Position numbers and translations under genes: made by a program
Notes under the pieces: generated by a model
What the model was told of the DNA's origin: nothing
Databases searched by the model: none
Seen by the model: only the letters and a program-made list of their open reading frames with translations
In this document: one piece after another, positions 1-64,000 of the stretch
How the letters are laid out: each line of letters opens with the position of its first letter
How positions within the stretch are numbered: the stretch's first letter is position 1
Assembly (NCBI GenBank): GCA_022826965.1
Contig: JAJDTU010000001.1
Span: 372,001 to 436,000, forward strand
DNA: 64,000 nt
From: Dehalococcoidia bacterium
Lineage (GTDB): Bacteria > Chloroflexota > Dehalococcoidia > Bin125
Reading direction: 5' to 3'

Positions 1-1369
1 GGTACTCGATGAAGTCGGCGACGAATTCGACGTGCTGTTCGATCGAAACCGGCATGTTGCTCAGCACCGAGGGCGAGCCGGGGCCGGTGATCATGAACAA
101 GTTGGGGAAGTCGGTGGTGGAGAGGCCGAGGTAGGTTTTGGGCCCGTCGCTCCACTTGTCCCTGAGTGCGACGCCGTTGCGGCCGGTGAAGTCGATCTTG
201 AAGAAGGTGCCGGTCATCGCGTCGTAGCCGGTGGCGAAGACGATGACGTCGAACTCGTACTCTTCCCCGTCCGCGGTGCGCAGGCCGGTCGGCGTGATCT
301 CTTCGATCGGGAAGTGGCGGATGTCGACGAGGTCGACGTTGTCGCGGTTGTAGGTGTCGAAGTAGTTGGTGTCGATCAGCGCGCGCTTGGAGCCGAAGGG
401 GTGGTCGCGTGGAAGCAACTTTTCGGCGGTTGCGGGGTCGTTGACGATCTCACGGATTTTGCTGCGGATGAACTCCGAGGCGGTGTCGTTGGCACGTCGG
501 TCAACGGCGATGTCGCCGTAGGACTGGAAGAGGAAACGGAACCCGCCGACCTCCCAGAGTTCCTCGAACTTCGCCCGTCGTTCCTCATCGCTCACCTCAA
601 GGGCGGATTCTTCCGTGAATTCGACGGGGAAGCCGGCGAAGGAGACCTTCGACTGCTGCATGATCTCCGTGTAGTTGGCCTTGACCTCTTTGAGGAAGGC
701 CTGGTCCACGTTCTCGTGCCGAGCCGGGATTGTGTACTGCGGCGTGCGCTGAAACACGGTCAGGTGCTTGGACTCGCGGGCGATCACGGGGATTGACTGG
801 ACGCCGCTGGAGCCGGTGCCGACCACGGCAACCTTCTTGCCCTCGAAGTCAACGCCGTCGTGCGGCCAGGCGCCAGTGTGGTGCATTTCTCCCTCGAACG
901 AGTCGAGGCCGGGGATCTGGGGAATCTGGCCAGTGGAGATGCAACCGATCGCGGTGACGACATAATTCGCGGTGACGCGGTCGCCCTGGTCGGTCTCGAC
1001 CTCCCAGAGCTGGGTGTCATCGTTGAAGTGTGCGGCGGTGACGCTGGTGTTGAACTGGATGCCGCTGCGAAGATCGAAGCGGTCGGCGACGTGGTTGAGG
1101 TACTCGAGGATCTCGGGCTGCTCGGGATACTTGCCGCTCCAGTTCCACTCTTGCAGCAGGTCGTCGTCGAAGGAGAAGCAGTAGATGTAACTCTCGGAGT
1201 CGCAGCGCGCACCGGGGTAGCGGTTCCAGAACCAGGTGCCGCCGACGCCACTGCCGCGCTCATAGACCTGGATGTTCATGCCCAGGTCATCGCGCAGCTT
1301 CTTGAGCATGTACATCCCGGCAAAGCCGGCCCCGATCACGACGGCGTCGTAGTGAGTGGTGTCAGACAT
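1..1369 (-). CDS. Baeyer-Villiger / flavin-containing monooxygenase, C-terminus cut by window edge
   Basis: Read directly from the minus strand; the frame stays open from ATG at 1369 to the window edge (456 codons, so the gene is partial). The N-terminus carries an FAD-binding GAGFAG at residues 13-18, and a second Rossmann motif GTGSSG (NADPH) lies at 184-189. Between them is the type I Baeyer-Villiger fingerprint FxGxxxHxxxWP, seen as F158, G160, H164, W168, P169. Family members insert one oxygen atom next to a ketone, giving an ester or lactone, using NADPH and O2. A purine-rich GGAGAG precedes the ATG. The HSL-family esterase gene lies 78 bases upstream on the same strand, a pairing expected for ketone breakdown. 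The substrate cannot be told from sequence. Confidence 0.93.
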   Translation of the reverse strand, partial: MSDTTHYDAVVIGAGFAGMYMLKKLRDDLGMNIQVYERGSGVGGTWFWNRYPGARCDSESYIYCFSFDDDLLQEWNWSGKYPEQPEILEYLNHVADRFDLRSGIQFNTSVTAAHFNDDTQLWEVETDQGDRVTANYVVTAIGCISTGQIPQIPGLDSFEGEMHHTGAWPHDGVDFEGKKVAVVGTGSSGVQSIPVIARESKHLTVFQRTPQYTIPARHENVDQAFLKEVKANYTEIMQQSKVSFAGFPVEFTEESALEVSDEERRAKFEELWEVGGFRFLFQSYGDIAVDRRANDTASEFIRSKIREIVNDPATAEKLLPRDHPFGSKRALIDTNYFDTYNRDNVDLVDIRHFPIEEITPTGLRTADGEEYEFDVIVFATGYDAMTGTFFKIDFTGRNGVALRDKWSDGPKTYLGLSTTDFPNLFMITGPGSPSVLSNMPVSIEQHVEFVADFIEY

Positions 1370-1447
1370 CTTCGTTCTTCTCTCCGGTCCGTTCCGTCTG
1401 TTGGAACGGCCTTCTCTGGCAGTGTGAGCGACCCGATTACGGCGAGT

Positions 1448-2401
1448 CTACCGGTTGGCGTGCGCGTAGCGCACGACGTGCCGGCGTATGGCCTTGACGA
1501 CCTGCTGGAAGCCGCGCTCGCTCCCGGGCAGCATCAGCAGCGCGAAGAAGGCGTGCATCTGGCCCTTGTGACGTTGCAGGTCGACATCAACGCCAGCGTC
1601 AACGAGCCGCTGCGCATACTCTTCACCCTCGTCGCGGAGCGGATCGTGTTCGGCGGTCAGAACCACCGCGGGCGGTAGTCCGCTGAGGTCCTCGGCGTGA
1701 AGCGGTGAGGCTTCTGGCTCGGTACGCCGCGCGACATCGGGAATGTAGTGGTCGAAGAACCAGATCATCGAGTTCCGGGTGAGCAGCAGCTGATTCTCAG
1801 GGTCCAGATACGAGGGTCGGTCGAAGTTGGCGTCGGTGACGGGATAGACGAGCACTTGCATCGCAATCGCGGGGCCGTTGCGGTCACGCGCGCGAAGGGC
1901 CATCACGGCCGACAGATTGCCGCCCGCGCTGTCGCCGGCGACGATCAGCGGCACTTCCCGTCCGGCGATTTCCGTCATGTGCTCGGCGGTCCACTCGAGC
2001 GCTGCGTAGGAGTCATCGACTGCGACGGGGTAGCGATGCTCAGGCGCGAGGCGGTAGTCGACGAGCACGACGGCGCACGATGTCCGCTCGGCGAGCTTGC
2101 GGCCGAGGGTGTCCGACTCGTCGATTGAGCCAACGACCCAGCCGCCACCGTGGTAGTAGACGATTATGCCCACGGATGGCTCGATTGGCACGAGGACGCG
2201 AACGTCGAAGCTGCCGTCGGGTTGCCCGATCGTGTGATCTTCAACACGAGCCATGGGCGGCGCGGGGCCGTTCAGCGCGGCAAGTCCGGCGCGGTACGCC
2301 CGCGCGTCTTCGGGAGTCCGCTCGTGCATTGCCCTGGCGTCCGGATCGGAGCCTTTGATCATCTCCTCGTAGAAGGTTGCCGTCGCTACATCGAGTGCCA
2401 T
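1448..2401 (-). CDS. Alpha/beta hydrolase, hormone-sensitive-lipase (HSL, family IV) esterase
   Basis: A 317-residue protein of usual family length. It has the oxyanion motif HGGGW (residues 84-88), the nucleophile elbow GDSAG (Ser158), an Asp253 in EHDPL and a His283 in QMHAF, so the full catalytic triad is visible. No signal peptide is seen, so it should act in the cytoplasm on short acyl esters or lactones. GGAGCAGCGC precedes the ATG. It is the upstream gene of a two-gene minus-strand unit with the Baeyer-Villiger monooxygenase at 1-1369, suggesting it hydrolyses the ester made by that enzyme (inference). Confidence 0.92.
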   Translation of the reverse strand: MALDVATATFYEEMIKGSDPDARAMHERTPEDARAYRAGLAALNGPAPPMARVEDHTIGQPDGSFDVRVLVPIEPSVGIIVYYHGGGWVVGSIDESDTLGRKLAERTSCAVVLVDYRLAPEHRYPVAVDDSYAALEWTAEHMTEIAGREVPLIVAGDSAGGNLSAVMALRARDRNGPAIAMQVLVYPVTDANFDRPSYLDPENQLLLTRNSMIWFFDHYIPDVARRTEPEASPLHAEDLSGLPPAVVLTAEHDPLRDEGEEYAQRLVDAGVDVDLQRHKGQMHAFFALLMLPGSERGFQQVVKAIRRHVVRYAHANR

Positions 2402-2628
2402 GCGCTGCTCCTGTCATCCCGCGTGTACGCGGTGAAGTCTCGCTGGGTATTGGCGAGCGCTCAACCTTGCAAGGGTACCGACGTTGGTCATTGCGCAGGC
2501 GCCGGCTGTTGAAGGCGGGCTACTGACACCTGTTTGTTCAAGTGCGCGGCTTGTGGGTTCCATCGGCCAGCGTGAGGCGTTGGCGCGCCGACGCGGTTCA
2601 GCCGGTGCTGCAGCTCGCCGATTCGTGA

Positions 2629-2958
2629 CTATGCCAGCAGCAGCCGGCGCAATAGGAGGGTCTTCATATCCCGACGACCATCGGCGATGAGTTGCACCGC
2701 GACCGTGTCGTCAATCACCTGATAGATGCCCCGATAGGGCTTGAATCGAATCTCCCGGTAGTCGCGTTCGCCCTGTTCGAGCAACTCGTTGACAACCGCG
2801 CCCCGGTCGGGGAAGTCGGATAGACCCTCGACGGTTCGTCTGATCGCCCGAGTGACGTAGAGCGCCCGTTGGATGGAATCAGACTCCGCAATGTACTCGC
2901 CGATTGCCTCGATGTCTTGCTCCGCGTCGCCAGTGAGCAGGACAGCGTAGGTGTTCAC
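2629..2958 (-). CDS. RelE/ParE-family toxin
   Basis: A 109-residue basic protein with the RelE/ParE fold pattern: an N-terminal helix pair (AEQDIEAIGEYIAES) and a C-terminal strand region (REIRFKPYRGIYQVID, then a DGRRD turn). Such toxins cleave mRNA at the ribosome (RelE) or poison gyrase (ParE); which applies cannot be decided here. The start is GTG at 2958, overlapping the antitoxin stop (GTGA), so translation is probably coupled. The antitoxin lies upstream, the usual order. Confidence 0.85.
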   Translation of the reverse strand: MNTYAVLLTGDAEQDIEAIGEYIAESDSIQRALYVTRAIRRTVEGLSDFPDRGAVVNELLEQGERDYREIRFKPYRGIYQVIDDTVAVQLIADGRRDMKTLLLRRLLLA

Positions 2959-3221
2959 TCAGACGACCAGCGCTTCTCCAGTCGATCGAAGACCTCGCTG
3001 GCTGGCTTGGTCTTGCCTTCCCGAACCTGTTGTCGTCCCAGGGCCAGGATCTTCAGGAGTGCCATTGTCTCTTGCTGCTGCTCGTAGCTCTCGTAGTCGA
3101 CGAGCACGGCCTTGGCTTCGCCGTTCTGAGTGATGACGTAGGGCTCCGGCTCCTCGGCGATTGTCCGGATAATCTCGGCGGCGTTCGCCTTGAAGTAGCT
3201 GATCGGCTTGATCTTGGTCAT
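2955..3221 (-). CDS. Phd/YefM-family antitoxin
   Basis: An 88-residue protein whose N-terminal half matches Phd/YefM antitoxins (ISYFKANAAEIIRTI, then YVITQNGEAKAVLVDYESY). This half dimerises and binds the operator. The C-terminal half (from about residue 50) is charged and would wrap around the toxin. It is the first gene of the two-gene unit and overlaps the toxin by 4 bases. Autoregulation by binding its own promoter at about 3222-3292 is expected from the family but no operator was identified. Confidence 0.87.
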   Translation of the reverse strand: MTKIKPISYFKANAAEIIRTIAEEPEPYVITQNGEAKAVLVDYESYEQQQETMALLKILALGRQQVREGKTKPASEVFDRLEKRWSSE

Positions 3222-3292
3222 CGGAAGCCTCCGTGTAGGACCGAATATAGTCTACATCAGGTCATATGGCGCCGAGGCGCCGTGTCGGCAGG

Positions 3293-5005
3293 CTATGCGT
3301 GCAGCGCTTCGCCTCGATGAAGGCGCGCGGCCGTTTCGTAGGTCTGGCCCATTGATCGCACCGTTGGTGCGTGGGCTGTGAGGAAGCGGCTGGCTCCGAT
3401 TAGGACGTCGTCGGCCTCGGGTCGGTCGTCGAAGCGGTTGACCAGGCGGAGGGCGGCGTCATAGATCTGGAACGAATGGAAACCGGCGTCCTCTCGGAGG
3501 AGCGCGGTGCCGAGCGTGCGCACGACCTCGTCCTGGCGGCCTCCGGCGAGCAGGTCGGCAACGGACTGGCCGGTTTCGTCGACCTGCTGCTGGCGGTCGA
3601 AGTGCTCGAGGAGATCATCCGTTGAGGTGGAGCCGCCGTTCGGCTCCGGTCGCGGCTGCCTCGGCATGTTGAGGAAGCGTTCCAGGTATACGGAGGCGGC
3701 TCCGTCGAGGATCCCTCGGGCCAGTTCACGTGAGGGGGCGCGCTGCATCGCGCGGTCGACGGCGTTGCAGTACGTGAACGTGTGATGGACCGTGTTCCAG
3801 TCGCCGAATTCGTTGGAGATGTGGAAATGCAGCGGGCGTCGCGCTGCGGCGTAGGCGACGGTCAGGCTGAGTTCGTTGAGCGGCGCGCCCGCTCGGGCTG
3901 CGTCGACGATGCGCTTGAGTGAGCGGTCGGGGGGATCGTCGAGGATCGACTCGGCGACTGGGCGGTGTTCGTCCCAGGACTCGTTTCGCTCGCCGCCGAC
4001 GGCCAGGGCCTCATCGAGTGCCTCGCCGGCTTCGTCCAGCAACCGGGGCAGGTCAACAGGATGTTGCCAGGCGGAGGTTTCCTCCATTCGCTGGGCGCCG
4101 GTGATCGTCGGGATGACCGAGCTGAGTACATCCGGCGCGGTGTCCCATCCGACGGCGTCGAGGAGCTCGCAGGCCTTGTTGGCGAAGTCGAGCGTGTGGC
4201 CGACGTCCATGAAGGTGTGATCGGTGGAGGCGGAGAAGAGCAGGTCGGCGAGTTGGGCCTCGTCGAGGCCGGCCACGGCGGCGGTGCGCAGGCAGCGCTC
4301 GGCGGCGTCACGCGAACGCACCTCGGAGAAGCGCCGGAACCAGGTACGGAACTGCTCCGGGCGGTCCTCGTCGGTGTCGAGCGCGGCGATGTCGAAGTCG
4401 GGCGGCTGACCCTGGACACTGCGGGCGACATGGACGACGCCCTGGTAGAGCGCCCTGGGCCGGTCCTCGGGATCGAGGTGGGGCAGGACGTTGGCCATTG
4501 CGGTGAGGATCGAGAGTCCGCTGGACCAACCGGCGGCGCGGTTCTTGACGCCGAAGCGTGCCGCCTCGGCCAGGATGAGGTCCTCGCGGCCGGCCTCGCA
4601 GAGGCCAATCACGGATTTTGCCACGACGAGGCGCAGGTTCTGTTCGAGACCTTCGGAGAGTTTGCGGGTGCAGTGGGCGACTGCTTCTTCCTCGACCGGC
4701 TCGGGATCGAGCCAGACGTCGCCGTCGCGAATCTCCGCTCGGAACGCGGCGACATCATCGGCGAACAGGTCGAAGGCGCATCCTCCGGAGAGGTCGAACT
4801 TGGCGTGATGCCAGTGACAGGTCAGTATGCCGTCGGCGACGGTGCCCTGGCTGAGCGGGAAGCCCATGTGCGGGCAGCGGTTGTCGACGGCGAAGACCTG
4901 ATCTCGATGCCAGAAGACGGCGGCCGTGCGCTGTCCGGTGGAGACGACTCGGACTCCATCGTTCTGCAATTCCTCAAGCGAGCAGACTCGCACGGTGGCG
5001 TTCAT
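3293..5005 (-). CDS. Rieske [2Fe-2S] protein with large unrecognised alpha-helical C-terminal region
   Basis: 570 residues. The first 105 or so form a ferredoxin-type Rieske domain with both ligand motifs: C44-P-H46 and C63-H-W-H66, followed by the usual FDLSGG. Such domains pass single electrons. The remaining ~460 residues look helical. They contain His-rich stretches (around STDHTFMDVGHTLDF and LHFHISNEFGDWNTVHHTF) that could bind a metal, but I do not recognise the family. It does not look like the catalytic domain of ring-hydroxylating oxygenases. The gene is divergent from the MetE-like gene at 5111. It could be an oxidoreductase with its own electron-entry domain; the reaction is unknown. 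Confidence 0.85.
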   Translation of the reverse strand: MNATVRVCSLEELQNDGVRVVSTGQRTAAVFWHRDQVFAVDNRCPHMGFPLSQGTVADGILTCHWHHAKFDLSGGCAFDLFADDVAAFRAEIRDGDVWLDPEPVEEEAVAHCTRKLSEGLEQNLRLVVAKSVIGLCEAGREDLILAEAARFGVKNRAAGWSSGLSILTAMANVLPHLDPEDRPRALYQGVVHVARSVQGQPPDFDIAALDTDEDRPEQFRTWFRRFSEVRSRDAAERCLRTAAVAGLDEAQLADLLFSASTDHTFMDVGHTLDFANKACELLDAVGWDTAPDVLSSVIPTITGAQRMEETSAWQHPVDLPRLLDEAGEALDEALAVGGERNESWDEHRPVAESILDDPPDRSLKRIVDAARAGAPLNELSLTVAYAAARRPLHFHISNEFGDWNTVHHTFTYCNAVDRAMQRAPSRELARGILDGAASVYLERFLNMPRQPRPEPNGGSTSTDDLLEHFDRQQQVDETGQSVADLLAGGRQDEVVRTLGTALLREDAGFHSFQIYDAALRLVNRFDDRPEADDVLIGASRFLTAHAPTVRSMGQTYETAARLHRGEALHA

Positions 5006-5110
5006 GGCAGTTCTCCAGTCCTGACTTGAAGGCTATCGATGAGAACGTGATGATGTGTGCGCGGAGTAGGGTGAACGTGTCCTGGAACAGGAGCGTCAAG
5101 GAGTCTCGAT

Positions 5111-6142
5111 ATGGCGGATGCAGTGGCGAATCGTCCGCGAGGCGCGCACCTGGTGGGGAGCGTGCCGCTGGCCGACAGCGAGGCGGTGTTTCGCGAGGTT
5201 TCGGCGCGCATGCCGGGTCGGCTGCGGCGCGTACCCGACGGCGAGACCGGGATCAGGACGAACTGGATTCAATGGCAGTTCCCGCTGTTGCTGGAGGTTC
5301 CCGATTTCGAGCCTGCGGATGAACAGGCCGGCCCGTTCGGAGCCAGGCTGCAACTGAAGCGTCGCCTGGCCGGCAGCGAGATTGAGTTCCCGGAACTGGG
5401 CTACCGGGCGGCAGCGGTCGAGTCGTACGAGGTGTTCTCCCGCCTCAAGCGCGAGGGCCTGATCGGCGCAGGCATTCGGTTCCAGGTCTGCTTGCCGACG
5501 CCGCTGGCGGTGATCCACTTGCGCTTCGTCCCTCGCGACCAGGAAGCGGTCGAGCTTGCCTACGAGCGCCGGCTGCTCGAGGAGCTGGATGGCATGCTCC
5601 ATGTCATCCCGGCCGACGAGTTGGCCATCCAGTGGGACACCGCCGTAGAGTTCGCCATCCTTGAAGGACTCCTGCCGTCCTTCCTGGCTCATCCTGAGGC
5701 CGACATCGTTGAGCGCCTGGTGCGGCTCGGCAACGACGTCCCGGGCGGGACCGAATTGGGCTATCACTTGTGCTACGGCGATGTGGAGCACCGGCATTTT
5801 GTGGAACCCGCCGACACGGCCAAACTGCTCGCGATCGCGAACGGGGTCTGCGGCGGAGTTGAGCGTGCAGTCGATTGGATTCATCTCCCGGTCCCGAAGG
5901 GTCGGAGCGACGCAGCCTACTTCGCGCCGTTGGCCCACCTCGAACTGCAGGAGTACACAGATCTCTACCTCGGCCTCGTGCATCTGACTGACGGCATTGA
6001 CGGAACCAACGAGCGCATCGCGGCAGCGCAGGAGGTTGTCGCTGAATTCGGCGTCGCAACCGAATGCGGCTTCGGTCGGCGACCGGCGGAGACGGTTCCG
6101 GCCCTGCTCGACATTCACGCGAGTGTGACAGATCCGCTCTGA
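5111..6142 (+). CDS. MetE/UROD-superfamily protein (cobalamin-independent methionine synthase-like)
   Basis: 343 residues, about the size of one MetE catalytic barrel rather than full-length MetE (~750). It begins with HLVGSVPL, typical of the family's first strand. The likely zinc ligands are visible as H219-L-C221 (in GYHLCYGD) and C319 (in TECGFGRR). Members of this single-domain group may transfer methyl groups from small donors or act in other C1/thiol chemistry; classical methionine synthesis is not assured because the N-terminal folate-binding module is absent. AAGGAG precedes the ATG. The downstream OmdA-like ORF begins 19 bases after the stop. Confidence 0.82.
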   Translation: MADAVANRPRGAHLVGSVPLADSEAVFREVSARMPGRLRRVPDGETGIRTNWIQWQFPLLLEVPDFEPADEQAGPFGARLQLKRRLAGSEIEFPELGYRAAAVESYEVFSRLKREGLIGAGIRFQVCLPTPLAVIHLRFVPRDQEAVELAYERRLLEELDGMLHVIPADELAIQWDTAVEFAILEGLLPSFLAHPEADIVERLVRLGNDVPGGTELGYHLCYGDVEHRHFVEPADTAKLLAIANGVCGGVERAVDWIHLPVPKGRSDAAYFAPLAHLELQEYTDLYLGLVHLTDGIDGTNERIAAAQEVVAEFGVATECGFGRRPAETVPALLDIHASVTDPL

Positions 6143-6161
6143 AGCAGCGAGGAACGGACCA

Positions 6162-6425
6162 GTGGCTGAACGACGGTCCCGGCTCTCCCGCGCGATCGAG
6201 CCGATGGCGTCGGTGGTGGAAGACGCGTTGAACGAGAGCGGCTTGATGGAGGCGTATCACTGTCGGCCCGACTATCAGCGGAATGACTACCTGGGCTGGA
6301 TCAACCGTGCCAAACGGCCCGAGACGAAGGAGCGCCGACTGCTGCAGATGCTGGCCGAGTTGGAACGTGGCGATGTCTACATGAAGATGGACTGGCGCCC
6401 GGGGCGATTCTCGCGCTCCGGATGA
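6162..6425 (+). CDS. Small YdeI/OmpD-associated (OmdA)-like protein
   Basis: An 87-residue ORF starting with GTG. The core (YQRNDYLGWINRAKRPETKE, then RRLLQMLAELERG) matches the short C-terminal domain of YdeI/OmpD-associated proteins, whose function is poorly known. Full YdeI proteins are about twice as long, so this is either a stand-alone version or a remnant. It follows the MetE-like gene closely and may be co-transcribed. GAGGAACGG upstream is a plausible ribosome site. Confidence 0.7.
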   Translation: MAERRSRLSRAIEPMASVVEDALNESGLMEAYHCRPDYQRNDYLGWINRAKRPETKERRLLQMLAELERGDVYMKMDWRPGRFSRSG

Positions 6426-6496
6426 TGCCCCACTCTCCATCGCGGAATCGATAGATTTGAGGCCCAGGGGAGATATGCGCTGTTGGAGGGGACGTC

Positions 6497-6874
6497 ATGC
6501 CGTTGCAGCTCGATCACACCGTCGTGCCGGCCTACGACAAGGAACGGTCGGCGAAGTTCATTGCCCGCATGTTTGGTCTGTCGTACGAGGGGACGTGGGG
6601 ACATTTCGCGCCGGTCAGGATCAATGAGACGCTGACGCTGGACTTCGACAACTCGGACAATCCCGGCTCGAACCACTACGCGTTCCTCGCGTCGGACGAG
6701 GAGTTCGACGCCATCCTGCAGCGGGTCAAGAACGAGGGCATCGCCTTTGGCAGCGGTCCAGGTTCACGCGCCGACGGCAAGATCAATCATCGACATCGAG
6801 GCCGGGGCTTCTACTTCGACTGCGAGAACGGCCACGTGTGGGAAGTGATCACCCACACCTACGTCACCGACTGA
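6497..6874 (+). CDS. VOC (glyoxalase/bleomycin-resistance) family protein
   Basis: 125 residues with the paired beta-alpha-beta-beta-beta pattern of vicinal oxygen chelate proteins: LDHTVVPAYDKERSAKFIARM at the start and FYFDCENGHVWEVITHTY at the end. His in LDHTV and Glu in WEVIT are in the usual metal-ligand places. Members act as lyases, dioxygenases or binding proteins on small molecules; the substrate is unknown. GGAGGGGACGTC precedes the ATG. It is convergent with the enoyl-CoA hydratase gene, 19 bases apart. Confidence 0.85.
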   Translation: MPLQLDHTVVPAYDKERSAKFIARMFGLSYEGTWGHFAPVRINETLTLDFDNSDNPGSNHYAFLASDEEFDAILQRVKNEGIAFGSGPGSRADGKINHRHRGRGFYFDCENGHVWEVITHTYVTD

Positions 6875-6893
6875 CTCAACCGACTGACTGGGC

Positions 6894-7754
6894 CTAGTCC
6901 GATTCCTCATAACCCTGATCGCGTTCGCGCTTGAAGGCGGCCCAGCCCTGCTCTTCTCGGACTCTCTGGCGGTTGGCGCCGACCGTGTCTTCTGCTTCCA
7001 GCAGATCTGTCAAGGCTTCGTTGTCGCGGTAGCGGACGGCGTCGATCAGGCCCATTTGCTCGTAGACCATGTTGACCAGGCGTTTGTTCAGCCTCACGAC
7101 GGAGGGCGGGAGGGCGGCGATCTTGCGCGCCATCTCGTTGGCGGCGTCCTCGAGCTGATCGTCGGGTACGACTCGATTGACCAGGCCCATGCGCAGCGCA
7201 TCTTCCGCCTCGATCACATCGCCGAGCAACAGCACCTCCTTGGCCAGCTTCTGGCTGGTCAGGAATGGTGTGATCAGCACGGGAATGCCGAAGCCGTGAC
7301 GAATCTGGATTTCTCCCAGCCGCGCGTTCTCCGAGGCGATCGTGAGGTCGCAGACCCCAGCCAGTTCGCAGCCCTGACCGACAGCGTGTCCGCGCACCGA
7401 GGCGATGACCGGCTTGGGGAACGACCAGATCCGCATCTGCACATCGATTGAGTCGGGCGCGGGGTCGTTGTCCGGATAAAGCGAGGCCCAGAGGTCGCCG
7501 CCGGCCGAGAAGGCGCGGCCGGCGCCGGTGAGGATGACGGCGCGGACGTCGTCGTCGGCCTCGGCCCTGTCGAGCGCGGCATCGAGCAGCCGGGTGACGT
7601 TGCGGTTGATCGCATTGAGCACGAGCGGACGATTGAGGGTGATCCGGGCGACCCCGTGCGCAGCCTCGTAGAGCACGTCGTCGGGCGAGGGCGGGGGAAT
7701 GGGTATGCCGTCGGGCGTCGTCTTCCAGCTCGAGGTATCGGGTTGGGTCGTCAT
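6894..7754 (-). CDS. Enoyl-CoA hydratase/isomerase (crotonase) family protein
   Basis: 286 residues of crotonase type. The oxyanion-hole segments GRAFSAGGD (residues 79-87) and GHAVGQGCELAGVCD (122-136) are present, as is the later GLVNRVVPDDQL region typical of the family. Such enzymes hydrate or isomerise acyl-CoA double bonds in beta-oxidation and related pathways. The canonical PE pair after the second motif is replaced by GEIQIRHG, so the exact reaction (hydratase, isomerase or hydrolase) is open. The gene stands alone on the minus strand. Confidence 0.88.
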   Translation of the reverse strand: MTTQPDTSSWKTTPDGIPIPPPSPDDVLYEAAHGVARITLNRPLVLNAINRNVTRLLDAALDRAEADDDVRAVILTGAGRAFSAGGDLWASLYPDNDPAPDSIDVQMRIWSFPKPVIASVRGHAVGQGCELAGVCDLTIASENARLGEIQIRHGFGIPVLITPFLTSQKLAKEVLLLGDVIEAEDALRMGLVNRVVPDDQLEDAANEMARKIAALPPSVVRLNKRLVNMVYEQMGLIDAVRYRDNEALTDLLEAEDTVGANRQRVREEQGWAAFKRERDQGYEESD

Positions 7755-7852
7755 CGTGCGGGAACGGTATCACGCCCTCGGGCCACCACCGGGGCGGGCA
7801 CTCTCCTAGACTTCGTACCGACCGACCGTCCTGTAGCGAGGCTGAACGAACC

Positions 7853-8713
7853 ATGCCCGAGAGCACACCGACCATCGACTGCCAAGTGCACGCGTACGAC
7901 CGCAACGACGAGGGAAACTATCGCTCGGTGCTGGCCGGTCCGGCGACAGTGACCGGCGACGAGATGGTTGCGGCGATGGACGCCGTCGGCGTCGACGGGG
8001 CACTACTGATTTCGCCATTCACCATCTATGGCTACGACTCGAGTTACTGCGAGGGCGTCGCCGAGCAGTTCCCGGATCGCTTCGGCCTGATCGCGCCGTT
8101 CGATCCCAACTCGGAGACCGTCGCGGCCGATGTCGAGGCCTGGGCTGCGCGGCCCGGAGTCGTGGGCGCGCGCATCGTTCTGGCGTTCGAGGGCGTCGAC
8201 GCCGACCATCCCGGGCTCGCGCATGTGCTGGAATCCGGCGCTCGGGGCGGGATCCCGATCAATGTCCTCTGCTGGGGCCAGCTGCCGATCCTGTCCGAGC
8301 TGGCGCGGCGGCATCCCGACACGCAGATCGTGATCGACCACGTCGGCCTGCAGCAGCCCTTCCAGCCGCCGGCCCCCGACGAACCATGGGCCGAGGTCGA
8401 CAATGTCATCGCTCTGGCGCAGTACGACAACGTCGCGATCAAGATCTCTGGCGCCTGCACGCTCTCGCACGAGCCGTTCCCGTACCCCGACATCTGGCCG
8501 CCGCTGCATCGCATCTTCGAGGCCTACACGCTTGAGCGCTGCCTCTGGGGCACCGACTGGACCCGCGCCACCAACCTGCTCACCTTCGAGCAGGGGGTCG
8601 AAGCCTTCCGCCAGACCGACACGCTCTCCGACGACGAGCGCGCCACGCTGATGGGCGGCGCGCTGCAGCAAATCTACGGCTGGACGCCTGGCGGTTCCGA
8701 CGCTCGAAGCTAG
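7853..8713 (+). CDS. Amidohydrolase family 2 (ACMSD-like) hydrolase/decarboxylase
   Basis: 286 residues with a metal-dependent TIM-barrel pattern: an N-terminal TIDCQVHAYD, which replaces the usual DxHxH first His with Gln, then VIDHVGLQQP near residue 160 and LWGTDWTR near residue 240. Family members decarboxylate or hydrolyse cyclic and aromatic acids or lactones. The altered first motif means metal binding may differ from the standard. Its stop codon overlaps that of the convergent SDR gene in CTAG (8710-8713). Confidence 0.86.
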   Translation: MPESTPTIDCQVHAYDRNDEGNYRSVLAGPATVTGDEMVAAMDAVGVDGALLISPFTIYGYDSSYCEGVAEQFPDRFGLIAPFDPNSETVAADVEAWAARPGVVGARIVLAFEGVDADHPGLAHVLESGARGGIPINVLCWGQLPILSELARRHPDTQIVIDHVGLQQPFQPPAPDEPWAEVDNVIALAQYDNVAIKISGACTLSHEPFPYPDIWPPLHRIFEAYTLERCLWGTDWTRATNLLTFEQGVEAFRQTDTLSDDERATLMGGALQQIYGWTPGGSDARS

Positions 8714-9525
8714 GGTCGATCGTCGTCGTGCCACTCGTTGAACATCGAGGTGCGGCCGCCGTCGACGATGAGGTCGTGTGAGTTGACGAAGCGTCCGGCG
8801 TCGCTGGCCAGGTAGAGCGCCGCCTCGGCGATGTCCTCGGAGAGACCGGCGCGAGTCATCGGAGTGGCGCGCGACAGGTTGTAGGTGAGCTTGGTCATCT
8901 TGCGGGCGTTCTCTTCGTCGGACAGCGTGTTGGCTCGGGCCGAGCCGCCGTAGAAGATCGGCGTGGCGATCGCGCCCGGCGAGATGACGTTGACGCGAAT
9001 GCCGTAGCGCCCCAGCTCGACGCCAGCCAGCTTGGAGTAGTGGGTGAGTGCGGCCTTGAGCGCTGAATAGAGCGGGTCGCCCTGACGATAGCGGAGCGCG
9101 GCGATGCTGGAGTTGTTGATGATCGATCCGCCGCCAGCGGCCTTCATCGGTTCGATCGCATAGCGGATGCCGAGCATCGCGCTGCGCAGCAGCAGGTGGA
9201 CGCCGTAGTCGATGTCTTCGCCGGTAATCGAGTCGAACGGTCCGCGGGTCGGTCCGCCGGCGTTGTTGAAGAGGATGTCGAGCGAACCGAATCGCTCGAC
9301 GGCGAGGGCGATCGACGCTTTGATGTCTTCCTCGTTCATGACATCGGACTCGTGGTAGACGGCTCTGGGGCCGAGTCGGTCGGCCAGCGCCGATCCCTTG
9401 TCGCGTGAGCGGCCGGTCAGGACGACTTTGGCACCTTCGGCGACGAACAGTTCGGCGGTCGCGGCGCCGATACCGCTGGTGCCTCCGGTGATGACTGCGA
9501 CCTTGTCCTGCAAGCGTTGACCCAT
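8710..9525 (-). CDS. Short-chain dehydrogenase/reductase (SDR)
   Basis: A classical SDR of about 271 residues. It has the nucleotide-binding TGGTSGIG near the N-terminus, the NNAGG structural motif, an SS followed by the catalytic YSALK (Tyr-x-x-x-Lys), and a C-terminal VDGGRTSMF. Reads as an NAD(P)-dependent oxidoreductase of alcohols or ketones. The frame extends upstream to 9567, but AAGGAG lies 7 bases before the ATG at 9525 and the protein then begins MGQRLQDK, so this start is preferred. It lies downstream of the tandem LLM genes on the same strand (67 bases). Confidence 0.91.
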   Translation of the reverse strand: MGQRLQDKVAVITGGTSGIGAATAELFVAEGAKVVLTGRSRDKGSALADRLGPRAVYHESDVMNEEDIKASIALAVERFGSLDILFNNAGGPTRGPFDSITGEDIDYGVHLLLRSAMLGIRYAIEPMKAAGGGSIINNSSIAALRYRQGDPLYSALKAALTHYSKLAGVELGRYGIRVNVISPGAIATPIFYGGSARANTLSDEENARKMTKLTYNLSRATPMTRAGLSEDIAEAALYLASDAGRFVNSHDLIVDGGRTSMFNEWHDDDRP

Positions 9526-9591
9526 GACGTGCTCCTTCAGCCGCAGGGTAGCTGCGGTCGTCCTCAACGCCGTCGCCGTGGAAGCAGCCGA

Positions 9592-10884
9592 TCAGTCGGC
9601 AGCCGCGATTCGTGCGTTGTTGGCCGGATCGACTTCGAAGGGACCTTCAAGCTCGAGGTCGGCGCCCATTTCGCGCACCGCGGGCAAGACTTCCTCGCCC
9701 ATCAGGCGCAGGCTGCGCATCGCGTCGTCGTGATCCATTGAGCCGTCGCCGTCCCAGAAGACGATCGCGCCGGGACGCAGCTCTTCGAGGACGTGGCGGA
9801 TCTTGGGAAGCACGGTCGCGGGCGTGCCATGGATGATGCTGAGTTTGTCCACCTGCTCCTGGAACGTGCCCCGGTAATCGCGAGGCTCGGCCGGCTGGGC
9901 CGTTCCCGAAAGCGCTCGATGGCGCTCGGTGCGTCCTCGTGAGGCGGCGATCGCGCGGATTTGCGACGTGGGCAATACCTCGGTGCGCGAGGTCAGGCCC
10001 GGAAGCGACTGCAGGAACGGGCGCACCTTTCCCTGGTTGCCCTCGAGGAATGGGTTGCTTGGACCCTGGAGATACTTGCGCGCCGTGTCTTCGGCCAACT
10101 CGTCGGTCTCGTCGACGTGGACCTTGAAGAGATAGGCCGTGTGCTGCGTGCCGGCCTCGTATCCGGCCTCGCGCGCGCAGGACCGGTAGTAGTCGAACGA
10201 CTGCTTGGTCGGTTCGATGTCGGTGGCCAGCATGACGTAGGGATAGCGGCGCTCGGCAGCCCACTTGACCGTGTTACGGCTCATCACGCCGGGAATCCAG
10301 ATTGGCGGGTGCGGATCGGAGTAGGGACGCGCCCAAGGGTTGACGTAGCGGTACTGGTAGTGCTCGCCCTCCCAGCGGAAGGGTCCGGGCGTGGTCCAGG
10401 CCTTCACGATGAAATCGTGCGCTTCCTGGTAGCGATCCCAGTTGAAGGGCGAGGCGGAGTTGTGGGCGACCGACTCGCGTCCGGTGCCGCGGACCCAGCC
10501 ACTGACGAGGCGGCCGCGCGAGATCATGTCGATCTCGGCCAGCTCCTCGGCGAGCCAGAGCGGATCGTCCCAGATCGGCAGGACATTGCCGAGCAGCACG
10601 ATCTTGGCCCGGCTGGTGATTCGCGCGAGGATCGCGGCTTCGACATTCATAACGCCGCCCATGCAGAACGGGGTCGAGTGGTGCTCGTTGAGCATCAGAC
10701 CGTCGAAGCCCATCTCTTCCGCGTAGATCTTCTCGTCCAGGTAGCGGTTATAGAGTTCGGCGCCGATCCGCGGGTCGTAGGTGCCGTTGCTTAGATCGAG
10801 GTCCTGGATGTCGCGCCCGGCTGCGCCGAAGTAGCCGGAGTTGGGATCCTGATAGGGCCGCTCGGTGAAATAGCCGATGAACAC
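9592..10884 (-). CDS. LLM-class flavin-dependent monooxygenase (tandem copy 1)
   Basis: 430 residues of bacterial-luciferase type (TIM barrel using FMNH2 or F420H2 from a partner reductase). Family segments are visible: FDGLMLNEHHST near residue 60, then NVLPIWDDPLWLAEELAEIDMISRGR, then the SGWVRGTGRES loop. The start is GTG at 10884 with GAGGAGG before it. A close paralogue lies directly upstream (10936-12237). The two are nearly the same over the first ~310 residues and differ mainly in a linker near residues 315-345. Substrate unknown; oxidation of long-chain, sulfur or nitrogen compounds or Baeyer-Villiger reactions are all known in the family. Confidence 0.92.
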   Translation of the reverse strand: MFIGYFTERPYQDPNSGYFGAAGRDIQDLDLSNGTYDPRIGAELYNRYLDEKIYAEEMGFDGLMLNEHHSTPFCMGGVMNVEAAILARITSRAKIVLLGNVLPIWDDPLWLAEELAEIDMISRGRLVSGWVRGTGRESVAHNSASPFNWDRYQEAHDFIVKAWTTPGPFRWEGEHYQYRYVNPWARPYSDPHPPIWIPGVMSRNTVKWAAERRYPYVMLATDIEPTKQSFDYYRSCAREAGYEAGTQHTAYLFKVHVDETDELAEDTARKYLQGPSNPFLEGNQGKVRPFLQSLPGLTSRTEVLPTSQIRAIAASRGRTERHRALSGTAQPAEPRDYRGTFQEQVDKLSIIHGTPATVLPKIRHVLEELRPGAIVFWDGDGSMDHDDAMRSLRLMGEEVLPAVREMGADLELEGPFEVDPANNARIAAAD

Positions 10885-10935
10885 TTCGCACCTCCTCAGG
10901 TATCGCGATCCCGTCTGACCGGGCGTGGCTGCAGG

Positions 10936-12237
10936 CTAGGAGGCTGCGATCCGTTGGTTGGTTGCCGGATCGATCTCGAATGCACCTTCGAGGGCGAGTT
11001 CGGCGCCCATCTCTCGGACCGCCGGCAGCACTTCTTCACCCATCAGGCGGAGGCTGCGCATGGCGTCCTCGTGGTCCATCGATCCGTCGGCGTCCCAGAA
11101 GAAGATCGCGCCTGGGCGAATCTCTTCCAGCAGATTGCGAATCTTGGGCAGAACGGTGGTCGGCGTGCCGTGGATGATGGCCTGCTTGTCGACCTGCTCC
11201 TTGAACGGGTCTTTCTTCTCGGGCTGTTCCTCTGCTTCGCCTTGCTCCTGCTTGCGTCGCTCAAGTGCCCGTTGCAATTCGACCCGCCCCCGCGATGCGG
11301 CGAGCGCGGGGATCTGGGAGGTCGGCAATACCTCGGTGCGGGAGGTGAGGCCTGGGAGCGACTGCAGGAACGGTCGGACCTTGCCCTGGTTGCCTTCGAG
11401 GAAGGGGTTGCTCGGGCCCTGAAGGAACTTGCGCGCGGTGGCTTCGGCCAGCTCCTCAGTCTCGTCGACGTGGATCTTGAACACGTAGCCCGTGTGCTGA
11501 GTGCCGGCCTCGTAGCCAGCTTCGAGCGCGCACTCGCGGTAGTACTCAAATGACTGCTTGGTCGGCTCCATCTCCGTGGCGAGCATGATGTAGGGGTAGC
11601 GGCGCTCGGCCGCCCACTTGACGGTGTTGCGGCTCATCACGCCGGGGATCCAGATCGGCGGATGCGGATCCGAGTACGGTCTCGCCCAGGGATTGACGTA
11701 GCGGTACTGGAAGTGCTCGCCTTCCCAACGGAAGGGCCCCGGCGTTGTCCAGGCCTTGACGATGAAGTCGTGGGCCTCCTGATAGCGCGCCCAGTTGAAG
11801 GGCGAGGCGCTGTTGTGCGCCACACTCTCGCGACCGGTGCCGCGGACCCATCCGCTGACGAGCCGGCCGCGCGAGATCATGTCGATCTCGGCCAGTTCCT
11901 CGGCCAACCAGAGCGGGTCGTCCCAGATTGGCAGGACGTTGCCGAGCAGGACAATTTTGGCGCGCTTGGTGATGCGAGCGAGAATCGCGGCCTCGACATT
12001 CATCACGCTGCCCATGCAGAAGGGGGTCGAGTGATGCTCGTTGAGCATCAGGCCGTCGAAGCCCATTTCCTCGGCGTAGAGCTTCTCGTCGAGGTAGCGG
12101 TTGTAGAGCTCGGCCCCGATGCGGGGATCGTAACTGTCGTTACTCATGCCGAGGTCCTGGATGTCGCGCCCGGTCGCTCCGAAGTAGCCGGAATTGGGGT
12201 CCTGATAGGGCCGCTCGGTGAAGTAACCGATGAACAT
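10936..12237 (-). CDS. LLM-class flavin-dependent monooxygenase (tandem copy 2)
   Basis: 433 residues, paralogue of the gene at 9592-10884; in the first ~105 residues only about eight differ. The distinguishing part is a charged insertion (RRKQEQGEAEEQPEKKDP) around residue 320-345 where copy 1 has a shorter Pro/Ala segment. The frame opens upstream to 12261, but GGAGG sits 7 bases before ATG 12237 and the product then begins MFIGYFTERPYQ exactly like copy 1, so 12237 is chosen. Both genes are on the minus strand, 51 bases apart, and probably co-transcribed. Confidence 0.92.
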   Translation of the reverse strand: MFIGYFTERPYQDPNSGYFGATGRDIQDLGMSNDSYDPRIGAELYNRYLDEKLYAEEMGFDGLMLNEHHSTPFCMGSVMNVEAAILARITKRAKIVLLGNVLPIWDDPLWLAEELAEIDMISRGRLVSGWVRGTGRESVAHNSASPFNWARYQEAHDFIVKAWTTPGPFRWEGEHFQYRYVNPWARPYSDPHPPIWIPGVMSRNTVKWAAERRYPYIMLATEMEPTKQSFEYYRECALEAGYEAGTQHTGYVFKIHVDETEELAEATARKFLQGPSNPFLEGNQGKVRPFLQSLPGLTSRTEVLPTSQIPALAASRGRVELQRALERRKQEQGEAEEQPEKKDPFKEQVDKQAIIHGTPTTVLPKIRNLLEEIRPGAIFFWDADGSMDHEDAMRSLRLMGEEVLPAVREMGAELALEGAFEIDPATNQRIAAS

Positions 12238-12320
12238 CTCACGCCTCCGTAGGGATATCACTGACTGCGCCCGATATGGCGTGGGCGCAGTCTAGGAGTG
12301 CGAGAGCCGGGCCGTGAGCC

Positions 12321-15300
12321 CTACTCTTGCTCCGGCAGCAGCACGACCCGAACGAAGCGGCCCGTGTCGAGGTATCGGCGGGCGACGGCCGAGACCTGTG
12401 CGAGGGTGAGCGCATCGAGGCGCTCGTCGTAGGCGGTGATCTCGGCAAGCGCATCTCCGCGTTGCGTCGCGGAGATGATCTGACCGAGCCAGAAGCCGTT
12501 GTCCCTGACCTGCTCCTCGCGTGTGGTCCGCCGTTGCTCTTTCACCGTGTCCAGATAGCTTTGCTCGCCACCGTCTTTCAGCCAGTCGATCTCGGTGGCG
12601 ACCTCGCCGAGCAGCTCCTCGACGCGATCGGGATCGCTGCCGTAGATGATCGCGACCTGGTACTCCTGATCGGGTAACTGCCTGGCTCTCGTGCTGACCT
12701 GGACAAAGTAGGTGCCGCCCAACGCTTCGCGCAGGCGCTCGCGCAAGCGGGTGGTGAGCATCTCGCCGGCAATATCGAGGGCCAGCACCTCTTCACTCGT
12801 CCACTCGGCGTCGCCGGCGAACACCCAGACAGTCTGGCTGCGCGGTTCGATCCCGCTGTAGACCACTTCGTCCACGATGCCCGCCGGCGGATCAACTTCA
12901 ACGTCTTGCCATTGCTCGACGCGGCCCGAGGTCGGCAAGCTGGCGAGATAGATGCTCGTCAACGAGCGCAACTCGTCCCTGTCAAATGCGCCAACGAAGA
13001 CGAAGGTGGCATCGCCCAGGTCGGCAAAGCGGTCGGAATAGGCAGCGACTGCACGGTCGTAGTCGAGATCGTCAACCACGTCCAGGGAGAGTGGCCGACG
13101 CCGAAGGTGACCCTGGCTGAGCAAGGTGTTGGCGCGGTCGTACAGCACCGCGTCGGGCTGCGTTGGTCGTAGCTCCGCCGAGGTGCGTAGCCGCGACTCG
13201 TAGGTGGCGTAGAAGTCCGGATCGATACCCGCCTGCGTCGCATAGAGCGTGATCAGTTGGAAGAGGGTCTCCAAGTCTTCCGGCGAGGCGCTGCCGCTCA
13301 GACCTTCGAACAACTCGCCGATGTACGGAGTGACCGAGACCCGTTTTCCGGCCAACAGCCTGTCGAGCGTCACGCTGTCGTGGGGTCCCGCCCCGCTGCC
13401 CTGAACCAGTTCAGCGGCGAACTGAGCCGAAACGTAGTCTTCGTCGGAGACCAGCGAGTGTCCGCCTGGGCTGAAGGCACTGAACTGTACCTCGTCGTTC
13501 TTGAAGTCGGTCTGCTTGGCGATCACGGTGATTCCGTTGGACAGCGTCCAGCGGACGGCGTCGATCGCTTCGAGGGCCTCTTCCTCGACGATGGTCCCGG
13601 GCGTCGGAATCTCGGCCAGCAGCGGGACGTCTTCGAAGTCTTCACCGTACGGCTCAACGACGAGCGCGTCGGCTCCTTCGAGCTGCGTCTCGAGCGCTGC
13701 GGCGAGCGCGCCTTCCTCGCCGATCTCGATGCCTTCGGGACCGAGCACGATCAGCACTGTGTTCGCGGCCTGCGCCCAGGAGTCGGCGAGCGCATCGACT
13801 TCCTCGAGCGTGATCTGGGGTAACAACTGCTGGTAGAGATCCCACTCGATCTCGACGCCGGGAACGGGTGATTCGCCGAGGAAGTGGTCGCGGTAGAGGT
13901 TGGCGAGCTGGCGGGATTCCTGCTGGTCGCGCTCGTTGTATCGGCCCTCTACGGAGCTCAACAGGTTCGCCGCTTCCCGCTCGAGCTCGGTTGCGGTGAA
14001 GCCGTGCTGACTGACGCGCTGGACTTCCTCGAGCAGGGCCGCGACTCCCGCTTCTACGCCATCCTGTTCGGTGACGATCGCGAAGGTCAGGATGTCCAGT
14101 GGATCGATCATTGGGGACCTGCCCGAGTCCGACCACAGCCAGGGTGGAGCGGCCTCCTGACCTCGTTCGGACAACCGCGCGTTTAGCATCATGAAGGCCA
14201 ACCGCTCGACGGCGTCACGCCGGAACGCGCCGAGGTCGTGACCGCGCTCCGGCGCAACCTTGCGAACGAGGATCACCTGCGTGACCGGCGCTTCGGGGTC
14301 GGTGAACACGTCAATGATCGGCTCGTTGTTGTGTTGAACGGGGTAGCGCGGTCGTTCGGTTGGTTCTGAGACGGCCGCGCCCGGCTGAGTTGCCTCGCCT
14401 TCCGGCGGCGGAGCGAAGTACTGGGCGATTTTCCCTTCGATTACTTCCTGGTCGAAGTCGCCTACGGCGACGACAGCCATCAAGTGCGGCTGATACCAGC
14501 GCTGGTAGAAGGCTCGAAACTCTTCCACCGGAGCGGTCTCTATGATCTCCGGCAGTCCGATGGGGTCGCGTTCCGAGTAGATGGAGTCGCCGAAGATCAC
14601 GGGCAACACGTGGGTCTGGAAGCGCGAGCCAAAGCCGAGGGAGAGGCGCCATTCCTCGAGGATGACGCCGCGTTCCAACTCGATCTCTTCCGCTTCAAAG
14701 CTGATGGCGTAGGCCCAGTCGCTGAGGATCTGGAAGGATTTCTCAAGAATCTCTGGATCGTCGGTCGGCACCTCCAGGAAGTAGACGGTGTAGTCAAAGC
14801 TGGTGAAGGCGTTCAGGTGGGCGCCGAAGCTACTGCCGATCGATTCGATGTAGTCGACGATCTCCTGCTTGGCGAATCGTTCGGTGCCGTTGAAGGCCAT
14901 GTGCTCGAGGAAGTGAGCCAGCCCGCGCTGCTGTTCCTCCTCGAGAACGGAACCAGCCCTCACGACCAGCGACAGTTGTGCGCGCTCAAGCGGCTCCTGG
15001 TTCTCTCTGATGTAGTAGGTCAGGCCGTTGCTCAACGTGCCGATCGTTACGGCGGGATCGAACGGCAGCGGGGCATCGTTGTTCCAATCGGGGGCGGGTG
15101 CTGGCTCTTGAACGGCTTGTTCTTCGTCGTCCTCCTCAACGACTTCAGCCGATTGGTCCGCATCCTCATCCTGAGCGGTGGACCGCGATTGTTGCTCTTC
15201 TTCAGCTGCCCCCGGGGCTGTCTGTTCTTGAGCCGGTTCGGAGGCCTGACTCGGGTCGGGTCTGGGCGCAGGTTGAGCCGATTCGGCGCTCTGCGGTTTA

Positions 15301-15407
15301 GCCGACTGTTCCGAATGCGAGGGGATGTCGTCGCGGCATCCGACGAGGCCAATCAGCACGAGCATGGCCAACGCTGCGACGAACCCGTGCTTGAGCAATC
15401 GCTTCAT
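12321..15407 (-). CDS. M16 (insulinase/pitrilysin-type) zinc metallopeptidase, lipoprotein, two modules in one chain
   Basis: 1028 residues. The N-terminus is a lipoprotein signal (basic MKRLLKH, hydrophobic stretch, lipobox LVGC with Cys24). Then follows an 80-residue low-complexity acidic/Gln/Pro linker. The active module has the inverted zinc motif HFLEH (165-169) and a downstream Glu245 in ELERGVILEEW, all the residues needed for activity. A second M16 module without this motif follows from about residue 590 (start near VRWTLSNGITVIAKQ), as in family members where two half-clams close around a peptide. It would be anchored outside the cytoplasmic membrane and degrade oligopeptides. It is divergent from gcvT. 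Confidence 0.93.
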   Translation of the reverse strand: MKRLLKHGFVAALAMLVLIGLVGCRDDIPSHSEQSAKPQSAESAQPAPRPDPSQASEPAQEQTAPGAAEEEQQSRSTAQDEDADQSAEVVEEDDEEQAVQEPAPAPDWNNDAPLPFDPAVTIGTLSNGLTYYIRENQEPLERAQLSLVVRAGSVLEEEQQRGLAHFLEHMAFNGTERFAKQEIVDYIESIGSSFGAHLNAFTSFDYTVYFLEVPTDDPEILEKSFQILSDWAYAISFEAEEIELERGVILEEWRLSLGFGSRFQTHVLPVIFGDSIYSERDPIGLPEIIETAPVEEFRAFYQRWYQPHLMAVVAVGDFDQEVIEGKIAQYFAPPPEGEATQPGAAVSEPTERPRYPVQHNNEPIIDVFTDPEAPVTQVILVRKVAPERGHDLGAFRRDAVERLAFMMLNARLSERGQEAAPPWLWSDSGRSPMIDPLDILTFAIVTEQDGVEAGVAALLEEVQRVSQHGFTATELEREAANLLSSVEGRYNERDQQESRQLANLYRDHFLGESPVPGVEIEWDLYQQLLPQITLEEVDALADSWAQAANTVLIVLGPEGIEIGEEGALAAALETQLEGADALVVEPYGEDFEDVPLLAEIPTPGTIVEEEALEAIDAVRWTLSNGITVIAKQTDFKNDEVQFSAFSPGGHSLVSDEDYVSAQFAAELVQGSGAGPHDSVTLDRLLAGKRVSVTPYIGELFEGLSGSASPEDLETLFQLITLYATQAGIDPDFYATYESRLRTSAELRPTQPDAVLYDRANTLLSQGHLRRRPLSLDVVDDLDYDRAVAAYSDRFADLGDATFVFVGAFDRDELRSLTSIYLASLPTSGRVEQWQDVEVDPPAGIVDEVVYSGIEPRSQTVWVFAGDAEWTSEEVLALDIAGEMLTTRLRERLREALGGTYFVQVSTRARQLPDQEYQVAIIYGSDPDRVEELLGEVATEIDWLKDGGEQSYLDTVKEQRRTTREEQVRDNGFWLGQIISATQRGDALAEITAYDERLDALTLAQVSAVARRYLDTGRFVRVVLLPEQE

Positions 15408-15669
15408 CGCCCCATCCCTTTCCCTCGCATTGCATCGGCCCGCAGCGGGGGGCGTTCTCTTTCGGGAACGCGCGATGCGTATTGTCCCGAACGGTGTGCT
15501 TACGCGCAGTCACATCCGCACGGTCGCCACACGTCAATCGCCGACATCCACTGCGGGCGCCTGTCAGTGAACATGGTCCGGGGCAGGGGCATCCAGGTGC
15601 GGAACCAGGACACAGATCCTCAGTGCGAGCCGTCGCCAATCTCGAGCCTCAGTGGGTACAGTGTGAGCG
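15408..15669. promoter_or_regulatory. Divergent intergenic region between the M16 peptidase and glycine cleavage operon
   Basis: 262 bases that must hold promoters for both directions. I looked for a glycine riboswitch ahead of gcvT and did not see its conserved core. What is visible is a three-stem foldable segment at 15431-15479, annotated separately. No convincing -35/-10 pair could be picked by eye. Confidence 0.4.
15431..15479. ncRNA. Predicted three-way-junction RNA/DNA fold in the peptidase-gcvT intergenic region
   Basis: An outer helix GCATCG (15432-15437) with CGATGC (15473-15478) encloses two hairpins: CCCG-CAG-CGGG (15439-15449) and GCGTTCTC-TTTC-GGGAACGC (15452-15471). Together this is a compact cloverleaf-like fold. 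It lies 24 to 72 bases upstream of the M16 ATG, so it may be part of that gene's leader; alternatively it belongs to neither transcript. No known RNA family was recognised. Confidence 0.35.
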
Positions 15670-16779
15670 ATGAGCGTCCAATCGAGCCCCGACGTGCTCA
15701 CATCGCTGACACTGCGGGAGCGCCACGTGGCGCTCGGCTCACGGTTTGCGCCCTTTGCCGGCTGGGAGATGCCGCTGCAGTATGACGGCATCGTCGCCGA
15801 ACACCTCGCGGTCCGTGAGCGAGTCGGCATCTTCGATGTCTCGCACCTTGCGAGAGCGTGGGTGCAAGGGCCACACGCGGCCGGGCAGTTGCGTTCGGTG
15901 ACGACTTTCGACGTCACAACCCTGCCAGAAGGCAAGGCGCACTACTCGCTCTACTGCAACGAGGATGGCGGGATCGAGGATGACATCTTCATCTATCACC
16001 TGCCGGAGGATCGATGGTTGGTGATTCACAACGCCGCCCATGCTGATGCCGACTTCGAGCGCTTGCGACTAGTCGCGGGCGATGCCGCCTCTGAGGTGAC
16101 CCAGGAGACGGTGATGCTGGCCATCCAGGGACCCGAAGCGATGTCCCTGTTGGGCAGAGTCTTCGGGCCAACGATTGGGTCTCTTGAACCCCGGGATTGC
16201 GCGGAACTGGACTGGCGGGGGGCGTCGGTCCTCTTTGCGCGCACCGGGTACACGGGCGAGGACGGCGGCGAGTGCATCGTCGAGGCCGGCCTGGCGGGCG
16301 AACTCTGGGACGCGTTCGTGTCAGGAGGCGCGACGCCCTGCGGGCTTGGCGCGCGGGACACGCTCCGTCTGGAAGCGGCGCTGCCCCTGCACGGGAACGA
16401 CATTGACCGGACGACGCATCCGTACGAAGCCGGCCTCGGCTTCGCCGTCAGTCTCGACGACGGCGCGGCTTTCATCGGCCGCGATGCGCTGCTCGAGGCC
16501 GAGGCACGGCCGAGGACGCGCAGACTTGCGCATCTCGCCGCACGAGCCCGCGGCGTCATCCGGACAGGCTATGACGTGCGTGAGGCGGGCGGCGGTGAGG
16601 TGGTGGCTCAACTCACGAGCGGGGGACACAGCCCGAGCCTGCGGCTGGGGATTGGGATGGCTTACCTGCCGGTTGAACTTGCGAAACGAGGCACCATGCT
16701 CGAGGTCGACGTACGCGGACGCGCGTTGCCGGTCGAGGTGGTGCGACGACCGTTCTATCGAAAGCCAAGGGAATCATGA
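15670..16779 (+). CDS. gcvT: Glycine cleavage system T-protein (aminomethyltransferase)
   Basis: 369 residues, normal length. The N-terminus has the family's FAPFAGWEMPLQY and a SLYCNEDGGIEDDIFIY segment, with the folate-binding half after it and the GYTGEDGGECIV motif near residue 190. It transfers the methylene group from the lipoyl arm of H-protein to tetrahydrofolate and releases ammonia. It is the first gene of gcvT-gcvH-gcvPA-gcvPB; its stop overlaps the gcvH start in ATGA, so the genes are translationally coupled. Confidence 0.96.
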   Translation: MSVQSSPDVLTSLTLRERHVALGSRFAPFAGWEMPLQYDGIVAEHLAVRERVGIFDVSHLARAWVQGPHAAGQLRSVTTFDVTTLPEGKAHYSLYCNEDGGIEDDIFIYHLPEDRWLVIHNAAHADADFERLRLVAGDAASEVTQETVMLAIQGPEAMSLLGRVFGPTIGSLEPRDCAELDWRGASVLFARTGYTGEDGGECIVEAGLAGELWDAFVSGGATPCGLGARDTLRLEAALPLHGNDIDRTTHPYEAGLGFAVSLDDGAAFIGRDALLEAEARPRTRRLAHLAARARGVIRTGYDVREAGGGEVVAQLTSGGHSPSLRLGIGMAYLPVELAKRGTMLEVDVRGRALPVEVVRRPFYRKPRES

Positions 16780-17180
16780 CCATGGAGTACCAGACGCCCG
16801 AGCACCTGCTCTACACGTCCGACCACGAATGGCTGCGACGCGAAGCCGAGAACTCCGACGAAGTGACGGTCGGTATCACCGAGTTCGCACAGGAGCAGCT
16901 GGGCGACGTGGTGTACCTGGAGCTCCCGGCCGATGGAACCGCTTTGAGCGCGGGAGAACCGTTCGGCGAGATCGAATCGGCGAAGACGGTGGCGGAGTTG
17001 TTCGCGCCAGTGAGCGGGGAACTGATCGGGTCGAACGGCGCACTTGAGGATCGGCCGGAACTGGTCAATGAGTCTCCATACGACGAGGGCTGGATCGTTC
17101 GCGTACGGATCGCGGACGCATCCGAACTGGATGGGCTGCTGGACGCCGACGCGTATCGAGAACTGATCCCGGAGGACTAG
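16776..17180 (+). CDS. gcvH: Glycine cleavage system H-protein (lipoyl carrier)
   Basis: 134 residues. The lipoylated lysine is K70 in GEIESAKTVAELFAPVSG, the family signature. H-protein carries the aminomethyl group between P, T and L proteins. ATG at 16776 overlaps the gcvT stop; a second ATG two codons later is an equal candidate start. Confidence 0.96.
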   Translation: MTMEYQTPEHLLYTSDHEWLRREAENSDEVTVGITEFAQEQLGDVVYLELPADGTALSAGEPFGEIESAKTVAELFAPVSGELIGSNGALEDRPELVNESPYDEGWIVRVRIADASELDGLLDADAYRELIPED

Positions 17181-17182
17181 AG

Positions 17183-18553
17183 GTGCCCTCGTCGACAGCC
17201 GTCGGGTCGCCCCATCCTTACATTCCCGCCACCGCTGCCGACCGTGACCGGATGCTGGCGCGAGTTGGTGTTGACGAGTTGGATGCGCTCTTCGCCGACT
17301 TACCGGCTGCGTCTCGCGATCCGAACATCGATTTGCCTCCGGCCCTGACGGAACCCGAGCTGATCGCGCTGCTCAGCGCCCGCGCCGCGGAGAACGCCGC
17401 TTCCGTTCGTCCCAGCTTTCTGGGCGCCGGCGCCTACCGACGCTCGGTTCCCTCGATCGTCTCGCACCTGACGAGCCGCTCCGAGTTCGTCACTGCGTAT
17501 ACGCCGTACCAGCCGGAGATCAGCCAGGGGACCCTGCAATCCGGCTTCGAGTTCCAGTCCGTGGTCTGTGAACTGACGGGGATGGACATCTCGAACACGG
17601 GGCTGTACGACGTGGCGAGCGCAACGGCGGAGGGCTGTTTGTTGGCTGCGCGGGTGACCAAGCGTTCGGCCGTCGCGCTGCTCGAACCGATTCATCCCGG
17701 GACGGCCGATGTCGTGGGCACGTACGCGGGCGGAGCGGGGCTGAGTGTGGATCGATTGTCCTCGGCGGACGACCTGACCGACGATCATGCGTGTCTGGTG
17801 GTTCAGCAGCCGGACTTTCTTGGCACGATCGTCGATCTCGAACCGCTGGGACGGTTGGTCCACGAGCGCGGCGGACTACTGGTAGCGGTCGCCGACCCGT
17901 TCGCGCTGGGTCTGTTGCGAGCGCCGGGGGACGCGGGCGCCGACATCGTGACCGGCGAGGGCCGCGACCTGGCCGGCGCGCCCGCGTTCGGCGGACCCTC
18001 GCTGGGATTGTTCGCCGCTGGCCTGCCGTACATGCGGCAGATGCCGGGGCGGATCGTCGGACGAACGCGCGAGCTGCGCAACGCGGAAGACTCAGGAGCG
18101 GAGCCACGCACCGGCTATGTCCTCACCTTGCAAGCGCGGGAACAGTTCATCCGGCGGGAGCGGGCGACCTCCAACGTCTCAACCGCGCAGGCGTTGATTG
18201 CGCTCGCCTTCACCGTCGCGGTGCAGGCGCTGGGACCGCGCGGCCTGCGGGAGTCGGCGGAGCTCTGCTACCAGCGAGCTCACGATGCCGCGAGGCGCGT
18301 AGCTGCCCTGCCGGGTTACGACGTTCCTGAGCGCGGACCGTGGTTCCAGGAGTTCCTCGTGCGCGGGCCCGTGTTGGCGGGGGAGTTGGCTGTGCGACTC
18401 TCGGAGCGGGGCATCACGGCCGGGCTCGACGTATCGAAGCGGGCGGAACCGGAAGCGCGCGACTCGCTGCTCTTTGCCGTAACTGAAGCCACGCCGGACG
18501 GGCACGTCGATGCACTGGTGGAGGCGCTGGCGTCGATCGGAGATGAGGCGTGA
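17183..18553 (+). CDS. gcvPA: Glycine dehydrogenase (decarboxylating) subunit 1
   Basis: 456 residues, the N-terminal half of a split P-protein. The start SSTAVGSPHPYIPATAADRDRML, the GAGAYRRSVPSIVSHL segment and the TPYQPEISQGTLQ motif are characteristic. This subunit pairs with subunit 2, which holds the cofactor. The start is GTG at 17183 with GGAGG eight bases before it. Its stop overlaps the gcvPB start as GTGA. The split arrangement is found in Firmicutes, Thermotogae, Chloroflexota and archaea and argues against an actinobacterial or proteobacterial host. Confidence 0.96.
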   Translation: MPSSTAVGSPHPYIPATAADRDRMLARVGVDELDALFADLPAASRDPNIDLPPALTEPELIALLSARAAENAASVRPSFLGAGAYRRSVPSIVSHLTSRSEFVTAYTPYQPEISQGTLQSGFEFQSVVCELTGMDISNTGLYDVASATAEGCLLAARVTKRSAVALLEPIHPGTADVVGTYAGGAGLSVDRLSSADDLTDDHACLVVQQPDFLGTIVDLEPLGRLVHERGGLLVAVADPFALGLLRAPGDAGADIVTGEGRDLAGAPAFGGPSLGLFAAGLPYMRQMPGRIVGRTRELRNAEDSGAEPRTGYVLTLQAREQFIRRERATSNVSTAQALIALAFTVAVQALGPRGLRESAELCYQRAHDAARRVAALPGYDVPERGPWFQEFLVRGPVLAGELAVRLSERGITAGLDVSKRAEPEARDSLLFAVTEATPDGHVDALVEALASIGDEA

Positions 18554-20040
18554 CGGCGCCCGGGACGAGGGACGAGGACTTCGGCGCTCGCTTGAGTTTC
18601 GATCGCGGCGTACGAGGGCGGCGAGCGGTAGATGTGCCCGCGTGGTCGGGTGACGAGACGCCGCTTCCGGATTCGTGGCTGTTGCGCGACTCCGTTCGTT
18701 TGCCTGAGATGAGCCAGGGCGAGCTGGTTAGGTACTACACGGCGCTCTCGGCGCGCAACTATGGGATCGACTCCGGCACGTATCCGCTGGGCTCGTGCAC
18801 AATGAAGTTCAATCCGAAGGTCAACGACCTGATCGCTTTCTTGCCCGGATTCGCGGACGCGCATCCGCTGGCTGCGGAAGAGGGAGCGCAAGGCACGCTG
18901 CGCACGCTCTGGGAACTTCGGGCTGGGCTGGCCGAAATCACGGGTCTGCCAGCGGTCAGTCTGGCTCCGGCAGCGGGAGCGCAGGGCGAGTTCGCTGGCG
19001 TGCTGATGATCAAGGCGGCGTTGGAGGATCGGGGTGAGCTCGAACAGCGCCGGCGCATCCTGGTTCCCGACTCGGCGCACGGAACGAATCCCGCGACCGC
19101 GGCCATGGCCGGATTTGCCGTCACGCATATTCCGACGGCCGACGACGGCTCGCTCGACCGGGGCACGATTGAGCGTGAACTGGATGAGACGGTGGCTGGG
19201 GTGATGGTGACGGTGCCGAACACTCTGGGACTGTGGGAGCGCGGGATCGAAGAGGTCGCCGATCTGATTCATGAGGCAGGGGCGTATCTCTACGCCGATG
19301 GTGCAAACCTGAACGCGATCATGGGCCGCGTGCGCTATGGCGACCTGGGCTTTGATGTCGCCCACCTCAATCTGCACAAGAGCTTCAGCACGCCGCACGG
19401 CGGCGGCGGCCCCGGAGCCGGTCCTGTCTGCTGCAACGAGGAGCTGGCTCCATACTTGCCGAAACCGATCCTTGAAGAGAACGACGACGGCGTTGTTCGG
19501 CTCGCCGTTCCGGAGCGGAGCATCGGTCGACTGCAGCAGTTCCATGGCAATGCCGGAGTGCTGCTGCGGGCCTACGCCTACATGCGCGCGCTGGGCCTCG
19601 ATGGGCTGCGAGCGGTCTCGGGTCAAGCAGTGCTCAACGCGAACTACCTGCGGGTGCTCCTAGACGGACACTACGACCTGCCCTACGACCGGCCGGTGCT
19701 GCACGAGGTCGTGTTTTCGGGCTCGCGTCAGCGTAGGCAGCATGGGGTGCGGACCTACGACATCGCGAAGCGGCTGATCGACCACGGGTTCCACCCGCCG
19801 ACGGTGTACTTCCCATTGATTGTGGACGAAGCGTTGATGATGGAGCCGACGGAGACTGAACCGCCCGAGGCGATCGAAGCGCTGGCCGACGCACTGATTG
19901 CGATCGCCGCAGAAGCCGAGCGGGATCCGGACGCGCTGCATGAGGCGCCCGTGGCGGCGCCGATCGGTCGGCTTGACGAGACGACTGCGGCTCGGCGTCC
20001 GTTCTTGCGATGGCAAGATCCAGGGGCGGTCAAACGCTAG
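18550..20040 (+). CDS. gcvPB: Glycine dehydrogenase (decarboxylating) subunit 2, PLP-dependent
   Basis: 496 residues. The pyridoxal-phosphate lysine is K277 in HLNLHKSFSTPHGGGGPG, the P-protein signature; YPLGSCTMKFNPK near residue 79-90 is also diagnostic. Decarboxylates glycine and loads the aminomethyl group onto H-protein. GTG start coupled to gcvPA. It is the last gene of the operon; the shared dihydrolipoamide dehydrogenase (L-protein) is not in this window. The stop overlaps that of the convergent DinB-like gene in CTAG. Confidence 0.96.
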   Translation: MTAPGTRDEDFGARLSFDRGVRGRRAVDVPAWSGDETPLPDSWLLRDSVRLPEMSQGELVRYYTALSARNYGIDSGTYPLGSCTMKFNPKVNDLIAFLPGFADAHPLAAEEGAQGTLRTLWELRAGLAEITGLPAVSLAPAAGAQGEFAGVLMIKAALEDRGELEQRRRILVPDSAHGTNPATAAMAGFAVTHIPTADDGSLDRGTIERELDETVAGVMVTVPNTLGLWERGIEEVADLIHEAGAYLYADGANLNAIMGRVRYGDLGFDVAHLNLHKSFSTPHGGGGPGAGPVCCNEELAPYLPKPILEENDDGVVRLAVPERSIGRLQQFHGNAGVLLRAYAYMRALGLDGLRAVSGQAVLNANYLRVLLDGHYDLPYDRPVLHEVVFSGSRQRRQHGVRTYDIAKRLIDHGFHPPTVYFPLIVDEALMMEPTETEPPEAIEALADALIAIAAEAERDPDALHEAPVAAPIGRLDETTAARRPFLRWQDPGAVKR

Positions 20041-20561
20041 TGGGTTCCCTGGGCGGCCATCACGGTGGGCATGCCCTGCATGCCTCGGAGCGTGTTGATC
20101 TCGCCCCGGTGGCCATTGAAGTGGCCCATCATATGCAGTGAGATCGCTTCTCCGACGGTCTCTGTCCCTACACGGGCCGGAATCACGCGGTCCAGGTCTT
20201 CGTCGCTCGCATTTGCGAGGTACTGAGCGGTGCGCTCGAAGACGGCATCCTGGTATCCGGCCAGTGCGCCTACGTCGGTGATTTGCACGTCCTGGGCCTC
20301 GTCATCGGACATGTTTGTCCCGATGCCATCAAATGGAAGGCCGGTGCGCGAAGCCCATTCCTCGTTCCAGACCGGCGCCTCCCCGGTGACCCGGCTCATG
20401 ATCAGATCCTCGACGCGGGACGTGTGCCAGAGGCACCAGGCGATCGAGTGGCTGCCGTGGTCCGGCACGAAATGCAACTGCTCGTCGGTGCCGTTGCGGG
20501 CGTCGACCAGCGCCGCGTGGGTGAAATCGAGGCTGCGTTGGATGAATCCGACTGTGCTCAT
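20037..20561 (-). CDS. DinB-like four-helix metal-binding protein
   Basis: About 174 residues of DinB/YfiT type. Possible metal ligands are the His residues in HSIAWCLWHTSRVEDL (first bundle helix) and in GHFNGHRGEI near the end, which fit the family's His triad. Proteins of this fold include thiol S-transferases and DNA-damage-induced proteins; the actual role is unknown. A TTG reads in frame at 20567, but AGGAG is spaced best for ATG at 20561, so that start is used. Convergent overlap with gcvPB. Confidence 0.82.
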   Translation of the reverse strand: MSTVGFIQRSLDFTHAALVDARNGTDEQLHFVPDHGSHSIAWCLWHTSRVEDLIMSRVTGEAPVWNEEWASRTGLPFDGIGTNMSDDEAQDVQITDVGALAGYQDAVFERTAQYLANASDEDLDRVIPARVGTETVGEAISLHMMGHFNGHRGEINTLRGMQGMPTVMAAQGTH

Positions 20562-20649
20562 GATCAATCTCCTCTGTTCCGGCCACGATTGTAGGCCCGG
20601 TGCGATGGTGAGCGCGTTGGGTGCATTGAGCCGAGTTCATGCCGCGGTT

Positions 20650-21414
20650 CTAGTGCCGCACGGCGTGCCGCTCCCAATCGACGGCGGCCGGGTCGGAGGT
20701 GGTCCAACAGCTGCATGCATACTCGGCAACCCGTTTGGGGTCGAGTAGGCGGATCGCGCCGCGCCGAATCGAATGGACCAGGCCTTCCTGGGTCAACAGC
20801 GACAGCGCAGCGCTGACGGCGGGTCGGGTGGCTCCGACAACCTCGGCGAGTTCTTCGTGTGTGATCGGGACGATATCGTCTTCGGTCTGCAGGTGGATCA
20901 GAGAGAGCCAGGCGCAACAGCGCGTGCTGAGCGCGTGGAAGCGGCCGCAAACCGCGTGCTGAGCGGCCAGTCGGTAGCTGCGGTCGGTGGCTCGCGCCAT
21001 CGAGAGGCGCAACGCCGGCGCTTCGGAGGCGATCCGTCGCAGGACGGTCGCCGGCACGACCAGCGCCTCTCCCGGGAGCCGGACCTTGAAGCTGAGGAAG
21101 AAGGGCATGCCGTGGAGGGCGCGCATGCCGCCGATCACTCCTTCTGCGCCGACGAAGACCGGCTGGATGCACTCGCCGTCCTCGGTCTCCAACACCCCCC
21201 CGAACACGCCGCTGAGCGGGAAGATCACGCTGCCCCGACTAAACAGACGATCGAGGCGGTCTCCGCGACGCAGGAACACCAACGCGGCGTTGTCAAGCAA
21301 CTCGGCGAGCACATCGGGCGGGACTTGAGAGAGAATCTGGTTCGCGCGGGAGCGACCGGACCAATCCGCTCTCTGCTCGGTTGACGTGCCATTCTGAATC
21401 GCCTGTGCCATCAT
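20650..21414 (-). CDS. Crp/Fnr-family transcriptional regulator
   Basis: About 254 residues: an N-terminal cyclic-nucleotide-type beta-barrel (residues ~20-120, with LFSRGSVIFPLSGVFGGVLET) and a C-terminal winged helix (ITHEELAEVVGATRPAVSAALSLL as recognition helices). The Cys-rich iron-sulfur motif of Fnr is not seen at the N-terminus. The GTG at 21432 is an alternative start; ATG 21414 is preferred because AGCAGGGAT lies before it. Divergently placed against livG, so it is a candidate regulator of the Liv transport genes (inference). Confidence 0.88.
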   Translation of the reverse strand: MMAQAIQNGTSTEQRADWSGRSRANQILSQVPPDVLAELLDNAALVFLRRGDRLDRLFSRGSVIFPLSGVFGGVLETEDGECIQPVFVGAEGVIGGMRALHGMPFFLSFKVRLPGEALVVPATVLRRIASEAPALRLSMARATDRSYRLAAQHAVCGRFHALSTRCCAWLSLIHLQTEDDIVPITHEELAEVVGATRPAVSAALSLLTQEGLVHSIRRGAIRLLDPKRVAEYACSCWTTSDPAAVDWERHAVRH

Positions 21415-21618
21415 CGGATCCCTGCTAGTCACCGCTCAATCGTTGGGCGGCTCATTTGATTCGGTTGCCGTTGAAGGGGTCCTGAACGTTCGAACTTGAT
21501 TCAACCAGGGCAATCGATCGTGTTGGGGAATTATCGCGATTGAGAATTGGGTTCGCAACACCTACTCTGTCGGCGACTTGGGATGGCATTGACCGGACGC
21601 TGGCGGAAGGGAGTCGTT

Positions 21619-22377
21619 ATGGAAGAGCGCGAAGCGCTTCTCGAGGTTCGTGGCCTGCGCAAGTGGTTCGGGGGCGTGCACGCGCTGGACGGCGTTGACC
21701 TGGAAATCTACGACGGGGAGATTCTCGGCATCATCGGCCCAAATGGTTCCGGCAAGACGACGCTGTTCAACGTTGTCGCCGGGGTACACAAGCCGACCGG
21801 CGGGAGCGTGACCTGGATGGGTGAGGACATCACCGGCAAGTCAGCGGAATCGATGGCCGGTCGCGGGATCATCCGCACGTTCCAGCAGGCGATGGCATTT
21901 GAGGATCTCACGGTCCGCGACAACGTCAGCATTGCCTGTCAGCATCGTCCGCGATCGGTCCTCGCCGATCAGGAGTACGAAGGGCTGGCCAGCCCGGAAG
22001 AGATTATCGATTTCGTCGGATTGAGTGAGTTCGCCGATGAGAAGGCGACCAATCTCGGTTTCGGCAACTTGCGACGGCTTGGCGTAGGTATCGCCATTGG
22101 AGGACACCCACAACTGCTTATGGCGGATGAGCCCGCGGCTGGACTGAACGACAACGAGACTGTCGACCTGAGTCGTCTGATCGAGTCGATCCGGGAGCGC
22201 GGGGTCACGGTTGCCGTCATCGACCACGACATGAACATGATGATGAACATCTGCGACCGATTGGTCGTGCTGGACTTCGGTCAGAAGATCGCCGAGGGGG
22301 ACCCGGACAAGGTTCGCAACGATCCCAAGGTGCTCGAAGTGTATTTGGGGGAAGATCTTGCCACTGCTGCAGATTGA
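21619..22377 (+). CDS. livG: Branched-chain amino acid-type ABC transporter ATPase LivG
   Basis: About 252 residues. Walker A GPNGSGKT (40-47), Walker B LLMADEPAAGLN and the H-loop VIDHDMN are all intact. The signature motif is unusual: where LivG proteins usually show a (L)SYGQQRR-type sequence, this one reads NLGFGNLRRLG. ATP hydrolysis drives uptake through LivH/LivM. The frame opens upstream to 21547, but GGAAGGGAG precedes ATG 21619. It overlaps livF by 20 bases. Confidence 0.93.
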   Translation: MEEREALLEVRGLRKWFGGVHALDGVDLEIYDGEILGIIGPNGSGKTTLFNVVAGVHKPTGGSVTWMGEDITGKSAESMAGRGIIRTFQQAMAFEDLTVRDNVSIACQHRPRSVLADQEYEGLASPEEIIDFVGLSEFADEKATNLGFGNLRRLGVGIAIGGHPQLLMADEPAAGLNDNETVDLSRLIESIRERGVTVAVIDHDMNMMMNICDRLVVLDFGQKIAEGDPDKVRNDPKVLEVYLGEDLATAAD

Positions 22378-23089
22378 CGACCTTCACACCGCATACGGTC
22401 GCACCCGCGTCCATCGAGGCATCGAGCTACATGTCGAGGCCGGTGAAATCGTGGCGATTCTGGGGCCGAATGGGGCTGGCAAATCGACGCTGCTCAGCGC
22501 GATCGCGGGGCTGATTCGCCCGACCGGCGGGACGATTGTGTACCAGGATCAGGACTTGACCGGTTGGACAGCGGATCGCGCCGCGAAGGTCGGAATCAGC
22601 CTGGTGCCGGAAGGTCGGCGCATCTTCCAGGGCATGACCGTACGCGACAATCTGGAGTTGGGCGCGTACGTACAGAGCGACCGCAAGTCGGTGGATGCAG
22701 ATCTCGACCGAGTGCTCGAGTATTTCCCGATCCTGCGCGAACGCCTCGATTCGCAGGGCAGCGACTTGAGCGGCGGTCAGCAGCAGATGCTGGCGATCGC
22801 TCGAGGATTGATGGCGAGGCCCACGCTGATGTTGCTCGATGAACCGTCACTCGGCCTCTCGCCGGTGCTGGTGAAGGACCTTGAGGCGATCATCCTCGGC
22901 CTGCGTGAGCAGTTCGGCGCGTCCGTACTGCTGGTCGAGCAGAACGCCAGTCTGGCGCTCGCCGTGGCTCAACGTGGATATCTGATGCAGACCGGGTCGA
23001 TAGCAGCCGAAGGCCTGCTCGATGAGATGCGTGAGACCGGTCTGATGCGCGAGCTGTACCTCGGCGCCGAAGCAGCCGGCGGCGACTGA
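22358..23089 (+). CDS. livF: Branched-chain amino acid-type ABC transporter ATPase LivF
   Basis: 243 residues. Walker A GPNGAGKS (36-43), a canonical signature LSGGQQQML, Walker B LMLLDEPSLGLSP and a Q-loop region around VPEGRRIFQGMTVRDNL are all present. The start is TTG at 22358 with GGGGGAAG before it, inside the end of livG. With LivG it forms the only ATPase pair in the window, although two permease/binding-protein sets are present. Confidence 0.94.
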   Translation: MPLLQIDDLHTAYGRTRVHRGIELHVEAGEIVAILGPNGAGKSTLLSAIAGLIRPTGGTIVYQDQDLTGWTADRAAKVGISLVPEGRRIFQGMTVRDNLELGAYVQSDRKSVDADLDRVLEYFPILRERLDSQGSDLSGGQQQMLAIARGLMARPTLMLLDEPSLGLSPVLVKDLEAIILGLREQFGASVLLVEQNASLALAVAQRGYLMQTGSIAAEGLLDEMRETGLMRELYLGAEAAGGD

Positions 23090-23104
23090 CCGACGAACTT
23101 CGTT

Positions 23105-23521
23105 TCAGCCAATTGCCGCCGCGCCGGCCTGGGCGACTTCCGTGTCTTGCTGGTAGGTGCCGCCGCTGACACCGACGGCTCCGATGGCCGTTCCTTCGCT
23201 GACGATCGGGACGCCGCCGCCGAGCATCATGAAGTTCGGAATCGTGGCGACTCCGTGCAGCAGAGGCGGATCGTCCTTAGCCACCGAGTACCACATGTCG
23301 GTGGGCAGGCCGAAACTGACCGCGGTGTTCGCCTTGTGCTGCGAAATCTCGATGCTGGCAAGCAGTGAGCCGTCCATGCGCAAGAAGGCCTTGAGTCGAG
23401 CTGACTCGTCGACGACTGCGATGACCATCGGCACGCCGATTTCATTGGCCTTCGCGACGGCTGCCGCGATCACCTGCTCCGCGCCGTCCGCACTGATCGA
23501 TTCTCTGGAGATCGTGGTCAT
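23105..23521 (-). CDS. GlcG/HbpS-family protein
   Basis: About 138 residues of the HbpS/GlcG fold: VVDESARLKAFLRMDG and the glycine-rich MMLGGGVPIVSEGTAIGAVGVSGG are typical. Family members bind haem or corrinoids (HbpS) or occur in glycolate and diol clusters with unknown role. GAGGAG is placed before ATG 23521; an in-frame ATG at 23542 is the alternative. It sits between livF and livH on the opposite strand to livGF, same strand as livH. Confidence 0.88.
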   Translation of the reverse strand: MTTISRESISADGAEQVIAAAVAKANEIGVPMVIAVVDESARLKAFLRMDGSLLASIEISQHKANTAVSFGLPTDMWYSVAKDDPPLLHGVATIPNFMMLGGGVPIVSEGTAIGAVGVSGGTYQQDTEVAQAGAAAIG

Positions 23522-23577
23522 TCCATGCTCCTCATCCGTCATTCCGGGTGAAACCGGTCATTGAGCAACGCGGGCGA

Positions 23578-24453
23578 CTATGCCGCCGAGCCACGTAGCA
23601 GACCCTGGGGCCGGACAAGCAAAATCAGGATCATGAGGCCGAAGGCATAGGCATTGGTCCACGCAGGGGCGAAGTAGCCCTGGCTCATGGCTTCAAGCAG
23701 ACCGAGGAAGAGCGCGGCGAGCACTGCGCCGGTGACGTTGCCCAGTCCGCCGATGATGGCGACGGCGAAGCCTTTGATGACGAAGTTCGCGCCGACGAAC
23801 GGCGAGACGGGGAAGAACGAGATCAACAGGGCGCCGCCGAGCCCCGCGATTGCGCTGCCGACGATGAAAATACCCATTACATAACGCCGCACCGGGATTC
23901 CCATCAGCGCGGCAGTGTCACGATCGGTCGCAATTGCACGCAGCGCTCGGCCCCAACGGGTGCGTTGAATGCCGTAGAACGTCGCCCCGAACAACGCCAG
24001 TGTTGTCCCGATCACGAACACACGAGTCGCCAGGACTCGGACATCGCCGACGTCCCAGACGACGTTGAGCGGCCTGGGGATGTCAACGGCGTCGGCGTTC
24101 CAGATACCCGCAACGACATGCTGCAAGATGAAGATCAAGCCGATTGAGACGATGAACCCGTTTATCGGTTCCTCCAGGGTGAAGCGGAACAATCCCCGTT
24201 CCAGCGCCAGTCCGAGCAGGCCCACAACTGCGATTGCGAGCATCAGGCCCAGGAAATAAAAGCCGAATCCAGCGCCCAGACCGACCTCCACGATCAGCGC
24301 CCAGACCGCGTAGCCTCCGATCATCAGCATTTCGCCCTGGGCGAAATTGACAATCCCGGTGAGCCCGAATATCAGCGTGATTCCGATCGCGATGAGCGCG
24401 ATCACGCTGGCGATCGAGAGGCCGAGGACGACCTGTTGGAGGAAGGTATCCAT
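23578..24453 (-). CDS. livH: Branched-chain amino acid-type ABC permease LivH (set 1)
   Basis: 291 residues, strongly hydrophobic with about eight membrane segments. The N-terminal QQVVLGLSIASVIALIAIG and FGLTGIVNFAQGEMLMIGGY, and the GNVTGAVLAALFLGLLEAM segment, are LivH hallmarks. It forms the channel with LivM. It lies on the minus strand, divergent from its binding protein (24684), while its partner livM (26270) is on the plus strand, so the set is split. Confidence 0.94.
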   Translation of the reverse strand: MDTFLQQVVLGLSIASVIALIAIGITLIFGLTGIVNFAQGEMLMIGGYAVWALIVEVGLGAGFGFYFLGLMLAIAVVGLLGLALERGLFRFTLEEPINGFIVSIGLIFILQHVVAGIWNADAVDIPRPLNVVWDVGDVRVLATRVFVIGTTLALFGATFYGIQRTRWGRALRAIATDRDTAALMGIPVRRYVMGIFIVGSAIAGLGGALLISFFPVSPFVGANFVIKGFAVAIIGGLGNVTGAVLAALFLGLLEAMSQGYFAPAWTNAYAFGLMILILLVRPQGLLRGSAA

Positions 24454-24683
24454 CTGGTCGCCATCCTCTCGCTGTCGTGTTGCTCCGGGCGAACAGCGTG
24501 TGCCGACCGCTCGCCGTCTGAGTGCGGGTCAAGCTAGCGGAGCAGCGGAAGGCGTTTCGTCATGGCGCTTACTGACATCCCACGCAGGAATTTTCATCTT
24601 GCCTCAAAGCTGCCGACGTCAGGCTGCTGATCGTCGAATCGGCGCAACTGTACGCGCCCCGGCGAACGGAAGGAGCGACCTCC

Positions 24684-26057
24684 ATGACGAAGACGAGATG
24701 GACCGACTTACCCGGGAAGCGAGTGTTGCTGCTCCTCCTGAGTTCCGTCGTCATGGTTGCGATGATCTTCGCTGCCTGTGGCGACGACGAGGAGCAGGAG
24801 CAGCAGGCAGCCGCTGAGGCGCCGGCTGAACAGCAGGAACAACAGCAGCAGGTGATGCAACAGGAGGAAGAAGAGGTCATCTGGATTGACATCGGCGTTG
24901 TGGCGCCGAGCTCGGGCAGCTACGAGGTGTTCGGACACACCTACGAGGCGTCGGGCAAGCTGGTTGAACACGAGATCAATACCGGCGCCCAGTACTGCAT
25001 CGATCAGGGCGTCTGCGAAGAGGGCGGCGGATTCCTGATTGATGGCAAGCTGCACAAGCTGCGCATCCACTTCCGCGATGACCGCAGCGACATCAACGCG
25101 CATGTTGCCGCCGTGCGCGAACTGGTCCGCGACGTGGGCATTGTCGCCTGCATGTGCGGCACGCCGCATGACTTCGCGATTGCCAGCGCCAAGGTGACGC
25201 AGCCGGCCAAGGTCTTGCACTTCTCCGGTTCGAGCACCCTGGAAGAGATTCTGACCGAGGAGGCGACCGCCCCCGGCGGCGAGAACCGCTACCTCTTCCA
25301 GACCGAGACGCGCGAATGGCAGCGCAGCGGTAGCGTCATGAAGGGCGCAGTCGACTTGATCGACCCGGACTCCGAGGTTTCGGTGATCTTGATGCTGAAC
25401 GACGCGACCGGTCAGTTCTTGGGCCCGTACTTCAAGCGGGCGCTAGAAGCGAACGGTCAAACCGTGCCCGACATCATTTACTGGGACCCGGAAACGACGG
25501 ACTTCTCGCCGCTGTTCTCGCGGGCGAAGGGCCACGACCCCGATATCGTGCTGTTCCTCTACGACCCGGATCGAGCGATCCAGGCGATTCCCCAAGCGCT
25601 TGAAATCGGCGCGGCGAAGAGCGGCTACTTCATGTTCGGTATCGACCCCGGCGAGTACAAGAAGCGCGAGCTGCAGTCCGAGCTCCCGGTCGGGATGGCC
25701 TGCGTTCCAATCTGTTGGGGCGCGACAGACCGCCAACAGGCGGCCGAATACTGGGTCCGCTACGAGGAGTTTGGCAACGAGCTGCGTTCGTTCTCGTCGG
25801 TCAGCCTGCTGACCTACGACGACTACTACATGCTGATCAAGGCTTACCAAGCCGCCGGCACGTTTACGGACGCGGACGCCGTGGTTGACGCGCTGCTGGA
25901 CGTTCGACACGACGGCGTGATTGCCGACGGGTTCTACTTCGACAGTCGCCATATCGTGGCGCACGGGACAGAGGTATGCGTGTCGCGGCAACTCGAATTC
26001 GAGTGCCAGTTCACGCCGCCACCCGACGAGCCGCCCCCGGGGACTCCGGGATTCTGA
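24684..26057 (+). CDS. livK: Branched-chain amino acid-type ABC substrate-binding lipoprotein (set 1)
   Basis: 457 residues. Lipoprotein signal with lipobox FAAC (Cys32), followed by an acidic/Gln linker (about residues 33-65) before the periplasmic-binding-protein fold (type 1, from DIGVVAPSSGSYEVFG). Family members bind branched amino acids, amides, urea or aromatic acids; the ligand here is unknown. Two strong hairpins follow the stop (26076-26157), before livM. Confidence 0.92.
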   Translation: MTKTRWTDLPGKRVLLLLLSSVVMVAMIFAACGDDEEQEQQAAAEAPAEQQEQQQQVMQQEEEEVIWIDIGVVAPSSGSYEVFGHTYEASGKLVEHEINTGAQYCIDQGVCEEGGGFLIDGKLHKLRIHFRDDRSDINAHVAAVRELVRDVGIVACMCGTPHDFAIASAKVTQPAKVLHFSGSSTLEEILTEEATAPGGENRYLFQTETREWQRSGSVMKGAVDLIDPDSEVSVILMLNDATGQFLGPYFKRALEANGQTVPDIIYWDPETTDFSPLFSRAKGHDPDIVLFLYDPDRAIQAIPQALEIGAAKSGYFMFGIDPGEYKKRELQSELPVGMACVPICWGATDRQQAAEYWVRYEEFGNELRSFSSVSLLTYDDYYMLIKAYQAAGTFTDADAVVDALLDVRHDGVIADGFYFDSRHIVAHGTEVCVSRQLEFECQFTPPPDEPPPGTPGF

Positions 26058-26075
26058 TCGGTTCGATGTGGCGAC

Positions 26076-26157
26076 GGCACTCGGCTGTCATCGAGTATGC
26101 AGCCGAGTGCCAGCAGGACGCTGTTGGTCGCCCCGTTCGGGGCGGGCCAGCAGCGTC
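26076..26157 (+). terminator. Tandem strong hairpins between binding-protein and permease genes
   Basis: The first hairpin is a perfect 12-bp stem GGCACTCGGCTG / CAGCCGAGTGCC (26076-26087 with 26100-26111, 12-base loop). The second is a longer stem, GACGCTG (26117-26123) with CAGCGTC (26151-26157), enclosing CGCCCC-GTTC-GGGGCG. No T-run follows, so this is either a weak or Rho-linked terminator or an mRNA 3'-end stabiliser that lowers livM expression relative to livK (inference). Confidence 0.55.
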
Positions 26158-26269
26158 GCACACTCGGGGCCGGACACTGATTGAGTCCCACCCAATCGCA
26201 TGGAAACGGCTGAGTTGACCGTCTGACGTAGCGCACGCTCTGCGATCGAGGAAGGTGTAGGCCAACACT

Positions 26270-27505
26270 GTGATTGCTGACCTCTGGGAATCGCACGGCC
26301 GGTCGGCCAGCAGGCGTCTCGCCCGGCTGGCGAGGCGGGAACTGACGCCGGCACAGACCATCATCTGGACTGCGCTGGTCGTCGTGATCGTGCTGTTCCC
26401 CACGATTGTCAGCAGTTCGCGGTTTCTCGATGTCGCGGTCACCTACGGCATCTTCGCCATCTGCCTTTATGGGCTGGGCTTCCTCTACGGGCAGACCAAC
26501 TATCTCTCCATTGCGCACTCAGCGCTGTTGGGCGTCGGCGCCTACACGGCGGCGATTCTATTCATCCAGGCAGGCCTGGGATTTTGGGCAGTGCTGCCGC
26601 TGGCGGCTTTGTTGGCGATGGTGGCGGCGTTGCTGCTGGGCTACCCCGCCCTCAGGGTGAGCGGATACCACTTCGTGATCGTCACCTTTGCGGCCTGCGA
26701 GTTGTTCGTGCTCGCGACCAGGAATCTCGGTGGGGCAGAGGCGCGCAAGGGACTGACCGGCGGGGCGCAGGGGCTCGACATCACCGAGCCGGTCGGCCAG
26801 GTGTTCGGCCAGAGCTTCGACATCAACCTCGAACTCGAACCCTTCTACTACCTCGTGATCGCGTTTCTGTTCGTCACGCTGATCGTGACACAGATCCTGG
26901 TGGCGTCTCCGCTGGGCCGGACATTCCGGGCGATCCGCGAGAACGAGCCGCTGGCTCGTTCGGTCGGCATTCGCGCGAACTGGTACAAGATCCTCGCCTT
27001 CGGGATCAGCGGCCTGTTCGCCGGAGTTGCCGGAGCGTTGTTCGCCTACAAGCTGCGACATATCGCGCCTGACCTGTTCAACTCCTTCGAGGGTGTCGAG
27101 CTTGCCCTGATGGTGCTGCTGGGCGGTTCTCGGCGACTGATGGGTCCTCTGGTCGGAGCGATCATCGTTGGCTTCTTGCCCGAGATTCTGGATGTGATCG
27201 GCATCGGCCTGACTCCCTTCCAGCGTCAGATCGTGTTCGGCGCATTGTTGATCGCGGTGATCATCCTGTTGCCTCACGGCCTGGTGCAGGGCGTCGCCGA
27301 TCTGTACGGGGTCGGCAAGCGCTCGCTTGGCTCTTATCTGCGCCCGCCGCCGGGACCCGAGGACGGAGGTGGGGCTTCCGCCGAACCGGAAGAGCCGCCA
27401 GACGGCGAGTCGGACCAGCCTGCCGATGAACCGGCAGAGGCGGTCGGGACGGGCGAAGAAACCGCCGAAGCTGATCAGGAAGCCGAGCAAGTCGGCAGTT
27501 CTTGA
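26270..27505 (+). CDS. livM: Branched-chain amino acid-type ABC permease LivM (set 1), acidic C-terminal tail
   Basis: 411 residues with about ten membrane segments and the LivM pattern (YGLGFLYGQTNYLSIAHSAL; RAIRENEPLARSVGI in a cytoplasmic loop that contacts the ATPase; MVLLGGSRRLMGPLVGA). GTG start with GAGGAAGG upstream. After the last membrane segment it has an extra ~55-residue Pro/Glu/Ala-rich acidic tail (from about residue 357), which LivM proteins do not usually have. Convergent with the second livM, 16 bases apart. Confidence 0.92.
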   Translation: MIADLWESHGRSASRRLARLARRELTPAQTIIWTALVVVIVLFPTIVSSSRFLDVAVTYGIFAICLYGLGFLYGQTNYLSIAHSALLGVGAYTAAILFIQAGLGFWAVLPLAALLAMVAALLLGYPALRVSGYHFVIVTFAACELFVLATRNLGGAEARKGLTGGAQGLDITEPVGQVFGQSFDINLELEPFYYLVIAFLFVTLIVTQILVASPLGRTFRAIRENEPLARSVGIRANWYKILAFGISGLFAGVAGALFAYKLRHIAPDLFNSFEGVELALMVLLGGSRRLMGPLVGAIIVGFLPEILDVIGIGLTPFQRQIVFGALLIAVIILLPHGLVQGVADLYGVGKRSLGSYLRPPPGPEDGGGASAEPEEPPDGESDQPADEPAEAVGTGEETAEADQEAEQVGSS

Positions 27506-27521
27506 CGACCCACGACTCAAG

Positions 27522-28592
27522 TCATGTGCGTTCGGATCTGGGCGCCTGCGGTGGCTCGCGAACAGACGCGAACAGACGGATCAGCAGGTCTCGGGCCTCC
27601 ACGTAGAGTGCCTTCAGTCCGCTGACGAGGCCGCGCGGCAGGAGCAGGATTAGCAGGATGAGCGCCAGACCGTAGGCGATCTGGACGAAGTTGGGATTCT
27701 CGGCGAAGGGCAGCTCGGGCACGAAGAGCACCACGCCCGCGCCCAGCAGGGGACCGAGTAGCGGCACCGCGCCGCCGAGCAGCACCATGAGCGCGAGTTC
27801 GATACCGTCCTGGGCTCCGAAGAGGCTCGGCTCGATGTGTTTGAGCAGGAACGCGTAGTGCACACCAGCTGCGCCGGTGAAGGCGCCGCTCATGGTGAAG
27901 GCGAGGATCTTGGTGCGTGCGATGCGGATGCCGATCGATTCGGACAGGTCCTCGTTCTCGCGCACGGCGCGCATGGTCGCGCCGAAGCCTGAGCGGCGAA
28001 TCAGGTAGACGGCGAGGATCGCGAGCGCCAGGTAGGCCACGGTGACGTAGTAGATCGAACTTGCCGACTGCAGGCCGATACCGAAGAAGTCGGGCATTCC
28101 GCCCTGGACGATCAGGCCCAGACGACGTCCGCTTTCGAAGCCGCCGCCATTCTCGAGCACGATCCGCACCAGCTCGCCGAATCCGAAGGTGGCAATCAGG
28201 AAGAAGTGCCCGCGAATCCGCAGGGCCGGATAGGCGAGCAGCGCCGCCGCAATCGAGGCAAAGACGATCCCCAGCGGGAGGACCGCCCAGTACGACCAGC
28301 CGAACTCGCGGAAGAAGATCGCCCCGGTGTACGCGCCGATCGCCCAGAGGCCCGCATGCGCGAGAGAGAGAATGCCGGCCTGCCCGAAGATCACGGCCAG
28401 TCCATAGACGGCGATGGCCGTTGTGCCGGCGACCGTTGCCAGGAAAAGATGGCGTGAGGTGGAGAACTCGGGAATCAGCAGAATGAACAGGCCGACTCCG
28501 ATGATGACGACCGCCCGCTCGACCGTGGTCCACCGCCGGGGGCCGCTCAGCGCGTCAGCGATGTGGTTCCTGGCGACGGTCTTCATTTGCAT
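27522..28592 (-). CDS. livM: Branched-chain amino acid-type ABC permease LivM (set 2)
   Basis: About 356 residues; LivM-type membrane protein with YGLAVIFGQAGILSLAHAGLW near the N-terminus, RAVRENEDLSESIGI in the ATPase-contact loop and MVLLGGAVPLLGPLLGAG. The start is uncertain: TTG 28604, ATG 28592 and ATG 28586 are all possible and none has a clear ribosome site. Third in the minus-strand order livK-livH-livM. No ATPases are next to it, so it probably uses LivG/LivF from 21.6-23.1 kb. Confidence 0.9.
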   Translation of the reverse strand: MQMKTVARNHIADALSGPRRWTTVERAVVIIGVGLFILLIPEFSTSRHLFLATVAGTTAIAVYGLAVIFGQAGILSLAHAGLWAIGAYTGAIFFREFGWSYWAVLPLGIVFASIAAALLAYPALRIRGHFFLIATFGFGELVRIVLENGGGFESGRRLGLIVQGGMPDFFGIGLQSASSIYYVTVAYLALAILAVYLIRRSGFGATMRAVRENEDLSESIGIRIARTKILAFTMSGAFTGAAGVHYAFLLKHIEPSLFGAQDGIELALMVLLGGAVPLLGPLLGAGVVLFVPELPFAENPNFVQIAYGLALILLILLLPRGLVSGLKALYVEARDLLIRLFASVREPPQAPRSERT

Positions 28593-28617
28593 TCGATTGT
28601 GCAATCGTGCGGCGCCG

Positions 28618-29496
28618 CTAGCGCGCCGGAGGTCCCTGTAAGCCGGTTAGCAGGCCTCGCGGCCGGACCAACAGGATGATGATCATGACGATGAAGGCGT
28701 AGGACTCTGACCATTCGGGCTGGAAGTACTGGGTACCCATCGCCTCGGCGAGTCCGAGACCGAACGCCGCGAGGATCGCCCCAAGCGGATTGCCGAGACC
28801 GCCGGCCAGCGCGACCGCGAACGCCTTGATCACGAACCGTCCGCCGATGAACGGGTCGATCGGGAAGAGGCCAATCATCAGCGCGCCGCCGAGTCCGGCC
28901 AGCAGTGAGCCGACCAGGAAGACGACCATGATGTAACGGCGCACGGGGATGCCCATCAGCGCCGCGGTGTCGCGGTCGATGGCACTGGCACGCAGCGCTC
29001 GGCCGTGACCGCTGCGGTAAATCGCCCAGAGCATGAGAGCGACGACCGCCAGCGTCGCACCGACCACGAGCACCCTGGTAGCCGGAATCCTTGCTCCACC
29101 GAGGTCGAAGACCGTCGTGATCGGCGCCGGCAAGTCGACGATGCTGGCACCGACTGGAGACAGCTCGACCAACAGGTGTTGTAAGACGATGATCAGGCCG
29201 AGCGAGACGATAAACCCGTTGATCGGTGAGTCGAAGGTGAAGCGGAAAACTCCACGTTCCAACGCCACGCCGATCAGTCCGACGGCGACGATGGCGAAGA
29301 GCAGGCCCAGCCAGAAGCTGCTGCTGAGCTGGATCGTGACAAACCAGGCGAGGAAGCCGCCAATGACCAAGAGCTCGCCGTGGGCGAACATGACCAGTCC
29401 GGTGAGGCCGAAGATGAGAGTGACCCCGAGCGCCATCAAGGCGATCACGGCGCCAATCGACAGGCCATTGATCACCTGCTGCAGGAAGATCTCCAT
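28618..29496 (-). CDS. livH: Branched-chain amino acid-type ABC permease LivH (set 2)
   Basis: 292 residues, eight or so membrane segments, with the same hallmarks as set 1 (QQVINGLSIGAVIALMALG; FGLTGLVMFAHGELLVIGGF; GNPLGAILAAFGLGLAEAM). Follows livK of set 2 after a 126-base gap that holds a strong hairpin; livM follows closely. Likely co-transcribed. Confidence 0.94.
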   Translation of the reverse strand: MEIFLQQVINGLSIGAVIALMALGVTLIFGLTGLVMFAHGELLVIGGFLAWFVTIQLSSSFWLGLLFAIVAVGLIGVALERGVFRFTFDSPINGFIVSLGLIIVLQHLLVELSPVGASIVDLPAPITTVFDLGGARIPATRVLVVGATLAVVALMLWAIYRSGHGRALRASAIDRDTAALMGIPVRRYIMVVFLVGSLLAGLGGALMIGLFPIDPFIGGRFVIKAFAVALAGGLGNPLGAILAAFGLGLAEAMGTQYFQPEWSESYAFIVMIIILLVRPRGLLTGLQGPPAR

Positions 29497-29555
29497 GAGC
29501 GGCTTATCCTCCCCGAATTGACCTGACCGCGACCGCTGCGCAACCTCTGATCCTG

Positions 29556-29584
29556 CTCTCCCCCCGCTCCGGGCGGGGGGAGAG
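29556..29584. repeat. 11-bp perfect inverted repeat (hairpin) between livK2 and livH2
   Basis: CTCTCCCCCCG (29556-29566) pairs with CGGGGGGAGAG (29574-29584), loop of 7. It lies after the stop of livK2 on the minus-strand transcript and before livH2. It resembles the hairpin at 43828-43850 in its CTCTCCC/GGGAGAG arms, so both may belong to one family of intergenic repeats. It could act as a partial terminator or mRNA-end stabiliser. Confidence 0.6.
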
Positions 29585-29622
29585 GCAATTGTGACTGTTC
29601 CGGCTCAGGAGCCGCCTGAACC

Positions 29623-31086
29623 CTATTGCTCAGATCCCTCTTGATTGGCGAGCACGAACTCGTCGGTCACACCAAGCGCCTCGGGGCCGTACTCCTCAAG
29701 TGAGAAGTTGGTGCAGCTGATCTCGCCGAGCTGGACCCGGCAGGTGTCGTAGCCGTGCGCCACGCGGTGCCATTCCGGGTCCATCGTCAGGGTCGAACTG
29801 AGCACCCCGTCAATGGTGATGCCCTCCAGCGCTTCGGCGATCGCCGTGGTGTCGTCAACGGTGCCGGCCTTCTGCATCGCCGCCACCAGCATGTAGACGT
29901 AGTCGTACTGCCAGAGCGTGATGTCGGTCAGCGGGGCGGGCGAGCAACCGTCGGGGTTGCCGCACTCGAACTCGTTCACGGCCTGGTAGTGCTCGCGCGA
30001 CCGTTCACTGCTGTTGATCGCCCGGCAGAGGTTGATGCAAGCGAGCACGATCGGCGCTTCGTTGTCGATGCCGCCGGGGAAGTTCTCTTCCCACCAGCCG
30101 GGGTCAACGCCGAAGACCATGTAGCCCCGGGCGACCTCGAGCTCGAGCGCCTGCTCGGCGATCAGCACCGAGTCGGCAGCGATGTACCAGTTGTGCATCC
30201 AGTCGGGCTCCAAACCCTTGAGCCGGGTCAGGAACGGGGTGAAGTCGGTGGTGCCGGGCGGGTAGAAGACGACCGGGTAGGTCTTCTGGCCGAGCGCGGT
30301 CAGGACACCGTTGTAGAAGCGTCCGAGGAACTGTCCGGAGGGGTCGTCGGTGGCGATGATCACCGAGGTGTCGCCTTCCTCTGCGCCGAGCAGTTCGAGC
30401 ACGCCGGCGGCGGTGATCGTGCTTCGGGTCAGCTCCGAGGGCTCAATCTGGAACAGCCACTTGTGCGTGGTCTGTGACGTCTCAGGATTCAGCACCCCAT
30501 CCTCGGAGGTGAGGATGCTGAGCGACATCAGGTGCAGCACCTTCTCGGGCTGGGTCAGCTCGGAGGCGGCCAGGCCAATCCCGTGGGGGATCGGCCCGAA
30601 GATGATCTTGATCCCTTCATCGCGGATCAGCTCCTGCACCGCGGCGATCCCGACTGCGTCATCGGAACGGGTGTCACGGGCGACGACCTCAATCGTGTAG
30701 GTCGTGTCGCCGACGACGAAGCCGCCGGCCTCATTGATCTGTTCCACGGCCAGGAGCAGGCCGACTTCTTCGGACTTGCCGTAGAAGGCGAGTCCGCCGC
30801 CGGAGAGCGGCTGCACTGAACCGATCCGCACGACTCCCGTATTGGCTGTTTGTTGTTGCTGTTGCTGTGCTTCGGGCTGTGGTTGCGGTTGAGCCTGTTG
30901 CTCCTGGGCCTGGGGTTGCGCTTGCTGTTCTTGCTGCGGTTGGGCCTGGGCAGCGGCCGGTTGCTCGTCCTCGTCGTCGCCGCATGCGGCAAGAGCGAAA
31001 CCGAGCACCAGTACAGCCAGCGCGGCACCGACCAATCCCATCCAGCGCCAACGGGTCAGGCGACTGTCAGTGTCCAGGTGGGTCAT
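29623..31086 (-). CDS. livK: Branched-chain amino acid-type ABC substrate-binding lipoprotein (set 2)
   Basis: 487 residues. Lipobox ALAAC (Cys35), then a ~55-residue Gln/Pro/Ala linker, then a type 1 periplasmic-binding fold starting at VVRIGSVQPLSGGGLAFYG. The ligand is unknown. The ATG at 31086 is preceded by GGAGG lying inside a short foldable leader (31088-31118). An MBL-fold hydrolase gene lies 51 bases upstream, an LLM before that. Confidence 0.92.
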   Translation of the reverse strand: MTHLDTDSRLTRWRWMGLVGAALAVLVLGFALAACGDDEDEQPAAAQAQPQQEQQAQPQAQEQQAQPQPQPEAQQQQQQTANTGVVRIGSVQPLSGGGLAFYGKSEEVGLLLAVEQINEAGGFVVGDTTYTIEVVARDTRSDDAVGIAAVQELIRDEGIKIIFGPIPHGIGLAASELTQPEKVLHLMSLSILTSEDGVLNPETSQTTHKWLFQIEPSELTRSTITAAGVLELLGAEEGDTSVIIATDDPSGQFLGRFYNGVLTALGQKTYPVVFYPPGTTDFTPFLTRLKGLEPDWMHNWYIAADSVLIAEQALELEVARGYMVFGVDPGWWEENFPGGIDNEAPIVLACINLCRAINSSERSREHYQAVNEFECGNPDGCSPAPLTDITLWQYDYVYMLVAAMQKAGTVDDTTAIAEALEGITIDGVLSSTLTMDPEWHRVAHGYDTCRVQLGEISCTNFSLEEYGPEALGVTDEFVLANQEGSEQ

Positions 31087-31087
31087 C

Positions 31088-31118
31088 TCGGTGCCTCCAG
31101 GCTGCTGCGCTGCACCGA
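31088..31118 (-). promoter_or_regulatory. Leader hairpin over the livK2 ribosome-binding site
   Basis: On the transcript strand TCGGTGC pairs with GCACCGA (7 bp), with the last base of the stem one base before the ATG. The ribosome-binding GGAGG straddles the loop and the 3' arm. Folding could limit ribosome access to livK2. The stem is short, so significance is modest. Confidence 0.3.
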
Positions 31119-31137
31119 TGGTGTTGGTCAGCGCACG

Positions 31138-31974
31138 TTACTCATACGTGTGGCCGGGCATGAATTCGACCGGTTTGATTGCCAACTCTCCTTGCGAAAA
31201 CTGCATGCCTGATTCGTCGTGGCCGGGGAAGATGAACGCGTCGAGTTCCGACGCGATTTGCTCGACTTTCCCGCAGGAGTTGAGGAAGTCCTCGTTGCTC
31301 GTGTTGACGAAGTTGGGGATCGGCGGCGGACCGAATGCGTCGTGAGTGCTAACCGCGTCGCCGGCGAGCAGCGCCCAGCCGGTGGTCTCGAGCCGCACCA
31401 GAACGCCCATCGAGCCAGGCGTGTGACCGGGCAGGCTGATCGTCCAGAGGTCTTCGAAAATCTCCTGGTCGCCGTACATCAGCGTGGGGTTGCGCCTGGA
31501 GATGAAGTTCCAGTCCTTGCGCACGAAGAAGTTGTCGGCCGACCAGATGTTGGTCGCGTAACGGTGCTCATCCTCATGCAGGACAATCTGAGCGCCGGCA
31601 TCCTCGAATGCTCGGAGGCCGCCGGCGTGGTCCGCGTGGCAATGGCTGAGGATCACGTAGTCGAAGTCGTCCGGGCCGAGGCCGATTCGCTTGAGCGAAT
31701 TCTCCAGCAGGACGTCCTCGTTGAGTTCGCTGAGGTCGATCGTGGCCTGCCAGTCGGGCAGCCATTCGTCCAGGAAGTTGGTCGAGATGCCGGTGTCGTA
31801 GAGGATGCGGCCGGCTGGGTGGTTGATGATGTAGGCCAGCGAGGGGCAGCGGTACCAGGTGCGCGGCATGCTGGTGCGGCCGGGCAAGAGCATGTCGTTC
31901 GGGTTGGGATACCCGAGCACGCCATAGTCCATGCCCATGTAGCCCAGCTTGAGGCCTTGAAGTGTCGTTCCCAT
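31138..31974 (-). CDS. Metallo-beta-lactamase-fold hydrolase (AHL-lactonase-like)
   Basis: 278 residues. The zinc motif HCHADHAGG gives H111, H113, D115, H116; H184 (PGHTPGS), D206 (LAGDAV) and a late His in FPGHDESG complete a two-zinc site. The overall layout (YDTGIS near residue 60, long insertion after it) resembles N-acyl-homoserine-lactone lactonases and other lactonases, but substrate cannot be assigned. No signal peptide. It follows the LLM gene (32066-33448) on the same strand and precedes livK2. Confidence 0.9.
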   Translation of the reverse strand: MGTTLQGLKLGYMGMDYGVLGYPNPNDMLLPGRTSMPRTWYRCPSLAYIINHPAGRILYDTGISTNFLDEWLPDWQATIDLSELNEDVLLENSLKRIGLGPDDFDYVILSHCHADHAGGLRAFEDAGAQIVLHEDEHRYATNIWSADNFFVRKDWNFISRRNPTLMYGDQEIFEDLWTISLPGHTPGSMGVLVRLETTGWALLAGDAVSTHDAFGPPPIPNFVNTSNEDFLNSCGKVEQIASELDAFIFPGHDESGMQFSQGELAIKPVEFMPGHTYE

Positions 31975-32008
31975 GATGCCGTTGCCCCCTTCTAGTCAGG
32001 GCCACCGT

Positions 32009-32035
32009 GCGGCGCGGGCAGCAAGCCCGCGCCGC
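32009..32035. repeat. 11-bp perfect inverted repeat between LLM and MBL genes
   Basis: GCGGCGCGGGC (32009-32019) pairs with GCCCGCGCCGC (32025-32035), 5-base loop. It is flanked further out by CTAGTC (31992-31997) and GACTAG (32064-32069), the latter overlapping the LLM stop. There is no T-run. A terminator-like or mRNA-processing element between two same-strand genes. Confidence 0.55.
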
Positions 32036-32065
32036 GGACCAGGACGTCGCGGACCGCCGGGACGA

Positions 32066-33448
32066 CTAGGCCCCGTTGGTCGGGCTGAGGCCCGGCGAGA
32101 CGTCGGGGTTGACCACGAGACCGCCGCAGGCATCTGCCAGCGCCGGCATGCACTGGTCGGCGAACATGTGCATCTGCTCCTCGGTCTCTTCGCCGCGATA
32201 GCCGCCCATTTCGAACCAGCACGTGAACATGAAGTCCTCGTAGCCCACTGTTTCCTTGACCTCCATAATCTGCTCGACGATCTGGTCGGCGGTACCGACG
32301 AAGGCCAGTCCCTTGTCGATGCAGAGGTCGGCGGTGACGGGGCGGTCGGGCGGGGGCGGGGGCTCGTCAATGTCGGTGATCACGCCGCCGAAGCCGAAGG
32401 CGCCGAGGTAGGGCCAAGCGGCTTCCATACCCAGCTTGTAGCGTTCAAGGTCGTTCTTCTCGTCGCCCGGCTTGAGGATGTGCACGTAGCGCGCCGGCGA
32501 GAAGCCACGCTTGACGTCCGCGTCGTAGCCGAACTTCCACGGACCTTCACGGTCCAGCCGGTCCGGCCACTTGTTCCGCTCCAGCGTCTCGTAGTAGCGC
32601 TCGACGTTGGCCTTGAGGCGCGAGTTGGGCTCGGGGATCGTGTAACAGTTGACGCCGTTGGCGGCGGCCCACTCGATCGAGCGGGGGCTGGTGACCGGCA
32701 TCCACATCGGCGGAACGGGCTTCTGGATCGGGTGCGGATAGACGCTGATCTCCTTGAGCGTCGTGCCGGTCGCATAGACCGGCGGACCCGATGCGTACAT
32801 GTCCGGGGTGCCGATGTCCAGCACGCTGTCCAGGTCGCGGTCCACGTGCTCCTGGCTGAAGTAGGCGATCGTCGACGGGTTGCCCCACTTGGTGTAGCTG
32901 GGCGGCAGGTTGAAGAACTCCCCGGTGTGGCTGAACGAGTGTTCTCGCCAGGCTTTGTTGATGATCTGGAAGCACTCTTCGAAGAAGGAGCGGTTGCGCT
33001 CCTGGTCCTGGATCGTCGCGCCCTGTGCGCCGCCCAGCACCTCGGTCTCACGCGACTGATAGCCGCGTCCGACGCCGAACTCAAGCCGCCCGCCGCTGAT
33101 CACGTCGAGCATCGCGCCCTGTTCCGCGAGTCGGATGGGGTGATGCCAGGGCAGGATGTTGGCCATCTGGCCCAGGCGAATCCGGCTCGTCTGGGCAGCG
33201 ATCGCGGTCTCGGCGAGGATTGGATTGGGGCTGAACTCCACGCCCTCGGGCTGCATGTGGTGTTCGGTCATGAACCAGTAGTTGAATCCGAGTTCTTCGG
33301 CCAGGACGCCCTGCCTGACCTGATTGACCAAGACTCGCTGGAAACTCTCGCTGGTCTCGTCGAGCGTTCCCGCATTGACTCGGGTACCGTCGACCACGTT
33401 GCTACCGAGGTCGACTGCGCCATTGTGGAAGATTCCGAGCTCAAGCAT
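32066..33448 (-). CDS. LLM-class flavin-dependent monooxygenase
   Basis: About 460 residues of luciferase-like type (MLELGIFHNGAVDLG; FNYWFMTEHHMQPEGVEF; RLGQMANILPWHHPIRLAEQ; GRLEFGVGRGYQSRE). The frame opens to 33592, but GAAAGGAACACC precedes ATG 33448, the likely start. It is the first gene of a minus-strand row LLM - MBL hydrolase - livK - livH - livM, which suggests it acts on something imported by that transporter (inference). Confidence 0.9.
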   Translation of the reverse strand: MLELGIFHNGAVDLGSNVVDGTRVNAGTLDETSESFQRVLVNQVRQGVLAEELGFNYWFMTEHHMQPEGVEFSPNPILAETAIAAQTSRIRLGQMANILPWHHPIRLAEQGAMLDVISGGRLEFGVGRGYQSRETEVLGGAQGATIQDQERNRSFFEECFQIINKAWREHSFSHTGEFFNLPPSYTKWGNPSTIAYFSQEHVDRDLDSVLDIGTPDMYASGPPVYATGTTLKEISVYPHPIQKPVPPMWMPVTSPRSIEWAAANGVNCYTIPEPNSRLKANVERYYETLERNKWPDRLDREGPWKFGYDADVKRGFSPARYVHILKPGDEKNDLERYKLGMEAAWPYLGAFGFGGVITDIDEPPPPPDRPVTADLCIDKGLAFVGTADQIVEQIMEVKETVGYEDFMFTCWFEMGGYRGEETEEQMHMFADQCMPALADACGGLVVNPDVSPGLSPTNGA

Positions 33449-33820
33449 GGTGTTCCTTTCCTTCGCCGCCAGCGGCGACCCTGTTGACCGTCGCGAGATC
33501 GGACGGTTGCGTGTGGCTGAGAGGCCATCCTTTCGTCCCGACCGCGCAGGCGATCCGGGGCGTAGAGCCGGTGAGCCGTACGCGAGCAGCACGCAGGGCC
33601 CACCGGCGTAGCGGCATTCTGCGAATCGCCGACTGGGCTGTCAGTAAGCACCATGACAGTGAAGCGGCTTGCGCCAGGTCGGGTCCGCGATGTGGAGCCA
33701 TGGCATCCGTTTGAGCGCGGGCAATCGAGCGCCGACAGCCTGATACGACCATCCGTTCTTGCCCGCATTCGGCTATGTTGCGCGAATGTCGGTGACTCGC
33801 AGAGCCAGAAGGAGAGCGAC
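33449..33820. promoter_or_regulatory. Divergent intergenic region with a CTGTCA/TGACAG inverted repeat
   Basis: 372 bases between the LLM (minus) and the first peptide-type binding protein (plus). No gene is seen. An inverted repeat CTGTCA (33638-33643) and TGACAG (33654-33659), 10 bases apart, is a possible operator for a dimeric regulator. No promoter hexamers could be picked with confidence. Confidence 0.35.
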
Positions 33821-35722
33821 ATGACACGACATTGGACCCAACTTCGCAGAGCCCGATTGTCCAGGCGATCACTGCTGCGAGCATCGGCGCGAGCCGGCGT
33901 CGGCGCCGCAGGACTGGCGCTGGTCGGTTGCGGTGACGATGACGACGACGATCAGGCTCAGAGCGTTGCACAGGCTCAGCAGCAGGACGAGCAACAGCAG
34001 CAGGCCATGCAGCAGCAAGAGCAGCAGCAGGCGATGCAGCAGCAGGCCATGCAGCAGCAGGCCATGCAGCAGCAGGACGACCAGGCTGAACAGCAAGCTG
34101 AGCAGGCCCAGCAGCAGGAACAGAGCGCAGCCGAGGCGCAGGCTCAGCAGGAAGAACAGCAGGCTGCCGCGGACGACAACATCGATTACAACGCGACGGC
34201 GATCGGCGCGTACGGCTCCTTCCCGCAAATCCTCGACCAGGGCAGTGCGCTTGCCCGTGGCGGCCAATCGGCCTCCAACAGCTATCACTACGCCTCGGTG
34301 TTCCCCCTGGAGCCGCAGGGCACCGCGATTACGGGAGGTCTGGGCGAATGGGAGTTCGTGAGCAATGAGGCTCTGATCGTTCGAGTCACACCGGGCCGCG
34401 TCTTCCACAACGGCGACCCTGTCACGGCAGAGGACGTCAAGTTCACGATCGATCGGCTGAGCAACAAGGCCGAGTACAACCCCGAGTACAACTCAGCCTG
34501 GACCGGTGAGTTGGTGTGGACGGGGGACAACTCGCTGATCGACGAGAACACATTGCGGATTGAGCAGGCGGAGCCGAGCGTGGACGCAGCTAACAGCCTC
34601 GCCACCGGCGGTTTTCCCGTGTTCCCCAAGGCGGTGATTGAGGCGGACGGCGACGACGCGTATGGCCAGTTTCCAATCGCGACCGGGCCGTTCAAGTTTG
34701 TCGAATGGTCGCCCGACGAGTACATCAAGAGTGTCCGCAACGACGACTACTACAACGGCCGTGACTTCGTGGGCGCGCCGCGGATGCCGTACCTGGCCGG
34801 ATTCGAGGCGCGGCTGATTCCCGAAATCGGCGCGCGGGTCTCAGCGCTGGAAGCCGGGGAGATTGATCTCGCCAACTCGATCCCGCCGGATCTGGCCGTG
34901 CCGCTGGGCGACACCGGGGACTACAACGTCTACTACCATCCGGCTCAGCGTGGCTTGCACATCAAGCTGCCGATGACGATCGACGAAGATCCCTACAACC
35001 CCGGCCAACCCAACCCGTGGCGCGATAAGCGCGTGCGGATCGCCGCCAACCTGGCCGTTGATGTCGATGCGATCACGCAGAACATCATGACCGGCCGCGA
35101 GAACTACACCTACAGCCTCTCCGCCGGTCAGTTCGGCTTCGCCAAGGATCTGGTGGAGCAGCGATGGGGGTACGACCCGGGGCGAGCCAGAGAACTACTC
35201 GCCGAGGCGGGTTTCGCCGACGGTCTCGAGACGGACTTAATCTACCTCAGCGGTCTGTACACGAACGACCAACTGTTCATGGAGGCGATCGCCGAGATGC
35301 TGCGAGACGTCGGGTTCATCGTCAACCTGATTCCGGACGACATCTCCAAGTTCCTTGGCGAAGCGCGCAACAAGGAACTGACCGCGCCCTACCTGTTCCC
35401 CCAACCGGCGGGGTTCACTTCTCTGGGCTCATTCGCCATCGGTGTCGACAGCGCTGCGACATATGAGCACAAGGTGGAGGTCCTCAACGACGAGCGTGCG
35501 GAAATCGATCGACTGATCGCCGAAGCCAAGGCTGAATTCGACACGGAGAGACGACGCAAGTTGCTCGAAGATGCCGTGCGCATTCACTACACGGAAGCGT
35601 CCTGGCTGTTCCTCTTCGAGCTGGTTCAAACGCACGTCGGCGCCGCACGGCTGGAGTGGGATCCGTTCTTCCTACAGCCGGCCTCGGTCGAGCTGTGGAA
35701 TCTGAAGTCGGTGAAGACCTAA
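33821..35722 (+). CDS. Peptide/nickel-type ABC substrate-binding lipoprotein with Tat-like signal and Gln-rich linker (cluster 1)
   Basis: About 633 residues. The N-terminus has a twin-arginine motif (SRRSLLRA) followed by a hydrophobic stretch and a lipobox ALVGC, so export by Tat and lipid anchoring are likely. Residues ~45-125 are an Asp run and a long Gln/Ala/Met repeat. The rest is an SBP family 5 protein (GDPVTAEDVKFTIDRL; YPFATGPFKF-type segment FPIATGPFKFVEWSPD). The ligand may be a peptide or other organic molecule. The frame opens upstream to 33653, but AAGGAG precedes ATG 33821. Confidence 0.92.
   Translation: MTRHWTQLRRARLSRRSLLRASARAGVGAAGLALVGCGDDDDDDQAQSVAQAQQQDEQQQQAMQQQEQQQAMQQQAMQQQAMQQQDDQAEQQAEQAQQQEQSAAEAQAQQEEQQAAADDNIDYNATAIGAYGSFPQILDQGSALARGGQSASNSYHYASVFPLEPQGTAITGGLGEWEFVSNEALIVRVTPGRVFHNGDPVTAEDVKFTIDRLSNKAEYNPEYNSAWTGELVWTGDNSLIDENTLRIEQAEPSVDAANSLATGGFPVFPKAVIEADGDDAYGQFPIATGPFKFVEWSPDEYIKSVRNDDYYNGRDFVGAPRMPYLAGFEARLIPEIGARVSALEAGEIDLANSIPPDLAVPLGDTGDYNVYYHPAQRGLHIKLPMTIDEDPYNPGQPNPWRDKRVRIAANLAVDVDAITQNIMTGRENYTYSLSAGQFGFAKDLVEQRWGYDPGRARELLAEAGFADGLETDLIYLSGLYTNDQLFMEAIAEMLRDVGFIVNLIPDDISKFLGEARNKELTAPYLFPQPAGFTSLGSFAIGVDSAATYEHKVEVLNDERAEIDRLIAEAKAEFDTERRRKLLEDAVRIHYTEASWLFLFELVQTHVGAARLEWDPFFLQPASVELWNLKSVKT
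33960..34170 (+). repeat. Gln-codon repeat tract in binding protein (cluster 1)
   Basis: A run of CAG/CAA codons interrupted by GCC ATG. Near 34030-34080 it contains successive 15-base units of the form cag gcc atg cag cag, i.e. a small tandem repeat. It encodes the flexible linker between lipid anchor and binding domain. Replication slippage could change its length. Confidence 0.8.
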
Positions 35723-35767
35723 GGTCCTGCCGACTGGCAACCGCTCGGGGCAGTTGGAGATCACGGG

Positions 35768-36694
35768 ATGGCCGCGCACCTGATTCCGCGACTGCTTCAG
35801 TCCATCGCGGTCGTCTTCGTGGTCGTCTCGCTGGTCTTCGTTGGTAGCCGCCTGATCGGCGACCCGATTGAGGCGTACGCGGCTCAGAATGCGACCGAGG
35901 AGTCGATCGCGGCTCAGCGTGAGCGCCTCGGCCTGCTCGACCCGTTGATTGTTCAGTACGGCAACTTCCTCTGGGGCGTGGTGCGACTCGATTTCGGCGA
36001 GTCGATCTTCACAGAGCAGCCGGCCTGGGATGAAGTCATGTCTCGCCTCTGGGCGACAGTCCAGTTGAGCCTGGCGGCATTCATTCTGATTCTCGCGATC
36101 GGCGTTCCGATTGGCGTGCTCGCGGCAATAAGGCGCGGTTCGATCCCGGACCTGATAGCCCGGCTCATCGCCCTGGTGGGGCAAGCGATGCCGAATTTCT
36201 GGCTCGGCCTGCTTCTAATCTTCGTCTTCGCGGTTCAACTCGGGTGGCTGCCGACCAGCGGGCGCGGCGGATTCGAGAATCTGGTCTTACCCGCGATTAC
36301 CCTCGCCGGCTTTGGCGCGGCTGCTGCGATGCGCCTGACCCGCTCAGGCATGCTCGAGGTGTTGAGCAACGACTACATCCGAACGGCGCAGGCGAAAGGG
36401 CTCGCCGGCAGGACGGTGATCCTACGCCACGCGCTCCGCAATGCATTGCTTGGCCTTGTGACCGTCCTCGGCATCATGCTGGCTCAGCTCTTGGCCGGTT
36501 CGATCATCGTGGAAGTCGTGTTTGCCTGGCCCGGGGTGGGACGCCTGATCTTTCGCTCGATTAGCCTGCGAGACTTCCCCGTGATCCAGGTCGGCGTTCT
36601 CGTGATTGCCGTCTGGTTCGTTGTCGTCAATATTCTTGTCGACCTCTCCTACAACATTCTCGACCCCAGGATTCGCGTAGGTAGCGAGACATGA
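35768..36694 (+). CDS. Peptide-type ABC permease DppB (cluster 1)
   Basis: 308 residues, six membrane segments. The binding-protein-dependent permease loop (RTAQAKGLAGRTVILRHALRNAL) for ATPase contact is visible near residue 205, as is VFAWPGVGRLI. 45 bases after the binding protein; overlaps the next permease by ATGA. Neither this nor the second Dpp cluster has its own ATPases here. Confidence 0.94.
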   Translation: MAAHLIPRLLQSIAVVFVVVSLVFVGSRLIGDPIEAYAAQNATEESIAAQRERLGLLDPLIVQYGNFLWGVVRLDFGESIFTEQPAWDEVMSRLWATVQLSLAAFILILAIGVPIGVLAAIRRGSIPDLIARLIALVGQAMPNFWLGLLLIFVFAVQLGWLPTSGRGGFENLVLPAITLAGFGAAAAMRLTRSGMLEVLSNDYIRTAQAKGLAGRTVILRHALRNALLGLVTVLGIMLAQLLAGSIIVEVVFAWPGVGRLIFRSISLRDFPVIQVGVLVIAVWFVVVNILVDLSYNILDPRIRVGSET

Positions 36695-37602
36695 GCGCGC
36701 AGGGTGTCCCGGCGGAAGAACCCCTCGTCGGCCTGATCGCTCGTCGGAAGCCTTGGTACCGACGACTGCCTCGCGGGTGGCCACTGCTGACCGTCTATCT
36801 GGCGGTTCTGACGTTGTTCATCGTCTGCGGCATCTTCGCCGACTGGATTGCGCCGCACGACCCTACTGACCAGAACCTGATCAGCCGCTTGCAAGGTCCA
36901 ATCTGGCAGGAAGAGAGCAAGCCCGAGCACATTCTCGGCACTGACGGGCTAGGTCGGGACACGTTCAGCCGGCTGATTAAGGGCAGTCAGACATCCTTGC
37001 TCGTGATCGCCACGGTGATTCCGGGATCGCTGGTGTTGGGCACCGCGGTCGGACTGCTCGCCGGTTGGCGGCGAGGCCCGTTCGACTCATTTGCCATGCG
37101 ACTGGTGGAAGTGCAACTCGCGTTTCCGGCGCTGCTTTTTGCCTTGCTGATCGCCGCCATGCTTGGACCCTCGCTAAGAAACGTGGTGGTCATCCTGATT
37201 GTGTTCCTCTGGGCGCCGTATGCCAGGCTCGTCCGGGCGGAGGTACTCAGCTTGCGCGAACGTGAGTTCGTGGTTGCCGCACGGACGCTTGGCGCGAGCG
37301 ACTTCCGGGTCATGTTGCAGCATCTGTTGCCCAACGTGGTCAACTCGGTTGTGATTCTCGCGACCCTGAATGTCTCGACGGTGATCATCGCCGAGGCGTC
37401 GCTCTCATTTCTCGGCGCCGGCGCGGGGCCCGAGACGATTTCCTGGGGCAAGATGGTGGCGGAAGGCCGAGACCTGCTCAAGATCAGATTCTGGCTGACG
37501 GGATTCCCCGGCATCACAATCATGATCGTCGCGCTGGTTGGCAACCTGCTCGGCGACTGGTTGCGCGACTTCCTCGATCCTCAGTTGCGCAATATCCAGT
37601 GA
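36691..37602 (+). CDS. Peptide-type ABC permease DppC (cluster 1)
   Basis: 303 residues, six membrane segments, with the N-terminal cytoplasmic start and the HILGTDGLGRDTFSRLI motif of DppC proteins. ATPase-contact loop VAARTLGASDFRVMLQHLLPN near residue 195. Coupled to DppB by a 4-base overlap. Last transporter gene of the cluster; an SDR follows after 59 bases. Confidence 0.94.
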   Translation: MSAQGVPAEEPLVGLIARRKPWYRRLPRGWPLLTVYLAVLTLFIVCGIFADWIAPHDPTDQNLISRLQGPIWQEESKPEHILGTDGLGRDTFSRLIKGSQTSLLVIATVIPGSLVLGTAVGLLAGWRRGPFDSFAMRLVEVQLAFPALLFALLIAAMLGPSLRNVVVILIVFLWAPYARLVRAEVLSLREREFVVAARTLGASDFRVMLQHLLPNVVNSVVILATLNVSTVIIAEASLSFLGAGAGPETISWGKMVAEGRDLLKIRFWLTGFPGITIMIVALVGNLLGDWLRDFLDPQLRNIQ

Positions 37603-37661
37603 ACTCCGGCCTGTCCCGCGAACTCCGAATTGCAACGATCTGATCCGGGAAGGCGCGCCCG

Positions 37662-38444
37662 ATGGAGCTAGAGGACAAGGTTGCGGTCGTGACCGGTGCG
37701 GGACAAGGGATTGGCCGCGCGACTGCGCTGCATCTGGCCGAAGCCGGCGCCAGGGTGGCGGTCGCAGACATCAACGCTGCCGCCGCCGAGGACACCAGCG
37801 CCGTCATCGCGGAGAGCGGACGGGAGAGTCTGGCGATCCAAGCCGATGTCGGCAGCGTGGCCGAGATCGACCGAATGATCGCCGAAACGAAGGACGCATT
37901 CGGGCGAATCGACATCATCGTCAACAACGCCGGCGTGACCCGATTCCTCTACGTGATGGACGTGGGAGAGGACGACTGGGATCGCATTCACCGGGTCAAC
38001 GCGCGAGGCGTGTTCTTCTGCATGCAGCGGGCGGCCCGCGAAATGATCGACCAGGGCGAGGGCGGCCGGATCATCAACATCGCATCGATCGCCGGCAAGG
38101 GTTACACGGGCACCTCCAACGCCGCCTACGCCGCCAGCAAGGGCGCAGTCCTGTCGATGACCATGATCGCCGCCGATCAGCTGGCTCGGCACGACATCAA
38201 CGTCAACGCCATCTGTCCCGGAGTCACGGTGACCGATCTCTCGATCAACAACATGCAGGCCCGTGCCGAGAGCCTCGGCGTGAGCATCACCGAGCTCGAA
38301 CAGGCCCGCGACGCTCGCATCCCTATCGGCAGGGCCAACTCACCTGATGACATCGCCGCGATGGCGCGGTTCCTGTCCGGCCCGGGCGCGCGCAACATCA
38401 CCGGTCAGGCCTACAACGTCGACGGCGGACTGGTCATGCACTAA
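37662..38444 (+). CDS. Short-chain dehydrogenase/reductase (SDR)
   Basis: 260 residues, classical [11 protein letters not shown] cofactor motif, NNAG, a Ser (NIASIAGKG) and catalytic YAASK. Product is an NAD(P)-dependent dehydrogenase; substrate unknown. Same strand as the Dpp cluster 1 genes, so a role on the imported compound is possible. Its TAA stop overlaps the TAG stop of the convergent SDR. Confidence 0.91.
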
Positions 38445-39202
38445 CCGCGGCCGAACAGCGGCATCTTGGTCGCCATGACCGTGATGAACGGCACGTTCGC
38501 GTCGAGCGGCAGGCCCGCCATGTAGACGATCGCGTCGGCGACGTGTTCGACATCGAAGGTGGGCTCCTGCATGCGCTCGCCGTTCGGCTGAGGCACCCCC
38601 CGGCCCATGCCCGACGTCATCTCGGTCAGCGCGTTGCCGATATCGATCTGGCCGCAGGCGATGTCGTACTTCCGGCCATCCAGCGCGACCGCCTTGGTTA
38701 ACCCGGTCAGCGCGTGCTTGGTCGCGGTGTAGGGCGAGGAATTGGGGCGAGGACGGTCGGCCGAGATCGAGCCGTTGTTGATGATCCGTCCGCCGCGCGG
38801 ATTCTGATCCTTCATGATCCGGAACGCTTCCTGGGTACAGAGGAACGCTCCGGTCAGGTTGAGGTCCACCACTCGCTTCCACTGCTCGAGCGTGAGATCC
38901 TCGAGCGGCAGCGGGGGGGCTCCGCTTCCGGCGTTGTTGAAGAGAAGATCCAGCCGCCCGTATACCTCGCGCACGCGGGCGAACAACGCCGCGATCGAGT
39001 CAGGATCGGAGACGTCGCTGACAATGGCGAGGGTCCGCTCGGCGCCGTCGCCGGCCATCTGCCGCGTTTCCTCGAGGCGTTCCATCCGCCGACCGGTCAG
39101 CACGACGGTCCAGCCTTGGCGCAACAAGCCGAGCGCCGAGGACCGCCCGATGCCTGAACCGCCGCCGGTGATCAGCGCCACCCGAGTTGTTTCGTCCGTC
39201 AT
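38441..39202 (-). CDS. Short-chain dehydrogenase/reductase (SDR)
   Basis: 253 residues, classical [15 protein letters not shown], Ser in NNGSISAD and catalytic YTATK. Coupled to the upstream hydroxypyruvate-isomerase-like gene by an ATGA overlap (39199-39202), so the two probably act in one pathway, e.g. interconversion and reduction of a small hydroxy-acid or sugar derivative (inference). Confidence 0.91.
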
Positions 39203-39981
39203 TCAACTGTCCCTTCTCGAAGATGTGCCTCGTTCGTCAGACCGTACGGGCGCGCCCAAGCCAGGCCTTCAAGCGTTCCGCGGCGCGGCCGATACTCGCA
39301 ACCGACCCAGCCGTCGAAACCGAGTTCGTCGATTGTCGCCAGCAGGAACGGGTAGTTGATCTCCTGTCGGTCATCCGGCTCGTGGCGGCCGGGCACGCCG
39401 CTGATCTGAACGTGGCCGATCACGTCGAAGTGTCTGTTCAGCGTCTCGGCCAGGTGGCCTTCCATGATCTGTAGGTGATAGAAGTCGCACTGCAGCCGGA
39501 CGTTCTCGCGCTCGACGCGCTCAATGATGCGTCGGGCCTGCGCGCTCCCGGTGAGGAAGTAGCCGGGATTGTCGACCGTGTTGAGCGGCTCCAGCAGGAT
39601 GCGGATGCCACGCGCCGACGCCTGATCGGCTGCCCACCGCACGTTCTGGACAAACGTCGATTCGGCCGACGGATCGTCGGTGCGACCGGCCAGGCAGTGA
39701 ATCTGCCCGCAATCGAGCGCGGTTGCGTATTCGAGCGCCTTCACCATTCCCGATCGAAATGCCGGCTCATCACCCGGGGCCGCGGCCCATGCGACGGGAG
39801 TGTTGATCAACACGGCCTCAACGTTCGCCTCGCGGATTCGCTCGGCGAGTAGCGAGGCAGGCTCCGAGTATGGCGCCTGGATTTCCACTGCCTTGAAACC
39901 GGCTTGCGCGGCGAGCGCAAATCGATCCGGCAACGATGCTTCGTGGAACATCCAGGAGACGCTCGCGGCAAGGGCTGGCAT
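39199..39981 (-). CDS. Hydroxypyruvate isomerase-like / sugar isomerase-epimerase family protein
   Basis: 260 residues of xylose-isomerase-like TIM barrel. It carries the Hyi-type features LEPLN (metal Glu), [23 protein letters not shown] and a final GCEYRPR (second metal Glu). Hyi converts hydroxypyruvate to tartronate semialdehyde; related OtnI enzymes act on oxo-tetronates, so the substrate is open. First gene of the two-gene minus unit with the SDR. Confidence 0.87.
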
Positions 39982-40086
39982 GCAGGCATGCTAGAACGGT
40001 CCTGCGAGGAGGCGACGAGCCTCTCGGATACGCTGAGCGTCGAGCACGAAGCGCTTTCCGGGCGTCAAGTCAGAACGAAGTGTCCG

Positions 40087-41223
40087 ATGCCACGAATGTC
40101 ACGACAGATTCGCACCAAGGTGAGCGGCGACGGACAACTCGAGCTCTCGCTCGCCGACGTCGAGATCTCCGCGCCCGGCCCAGACGAGGTCGTCGTCCGC
40201 GTTGAGGCGGCGCCGATCAATCCGTCTGATCTGGGTCTGCTGATTGGTCCGGCCGACATAAGCGAGGCTCAGACGTCCGGCACGCCTGGGGCTCCGGTGG
40301 TCACTGCGCCGATTCCATCGACCCTGGTCGCCTCGCAGGCCGACCGCTTCGATCAATCACTGCCGGCCGGCAACGAGGGCGCAGGCGTAGTGGTCGAGGC
40401 TGGCTCAAGCGCGGCGGCGCAGGCGCTACTCGGCAAGACAGTGGCTGCGATCGCTCGCGAGATGTACTCCCAGTACCGGGTCATCAATGTGGCTCAATGC
40501 CTTGAATTACATGAGGGCACGACGGCCGAGCAAGGCGCGTCCTGCTTCGTCAACCCGCTCACCGTGCTGGGCATGGTCGAAACGATGCGCCTAGAGGGTC
40601 ACACGGCGCTGGTGCACACGGCGGCCGCCTCGAATCTGGGACAGATGCTGCAGAAGGTCTGCAACGACGAGGGCATCGACCTGGTCAACGTCGTCCGCCG
40701 ACCGGAACACGTGGAGCTGCTGCAGGCATTGGGCGCGAGATACGTTTGCGACACCAGCGCTGATTCGTTCGAGAACGATTTGACTGAGGCGCTGATCGCG
40801 ACCGGCGCCACGCTCGCGTTCGACGCCACCGGAGGCGGTCCGCTGGCCAACCAGCTCTTGCATTGCATGGAGGTAGCGGCAAACGCCAAGGATCCTGGTT
40901 TCAATCGCTACGGGTCCAACGTGCACAAGCAGGTCTACATCTACGGCGGTCTCGACACCTCGCCGACGGTCCTGCATCGCACGTACGGGTTGGCCTGGGG
41001 GCTGGGCGGCTGGCTGCTGACGCCGTTCCTGGAGCGAATCGGCCCCGAGGCGACCGAGCGTCTCCGCCAACGGGTCGCCGACGAGGTCACGACTACCTTC
41101 GCGAGCCATTACACCGCGGAGGTGTCGCTCGCCGAGGCGCTCGATCTCGACCACATCGCGGTGTACAACAAGCGAGCGACCGGCGAAAAGTACCTCATCA
41201 ACCCGAACAAGGGCCTCGATTGA
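40087..41223 (+). CDS. Zinc-type alcohol dehydrogenase-like (MDR) oxidoreductase
   Basis: About 378 residues of medium-chain dehydrogenase type: GroES-like N-terminal half (AAPINPSDLGLLIG; AGNEGAGVVVEAG) and a Rossmann half (NLGQMLQKVCNDEG). The usual zinc Cys/His ligands are not seen, so it is more like quinone/enoyl reductases. The frame opens to 39904, but ATG 40087 (MPRMSRQIRTK) fits the family start; ATG 40096 is also possible. The following ASCH gene begins 8 bases later. Confidence 0.86.
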   Translation: MPRMSRQIRTKVSGDGQLELSLADVEISAPGPDEVVVRVEAAPINPSDLGLLIGPADISEAQTSGTPGAPVVTAPIPSTLVASQADRFDQSLPAGNEGAGVVVEAGSSAAAQALLGKTVAAIAREMYSQYRVINVAQCLELHEGTTAEQGASCFVNPLTVLGMVETMRLEGHTALVHTAAASNLGQMLQKVCNDEGIDLVNVVRRPEHVELLQALGARYVCDTSADSFENDLTEALIATGATLAFDATGGGPLANQLLHCMEVAANAKDPGFNRYGSNVHKQVYIYGGLDTSPTVLHRTYGLAWGLGGWLLTPFLERIGPEATERLRQRVADEVTTTFASHYTAEVSLAEALDLDHIAVYNKRATGEKYLINPNKGLD

Positions 41224-41230
41224 TCGACTC

Positions 41231-41845
41231 ATGCAGTTTCGTCAGCGCGACAAGGAAGCCATCGCTCGGGGTGAACTGACCCTGACGTTCCGCCGTTGGC
41301 GGAGTCCGCAGGCACGAACGGGCGGTCGCTACCGGGTCGGCGAGCACGTGATCGCGGTCACTTCGGTCGATCAGATCGATCCGTCCGAGATCACGCCCGC
41401 AGATGCGCGAGCAGCCGGACACAAATCGGCCGAGGCTGTGTTGGAGGCAGTTCGGCGCAATCAGCGCAAGTCAGGGGACGTGAACGCCCCGCTGTATCGC
41501 GTGGCATTCCGAAGTTTGGGTCAACAGGCCGATCCGCGCGCGATCCTCGCGGCCGATTCGAGTCTCGACGCGGACGAAATCAACGCGATCGCTGAGCGCC
41601 TTGCCGGGATGGACCGCCGCGCCAGGCAGGGTCCGTGGACGCATGCGGCGTTGGAGGCGATCGCGGTCGCTCCGGGCCGTCGAGCGGCCGAGCTGGCCGC
41701 TGAGCATGGTCGCGAAACGGCGAAGTTCAAGGCCGACGTGCGCAAGCTCAAGGCGCTCGGCCTGACGATCAGTCTGGAAGTCGGATACGAGCTATCACCC
41801 AGGGGACAGGTCGTGCTCGACGCCATCAAGAAGGCGGACGACTAG
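41231..41845 (+). CDS. ASCH-domain (PUA-like) protein with C-terminal winged-helix-like region
   Basis: 204 residues. The first ~75 (MQFRQRDKEAIARGELTLTF; ARTGGRYRVGEHVIAVT) match the ASCH fold, which binds RNA or nucleic acid bases. The last ~80 are helical with a repeating Ala/Lys pattern resembling a winged helix (RAAELAAEHGRETAKFK, LSPRGQVVLDAI). Function unknown; RNA or DNA binding is likely. Its stop overlaps that of the convergent hypothetical gene in CTAG. Confidence 0.8.
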   Translation: MQFRQRDKEAIARGELTLTFRRWRSPQARTGGRYRVGEHVIAVTSVDQIDPSEITPADARAAGHKSAEAVLEAVRRNQRKSGDVNAPLYRVAFRSLGQQADPRAILAADSSLDADEINAIAERLAGMDRRARQGPWTHAALEAIAVAPGRRAAELAAEHGRETAKFKADVRKLKALGLTISLEVGYELSPRGQVVLDAIKKADD

Positions 41846-42237
41846 GTCTGGCGCGAACCTACGATCTCGCGTGCGGTGCTGACGACGCTCGGCATGACTT
41901 CGGCGACTTGACCCGCGTCGAGCGCGCTCGCCACGGCGGGATAGCCTGCGCGCTCGATCATCGCTCCCAGGCGGCCTCGTTCGAAGCAGTTCAGGGTCCA
42001 GTCGAGTGAGTCGCCTGCCGCCGTCAGGTCGAGCATCAATCGCTCGTCGTCAGCTTGTGGCCCGTAGTGATAGTGCGGCGCGACGCGAAAACAGTCGAAG
42101 CGAAGTAACTCCGTGTCGTGTCCCTCGACATCGGCGCGGACTTCGATGCACAGCCCCTCGTCGCCTGCGATGTCGTCGCGGTAGCGCATCGCGAATGCGA
42201 TCGCCCCGGCGTCTATTCGTGCTTGATCTTCAGTCAT
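41842..42237 (-). CDS. Hypothetical protein (unrecognised)
   Basis: 131 residues, soluble, no signal or membrane segment. Notable residues are the stretch FDCFRVAPHYHYGP in the middle, with closely spaced His/Tyr, and an Ala/Val-rich helix at the end. I do not recognise the family. It lies between the convergent ASCH gene and the divergent amidohydrolase, whose start at 42359 is 121 bases away. Confidence 0.6.
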   Translation of the reverse strand: MTEDQARIDAGAIAFAMRYRDDIAGDEGLCIEVRADVEGHDTELLRFDCFRVAPHYHYGPQADDERLMLDLTAAGDSLDWTLNCFERGRLGAMIERAGYPAVASALDAGQVAEVMPSVVSTAREIVGSRQT

Positions 42238-42358
42238 GATCCGTCTCCTGGCTCTCGGGCCGGGCGCTCAAGCTAACACAGTCGGCGAGGCAGCCGACGC
42301 GCCGCATCGGTCAACTCCCTATCCTCGTGCTGATACCGATCCAGCGGGAGACCTGAAG

Positions 42359-43816
42359 ATGACCACGAGCACTGAATCGCCTTCGGCCGCCGTGCGGGCG
42401 CGGCTCGACCATCCGATTATCGACGGCGACTCGCACATCGTCGAATTCATGCCAACGTTCTTCGACTACCTCAAGGACGTTGGCGGCTCCGACATCGTCA
42501 AGCGCTACCGCGACTCCAGCGTCAGCCGGCGCTGGGCGGCGATGAGCTGGGACGAGCGTCGCGCCGAGCGCGTGACCGTCCCGCCGTGGTGGGCCCTGCC
42601 GACGGAGAACACCCTCGACCGCGCGACGGCGATGATGCCTGCGCTGCTGCACGAGCGGATGGACGAGGTCGGCATGGACTACGTCGTGCTCTACCCGACC
42701 ATCGGTCTCGGCTTCCCTCACATGCAGGACGACGAGGTTCGCCAGGCTGTCTGCCGAGCCTTCAATGAGTTCACGGCGGAACAGTACGGCGGCTTCTCGG
42801 ACCGCATGACCGTCGCGGCCGTGATCCCGCTCCACACACCCAAGGAGGGCATCGCCGAGCTCGAGCACGCCCACTCGCTGGGCCTCAAAGTGGCGCAGAT
42901 GCCGGCCTTCGTCCGCCGCCCCGTCCCCGCGGTCGCCGAGAAGTATCCGGAACTGGCCAACCAGGTGACCTGGTTGGACTCGTTTGCGATCGACAGCGAG
43001 TACGATTACGACCCGTTCTGGCAGCGCTGCCTCGACCTCGGCTTCGCCGTCGCCTCGCACTCGTCGGGGATGGGCTTCATCGACCGCGCGTCGATCTCCA
43101 ACTACATGTACAACCACATCGGCCACTTCGCTGCCGCCGGCGAGGTGCTCTGCAAATCGCTGTTGATGGGCGGGGTCACGACCCGCTTCCCCGAGCTGCG
43201 AGTGGCTTTGCTCGAAGGTGGCGTGGCCCACGGCGCTCGGATCTACGCCGACATCATCGCGCGCTGGGAGAAGCGCGGCCCCGATCAGCTCCACCACCTC
43301 GATCCGGCCAACGTCGATATCGAGCTGGCCCAGGACCTGTTCACCCGCTACGGCGGCGAGCTGACCGAGGGCAAGCTGGACAATCTGCCCCGGACGCTGG
43401 GCATGACGGCGCCGGACATTGAAGAGCGGCTGCGGGACAACTTCAGTGAAATGAACATCGAGCGGGCCGAAGACTTCTACGACCGCTTCGTACCATCCTT
43501 CTACTTCGGCTGCGAGGCGGACGATCCGATCACGGCCTGGGCCTTCAACGACAAGGTCAACCCGTTCGGCGCCAAGATCCGCGCCTTCATGAGCACCGAC
43601 CTCGGCCATTGGGATGTCCCCGACATGTCGGAGGCGGTGGCCGAGGCCTACGAACCGGTCGAGAACGGCGTCATCAGTCCGGAAGACTTCCGGGACTTCG
43701 CCTTCACCAACCAGCTCCGCCTCTACGCCCACAACAATCCCAACTTCTTCAAGGGCACGATCGTCGAGGACGCCGTGTCGGAAGCGTTGGCGCAGGAATC
43801 GGCGAACGGCGCGTAG
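42359..43816 (+). CDS. Amidohydrolase-superfamily metal-dependent hydrolase
   Basis: About 485 residues. It begins HPIIDGDSHIVEF (a DxDxHxxE-type first metal site) and continues with the amidohydrolase-2 pattern, e.g. SHSSGMGFIDRAS in the middle and FYFGCEADDP plus MSTDLGHWDVPDM near the end. Such enzymes hydrolyse or decarboxylate ring compounds. The frame opens to 42236, but GGGAG precedes ATG 42359. An epimerase follows after a short gap holding a hairpin (43828-43850). Confidence 0.85.
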   Translation: MTTSTESPSAAVRARLDHPIIDGDSHIVEFMPTFFDYLKDVGGSDIVKRYRDSSVSRRWAAMSWDERRAERVTVPPWWALPTENTLDRATAMMPALLHERMDEVGMDYVVLYPTIGLGFPHMQDDEVRQAVCRAFNEFTAEQYGGFSDRMTVAAVIPLHTPKEGIAELEHAHSLGLKVAQMPAFVRRPVPAVAEKYPELANQVTWLDSFAIDSEYDYDPFWQRCLDLGFAVASHSSGMGFIDRASISNYMYNHIGHFAAAGEVLCKSLLMGGVTTRFPELRVALLEGGVAHGARIYADIIARWEKRGPDQLHHLDPANVDIELAQDLFTRYGGELTEGKLDNLPRTLGMTAPDIEERLRDNFSEMNIERAEDFYDRFVPSFYFGCEADDPITAWAFNDKVNPFGAKIRAFMSTDLGHWDVPDMSEAVAEAYEPVENGVISPEDFRDFAFTNQLRLYAHNNPNFFKGTIVEDAVSEALAQESANGA

Positions 43817-43827
43817 ATCCTCCGAGT

Positions 43828-43850
43828 CCCCTCTCCCTCGGGGAGAGGGG
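43828..43850. repeat. 10-bp perfect inverted repeat (hairpin) between amidohydrolase and epimerase genes
   Basis: CCCCTCTCCC (43828-43837) pairs with GGGAGAGGGG (43841-43850), loop of 3. It starts 12 bases after the amidohydrolase stop and ends 22 bases before the next ATG. Arms resemble those at 29556-29584. Terminator, stabiliser or intergenic repeat. Confidence 0.6.
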
Positions 43851-43872
43851 GTCAGACGGGAGTAGGTCAATC

Positions 43873-44811
43873 ATGCGTATCTCGGTGCTGGGCGGCAGTG
43901 GATTCATCGGGCCGCGGGTGATGCGACGGCTGGTTGAGCATGGACATGAGGTCCACTGCATGGACATCAACCCCAATGCGCCGGTCCTCGACCCGCTGCG
44001 CGACAAGATCGAGATTATCCACGGCGACATCACGGTGATGGGCGATGTGGTCGAAGCATTGGTTGCCGCGAAGCCGCATCGGGTGATCAATCTCGCCTAC
44101 GTGCTGGGCGCCTCCGAGGCCGACCCGCACCCGCAGGTGAAGATCAACATCCTGGGCATGGACAACTGCTTTGAGGCGGCGCGCCTGCTCGATATCCCGC
44201 GCGTGGTCTATGCGAGTTCGCTCGCGGTGTACGGTCCGCAACGGTTGCACGGCGACAAGATGGTGACCGAGGACGATCTGTGTTTGGGCACGGGCATCTA
44301 CTCGGTCTCGAAGCGATTCAACGAGCATCAGGCCGACTGGTACAACCGCGCCTACGACATGTCGATCACCGGCATCCGCCCGGCCAACATCACCGGCCCG
44401 GACAAAGTGCGCGGCTCGATGAACCACGTGCAGTGCCAGGTCCTGCCGGCGCGCGAGGAGCCGGTCAGCTTCCTTCACGCCGACACGATGACGTTGCCGC
44501 TGCACGTTGAGGACATCGCCGAAGTCTTCGTCCGCGTGACGCTGGCCGAGCAGACGGCGCACGCGATCTACAACTCAGGGGGCCACGCGACCAGCATGGG
44601 CGACCTCGCCGCCGCCGTCCGCCAGTTCCTGCCCAACGCCGAGATCAGCTTCGACCAGCAAGAAGGTGGTCACGACGCCTCCGGCCTCTACCTGATGGAC
44701 AACACCAGGCTGGTCGAGGAGTTCGAGGTCGAGTACGAGCCCTTCGAACAGCGGGTGCTGGAGACGATCAACGAGGTCCGCCGCGAGGAAGGCCTGCCCG
44801 CGGTCGGCTAG
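43873..44811 (+). CDS. NAD-dependent epimerase/dehydratase (extended SDR)
   Basis: 312 residues. Rossmann GGSGFIG (residues 7-13), then D in HCMDINPN, YASSLAVYG, and the catalytic pair in GIYSVSK (Tyr-x-x-x-Lys). Extended SDRs change nucleotide sugars or oxidise hydroxy groups with NAD; substrate unknown. The frame opens to 43609 in the previous gene's shadow; ATG 43873 gives the family N-terminus MRISVLGG. Confidence 0.88.
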   Translation: MRISVLGGSGFIGPRVMRRLVEHGHEVHCMDINPNAPVLDPLRDKIEIIHGDITVMGDVVEALVAAKPHRVINLAYVLGASEADPHPQVKINILGMDNCFEAARLLDIPRVVYASSLAVYGPQRLHGDKMVTEDDLCLGTGIYSVSKRFNEHQADWYNRAYDMSITGIRPANITGPDKVRGSMNHVQCQVLPAREEPVSFLHADTMTLPLHVEDIAEVFVRVTLAEQTAHAIYNSGGHATSMGDLAAAVRQFLPNAEISFDQQEGGHDASGLYLMDNTRLVEEFEVEYEPFEQRVLETINEVRREEGLPAVG

Positions 44812-44936
44812 CGAATCGCCTGTCCAACTCACACGCAACGTCCGCCGACCAGAGTTGCAAACGGATTTCTGTCTTGGCATACTCCGTCCATTCGCATTCG
44901 CGGAGCACCGGATGCGATTGGAAAGAAGGGGTTTCT

Positions 44937-46922
44937 GTGAGCGACCGAAACTATTGGCAACGGATGAAGCGTCGACAGCTGAGCCGGCGGTCGCTGCTGC
45001 GGGCTTCGGCCCGGGCTGGCGTGGGTGCGACCGGTCTGGCGCTGGTTGGCTGCGGCGATGACGATGACGACGGTCAGCAGTCCGTTGCTCAGGCGCAGCA
45101 GCAAGACCAGCAACAGCAGCAGGCGATGCAGCAACAGGCCGACCAGCAAGAGCAGCAGCAGGCGATGCAGCAGCAGGCTCAGCAGCAACAGCAGCAGCAG
45201 GCCATGCAGCAACAGCAGGCGGATCAACAGGCGCAGGCCGCCACCCAACAGGAGGAGGTCGCCGAAGAGATTGCCGAGGGGGTCGGCGAGGTCGAAGAAG
45301 AATGGTCGATGCCGCGTCCGCTCGACGAGGTCGATCTGGACGCCGAGATTGTGATCGCCGTGGGCTCCGACTCCGGCGGGCTGGACCATCACCGAACTGG
45401 CAGCGCGCAGAACTACATCAGCCACGGCGCCGTCTACAGCGGTCCGCTCGATCGCGATCCGCGCGACAACTCCATGTATGCCGGCCTGGCGACGCCGGAG
45501 TGGATCGATCCCGTCACCCTGCGACTCGACATCATCCCGGCCAAGTTCCATGACGGCTCTACCCTGGTCGCCGGGGACATGGTCTTCAGCTACGACCGGA
45601 TGGGCGGTCTGGCCGAGTATCACAACGGCGGCGAAACGTCGGATCATCCCGGCGGCTGGGTGCCGGCCTACCCGGCCCGAAGCGCGCTGAACTGGGTCCG
45701 CAATGAAGCGCCCGACGACCGCACCTGGTCGATCGAGCTGCCCGCGCCCGACGCCGGCTTCCTGACCGTCAACATGGACGGCGCCGGTGAGGTGACGATC
45801 CACTCGCAGGCGGACACGGAGGGTCGCGGCGATCTCGCCCTGGACCAAGAGCCAATGGGCACGGGTCCCTTCCGTTTCGTCGGCCACACGGACGACGAGA
45901 ACTTCATTTTCGAGCGCTTCGACGATCACTACAACCCAATCGATTACCCAGTGCGGGTCTCGCACGTACCCCACCACCGGAGGTTGACTGGCCTGGTGCG
46001 GCCTGAACTGCAGTCGCGCCTCGCCGGCCTCGAAGCGGGCGAGATTGACGTGATCCACGAGGGCGTCGGCGTCAACGCTGCCAAGCCCTACATCGACGAT
46101 CCGGACTACACGGTCCAGTTCCAGCCGGGCGCCGGCTGGTCGGTGCACAACATCTACCCCAACCTCTGGCAGGAGACCACGCCGGACGGATCACCGAATC
46201 CGTTCCTCGATATCCGCGTGCGCCAGGCCGCCAACCACGCGATCAACCGCCGCGCGATCATCGACAACCTGTTCCTCGGCGTGGGCGATATGTCGATGCT
46301 CGTCTACAGCGGCGTTCCCGGCTATCCCAGCCCGGAGCAAAAGGCGGAAGTGGTCTTCGACTACAACGTGGAGAAGGCGAAGCAACTCATGGCCGAGGCC
46401 GGCTATGAGGACGGCTTCGATGTCCCGCTGTACTACACGCCTGACTGGGGCGGCGATGTGGTCGCCGATCTGGTGCTGGTGGCGTCCCAGGACCTCGCTC
46501 AGATTGGCATTCGCATCACGCCAGTGCCGACGCTGGGCTCGGAGTACTTCACTCCGCAGTACTCCTCGGGCAGGGATGCGGCCCCCTGGGGCCTGTACTG
46601 GTTCTACGCCAATGCCGTTCCCGACATCGGCTCGATGTGGGAATGCTGCGGCAGCGCCGAAGGCTTCTTCACCATCTCCCCGCCTCAGGATCCGCGCCTG
46701 CAGGAGCTCTACCTCGCACAGCGGGTGGAGCAGGATCCCGACCGGCGACTCGAGATCATTTCAGAGTTGTTGCTCGAGCACACCCGTCAGGCGACGTTCA
46801 TCTTCATCGTCGAGCCGCCGGACACGGTGGTCACCCGAGCCGACGTCAACTATCCCAAGGGTGGCCGCGTCGGAAATCTGAACTTCCTGATGACCTTCGC
46901 GATCCAGCGGCTCAAGACCTGA
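44937..46922 (+). CDS. Peptide/nickel-type ABC substrate-binding lipoprotein with Tat-like signal and Gln-rich linker (cluster 2)
   Basis: About 661 residues. N-terminus with twin Arg (SRRSLLRA), hydrophobic stretch and lipobox ALVGC nearly identical to the cluster 1 protein, then an Asp run and Gln/Met/Ala repeats (~residues 45-110). The remaining sequence is SBP family 5 (LVAGDMVFSYDRM; PMGTGPFRFVG). GTG 44937 is chosen: GAAAGAAGG precedes it, and the product length matches the paralogue. The frame opens a little upstream (44874). Confidence 0.92.
   Translation: MSDRNYWQRMKRRQLSRRSLLRASARAGVGATGLALVGCGDDDDDGQQSVAQAQQQDQQQQQAMQQQADQQEQQQAMQQQAQQQQQQQAMQQQQADQQAQAATQQEEVAEEIAEGVGEVEEEWSMPRPLDEVDLDAEIVIAVGSDSGGLDHHRTGSAQNYISHGAVYSGPLDRDPRDNSMYAGLATPEWIDPVTLRLDIIPAKFHDGSTLVAGDMVFSYDRMGGLAEYHNGGETSDHPGGWVPAYPARSALNWVRNEAPDDRTWSIELPAPDAGFLTVNMDGAGEVTIHSQADTEGRGDLALDQEPMGTGPFRFVGHTDDENFIFERFDDHYNPIDYPVRVSHVPHHRRLTGLVRPELQSRLAGLEAGEIDVIHEGVGVNAAKPYIDDPDYTVQFQPGAGWSVHNIYPNLWQETTPDGSPNPFLDIRVRQAANHAINRRAIIDNLFLGVGDMSMLVYSGVPGYPSPEQKAEVVFDYNVEKAKQLMAEAGYEDGFDVPLYYTPDWGGDVVADLVLVASQDLAQIGIRITPVPTLGSEYFTPQYSSGRDAAPWGLYWFYANAVPDIGSMWECCGSAEGFFTISPPQDPRLQELYLAQRVEQDPDRRLEIISELLLEHTRQATFIFIVEPPDTVVTRADVNYPKGGRVGNLNFLMTFAIQRLKT
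45085..45250 (+). repeat. Gln-codon repeat tract in binding protein (cluster 2)
   Basis: CAG/CAA-rich tract with repeated 'cag cag gcg atg cag' and 'cag gcc atg cag' units, coding for the Gln-rich linker; the same type as at 33960-34170. The complementary strand shows a spurious Leu-rich frame. Confidence 0.8.
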
Positions 46923-46937
46923 GGCGAGTGATTCGAT

Positions 46938-47083
46938 TCGTCATACCCGCGCTTGCCCCGCATCAAGTGCGGGGCAGGCTGCGGTTATCTCGCCGAGTCG
47001 AGCACGGATGCCGGTTCAGCACACGGCGAGATTGCCCCCGCATCAGGTGCGGGGCAGGCTGCTGCGCAGCGCGGCAATGACGA
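46938..47083. repeat. 146-bp intergenic element with terminal inverted repeats and two copies of a hairpin repeat
   Basis: Ends TCGTCATACCCGCG (46938-46951) and CGCGGCAATGACGA (47070-47083) are inverted repeats (12 of 14 match). Inside, two near-copies of a hairpin unit of about 30 bases, one with stem GCCCCGCA/TGCGGGGC (46955-46975) and one with CCCCGCA/TGCGGGG (47036-47054), both followed by AGGCTGC. CTCGCCG (46989-46995) and CGGCGAG (47024-47030) form another stem. It looks like a REP- or MITE-like element inserted between the binding protein and permease genes. Confidence 0.6.
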
Positions 47084-47105
47084 GTTCTGGGGCGGCTGAC
47101 TGAGC

Positions 47106-48044
47106 ATGCAGTTCTGGAACTACCTCATCATCCGGCTGATTCAGGCGATCTTCGTCACGTTGTTGGTCGTCACCATCGTCTTCTTCGTCTCGCGCCTCGT
47201 CGGCAATCCCGAAGAGACCATGCTGCCGCCGCTGGTGACCAGCACCGAGGACAAGGAGCGTTTCCGCGAACTGCTCGGTCTGAACGACCCGCTCCACGTC
47301 CAATACGGCAACTTCCTGCTCGACCTCGGAAAGGGCGATTTTGGCACCTCCTGGCGCGGTGGCGGCACATCGACGCTGGACTCAATCGGTGATCGAGCGC
47401 TCAACACTGTCAAGCTGGGCGTGGCGGGCGTGGTCTTCGCGCTCGCACTGGCGGTGCCACTGGGCATCATCGCCGCGCTCAGACGGGGCACCACCGTCGA
47501 TTGGTTGGCGCGATTTGTCGCCGTGATCGGCCAGGCCACACCGAGCTTCTGGCTTGGGCTGATGATGATTTTCTTCTTCTCCGTGCAGCTCGGCTGGTTC
47601 CCGACCGGAGGTGCCGAGGAAGGCTTCCGTTCGCTGATCCTGCCTGCGATCGCGCTGGGGCTGTTCGAGTTGGTCGCGATCATGCGGTTGACCCGCTCCG
47701 GGATGATCGAAGTGATGGACACCGATTTCGTCCGCACGGCGAGGGCCAAGGGTCTCAGCGAACGCACCGTGATCTGGCGTCACGGTGTGCGTCACGCGTT
47801 GCTGCCAGTCGTGACGATGCTCGGTCTCTCGCTTGGCCGACTGATCGGCGGCACGGTGATCATCGAGATGGTTTTCGCCTGGCCAGGCGTCGGACGATTG
47901 ATCATTGACTCGATCCTCAAGAACGACTTCCCCATGGTGCAGGCCTCAATCATCGTGCTGGCCGCATCGATCGCGCTGGTCAATCTCTTCGTGGACGTCT
48001 CGTACCGCTTCATCGACCCGCGGATTCGGGCTGGGGCGGCCTGA
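47106..48044 (+). CDS. Peptide-type ABC permease DppB (cluster 2)
   Basis: 312 residues, six membrane segments, same layout as cluster 1 (RTARAKGLSERTVIWRHGVRHALL contact loop; VFAWPGVGRLI). It follows the binding protein after a 183-base gap that contains the 146-bp element. Overlaps DppC by the TGATG arrangement (stop 48042-48044, start 48044). Confidence 0.94.
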   Translation: MQFWNYLIIRLIQAIFVTLLVVTIVFFVSRLVGNPEETMLPPLVTSTEDKERFRELLGLNDPLHVQYGNFLLDLGKGDFGTSWRGGGTSTLDSIGDRALNTVKLGVAGVVFALALAVPLGIIAALRRGTTVDWLARFVAVIGQATPSFWLGLMMIFFFSVQLGWFPTGGAEEGFRSLILPAIALGLFELVAIMRLTRSGMIEVMDTDFVRTARAKGLSERTVIWRHGVRHALLPVVTMLGLSLGRLIGGTVIIEMVFAWPGVGRLIIDSILKNDFPMVQASIIVLAASIALVNLFVDVSYRFIDPRIRAGAA

Positions 48045-48937
48045 TGGCAGCCGGCACCGCGGACGCGGTCGAGTTCCAGCCGGGGATGCGGCGTCGACGG
48101 ATTCGCTGGCGGCGATACATCGGTCTGTCCGTTCCGGCCCTGATCGCACTGGTCGTCCTGATTGCGGGCGTGTTCGCAGAGTTGTTGCAGACGCACGATC
48201 CCGAGTTCATCGACCTGGCCGCGCGCCTGGCGCCGCCGGTCTTCGACGGCGGCACCTGGGCTCATCCGCTGGGCACGGACGAACTCGGACGGGATATCTA
48301 CAGTCGCTTGCTGCACGGAGCGCGAGTGTCCTTGATCGTCGTCGGGATCGTCGTGCCGGGCGCCGCCCTGTTTGGCACGCTGATTGGGTTGGTCTCGGGC
48401 TGGGTCGGGGGCATGACCGGACAGATCCTGATGCGCGTGGTCGACCTGCAGTTGGCCCTGCCGGCGATCCTGTTTGCCGTACTGATGGCTAGCCTGGTCG
48501 GTCCCAGCCTGACCAATGTGATCGTGATCCTGCTGTTCTGGACCTGGCCGTCGTATTCGCGTCTGGTTCGTGCCGATGTGCTCTCGTTGCGGGAGCGCGA
48601 CTTCGTCACGGCCTCGCGAGCGGTAGGGGCCGCCCCCACGTGGATCATGCGCAAGCACCTCTTGCCCAACGTGCTCAACACCATCGTGATTGTCATGACC
48701 CTGGAGGTCGCGTTGGTGGTCCTGGCCGAGGCTGCGCTGAGCTTCCTCAGCGTCGGTGTGCCGCCGGGAACGTCATCCTGGGGTCGGATGATCACCGAGG
48801 GCCGCGACACGATGAATGTCGCCTGGTGGCCGATCTGGCTGCCCGGGTTGACCTTGCTGATCATCTCGCTGACGGGCAACCTGATGGGGGACTGGCTGCG
48901 CGACGCGCTCGATCCGCGCCTGCGCAACCTCCGCTGA
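48044..48937 (+). CDS. Peptide-type ABC permease DppC (cluster 2)
   Basis: 297 residues, six membrane segments; HPLGTDELGRDIYSRLL motif and contact loop TASRAVGAAPTWIMRKHLLPN. No DppD/DppF ATPase follows; the nitrate module begins after 128 bases. Confidence 0.94.
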   Translation: MAAGTADAVEFQPGMRRRRIRWRRYIGLSVPALIALVVLIAGVFAELLQTHDPEFIDLAARLAPPVFDGGTWAHPLGTDELGRDIYSRLLHGARVSLIVVGIVVPGAALFGTLIGLVSGWVGGMTGQILMRVVDLQLALPAILFAVLMASLVGPSLTNVIVILLFWTWPSYSRLVRADVLSLRERDFVTASRAVGAAPTWIMRKHLLPNVLNTIVIVMTLEVALVVLAEAALSFLSVGVPPGTSSWGRMITEGRDTMNVAWWPIWLPGLTLLIISLTGNLMGDWLRDALDPRLRNLR

Positions 48938-49065
48938 GCTGGCGTGTCCGCCAGCAAAGCTTGCTACATCTTGCTACGGCACGTTGCAGCGTTCATATGC
49001 TGTTCATTGAAGGCAACCTGCCTGCAATCGGCCGATCATAGGTTGGCTGAGACAGGAGCAGGGCC

Positions 49066-50604
49066 ATGGTCGTCAACAAGATTGAGGTGCTCAAGTCCGC
49101 CAGGGACGGCCTTGACGTCCTGCCCGACCTGCATCGCTACGCGGCCCTGGAGGCGGCGGGCGAGGATCCGCAGATCCCGGCGGAGGACTTCGAACGGCTG
49201 AAGTGGTACGGCCTCTTCCATCGCAAGCAGACGCCGGGCTACTACATGCTGCGCATGCGCATCCCCGGCGGTGTGCTCAACTCAGAGCAGTTGACCGCAA
49301 TCGGCGAGATCGCCAACCGGGTCGGACGCGGCCAGGCCGACATCACCTCGCGGATGAACGTCCAGCTCCGCTGGATCACCATCGCCGATGCGCCTTGGGT
49401 TCTGCAGCGATTGTCGGCCGCCGGACTCACGACGCAGCAGTCGGGCATGGACAATGTGCGCAACGTGGTCAGCTGCCCGCTCTCGGGACTGACCGAGGAC
49501 GAAGTGATCGACACTCGCGTCCTGGCCGAGCGGATGCAGCAGGCGATCGTGGGCGGCAAGCGGTTCTCCAACCTGCCGCGCAAGTTCAATCTCTCCGTCA
49601 CCGGTTGTCGCGAGGATTGCAGCCACGCGCAGGCGCACGATCTGTCCTTCGTTCCGGCCCAGCGGGACGGCGAGATCGGCTTCAACGTGCTTGTCGGTGG
49701 CGCGCTGGGCGGCATGTCGCCGGAGTACGCGCAGCCGCTGGACGCTTTCGTCGGCGTTGACGACGCCGTCGACCTGACGCTCGCGATTCTTGACGTCTAC
49801 CGCGACCACGGTCTGCGGGAGAAGCGCAAGCAGTCGCGGCTCAAGTGGCTGCTCCGCGAATGGGGCATCGAGCGCTTCCGCGAAACGGTCGAGGCGCAGT
49901 ACGGTGAGCCGATCGCACGCGCCGGACGTTCGCTGACCACGCGCCACGGCGGCGACCATGTCGGCCTCACCCCTCAGCGCAATCCCTACCTCCGCACGGT
50001 TGGCTGCCTGGTTCCGGTGGGCAGAATCACCGGAGATGATTTGATCGAGTTCGCGCGGCTGGCCCGGCGCTACGGCAACTCAGAGCTGCGTCTGACCGTC
50101 CAGCAGAACGTCCTGATTCCGAATGTGCCGACTGGTGGACTCGACGCATTGCTGAACGAGCCGCTGCTTCAGAGGTACTCGCCGACACCGTCGGCGTTCA
50201 TCCGCGCGATGGTCAGCTGCACCGGCAACGACTTCTGTGCGTTCGCGCTGATCGACAGCAAGGGCGAGGCGCTCAAGCTGGCCGGCGCGCTGGAAGAGCG
50301 GTACGAAGTCGCGGCAGACGCGGCGCCGGTTCGCATCCAGATGTCGGCCTGTCCGCATGCCTGCGGCCAGCATCGGGCCGGTGAGATTGGGTTGTTGGGC
50401 GGACGCAAGCGGATCGATGGAGAGATCGTTGATGTCGCCGACGTGTTCAGTGGCGGCAAGCTGGGCGAGGAACCGCGATTTGGCGAGGTCACCGCGCCGG
50501 CCGTCCAAACCGAGCATCTGGCCGATGCGGTCGCCGAGCAGATTCGCGCCGTGCGAGGCGCCGATGCGCTGATCAGTCGGCCAACCGCTGCAACGACGGA
50601 TTGA
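49066..50604 (+). CDS. nirA: Ferredoxin-type assimilatory nitrite reductase (sirohaem, [4Fe-4S])
   Basis: 512 residues of nitrite/sulfite reductase family. Cluster/sirohaem cysteines are C385 and C391 (SCTGNDFC) and C429 and C433 (ACPHACG). Two ferredoxin-like repeats are visible (e.g. ADITSRMNVQLRWITI and SELRLTVQQNVLIPN). It reduces nitrite to ammonium with six electrons; sulfite reductase is the alternative, but the adjacent nitrate reductase and NarK-type transporter favour nitrite. First gene of the module; AGGAG before the ATG. Confidence 0.92.
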   Translation: MVVNKIEVLKSARDGLDVLPDLHRYAALEAAGEDPQIPAEDFERLKWYGLFHRKQTPGYYMLRMRIPGGVLNSEQLTAIGEIANRVGRGQADITSRMNVQLRWITIADAPWVLQRLSAAGLTTQQSGMDNVRNVVSCPLSGLTEDEVIDTRVLAERMQQAIVGGKRFSNLPRKFNLSVTGCREDCSHAQAHDLSFVPAQRDGEIGFNVLVGGALGGMSPEYAQPLDAFVGVDDAVDLTLAILDVYRDHGLREKRKQSRLKWLLREWGIERFRETVEAQYGEPIARAGRSLTTRHGGDHVGLTPQRNPYLRTVGCLVPVGRITGDDLIEFARLARRYGNSELRLTVQQNVLIPNVPTGGLDALLNEPLLQRYSPTPSAFIRAMVSCTGNDFCAFALIDSKGEALKLAGALEERYEVAADAAPVRIQMSACPHACGQHRAGEIGLLGGRKRIDGEIVDVADVFSGGKLGEEPRFGEVTAPAVQTEHLADAVAEQIRAVRGADALISRPTAATTD

Positions 50605-50611
50605 GCATCGC

Positions 50612-52762
50612 ATGGCCCGTCGTTCGCTGCTTCGCCGTGACGGATGGAAGCGCTCGATCTGCTGCTACTGCGGCGTCGGCTGCGGCGTGAAGGTTCAGAC
50701 CAAGAACGGCGTCGTCTCGGCTGTCCGGGGCGATGAAGATCATCCGGTCAATCGCGGCAAGCTCTGCGCCAAGGGCGCGCTGCTGCCGGACATCTTCGTT
50801 GAGGATGCCCGGCTGCTCTATCCCCATGTCCGGGATTCCAAGGAAGCTGAGGCGCGGCGGACGTCGTGGGACGAGGCGATCGAGCGGGCGGCCGGCGCGA
50901 TTCGACGTGCCGTCGATGAACACGGTCCGGACAGCGTCATGATGTACGGCTCGGGCCAACTAGTGACCGAGGACTATTACCTGTTCGGCAAGCTTGCGAA
51001 AGGCTACATCGGGACCAACAACCAGGACACCAACTCACGGCTCTGCATGGCTTCGGCCGTGACCGCGTACAACATGACGTTCGGCGCCGACGCGCCGCCG
51101 GCCGGCTACGCCGACATCGAACAGGCGAACACGTTTCTGATCGTGGGGGCCAACATGGAGGCCTGCCACCCGATCCTGTTCGAGCGCATCCGAGCGAGAA
51201 AGCGCTCGGCAAGGGACCGCGTCAAAGTGATCGTCGTTGACCCGAGGGCGACCAGGACCGCGGAGATCGCCGACCTCCATCTCGCGCTCAGGCCGGGCAC
51301 GGATGTCGCCCTGCTTCAGTCATTGCTGTTTGAGATTCGCCTGTCCGGCGGACTCGACGACGCGTATCTCCGCGAGCACACCACAGGCTGGGCGCAGGTC
51401 GAAGAGTCTCTGGAGGGCTGGTCGGCGGAGCGAGCGGTCGAGGTGACCGGACTGGACGCCCGCGACATTCTCGAAGCTGCGCGCATCATCGCCCACAACG
51501 GTCCGATGCTGACCTTCTGGACGATGGGTGCGAATCAGTCGACCTCGGGGGTCGACAAGAACCTCGCCCTGATCAATCTGTCCTTGGCGACCGGCAACAT
51601 TGGCAAGCCCGGCGCAGGCCCGATGTCGCTGACCGGCCAGCCCAACGCGATGGGCGGACGCGAACAGGGCGGCCTGGCGACAACGTTGCCGGGGCACCGG
51701 CTGGTCGCCAATCCGGATCATCGGGCCGAGATCGAGCAAGCGTGGGGTCTCCCGCCGGGATCGATCTCCGAGCGCCCCGGCGTCACCGCGATCGAAATGA
51801 TTGAGCGGCTCGAGCGCGGGGAGATCAAGGTGGTCTGGGTCGCGGCTACCAACCCGGTCGCCTCACTACCCAACCGCGACCGCGTCCGTGCCGCTTTCGA
51901 ACGAGCCGAGACCGTGATCGTGCAGGACGCTTACCACCCGACCGAAACGACGCAGATCGCCGATGTCCTGTTGCCGGCCGCGCAATGGTCGGAGCGGGCC
52001 GGGACGATGACCAACTCCGAGCGCCGCATCTGCCTGCTTGAGCAGGTTTCGCGGCCGCCGGGCGAGGCGCGGCCGGACTGGCAGATCATCTGTCGCATGG
52101 CGGAGGCGCTGGGTTACGGCGATGCCTTCAGTTACGACGGTCTCGAAGAGATCTTCTACGAGTACCGAGAGCTGTCCCGCGGCCGCGACATGGACATCAC
52201 GGGCATTTCCTATCCGTTGCTGGCCCAGCACCGAGCCGGAATCCAGTGGCCCTATCCCTCGACTGCTCGATCCGGCCCGCCTGAAGATGGCCGTCGATTG
52301 TTTGAAGACGGCCGATTCCACACCCCTGACGGACGAGCGCGGATGCACGTTCCGCGTTTGACGCCGCCGGCTGATTCGGTCGATGACGACTATCCCTTCT
52401 CTCTGATGACGGGTCGAGTCAAGGACCAATGGCACACCATGACCCGCACAGGCCGCTCCGCCAAACTGATGAAATCGGAACGCCAGCCGTTCCTTGAGCT
52501 CAATCCCTCGGACGCCGTCGGCCTGGGTATTCGCGACCGTGATCGTGTGCGCGTCAGCTCTCGCCGAGGCGAGTTCGAGGTGACGGCGCGAGTGAGCCAA
52601 GCGATCCGTCCCGGTTCCGTGTTCGCGCCGTTTCACTGGGGATCGCTGTGGGCCGACAACGGATCTGCCAATGCGTCGGCCAGCGAGGCCGTCGATGCCC
52701 GCTCGAAGCAGCCCGAGCTAAAGTTCGCCGCGGTCCGCGTCGAGCCGGTCACTGCTGACTGA
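50612..52762 (+). CDS. Assimilatory nitrate reductase catalytic subunit (molybdopterin)
   Basis: 716 residues, NarB/NasA size. [4Fe-4S] ligands C17, C20, C24 (ICCYCGVGC) and C52 (GKLCAKG); molybdopterin segments such as GANMEACHPILFERI, FWTMGANQSTSGVDKN and GNIGKPGAGPMSLTGQPNAMGGRE; C-terminal Molydop_binding region (FPFSLMTGR-type YPFSLMTGRVKDQWHTMTR). Reduces nitrate to nitrite in the cytoplasm. Starts 7 bases after nirA. No flavoprotein electron-transfer subunit is here, so ferredoxin is the likely donor. Confidence 0.93.
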   Translation: MARRSLLRRDGWKRSICCYCGVGCGVKVQTKNGVVSAVRGDEDHPVNRGKLCAKGALLPDIFVEDARLLYPHVRDSKEAEARRTSWDEAIERAAGAIRRAVDEHGPDSVMMYGSGQLVTEDYYLFGKLAKGYIGTNNQDTNSRLCMASAVTAYNMTFGADAPPAGYADIEQANTFLIVGANMEACHPILFERIRARKRSARDRVKVIVVDPRATRTAEIADLHLALRPGTDVALLQSLLFEIRLSGGLDDAYLREHTTGWAQVEESLEGWSAERAVEVTGLDARDILEAARIIAHNGPMLTFWTMGANQSTSGVDKNLALINLSLATGNIGKPGAGPMSLTGQPNAMGGREQGGLATTLPGHRLVANPDHRAEIEQAWGLPPGSISERPGVTAIEMIERLERGEIKVVWVAATNPVASLPNRDRVRAAFERAETVIVQDAYHPTETTQIADVLLPAAQWSERAGTMTNSERRICLLEQVSRPPGEARPDWQIICRMAEALGYGDAFSYDGLEEIFYEYRELSRGRDMDITGISYPLLAQHRAGIQWPYPSTARSGPPEDGRRLFEDGRFHTPDGRARMHVPRLTPPADSVDDDYPFSLMTGRVKDQWHTMTRTGRSAKLMKSERQPFLELNPSDAVGLGIRDRDRVRVSSRRGEFEVTARVSQAIRPGSVFAPFHWGSLWADNGSANASASEAVDARSKQPELKFAAVRVEPVTAD

Positions 52763-52797
52763 GCTCCTGTACGTTCTGCGCTCGTCACCCGGATGAC

Positions 52798-52826
52798 ATG
52801 ACACCCAACCGCAACGTCCGTGTCAT
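52798..52826. promoter_or_regulatory. Inverted repeat upstream of the nitrate transporter
   Basis: ATGACAC (52798-52804) and GTGTCAT (52820-52826), 15 bases apart, in the 153-base gap between the nitrate reductase and narK-like genes. Could be an operator or a weak stem in the mRNA. Not matched to a known regulator. Confidence 0.3.
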
Positions 52827-52915
52827 TCAGACGAAACATGGTGCAATCAGCGCGTAACTGCGTCTCCATAGCGTCGGTGTTGTTGGACCGGAGCTATCGG
52901 TGATGGAGGTGCGCG

Positions 52916-54262
52916 TTGGACACGAATGAGTTGAGCGGCAAAGCGACTTCGATCACGTTGAACAGCTTCGCCGCCCCGCACATGCGAACCTTCCACCTGA
53001 CCTGGCTGGCATTCTTCCTCTGCTTCTTCGGCTGGTTCGGCATTGCGCCCTTGCTTGGCGAGGTTCGGGAAGATCTGAGCCTCACCAACTCCGAGATCTT
53101 CACTTCGCTGATTGCATCGGTCTTCATCACCATCTTCGCCCGCGTTGCCATTGGCTGGATATTGGACCGTGTCGGTCCGCGGCGCACCTACACCGGACTG
53201 CTGATCCTCGGCTCGATCCCGGTGATGTTGATTGGGCTCTCCCAAAACTTCGAAACGTTCGTGATCTTCCGGCTGCTGATCGGTGTGATCGGCGCGTCGT
53301 TCGTGATCACCCAGTACCACACGTCGGTGATGTTCGCGCCTAACGTGGTCGGCACCGCCAACGCGACGACCGCAGGCTGGGGCAACCTCGGTGGGGGTGT
53401 GACCCAGCTCGTCATGCCGCTGGTGATGACCGGCGTGCTGTTCTTTGTGGCCAACGAAGCTGCCGGCTGGCGGATCGCGATGGTGATTCCCGGCGTCGCG
53501 CTGCTGCTGATGGGGTTGGTCTACTACCGCTTCACGCAGGACGCGCCGGAGGGCGACTTCGAGGAGCTTCGCGCCCAGGGGAGGGTGACGAAACAGAATC
53601 AACCGGGCGCGTTCGCCAAGGCATCGCGTGATCCGCGCGTCTGGATGCTGTTCGTGATCTACGGTGCATGCTTCGGGATTGAACTGACAATCAACGGGAT
53701 GGCTTCGCTCTACTTCCAGGACCGCTTCGGCCTCGACATCGTGCTGGCCGGCGTGATTGCCTCGCTGTTCGGTTTGATGAACATCTTCGCCCGCACGACG
53801 GGCGGCATCTTCTCGGACAAGTTCGGTATCAAGATGGGTCTCCGCGGCCGCACGATGTTCATGGGCGGTGTGCTGTTGCTCGAAGGCCTGGCATTGGTCG
53901 CCTTCTCGCGCATGGACGTTCTGATCCTGGCCATCCCCATGCTGATCGTGTTTAGCATCCTCGTACAGATGTCGGAGGGTGCGACCTTCGGCGTGGTCCC
54001 CTTCGTCAATAGGAAGGCGCTCGGCGCGGTCGCCGGTATCGTCGGCGCTGGCGGCAACGCAGGCGCGGTCGCCGCGGGATTCCTGCTGCGGGCCGAGGGG
54101 GTCGCCATGCAGGACGCGTTGCTCTACTTCGGCATCGTCGTGATCGCAATCGCGCCGCTGGCCCTGTTCGTCCGCTTCCCGAAGCGGGTCGAAGCGATCG
54201 AACGCCGGCGCATGCGAGAAGCGCTCGAAAACGAGGGTCGTCCCGCAGTGGTTCTCGATTAG
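52916..54262 (+). CDS. narK: MFS nitrate/nitrite transporter, NarK-type
   Basis: 448 residues with about 12 membrane segments. Conserved MFS motif in ARVAIGWILDRVGPRRTYTG and the nitrate signature ATTAGWGNLGGGVTQLVMP (second copy region AGGNAGAVAAGFLL). Imports nitrate for the reductases encoded just upstream. TTG start at 52916 with GGAGG six bases before it. Third gene of the nitrate module; convergent with the dehydrogenase at 54292. Confidence 0.93.
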   Translation: MDTNELSGKATSITLNSFAAPHMRTFHLTWLAFFLCFFGWFGIAPLLGEVREDLSLTNSEIFTSLIASVFITIFARVAIGWILDRVGPRRTYTGLLILGSIPVMLIGLSQNFETFVIFRLLIGVIGASFVITQYHTSVMFAPNVVGTANATTAGWGNLGGGVTQLVMPLVMTGVLFFVANEAAGWRIAMVIPGVALLLMGLVYYRFTQDAPEGDFEELRAQGRVTKQNQPGAFAKASRDPRVWMLFVIYGACFGIELTINGMASLYFQDRFGLDIVLAGVIASLFGLMNIFARTTGGIFSDKFGIKMGLRGRTMFMGGVLLLEGLALVAFSRMDVLILAIPMLIVFSILVQMSEGATFGVVPFVNRKALGAVAGIVGAGGNAGAVAAGFLLRAEGVAMQDALLYFGIVVIAIAPLALFVRFPKRVEAIERRRMREALENEGRPAVVLD

Positions 54263-54291
54263 TAGCGGAACACTCGCCCGGTGTCAGAACG

Positions 54292-55377
54292 CTACAGCGC
54301 TTCGGCGATCGCCGTTCCCAGGTCGGCGGTCGAGGCGCTGCCGCCAATATCCGGGGTGCGTGGAGCGCCGCTGCCGGGATCAAGGACCGTCTCGATGGCA
54401 TCAAGGATCGCGTCGTGCGCGCGCTGATGCCCGAGGAAGTCCAGCATCATCGCGCCGCACCAGATCTGGCCGATCGGATTGGCGATGCCTTGTCCAGCGA
54501 TATCCGGCGCCGAGCCGTGCACCGGCTCGAACAGCGAGGGGAAGGCCCCGTCGGGATTGAGATTGGCGCTCGGCGCGATCCCGATCGTGCCGGTGCAAGC
54601 AGGGCCGAGATCGCTGAGGATGTCGCCGAACAGGTTGCTGGCGACCACGACATCAAAGAAGTCGGGCCGCTGCACGAAATGCGCCGTCAGGATGTCAATG
54701 TGGAACTTGTCGACCTCAACTTCGGGATAGCTCGCCCCTATCGCCTCGACGCGCTCGTCCCAGAACGGCATTGTGATCGCGATGCCGTTCGATTTCGTCG
54801 CGCTGGTCAGGTGCCGCTTCGGTCGTGACTGCGCCAGATCGAAGGCGTACTTCAGCACACGGTCGACGCCGACGCGCGTCATCACCGTTTCCTGCATCAC
54901 CATTTCGCGGTCGGTGCCGGAGAAGATTCGGCCCCCGATGCTCGAGTACTCACCCTCCGTGTTCTCGCGCACGATGTACATGTCGATCTCGCCGGGCTCG
55001 CGCGGGCTGCCGTCGCGGCGCACGACCGGTGCGACGATGCCCGGCATCAGGCGCGCCGGTCGCAGGTTGATGTACTGGTCGAACTCGCGCCGAAACTGCA
55101 GCAGCGAGCCCCAGAGCGAGATGTGATCGGGAATCTTTTCGGGCCAGCCGACCGCCCCGAAGAAGATCGCATCGTACCCGCCGATTTGCTCCTGCCAGTC
55201 GTCGGGAAGCATCTGTCCATACTGCTCGTAGTAGTCCCATGACGCGAAGTCGAAGTGGTCGAAGGCCAGATCGACTTCGAACCGGGTCGCGGCTTCTTCG
55301 AGCACGCGAATCCCCTCGGGCACAACTTCCTTGCCGATCCCGTCGCCTGGAATCACGGCGATGCGTTGCGTACTCAT
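54292..55377 (-). CDS. Tartrate/D-malate dehydrogenase-like (isocitrate/isopropylmalate dehydrogenase family)
   Basis: 361 residues. IAVIPGDGIGKEV at the N-terminus, the FGAVGWPEKIPDHISLWG segment typical of tartrate dehydrogenases (TtuC/DmlA), YIVRENTEGEYSSIGG, and the metal/NAD region NLFGDILSDLGPA and EPVHGSAPDIAGQ. Oxidises and decarboxylates a hydroxy-dicarboxylate with NAD. Leucine biosynthesis (LeuB) is less likely because of the tartrate-type loop. AAAGGAT precedes the ATG. Confidence 0.88.
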   Translation of the reverse strand: MSTQRIAVIPGDGIGKEVVPEGIRVLEEAATRFEVDLAFDHFDFASWDYYEQYGQMLPDDWQEQIGGYDAIFFGAVGWPEKIPDHISLWGSLLQFRREFDQYINLRPARLMPGIVAPVVRRDGSPREPGEIDMYIVRENTEGEYSSIGGRIFSGTDREMVMQETVMTRVGVDRVLKYAFDLAQSRPKRHLTSATKSNGIAITMPFWDERVEAIGASYPEVEVDKFHIDILTAHFVQRPDFFDVVVASNLFGDILSDLGPACTGTIGIAPSANLNPDGAFPSLFEPVHGSAPDIAGQGIANPIGQIWCGAMMLDFLGHQRAHDAILDAIETVLDPGSGAPRTPDIGGSASTADLGTAIAEAL

Positions 55378-55463
55378 GGTCAGCGATCCTTTGTTCGCGC
55401 AGGCGCGGTCCCCAGCAAGCTACATTGCCCGCTAGGTTCGCAATGGCGGGAAGGAACGATGGC

Positions 55464-56153
55464 ATGGCGACATTCGTACTGATCCATGGGGCGTACCAGG
55501 GTGGTTGGATCTGGTCGCCAGTGGCGAATCGGCTGCGTGATGCCGGCCACCGTGTCTACGCGCCATCACTCGACGGCTGCGCCGAGCGTTCGTCCCAGGT
55601 GCGTCCGGGGATCACGACCGAGACGCAGGCCGACGAGATCGCCGAGTTGATGCGCTACGAGGACCTCGACAATGTCGTGCTGGTTGGCACCTCATCGGGA
55701 GGCATGGTGCTGTGCCGGGTCGCCGAGGTCGCCCGTGAACGGGTCCAGCGAATCGTCTTCGCCGACGCGCTGGCTCTCTATCACGGTGAGACGATCCGCG
55801 ACATCGTCCAAGGAGCGGTTGTCGATCCTGATGCCGTGTCGACCGGCCCGGCGCCGGGTTCGATGCTCGAATCGCTGAGTGCGAGCATGGATGCCGAGAT
55901 GGCTCAATGGGGCGCCGATCGGTTCGGGCAGCACCCGGCCGCAGCGTTCAACCGACCGGTCGAACTCGATTCGTTCTGGGAGCAACCCTGGGATGCGTGC
56001 GTGATCTGGTGCCGAGAAGCGCCGAATCCCGGAGAGGCTCACCAGCGCCGCTGCGCGGAGCATCTGAGTGCCCGCTGGCACGAACTCGACACCGGCCACT
56101 ACCCAATGCTAAGCACATCCGATGAGCTGACGAAGCTCATCCTTGAGGGCTGA
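55464..56153 (+). CDS. Alpha/beta hydrolase (esterase)
   Basis: About 229 residues. FVLIHGAYQGGWIW (oxyanion region), nucleophile elbow GTSSG (Ser77) and the His in DTGHYPML near the end; fits small salicylate-type or pyrethroid-like carboxylesterases. GGAAGGAACG precedes ATG 55464; ATG 55443 is also in frame. Stands between divergent tartrate-type dehydrogenase and the SDR at 56192. Substrate unknown. Confidence 0.86.
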   Translation: MATFVLIHGAYQGGWIWSPVANRLRDAGHRVYAPSLDGCAERSSQVRPGITTETQADEIAELMRYEDLDNVVLVGTSSGGMVLCRVAEVARERVQRIVFADALALYHGETIRDIVQGAVVDPDAVSTGPAPGSMLESLSASMDAEMAQWGADRFGQHPAAAFNRPVELDSFWEQPWDACVIWCREAPNPGEAHQRRCAEHLSARWHELDTGHYPMLSTSDELTKLILEG

Positions 56154-56191
56154 GGGCGAGCCCACCGCCGGGCTGCACGGAGAGAACCGAG

Positions 56192-56986
56192 GTGACTGAC
56201 ATGGCCGACAACTCATTCGCCAGATTTCGCGGCAAGGTGGCGCTGATCAGCGGGGCGGGCAACGGGATTTGTCGGGCCAGCGCCGAGATCATTGCCGCTG
56301 AGGGCGGGACGATCGCCGCCGTCGATAACAATCGGGAGGTACTTGATGACGCCATGCGGGCGTTCGCGACGGCCGGGGGCGGGGAGCACCAGGCCTATTG
56401 CGCCAATGCGCTCGCGCAGGAGGAGGTTGAGGATGTCGTCGCCGACGTCGTGGACCGCTACGGCAAGATCGACATCCTGATCAACGGAGTCGGCGGCTCG
56501 ACGATCATCGCCGACGCGGGCGCCACCGTTGACGAACTGACGATGGAGGAGTGGCAGCGCCTGCTCGACTTCAACCTCAGCGGCACGTTCCTGTCTTGCC
56601 ATGCTGTCGTTCCGCACATGACCCGGCAGGGCGGCGGCAAGATCGTCAACTTCGCCTCAATCGCCGGGCGCGGCAAGAGCGTCACGAGTTCGACCGCCTA
56701 CTCGGCGGCCAAGGGCGGCATCATCGCATTCACGACCAAGCTGGCATTGGAGGTGGGCCCGGCGGGCATCAACGTCAACGCGATTGCGCCATCGGCCACG
56801 CTGACCGAGCGCATTCGCAAGCACTGGGAACAACGTCCGCCCGAGCTGCAGGAGCAGGTGATCGCCGCGACCCCGCTGCGCCGCATCGCCGAGCCGGTTG
56901 ACCAGGCTAATGTCGTCTGCTTCCTCGCGTCCTCGCACGCCGATTTCGTCACCGGCGTCACGATCGACGTGACCGGCGGAGCCTAG
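56192..56986 (+). CDS. Short-chain dehydrogenase/reductase (SDR)
   Basis: 264 residues. Cofactor motif SGAGNGIC (last Gly of TGxxxGIG replaced by Cys), NGVGGS in place of NNAG, Ser in NFASIAGRG and catalytic YSAAK. Probably active. GTG 56192 or ATG 56201 are both possible starts. The stop overlaps that of the convergent LLM gene in CTAG. Confidence 0.88.
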   Translation: MTDMADNSFARFRGKVALISGAGNGICRASAEIIAAEGGTIAAVDNNREVLDDAMRAFATAGGGEHQAYCANALAQEEVEDVVADVVDRYGKIDILINGVGGSTIIADAGATVDELTMEEWQRLLDFNLSGTFLSCHAVVPHMTRQGGGKIVNFASIAGRGKSVTSSTAYSAAKGGIIAFTTKLALEVGPAGINVNAIAPSATLTERIRKHWEQRPPELQEQVIAATPLRRIAEPVDQANVVCFLASSHADFVTGVTIDVTGGA

Positions 56987-58029
56987 ATCTCGCCCGACTT
57001 CATCACCGGCAGCACTTCTTCTGCGAAGAGTTGCATTGAACTCTCTACCTGTTGCCGGGATAGGTCGCCGAACCAGAAGTTGGCGTTGAAGTGGTCGGTG
57101 CCCATGACCTCGCGGAGTTGCTTGATCTTGGCGATGCAGGTGTCAGGCGTACCCATTACGAAGTAGCGGTCGAGCAAGGCCTCGGCGCTCGGTTCCGTTT
57201 CCATCGGGATGGCGACCGCGTGGCCGTGCTCGACGCGCGCCAAGCCTTGCCGCAAGCTCAGGGTCACGCGCATGTTCCAGCGGGCCTGCTCGACGATGTC
57301 GGGCAGTTCGGACTCGTCGTGGGTGACGTAGACGGGGCGCTGCGTGCTCACCCGGACTGATTTGCGCTGTTCAGGATCAGTAATCGCGCGCTCGAACGTC
57401 TCGCGGAACTCTGCCAATCGCTCGATCGGTATGCCAAAACCGCCGGAGACGAGATTGAAGCCGCGTTCACCAATTGCCGCAATGGACTCGTGGCTCTGTC
57501 CAACCACCCAGAAGGGCGGATGCGGCCGCTGAATCGGCATCGGGAAGATGCTGGTCTCATCGAAGCAGAAGTACTTGCCTTCGTGTGAGAAGGGCTTTCC
57601 GGCAAACGCCTTGAGCAGGATGTCGACCGACTCGTCGAATCGTTCGCGACTCTCATCGAGCGTATGTCCGAGCCGATCGAACTCGTAGCGCTGATAGCCG
57701 CGCCCCAGCCCGACATCGAGTCGACCGCCACTGAGCACGTCGGCGGTGGCGATCTCCTCGGCGACGACCAGCGGATGATGCAACGGCAGCACCACGACGG
57801 CGGAACCGACGCGGATGCGCTCGGTGTGGGCGGCGAGATGCTGCGCGAACATCAGTGGACGCGAGAGGTAACCGTAGGTCGAGAAGTGATGCTCGGCGCA
57901 CCAGATGCTGTCAAAGCCGAGCCGATCCGCGGTCTGGGCCATCGCCGTCGCGCGGTCGAAGACCTCGGCGTGGTCTTGAGCTCCGGGAGACTGGAGCAGC
58001 AGGAACGTTCCGCAATCCATTGGCTGCAC
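56983..58029 (-). CDS. LLM-class flavin-dependent monooxygenase
   Basis: 348 residues: RLGFDSIWCAEHHFSTYGYLS, RVGSAVVVLPLHHPLVVAEE and GGRLDVGLGRGYQRYEFDRLG are LLM hallmarks. It uses reduced flavin from a partner. ORF begins GTG 58029, with ATG 58020 as alternative. It follows the HSL-family esterase gene (58071-59045) by 41 bases on the same strand, repeating the hydrolase-upstream/monooxygenase-downstream order at 1-2401. Confidence 0.9.
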   Translation of the reverse strand: MQPMDCGTFLLLQSPGAQDHAEVFDRATAMAQTADRLGFDSIWCAEHHFSTYGYLSRPLMFAQHLAAHTERIRVGSAVVVLPLHHPLVVAEEIATADVLSGGRLDVGLGRGYQRYEFDRLGHTLDESRERFDESVDILLKAFAGKPFSHEGKYFCFDETSIFPMPIQRPHPPFWVVGQSHESIAAIGERGFNLVSGGFGIPIERLAEFRETFERAITDPEQRKSVRVSTQRPVYVTHDESELPDIVEQARWNMRVTLSLRQGLARVEHGHAVAIPMETEPSAEALLDRYFVMGTPDTCIAKIKQLREVMGTDHFNANFWFGDLSRQQVESSMQLFAEEVLPVMKSGEI

Positions 58030-58070
58030 TTTCGCTGAAGATTCGCGGCCGGACGCTCGGGCGATCGAGA

Positions 58071-59045
58071 CTAGCGCGCACCGTTGAGGGCGCGGTCGAG
58101 CGCCGAGAGTTCGTCGCTGTTCCAGCGCCGGGAGATCTCTGCGTCGGGAACCATTGCATTTGAACCATGAAACGCGCCCGGGTAGACGTGCAACTCGGTC
58201 GGGACGTTGGCGTCTAGCAGTGCCTGCGCATACGCGACATCTTCGTCAAGGAAGAGATCGAGCGTACCAACGTTGATGTAGGCGGGCGGCAGCCCCGACA
58301 GGTCCGTTGCTCGCGCTGGGGCGGCGTATGGAGAGATGTCGTCCCCGCCGGCATGGCCCTCCAGGTAGGCACTCCAGCCGGCAAGGTTCGCGGCTCGATT
58401 CCAGACCCGCGCGTCGGTGATCGCGTGGCTGCTGCGCGTGATATTGCGATCGTCAAGCATCGGGAAGACCAACAGCTGGAAGCAGACGTCGACCTCGCCG
58501 CGGTCGCGCGCCACGAGCGCGAGACCGGCTGCCAGCCCGCCTCCCGCACTGCCGCCGCCGATCGCGATCCGGCTGCGATCGACTCCGAGTTCGTCGGCCG
58601 CCGACGCGAACCAGCGCAGGCCGGCGTAGCAATCCTCGATTGGCGCAGGGAACGGGTGCTCGGGCGCCAGGCGGTACTCGACCGAGGCAACCAGCACATT
58701 CAGTTGGTCGGCGACGCCGGCGCAATAGGGATCATTCATCGCGACATCGCCCAAGACCATGCCGCCGCCGTGGATCCAGTACAGGGCCGGCGCGTTGGCG
58801 GGCAGCGAGGCGGGGCGATAGGTGCGGACCATCACGTCTGGAGCGCCGTCCGGCCCGGGAGCCATGTGATCCTCGACGGTGACGCCGTCGGGCATGGGAG
58901 CGCCCAGCAGCGCCGCTCCGAGTTCTGCCAGGCCAGCGCGCGTGGCTGGAATGTCGGACAGATCCAGCCTCAGCGGCATGGCCTCGAGCACGGCCAGGTG
59001 GTCGGCGTCCAGGTAGGTCTCGATATCGAGAGCGGGAATGGCCAT
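58071..59045 (-). CDS. Alpha/beta hydrolase, HSL-family esterase
   Basis: 324 residues. HGGG (92-95), nucleophile motif GGSAG (Ser166), Asp in GTLDLFLDED and His in YPGAFHGSN complete the triad. Family IV carboxylesterase, cytoplasmic. GAGGAG precedes the ATG. Upstream partner of the LLM at 56983-58029. Confidence 0.9.
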   Translation of the reverse strand: MAIPALDIETYLDADHLAVLEAMPLRLDLSDIPATRAGLAELGAALLGAPMPDGVTVEDHMAPGPDGAPDVMVRTYRPASLPANAPALYWIHGGGMVLGDVAMNDPYCAGVADQLNVLVASVEYRLAPEHPFPAPIEDCYAGLRWFASAADELGVDRSRIAIGGGSAGGGLAAGLALVARDRGEVDVCFQLLVFPMLDDRNITRSSHAITDARVWNRAANLAGWSAYLEGHAGGDDISPYAAPARATDLSGLPPAYINVGTLDLFLDEDVAYAQALLDANVPTELHVYPGAFHGSNAMVPDAEISRRWNSDELSALDRALNGAR

Positions 59046-59143
59046 TGGATCGTCTCCTCGTTATCGCGCGTTGGTTCAACTGCAGACTACTGTTGGTGTG
59101 CGGCGCAGCAGCGATGGCCATCGTTCTCCTGGAGGAGGCTCAA

Positions 59144-59542
59144 ATGTCCGACATCACGGCTCACGCGAGAGCAGCGGTAGATGCATTCCAGGATGCGTTC
59201 AACGCGCAGGACCACGAACGGCTCGCGGCCGCGCTCAACTATCCGCACGTGCGGCTCTGGAGCGGCGCGTTCACGACGATCGAGACGCCGGAAGAGTTTG
59301 CCGAGATCAGCCGGCGCGGACAATCGCAACTCGAGGCCGAGGGTTGGGATCATACCGACACGGTGTCGATGGAAGTCGTGCAGCAGGGGCCTGACAAGGC
59401 GCACTGCGCGCTGGTCAATCATCGCTGCCGCGCCGACGGCACCGCGTATCACAAGTTCGACACGCTCTGGATCGTGACCAACCAGGACGGCCACTGGGGC
59501 GTCAAGTTCCGCTCCAGTTATCTCGGATCACCGTCGCACTAG
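59144..59542 (+). CDS. SnoaL-like / NTF2-fold small protein
   Basis: About 132 residues. Pattern of an NTF2-like cone (AVDAFQDAFNAQDHERLAAAL; TLWIVTNQDGHWGVKFRSS). Such proteins are polyketide cyclases, isomerases or binding proteins. The frame opens to 59045 but GGAGGAGG precedes ATG 59144, which gives the normal length. Convergent with the SDR at 59547, 4 bases apart. Confidence 0.8.
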   Translation: MSDITAHARAAVDAFQDAFNAQDHERLAAALNYPHVRLWSGAFTTIETPEEFAEISRRGQSQLEAEGWDHTDTVSMEVVQQGPDKAHCALVNHRCRADGTAYHKFDTLWIVTNQDGHWGVKFRSSYLGSPSH

Positions 59543-59546
59543 CGCG

Positions 59547-60422
59547 CTAACCAGCCCCCATCTGGTCTTTCATTTCGCCCTCGCGGCCGAGACCCGACCA
59601 GGTCGGCCGCTTCCGCGCGTCCAGCACTCCTCCTTCTGGAATTGGAGGCACGCCAATGGTATTGGCGGCCATCCAGCCTCCGTCGACCAGCAGGGTGTGT
59701 CCGGTGATGTAGCTGGCCATGTCGGAGAGCAGGAACACTACGGCGTTGGCGACCTCGTCTGTCGTACCCAGCCGCTTGAAGGGAATCAGGCCCTCCGCCG
59801 TTCGCTTGACCCGCTCGGGCGATGCCGGAATCCGGGGCGTCGCGATGCTGCCTGGAGCGACGGAGTTGACGCGAATGTTGTGTGGCGCGAGCTCGACGGC
59901 CATGCTGCGCACGAGGTTAATCAGGCCGGCCTTGGCCGCGCCATAGGACGCGTGATTGGGCGCCGACTGCGCCCCTTCGACCGATGAGATGCAGACGATG
60001 CTGCCCAGCGCACCGCGCGCGATGATCGATCGGGCGACCAACTGGGCGTTGACGAAGAAGTAGCGCAGGTTCATGTTGTGATCGCGGTCCCACTGCGCCA
60101 TCGACATCTCGGTGATCGGATTGAACGATCCCTGGCCGATGATCGTGATCAGCAGGTCGATTCCGCCGAGCTCCTGCTCGGCGCGTTCGAAGATGGTCGC
60201 CGCCTGCACATCGTCGAGCATGTCACCGACGAGGGAGACGGATGGCTGACCGAGCAGATCGACTTCGGCTGCGACGTGGATGGCCCGCTCAGCGTTGATA
60301 TCGGCGACCGCGACGCCGCAGCCTGCATTGGCGAGCAGCCGCGCCGTGCTCAGGCTGATGCCTTCGCCGCCCCCGACAATGAACGCCGACTTTCCTTCGA
60401 GTTGGAATGGTGAGTTATCCAC
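59547..60422 (-). CDS. Short-chain dehydrogenase/reductase (SDR), divergent cofactor motif
   Basis: 291 residues. VGGGEGIS replaces TGxxxGIG and TIIGQG replaces NNAG, but the catalytic SS...YGAAK and the C-terminal VDGGW are kept. It is likely an NAD(P) enzyme with altered cofactor contact. GTG start. Downstream of the LLM at 60488-61564 on the same strand, 65 bases apart, so possibly co-transcribed. Confidence 0.87.
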   Translation of the reverse strand: MDNSPFQLEGKSAFIVGGGEGISLSTARLLANAGCGVAVADINAERAIHVAAEVDLLGQPSVSLVGDMLDDVQAATIFERAEQELGGIDLLITIIGQGSFNPITEMSMAQWDRDHNMNLRYFFVNAQLVARSIIARGALGSIVCISSVEGAQSAPNHASYGAAKAGLINLVRSMAVELAPHNIRVNSVAPGSIATPRIPASPERVKRTAEGLIPFKRLGTTDEVANAVVFLLSDMASYITGHTLLVDGGWMAANTIGVPPIPEGGVLDARKRPTWSGLGREGEMKDQMGAG

Positions 60423-60487
60423 GAGGCGCCTCTCTGCTCTCGATCGCGCCGGTACTGTTCGCCGTTGCGGGCGCGTGTTGACTGCGC

Positions 60488-61564
60488 TCAGTTTCTCAGC
60501 AGCGGCAACACTTCATCAGTGAACCGAGCTGCGGATGCTTCGGCCTCGGCGGTCGGCCTGACGAAGTCTGGCCCGACAATGCCGAACTTCGTCACTCCAA
60601 GTTGGGCGAGTTCCGCCAACTTCTCGGCGCAGTAGTCCGCCGGGCCGACGATCGCATAGCCGTCCATGAAATCATCCGTAAGCGCGGTGATCTGGTGGCC
60701 GCCTTCGCGCCCGTGCAGATTCATGTCATAGCGATTGTGTAGCTCGTGGAAGACCTCGTCCTGATTCTCGTCCGTCGGCCCCGCCACTTCGCCGTACATG
60801 GCCGAGAAGCGCGCGAACAGCCCAGTCGAGGGACGGCCGAGTTCGCGGCCCATGGCCGGATCGTCGTCGCAGACGACATTGACGTAGGCACCAAGGCTGA
60901 GCGCATCGGGGTCGGTTCCGGCTTCTCTGGCTGCCGCTCGCGCGGTCTCGATGCCCCAGGAGACCCGCCTGGGATCGGCCCCGACGGCCAGCATCACTCG
61001 ATCGGCCTGACGGGCAGCAATGCCGATGACGCGAGGACCGGTGGCCGCGACCTCGACCGGCACTTTTGGCTCGTCCACGCCGTCATCGACCCAACGGATG
61101 GCGCTGGTCTCCGGCGCGCGCGCCAGACTGAGACGCTCCACCGGCGGCGCCGCCTCATCGGGGATGCCGGAGCCGTCGAGGGGTATGCCGCCGCCGGAGA
61201 GATAGGTCTGGAGGTGCTCGAGGTACGTTTCGAACCAGCCGAGGCGCGCCGGCGCGCGGCCCAGGTGTGCGAGCGCGCTATCTCCGCGTCCGATGCCGAG
61301 CACCATCCGGCCTTGCGACAGGCGCTGGACGGCAAACGCGGACGTCGCGGCCACCGAGGCGTGCCGGGTGACGGGGTTGGTAACTGAGGTCGAGAGCCCC
61401 AACCGGTCGGTGACGGTTGCCGCAAGCGCGAGGCAGAGGTACGGGTCGCCGGTCAGGCTCTGGGAGTCTCCCAGACCGATGCCGTCCCAGCCCTGCGCTT
61501 CCGAGCGCCGCGCGAAGTCTGCGATACCGGTCGGCTCGGAAACACGCCAGTTCCAGAATTCCAT
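60488..61564 (-). CDS. LLM-class flavin-dependent monooxygenase (possibly F420-type)
   Basis: 358 residues: AQGWDGIGLGDSQSLTGDPY, RLGLSTSVTNPVTRHASVAA, LGIGRGDSALAHLGR are seen. The short form with this early segment resembles F420-dependent LLM reductases/oxygenases more than FMN luciferases, but this is not certain. GGGAGAG before ATG. The SDR at 59547 follows it. Confidence 0.88.
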   Translation of the reverse strand: MEFWNWRVSEPTGIADFARRSEAQGWDGIGLGDSQSLTGDPYLCLALAATVTDRLGLSTSVTNPVTRHASVAATSAFAVQRLSQGRMVLGIGRGDSALAHLGRAPARLGWFETYLEHLQTYLSGGGIPLDGSGIPDEAAPPVERLSLARAPETSAIRWVDDGVDEPKVPVEVAATGPRVIGIAARQADRVMLAVGADPRRVSWGIETARAAAREAGTDPDALSLGAYVNVVCDDDPAMGRELGRPSTGLFARFSAMYGEVAGPTDENQDEVFHELHNRYDMNLHGREGGHQITALTDDFMDGYAIVGPADYCAEKLAELAQLGVTKFGIVGPDFVRPTAEAEASAARFTDEVLPLLRN

Positions 61565-61937
61565 GTGCGCAGCTCTCCCTATCTTGAGCTTCCCTCATCG
61601 GCGGACGGTCGATTGCAGCGTAGCGTCGATGCTCACGATCGATGACCGCCCAGGGGGGGTGCGCACGCTGATCACGGATTGCCATCGAGCGGAAGCAGGC
61701 AGGGTAGCCTCTGATATGTTGCCCGCTGACCGCACAGCTTCAGACAACAGACCAGTCGAAGTGAGCGGCCACTCGCTATCGAATCAGGGGTAGCGAACCC
61801 TGGATCACGTGCAGAGTTCATAGAGCGCGTCCCCTCGGTGCAGCGAGCGGATGGCTTCAGGTCTGGAAGAGTATTGCCGAGGTAGATGGGGGGCCCGCTG
61901 CCGAAGCGGGTCGCGATTCTCAAGCTCGACAGCCTTC
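61565..61937. other. Intergenic region before the NCS2 permease
   Basis: 373 bases with no supportable gene. A small hairpin CCCGCT-GCCGA-AGCGGG lies at 61894-61910, 27 bases before the permease ATG. The tract also has a G-run near 61650. No promoter could be picked with confidence. Confidence 0.4.
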
Positions 61938-63722
61938 ATGGCGCCGTCTGAGACGAGCGCACGTGCGATTGGCTCACCATTGACCGCCAGGAGTGCCGAC
62001 CAGCCGATTCAGTACGAGCCGGAAGAGGCTTGCCCACCGATTGTTGCGTTGATCGTCGGTTTCCAGGGGGCTGCGCTCGTCCTCGCGCCGACAGTGCTCA
62101 ATGTGGCGATCGGCTTTCGCGCCGCAGGTCTCGACGACACCTGGCTGGTCTGGGGCGTCTTCGCCGGCATGTTGACCTGTGCGGTGATGACGGCGCTGCA
62201 GGTCTTCCGATTTGGCAGGTTCGGCGCCGGCCACATCGTGCTCACCTGGTCGTCGGCCATCTTTCTCGCCATCCTGGCAACGACGGTCGACGCTGTCGGT
62301 CCAGAGACGTTCGCAAGCCTGCTGGTGATTTGCAGCCTCGTTCAGATCGCACTGGCGAGGTGGCTGCCCACGCTGCGGCGCGTTATCACCCCGGTCGTCT
62401 CCGGCACGGTCACGATGTTAATCGCCGTCAGCGTCTTGCCGATTGCATTCGACACCGTCCAGCGTGTGCCCTCCGACGCGCCGGTGAGCGCCGGTCCCAT
62501 CATCGCTGTCCTGACCCTGTTGACCTCTGTGGTGGTGACACTGCGGGTCGGCGGTCGATGGCGGCTGATTGCGCCGTTGATCAGCATCGCGGTTGGATGT
62601 GCGGTCGCAGCCGCATTCGGCGTGATCGAAGGGGACAGAATTGCCAACGCCGGCTGGTTCGGCATTCCAGAGCTGCCCGACCTCAGCTTCGACCTCTCGC
62701 CGGGCGAGGAGTTCTGGGCGCTGTTGCCTACATTCGCGATTCTCACCCTGGTGTTCACGCTCAAGACAGTGAGCGACGGAATCGTGATCCAGCAGAGTTC
62801 CCGGCGGCGTCCGCGCGCGATCGACTTCCGTCAGATCCAGGGTCTGGTCAGCGTCAGCGGGATCGGCATGTTGCTTGCCGGCCTCAGCACAACCCTGCCT
62901 CCGGCGTCCAACGCCTCGTACAGCCACACGCTGGTCACGCTCACAGGCGTTGCCGCGCGTCGGGTCGGCCTCGGCGTGGCGTTGATCACCGTCGTGCTGG
63001 CGTTCTTCTCCAAGTTCGCTGCCCTGTTGCTCTCGGTCCCCGGGCCTGTGCTAGGAGCCTTCCTGATGTTCGCGATGGGCATGCTCTTCGTCAGCGGCTG
63101 GCAGACCATCATGCGCGACGGACTCGATCCTCGGCGCGTGCTCGTGGTGGCGCTCGCAAGTGCATTGGGCTTGGGGCTGCACGGCCACCCGATTATGAGC
63201 GACCTGTTTGGCGATGAGATAGGCGGACTGATCGGAAACGGTGTCACCATTGGCGCCATCGTCGCGATCGTCATGACGCTGCTACTGGAAGCGATAGGTT
63301 CGCGGCGCTCGCGGCTCGAGGTGACCCTCGACATGGCCTCGCTGCCGGCGATCGATGAGTTTCTTTCCGCCCTGGCGTCCAGGCTGAAATGGGATGAGCC
63401 GTCGACGCTGCGGTTACGGTCGGCCGGCGAGGAGACACTCGCCACCCTGCTCGTCCAGGACGAGGCCGACCCGGATGATTCGGACCAGCCTCGCCTGGTA
63501 GTGATCGCCCGGCCGCAGTCGGTGATGGTCGAGCTGGAGTTCGTCGCTACGACGCGCCAGGAGAACATTGAGGATCAGCTTGCCTATCTGACGGACGAAG
63601 CGCCGGTGCCGACGGCAGATGATCTGTCGTTGCGCTTGCTCTGGTACCACGCATCCGCTGTGCGGCACCAGAAGTTCCACGGCGTCGACATCGTGACAGT
63701 GCAGGTAGAGGGCAACGCCTGA
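61938..63722 (+). CDS. NCS2/xanthine-uracil-type permease fused to a C-terminal anti-sigma/HATPase-like domain
   Basis: About 594 residues. Roughly the first 450 (to about 63300) carry 12 or so membrane segments with an NCS2-type pattern (PTVLNVAIGF; GHIVLTWSSAIFLA; GLSTTLPPASNASYSHTLVTLTGVAARRVG; SVPGPVLGAFLMFAMGML). The last ~135 residues (from 63310) are soluble. They resemble RsbW-type ATPase folds: an N-box-like RSAGEETLATLL, a beta segment RLVVIARPQ, and a terminal SLRLLWYHASAVRHQKFHGV. ATG 61938 is chosen from the protein; ATG 61851 is also in frame and no clear ribosome site is seen. Confidence 0.82.
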   Translation: MAPSETSARAIGSPLTARSADQPIQYEPEEACPPIVALIVGFQGAALVLAPTVLNVAIGFRAAGLDDTWLVWGVFAGMLTCAVMTALQVFRFGRFGAGHIVLTWSSAIFLAILATTVDAVGPETFASLLVICSLVQIALARWLPTLRRVITPVVSGTVTMLIAVSVLPIAFDTVQRVPSDAPVSAGPIIAVLTLLTSVVVTLRVGGRWRLIAPLISIAVGCAVAAAFGVIEGDRIANAGWFGIPELPDLSFDLSPGEEFWALLPTFAILTLVFTLKTVSDGIVIQQSSRRRPRAIDFRQIQGLVSVSGIGMLLAGLSTTLPPASNASYSHTLVTLTGVAARRVGLGVALITVVLAFFSKFAALLLSVPGPVLGAFLMFAMGMLFVSGWQTIMRDGLDPRRVLVVALASALGLGLHGHPIMSDLFGDEIGGLIGNGVTIGAIVAIVMTLLLEAIGSRRSRLEVTLDMASLPAIDEFLSALASRLKWDEPSTLRLRSAGEETLATLLVQDEADPDDSDQPRLVVIARPQSVMVELEFVATTRQENIEDQLAYLTDEAPVPTADDLSLRLLWYHASAVRHQKFHGVDIVTVQVEGNA

Positions 63723-63929
63723 CAGGTGAGCGCCGCGAGCAGATGCCGAAGCTACTGGAATCGTAGGGAGCGAGCCGCTCTCCGAGCATCCGCTATCGCA
63801 AGCGGGTGGTAGGCCACGATGGACTGCAGTGCGAACCTTTTGCCGGTCAGTCCACGTGCGAATTCGAGCGATTGGATCTTGAACGGTGGGTAGGGTCAGC
63901 ACGGGGTCCATGGCCGCTAAGCTGCTCCC
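63723..63929. other. Intergenic region with no gene seen
   Basis: 207 bases between the permease stop and the GTG of the next gene. No gene, tRNA or clear promoter is visible. Confidence 0.35.
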
Positions 63930-64000
63930 GTGAATGCCGGGATGAGAGGTGTCGCTCGGGCTCCGGCCTCATGTGGTGAGTTGGCCCAGGGCCTGCTTGG
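63930..64000 (+). CDS. GHMP kinase N-terminus, PduX (L-threonine kinase)-like, cut by window edge
   Basis: Frame open from GTG 63930 (or ATG 63942) to the end. The visible start reads NAGMRGVARAPASCGELAQG, and APASCGELxQG is the N-terminal signature of PduX-type GHMP kinases, which make L-threonine phosphate for cobalamin side-chain synthesis or act on similar small alcohols. Only about 23 codons are seen, so the rest of the protein and its role cannot be judged. Confidence 0.6.
   Translation, partial: MNAGMRGVARAPASCGELAQGLL

Follow-up and report, generated by a model that had tools for sequence, protein, structure and literature searches.

The locus and its permease gene

The window, i.e. 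the whole 64,000-nucleotide stretch of DNA that was analysed, carries, at 61851–63722 on the forward strand, one open frame that runs without internal stop. The frame encodes 623 amino acids from its first ATG (61851) and 594 from the ATG at 61938. Because homologues begin near window residue 14–15, the TTG at 61980 is a possible alternative start of the gene, and the exact start is unsure. The gene has the following features:

61938..63722, + strand: NCS2/SLC23 permease with a predicted C-terminal RsbW-fold domain, 594 aa (start alternatives TTG 61980 and ATG 61851)
61980..63293, + strand: transmembrane NCS2 domain, residues ~15–452, with PF00860 on residues 38–415
62763..62765, + strand: Lys276, in the place of the substrate-binding Glu356 of UapA (TMS8)
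62919..62930, + strand: Tyr328-Ser-His-Thr331, which replaces Gln-Asn-X-Gly of the NAT signature (TMS10)
63300..63719, + strand: C-terminal domain of predicted RsbW/SpoIIAB fold, ~140 aa, residues 455–594
63429..63446, + strand: degenerate N-box E498-E499-T-L-A-T503, with Glu kept and Asn replaced by Thr
63621..63632, + strand: degenerate G2 box D562-L-S-L, for G-L-G-L, as placed by the joint alignment

The permease gene stands alone. A gene for a luciferase-like oxidoreductase lies before it on the opposite strand (60488–61564), and a GHMP-kinase-like gene starts near 63930 on the same strand as the permease. The upstream part of the window (55239–61564) holds two luciferase-like oxidoreductases, two short-chain dehydrogenases, and two alpha/beta-hydrolases, of which the nearest oxidoreductase is confirmed by Pfam and the others are named by eye.

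Residues 38–415 match the Xan_ur_permease family (PF00860) with 116.5 bits against a cut-off of 27 (E = 1.5e-33), and the protein falls below the cut-offs of the NCBIfam models ncs2 (140.2 of 291.8) and pbuX (168.7 of 414.15). No STAS domain is matched in the window protein, the tail of which models as an RsbW fold, and its other weak Pfam matches, including Clostridium_P47 (0.034), were dismissed as chance. Pfam and PDB sequence matches identify the same membrane domain in the nucleobase and ascorbate transporters UapA, UraA, and SVCT1 (NCS2/NAT, SLC23). These solved members align to the membrane part of the window protein only, and none of them is known to carry such a tail.

Occurrence of the fusion and the permease tree

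The preliminary description of this DNA had reported an NCS2-type permease with a C-terminal fusion. This is confirmed, as the same in-frame fusion is found in 12 of 12 relatives of the window gene (71–84% identity), all located on separate contigs of MAGs titled Chloroflexi, Chloroflexota, Dehalococcoidia, or "bacterium". The window genome itself encodes three NCS2 permeases and all are tailed, i.e. the window copy, P0001 (41% identical), and P0002 (27%). Because the fusion is in frame in every relative, it is real and reflects neither a frameshift nor an assembly join. An artefact that merged two genes in either way is also refuted by the three paralogues and by four proteobacterial plasmid genes; no point speaks in its favour, and we regard its probability as practically nil.

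The plasmid-borne tailed permeases are those of Azospirillum thermophilum (WP_109333753, recorded as cell culture), Candidatus Thiodictyon syntrophicum (two copies), and Pseudoroseomonas cervicalis, and outside Chloroflexota the architecture is known from plasmids only. These genes are annotated as "Solute carrier family 23 protein", and the annotation is silent on the tail. They share the architecture of the window protein, with tails that are only distantly alike the window tail.

A profile of the tail was searched in 400 Chloroflexota genomes, and the best 10 candidates per genome were scored. With this scoring, 38 of the 400 genomes have matches at 1e-5. A total of 134 of 144 rows reach E ≤ 1e-20, in 33 genomes that represent five family codes (f1, f37, f48, f51, and f86). 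Frames of at least 500 aa hold 127 of these 134 strong matches (best 10 candidates per genome), and the remaining seven are six frames truncated at a contig edge plus one (G060) whose permease part is interrupted by an in-frame stop. No free-standing tail is seen among the 134 strong matches from the best 10 candidates of each of the 400 genomes. One further partial match is found at 9e-11, along with nine weak matches (2e-7 to 1e-5) that include frames of 143 aa and 684–686 aa resembling ordinary RsbW and PP2C-RsbW proteins. PF00860 matches were listed for 14 of the 33 genomes, and 50 of these 52 matches sit in frames no shorter than 573 aa. The two shorter frames are a window-type gene cut by a contig end and a 467-aa distant carrier with no room for a tail.

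We found no description of a permease-RsbW architecture in the literature searched, which held few subscription papers and no domain-architecture list, and an earlier notice is possible. Two loci have arrangements of their own. In L007 (3629–7740), two window-type tailed permeases stand in tandem; the frame of the upstream copy matches from window residue 143 and is preceded by a 135-aa piece of the same family, so its first part seemingly lies in another frame. This partial frame (L007 3629–5692) is excluded from the tree and from the counts of residues in 53 proteins given below. On a plasmid of Rubrobacter radiotolerans (L135 478–2361), an NCS2 permease annotated as uraD is apparently fused at its C-terminus to a urate-pathway decarboxylase.

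After removal of the tail, 42 permease domains were placed in a maximum-likelihood tree. The 27 tailed permeases, including the four proteobacterial plasmid proteins, fall on one side of a 99/99 branch, opposite 15 permeases that lack this tail. These 15 rows are a small, hand-picked sample of Chloroflexota and of plasmids from other phyla, and the tailed rows were collected with tailed queries; the tree is read as unrooted. Within the tailed side, the Chloroflexota proteins group together (100/98). The Azospirillum protein sits on a long branch, and for some rows the program issued warnings about long branches or unusual composition. A single gain of the tail is the simplest reading of this topology, and there may have been later losses of the tail, or there may be unsampled untailed members inside the branch. 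Judged by its position in the tree, the window protein is a member of a distinct tail-bearing branch of NCS2/SLC23.

Fold, nucleotide site, and constraint of the tail

The preliminary description had likened the tail to RsbW and pointed to a profile search against HATPase_c_2. Taken alone, the window tail (~140 residues) has no match in Pfam or NCBIfam and is also below the cut-off of PF13581, so this search fails for the window protein and succeeds for some of the related tails: HATPase_c_2 is matched by 8 of 16 diverse tails (E up to 1; best 3e-9), and other families are matched by at most one tail each. For example, the paralogue P0002 matches HATPase_c_2 through its tail with 33.4 bits against a cut-off of 27.4 (5.2e-8).

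Structure prediction for the window tail, with 14 close sequences as input, yields a model with pLDDT 62 and pTM 0.59 and the element order b-a-a-b-b-a-a-b-b. This is the only one of five models that folded, the remaining four having pLDDT 35–40, and a model of the full-length protein (pLDDT 35) was left unused. The top 18 PDB matches of the tail model in Foldseek (E < 1e-3) are all RsbW, SpoIIAB, or UsfX, with a best value of 5.5e-7. VIA-align aligns the model with Bacillus subtilis RsbW over 110 residues (Z = 14.6, rmsd 2.0), and beyond the anti-sigma set Z is 10.8 or less. The predicted structure is thus in line with the likeness to RsbW proposed earlier, and neither of the outcomes named at that time as contrary to the proposal, i.e. 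a fold that is not HATPase-like or a frameshift, is what we find.

Three types of tails are distinguished in the profile comparisons, namely type I (the window protein, P0001, and the like), type II (P0002 and the like in the same genus), and type III (seven proteins, L115–L121). The reference is a true RsbW set of 26 of 32 HATPase_c_2 matches from Chloroflexota; the six excluded matches comprise four on shortened loci and two without a locus. In hhalign, 45 type I tails score 38.2 against true RsbW (E = 6e-6), a score reached neither by any of 100 column shuffles (at most 24.8) nor by the reversed alignment (18.1). Scores are 67.3 for type II tails (shuffles ≤19.9) and 50.2 for the four proteobacterial tails (shuffles ≤23.5). 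Type III tails match a home-built RsbW profile at 2e-7 to 1.6e-3, E-values that are generous given a set of 23 sequences. When the tail profile is compared with PDB sequences, RsbW is found at E 0.3, behind an unrelated methyltransferase at 0.24.

The proteobacterial tails are 15–20% identical to the window tail, and two of the four match HATPase_c_2 weakly (0.0098 and 0.021). Direct profile comparison of these four tails gives no signal with type I (probability 0.5%) or with type II (probability 3.9%). Proteobacterial and type I tails each match true RsbW, and the permease tree unites both. On the evidence of the predicted structure and the profiles, the tail of the window protein is a GHKL fold of the RsbW/SpoIIAB type.

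With RsbW and SpoIIAB (HATPase_c_2, PF13581), the tail shares its predicted fold, element order, N-box Glu, and profile similarity. Unlike these proteins, it is joined to a permease, has lost the ATP site, and has no free-standing copy among the strong matches. The site was compared in a joint alignment of 62 tails (47 type I, 4 type II, 7 type III, and 4 proteobacterial) with the 26 true RsbW domains. The N-box Asn, which has a role in Mg binding, is present in 26/26 true RsbW domains vs 1/62 tails, and the G1 Asp and the second G2 Gly are each present in 26/26 vs 4/62, all four being type II; many of the aligned tails are closely related, and these counts are not independent events. By contrast, the N-box Glu is retained in 62/62 tails, and the N-box of the window tail is partly degenerate, as had been recognized before. 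Type II and proteobacterial tails may bind nucleotides weakly, because the G1 Asp and one G2 Gly survive in the four type II tails, and the G1 Gly in the four proteobacterial ones.

In one reading, the tail is an active serine kinase of the RsbW type, or an ATP sensor, and phosphorylates a STAS protein depending on the state of the transporter. The RsbW fold and the invariant N-box Glu agree with it, and the absence of the N-box Asn from 61, and of the G1 Asp and second G2 Gly from 58, of the 62 tails argues against it. Because the ATP motifs are lost, we reject kinase function as the main reading. In the window protein, the N-box Asn, G1 Asp, and G2 Gly are all substituted, and the serine-kinase-like role offered in the preliminary description is left unsupported. 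As such, the tail is unlikely to act as an enzyme.

Degenerate nucleotide-binding motifs would also be expected of a vestigial remnant, with a function limited to expression or stability. We consider this highly improbable, given that the tail dN/dS is 0.06–0.15 in seven pairs (dS is at least 0.8, which makes the ratios rough) and that amino-acid identity in the tail equals or exceeds that of the permease in 6/7 relatives, the exception being L004. Also against a remnant, window-like tails share a conserved motif of the type VRHQKYHGxDIVTV, and strong matches to the tail profile sit in fused frames or their fragments. Judged from these alignments, the tail has lost its ATP site yet is under strong purifying selection.

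Substrate site, gene context, and role of the tail

In UapA, xanthine is bound via Glu356 and Gln408, among others (PMC4837479). In a HMMER alignment, these residues correspond to Lys276 and Tyr328 of the window protein. The position of Gln408 holds Gln or Glu in none of 53 tailed proteins, and the Asn that follows it is found in 2/53. At the position of Glu356, the same proteins have Lys (20), Arg (1), Glu (28), and Asp or Asn (4). The change of charge at this site is therefore not common to the whole tailed branch, 28/53 having Glu.

Canonical NATs are defined by a three-motif criterion that includes the TMS10 signature Q/E/P-N-X-G-X4-T-G/R/K (PMC5972032); the same paper notes that prokaryotes have diverged NAT branches without an assigned function. 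In the window protein, the Gln-His of TMS1 is replaced by Gln43-Gly44, TMS8 reads Lys276-Thr-Val-Ser-Asp280 and does not present the canonical motif, and TMS10 reads Y-S-H-T-L-V-T-L-T-G, where the closing T-G alone remains of the signature. Untailed rows of the tree that are of NAT type have Gln-His in TMS1 (12/12), Glu in TMS8 (12/12), and Gln or Glu in TMS10 (11/12); the untailed rows L122, L124, and L129, with Asp in TMS8, are a separate type and were excluded from these counts. With all three motifs absent from its sequence, the window protein falls outside the canonical NATs by that criterion. The tailed branch marks a set of SLC23/NCS2-annotated proteins with substrate residues that mismatch nucleobases, and a nucleobase role should therefore not be assumed for this set. 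More weakly, we infer that branches with Lys or Arg at the Glu356 position would carry a small organic anion, not an uncharged nucleobase.

Gene context was compared among 34 clustered loci, where no gene cluster besides the permease is found in more than 7. With no widely shared neighbour, context therefore names neither a substrate nor a partner. On the A. thermophilum plasmid (L063 6618–10575), genes for 3-oxoacid CoA-transferase A/B and 3-hydroxybutyrate dehydrogenase immediately precede the tailed SLC23 gene in the same orientation, a single case that suggests a link to ketone bodies or organic acids.

Linked anti-anti-sigma genes, which the preliminary description had proposed to search for, are not conserved. 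Specifically, a profile made from four STAS domains finds a free STAS gene in 1/32 neighbourhoods of 3–20 kb, that of Thiodictyon, and a STAS domain within a likely SulP protein in two further neighbourhoods of the 32. In L072 and L073, a tailed permease shares its 20-kb region with a protein that ends in a STAS domain; this protein is a 544-aa frame in L072, likely a SulP by eye, and is cut at the edge in L073. In Thiodictyon, two tailed permeases have the STAS gene and a SpoIIE phosphatase gene no more than about 8 kb away. In this part of the plasmid (L064 2479–3371 and 5713–9722), the two permeases are on opposite strands, and a short "hypothetical" gene located 33 bp from the STAS gene resembles the last membrane helix plus the tail of such a permease.

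The Thiodictyon arrangement, and the presence of four STAS-domain proteins in the window genome, would fit a live kinase. Against it stand the rarity of free STAS genes in the neighbourhoods and the fact that the one strong ordinary RsbW domain of the window genome (6.1e-23) is in a separate protein, the end of a PP2C-phosphatase-like protein encoded on another contig beside its own STAS gene. With the decayed ATP motifs added, a live kinase is very unlikely. This PP2C-RsbW protein and the STAS gene directly after it form a compact partner-switching module (G000 C12:128773–129528; L046, L060).

A second possibility, in line with the control through a partner-binding domain that the preliminary description had also named, is that the tail binds a partner passively. 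The protein would then be a transceptor, in which the tail tethers a STAS protein or a sigma factor to the membrane until loading or movement of the carrier sets this partner free. Partners of both kinds are known for RsbW and SpoIIAB folds, and complexes of RsbW-RsbV and SpoIIAB-sigma F are among the PDB matches of the tail. Residues of the nucleobase site are gone while the whole protein is conserved, and a STAS gene is close to the Thiodictyon copies. However, the branch has neither a branch-wide neighbour gene nor a conserved STAS neighbour, and a purely structural role fits the data equally. We see this as a possible but rather doubtful reading.

In the reading that we find most probable, the window protein represents a diverged SLC23 branch whose RsbW-fold domain is non-catalytic, is regulatory or dimerizing, and mirrors the STAS domain of SLC26. 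The tail thus probably contributes to the control or the assembly of the transporter. It would be a cytosolic pseudo-kinase that acts by protein contact and most likely pairs with the tail of a second protomer, since SLC23 carriers and RsbW-type proteins both self-associate. RsbW-type proteins form dimers. A homodimerization role is described for UapA (PMC4837479), and a tetramer core for the RsbV-RsbW complex (PMC7340262). We thus favour contact of the tail with its own copy in a dimer over a STAS or sigma partner, a preference that we hold with fair but incomplete confidence. Such pairing would set how the carrier assembles or gates, in analogy to the regulatory STAS domain of SLC26.

SLC26 proteins have a related 7+7 membrane fold and a regulatory STAS domain (PMC6497670). 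SLC26/SulP carriers bear the anti-anti-sigma (STAS) half of the partner pair, and the tailed SLC23 branch would bear the anti-sigma (RsbW) half, a mirror image that is a comparison made in the present analysis. In a more far-reaching version, this SLC23 branch gained the anti-sigma half of the SpoIIAA/SpoIIAB pair, probably once, lost nucleobase recognition, and became a membrane receptor or transceptor. Its pseudo-RsbW tail would signal by recruiting STAS partners, which may be the STAS domains of SLC26 carriers or free STAS proteins of the same cell; we rate this version as improbable. Under the favoured reading of a non-catalytic regulatory or dimerizing tail, an SLC23 branch with the fold of a STAS partner, its enzyme site erased and its sequence strongly constrained, would represent a natural experiment on the cytosolic control of carriers.

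A small gene of about 100–130 aa adjoins the tailed permease in four loci (L005 5626–5934, L010, L013, and L067 8728–9021), and the one member tested, that of L067, is a DUF1330 protein.
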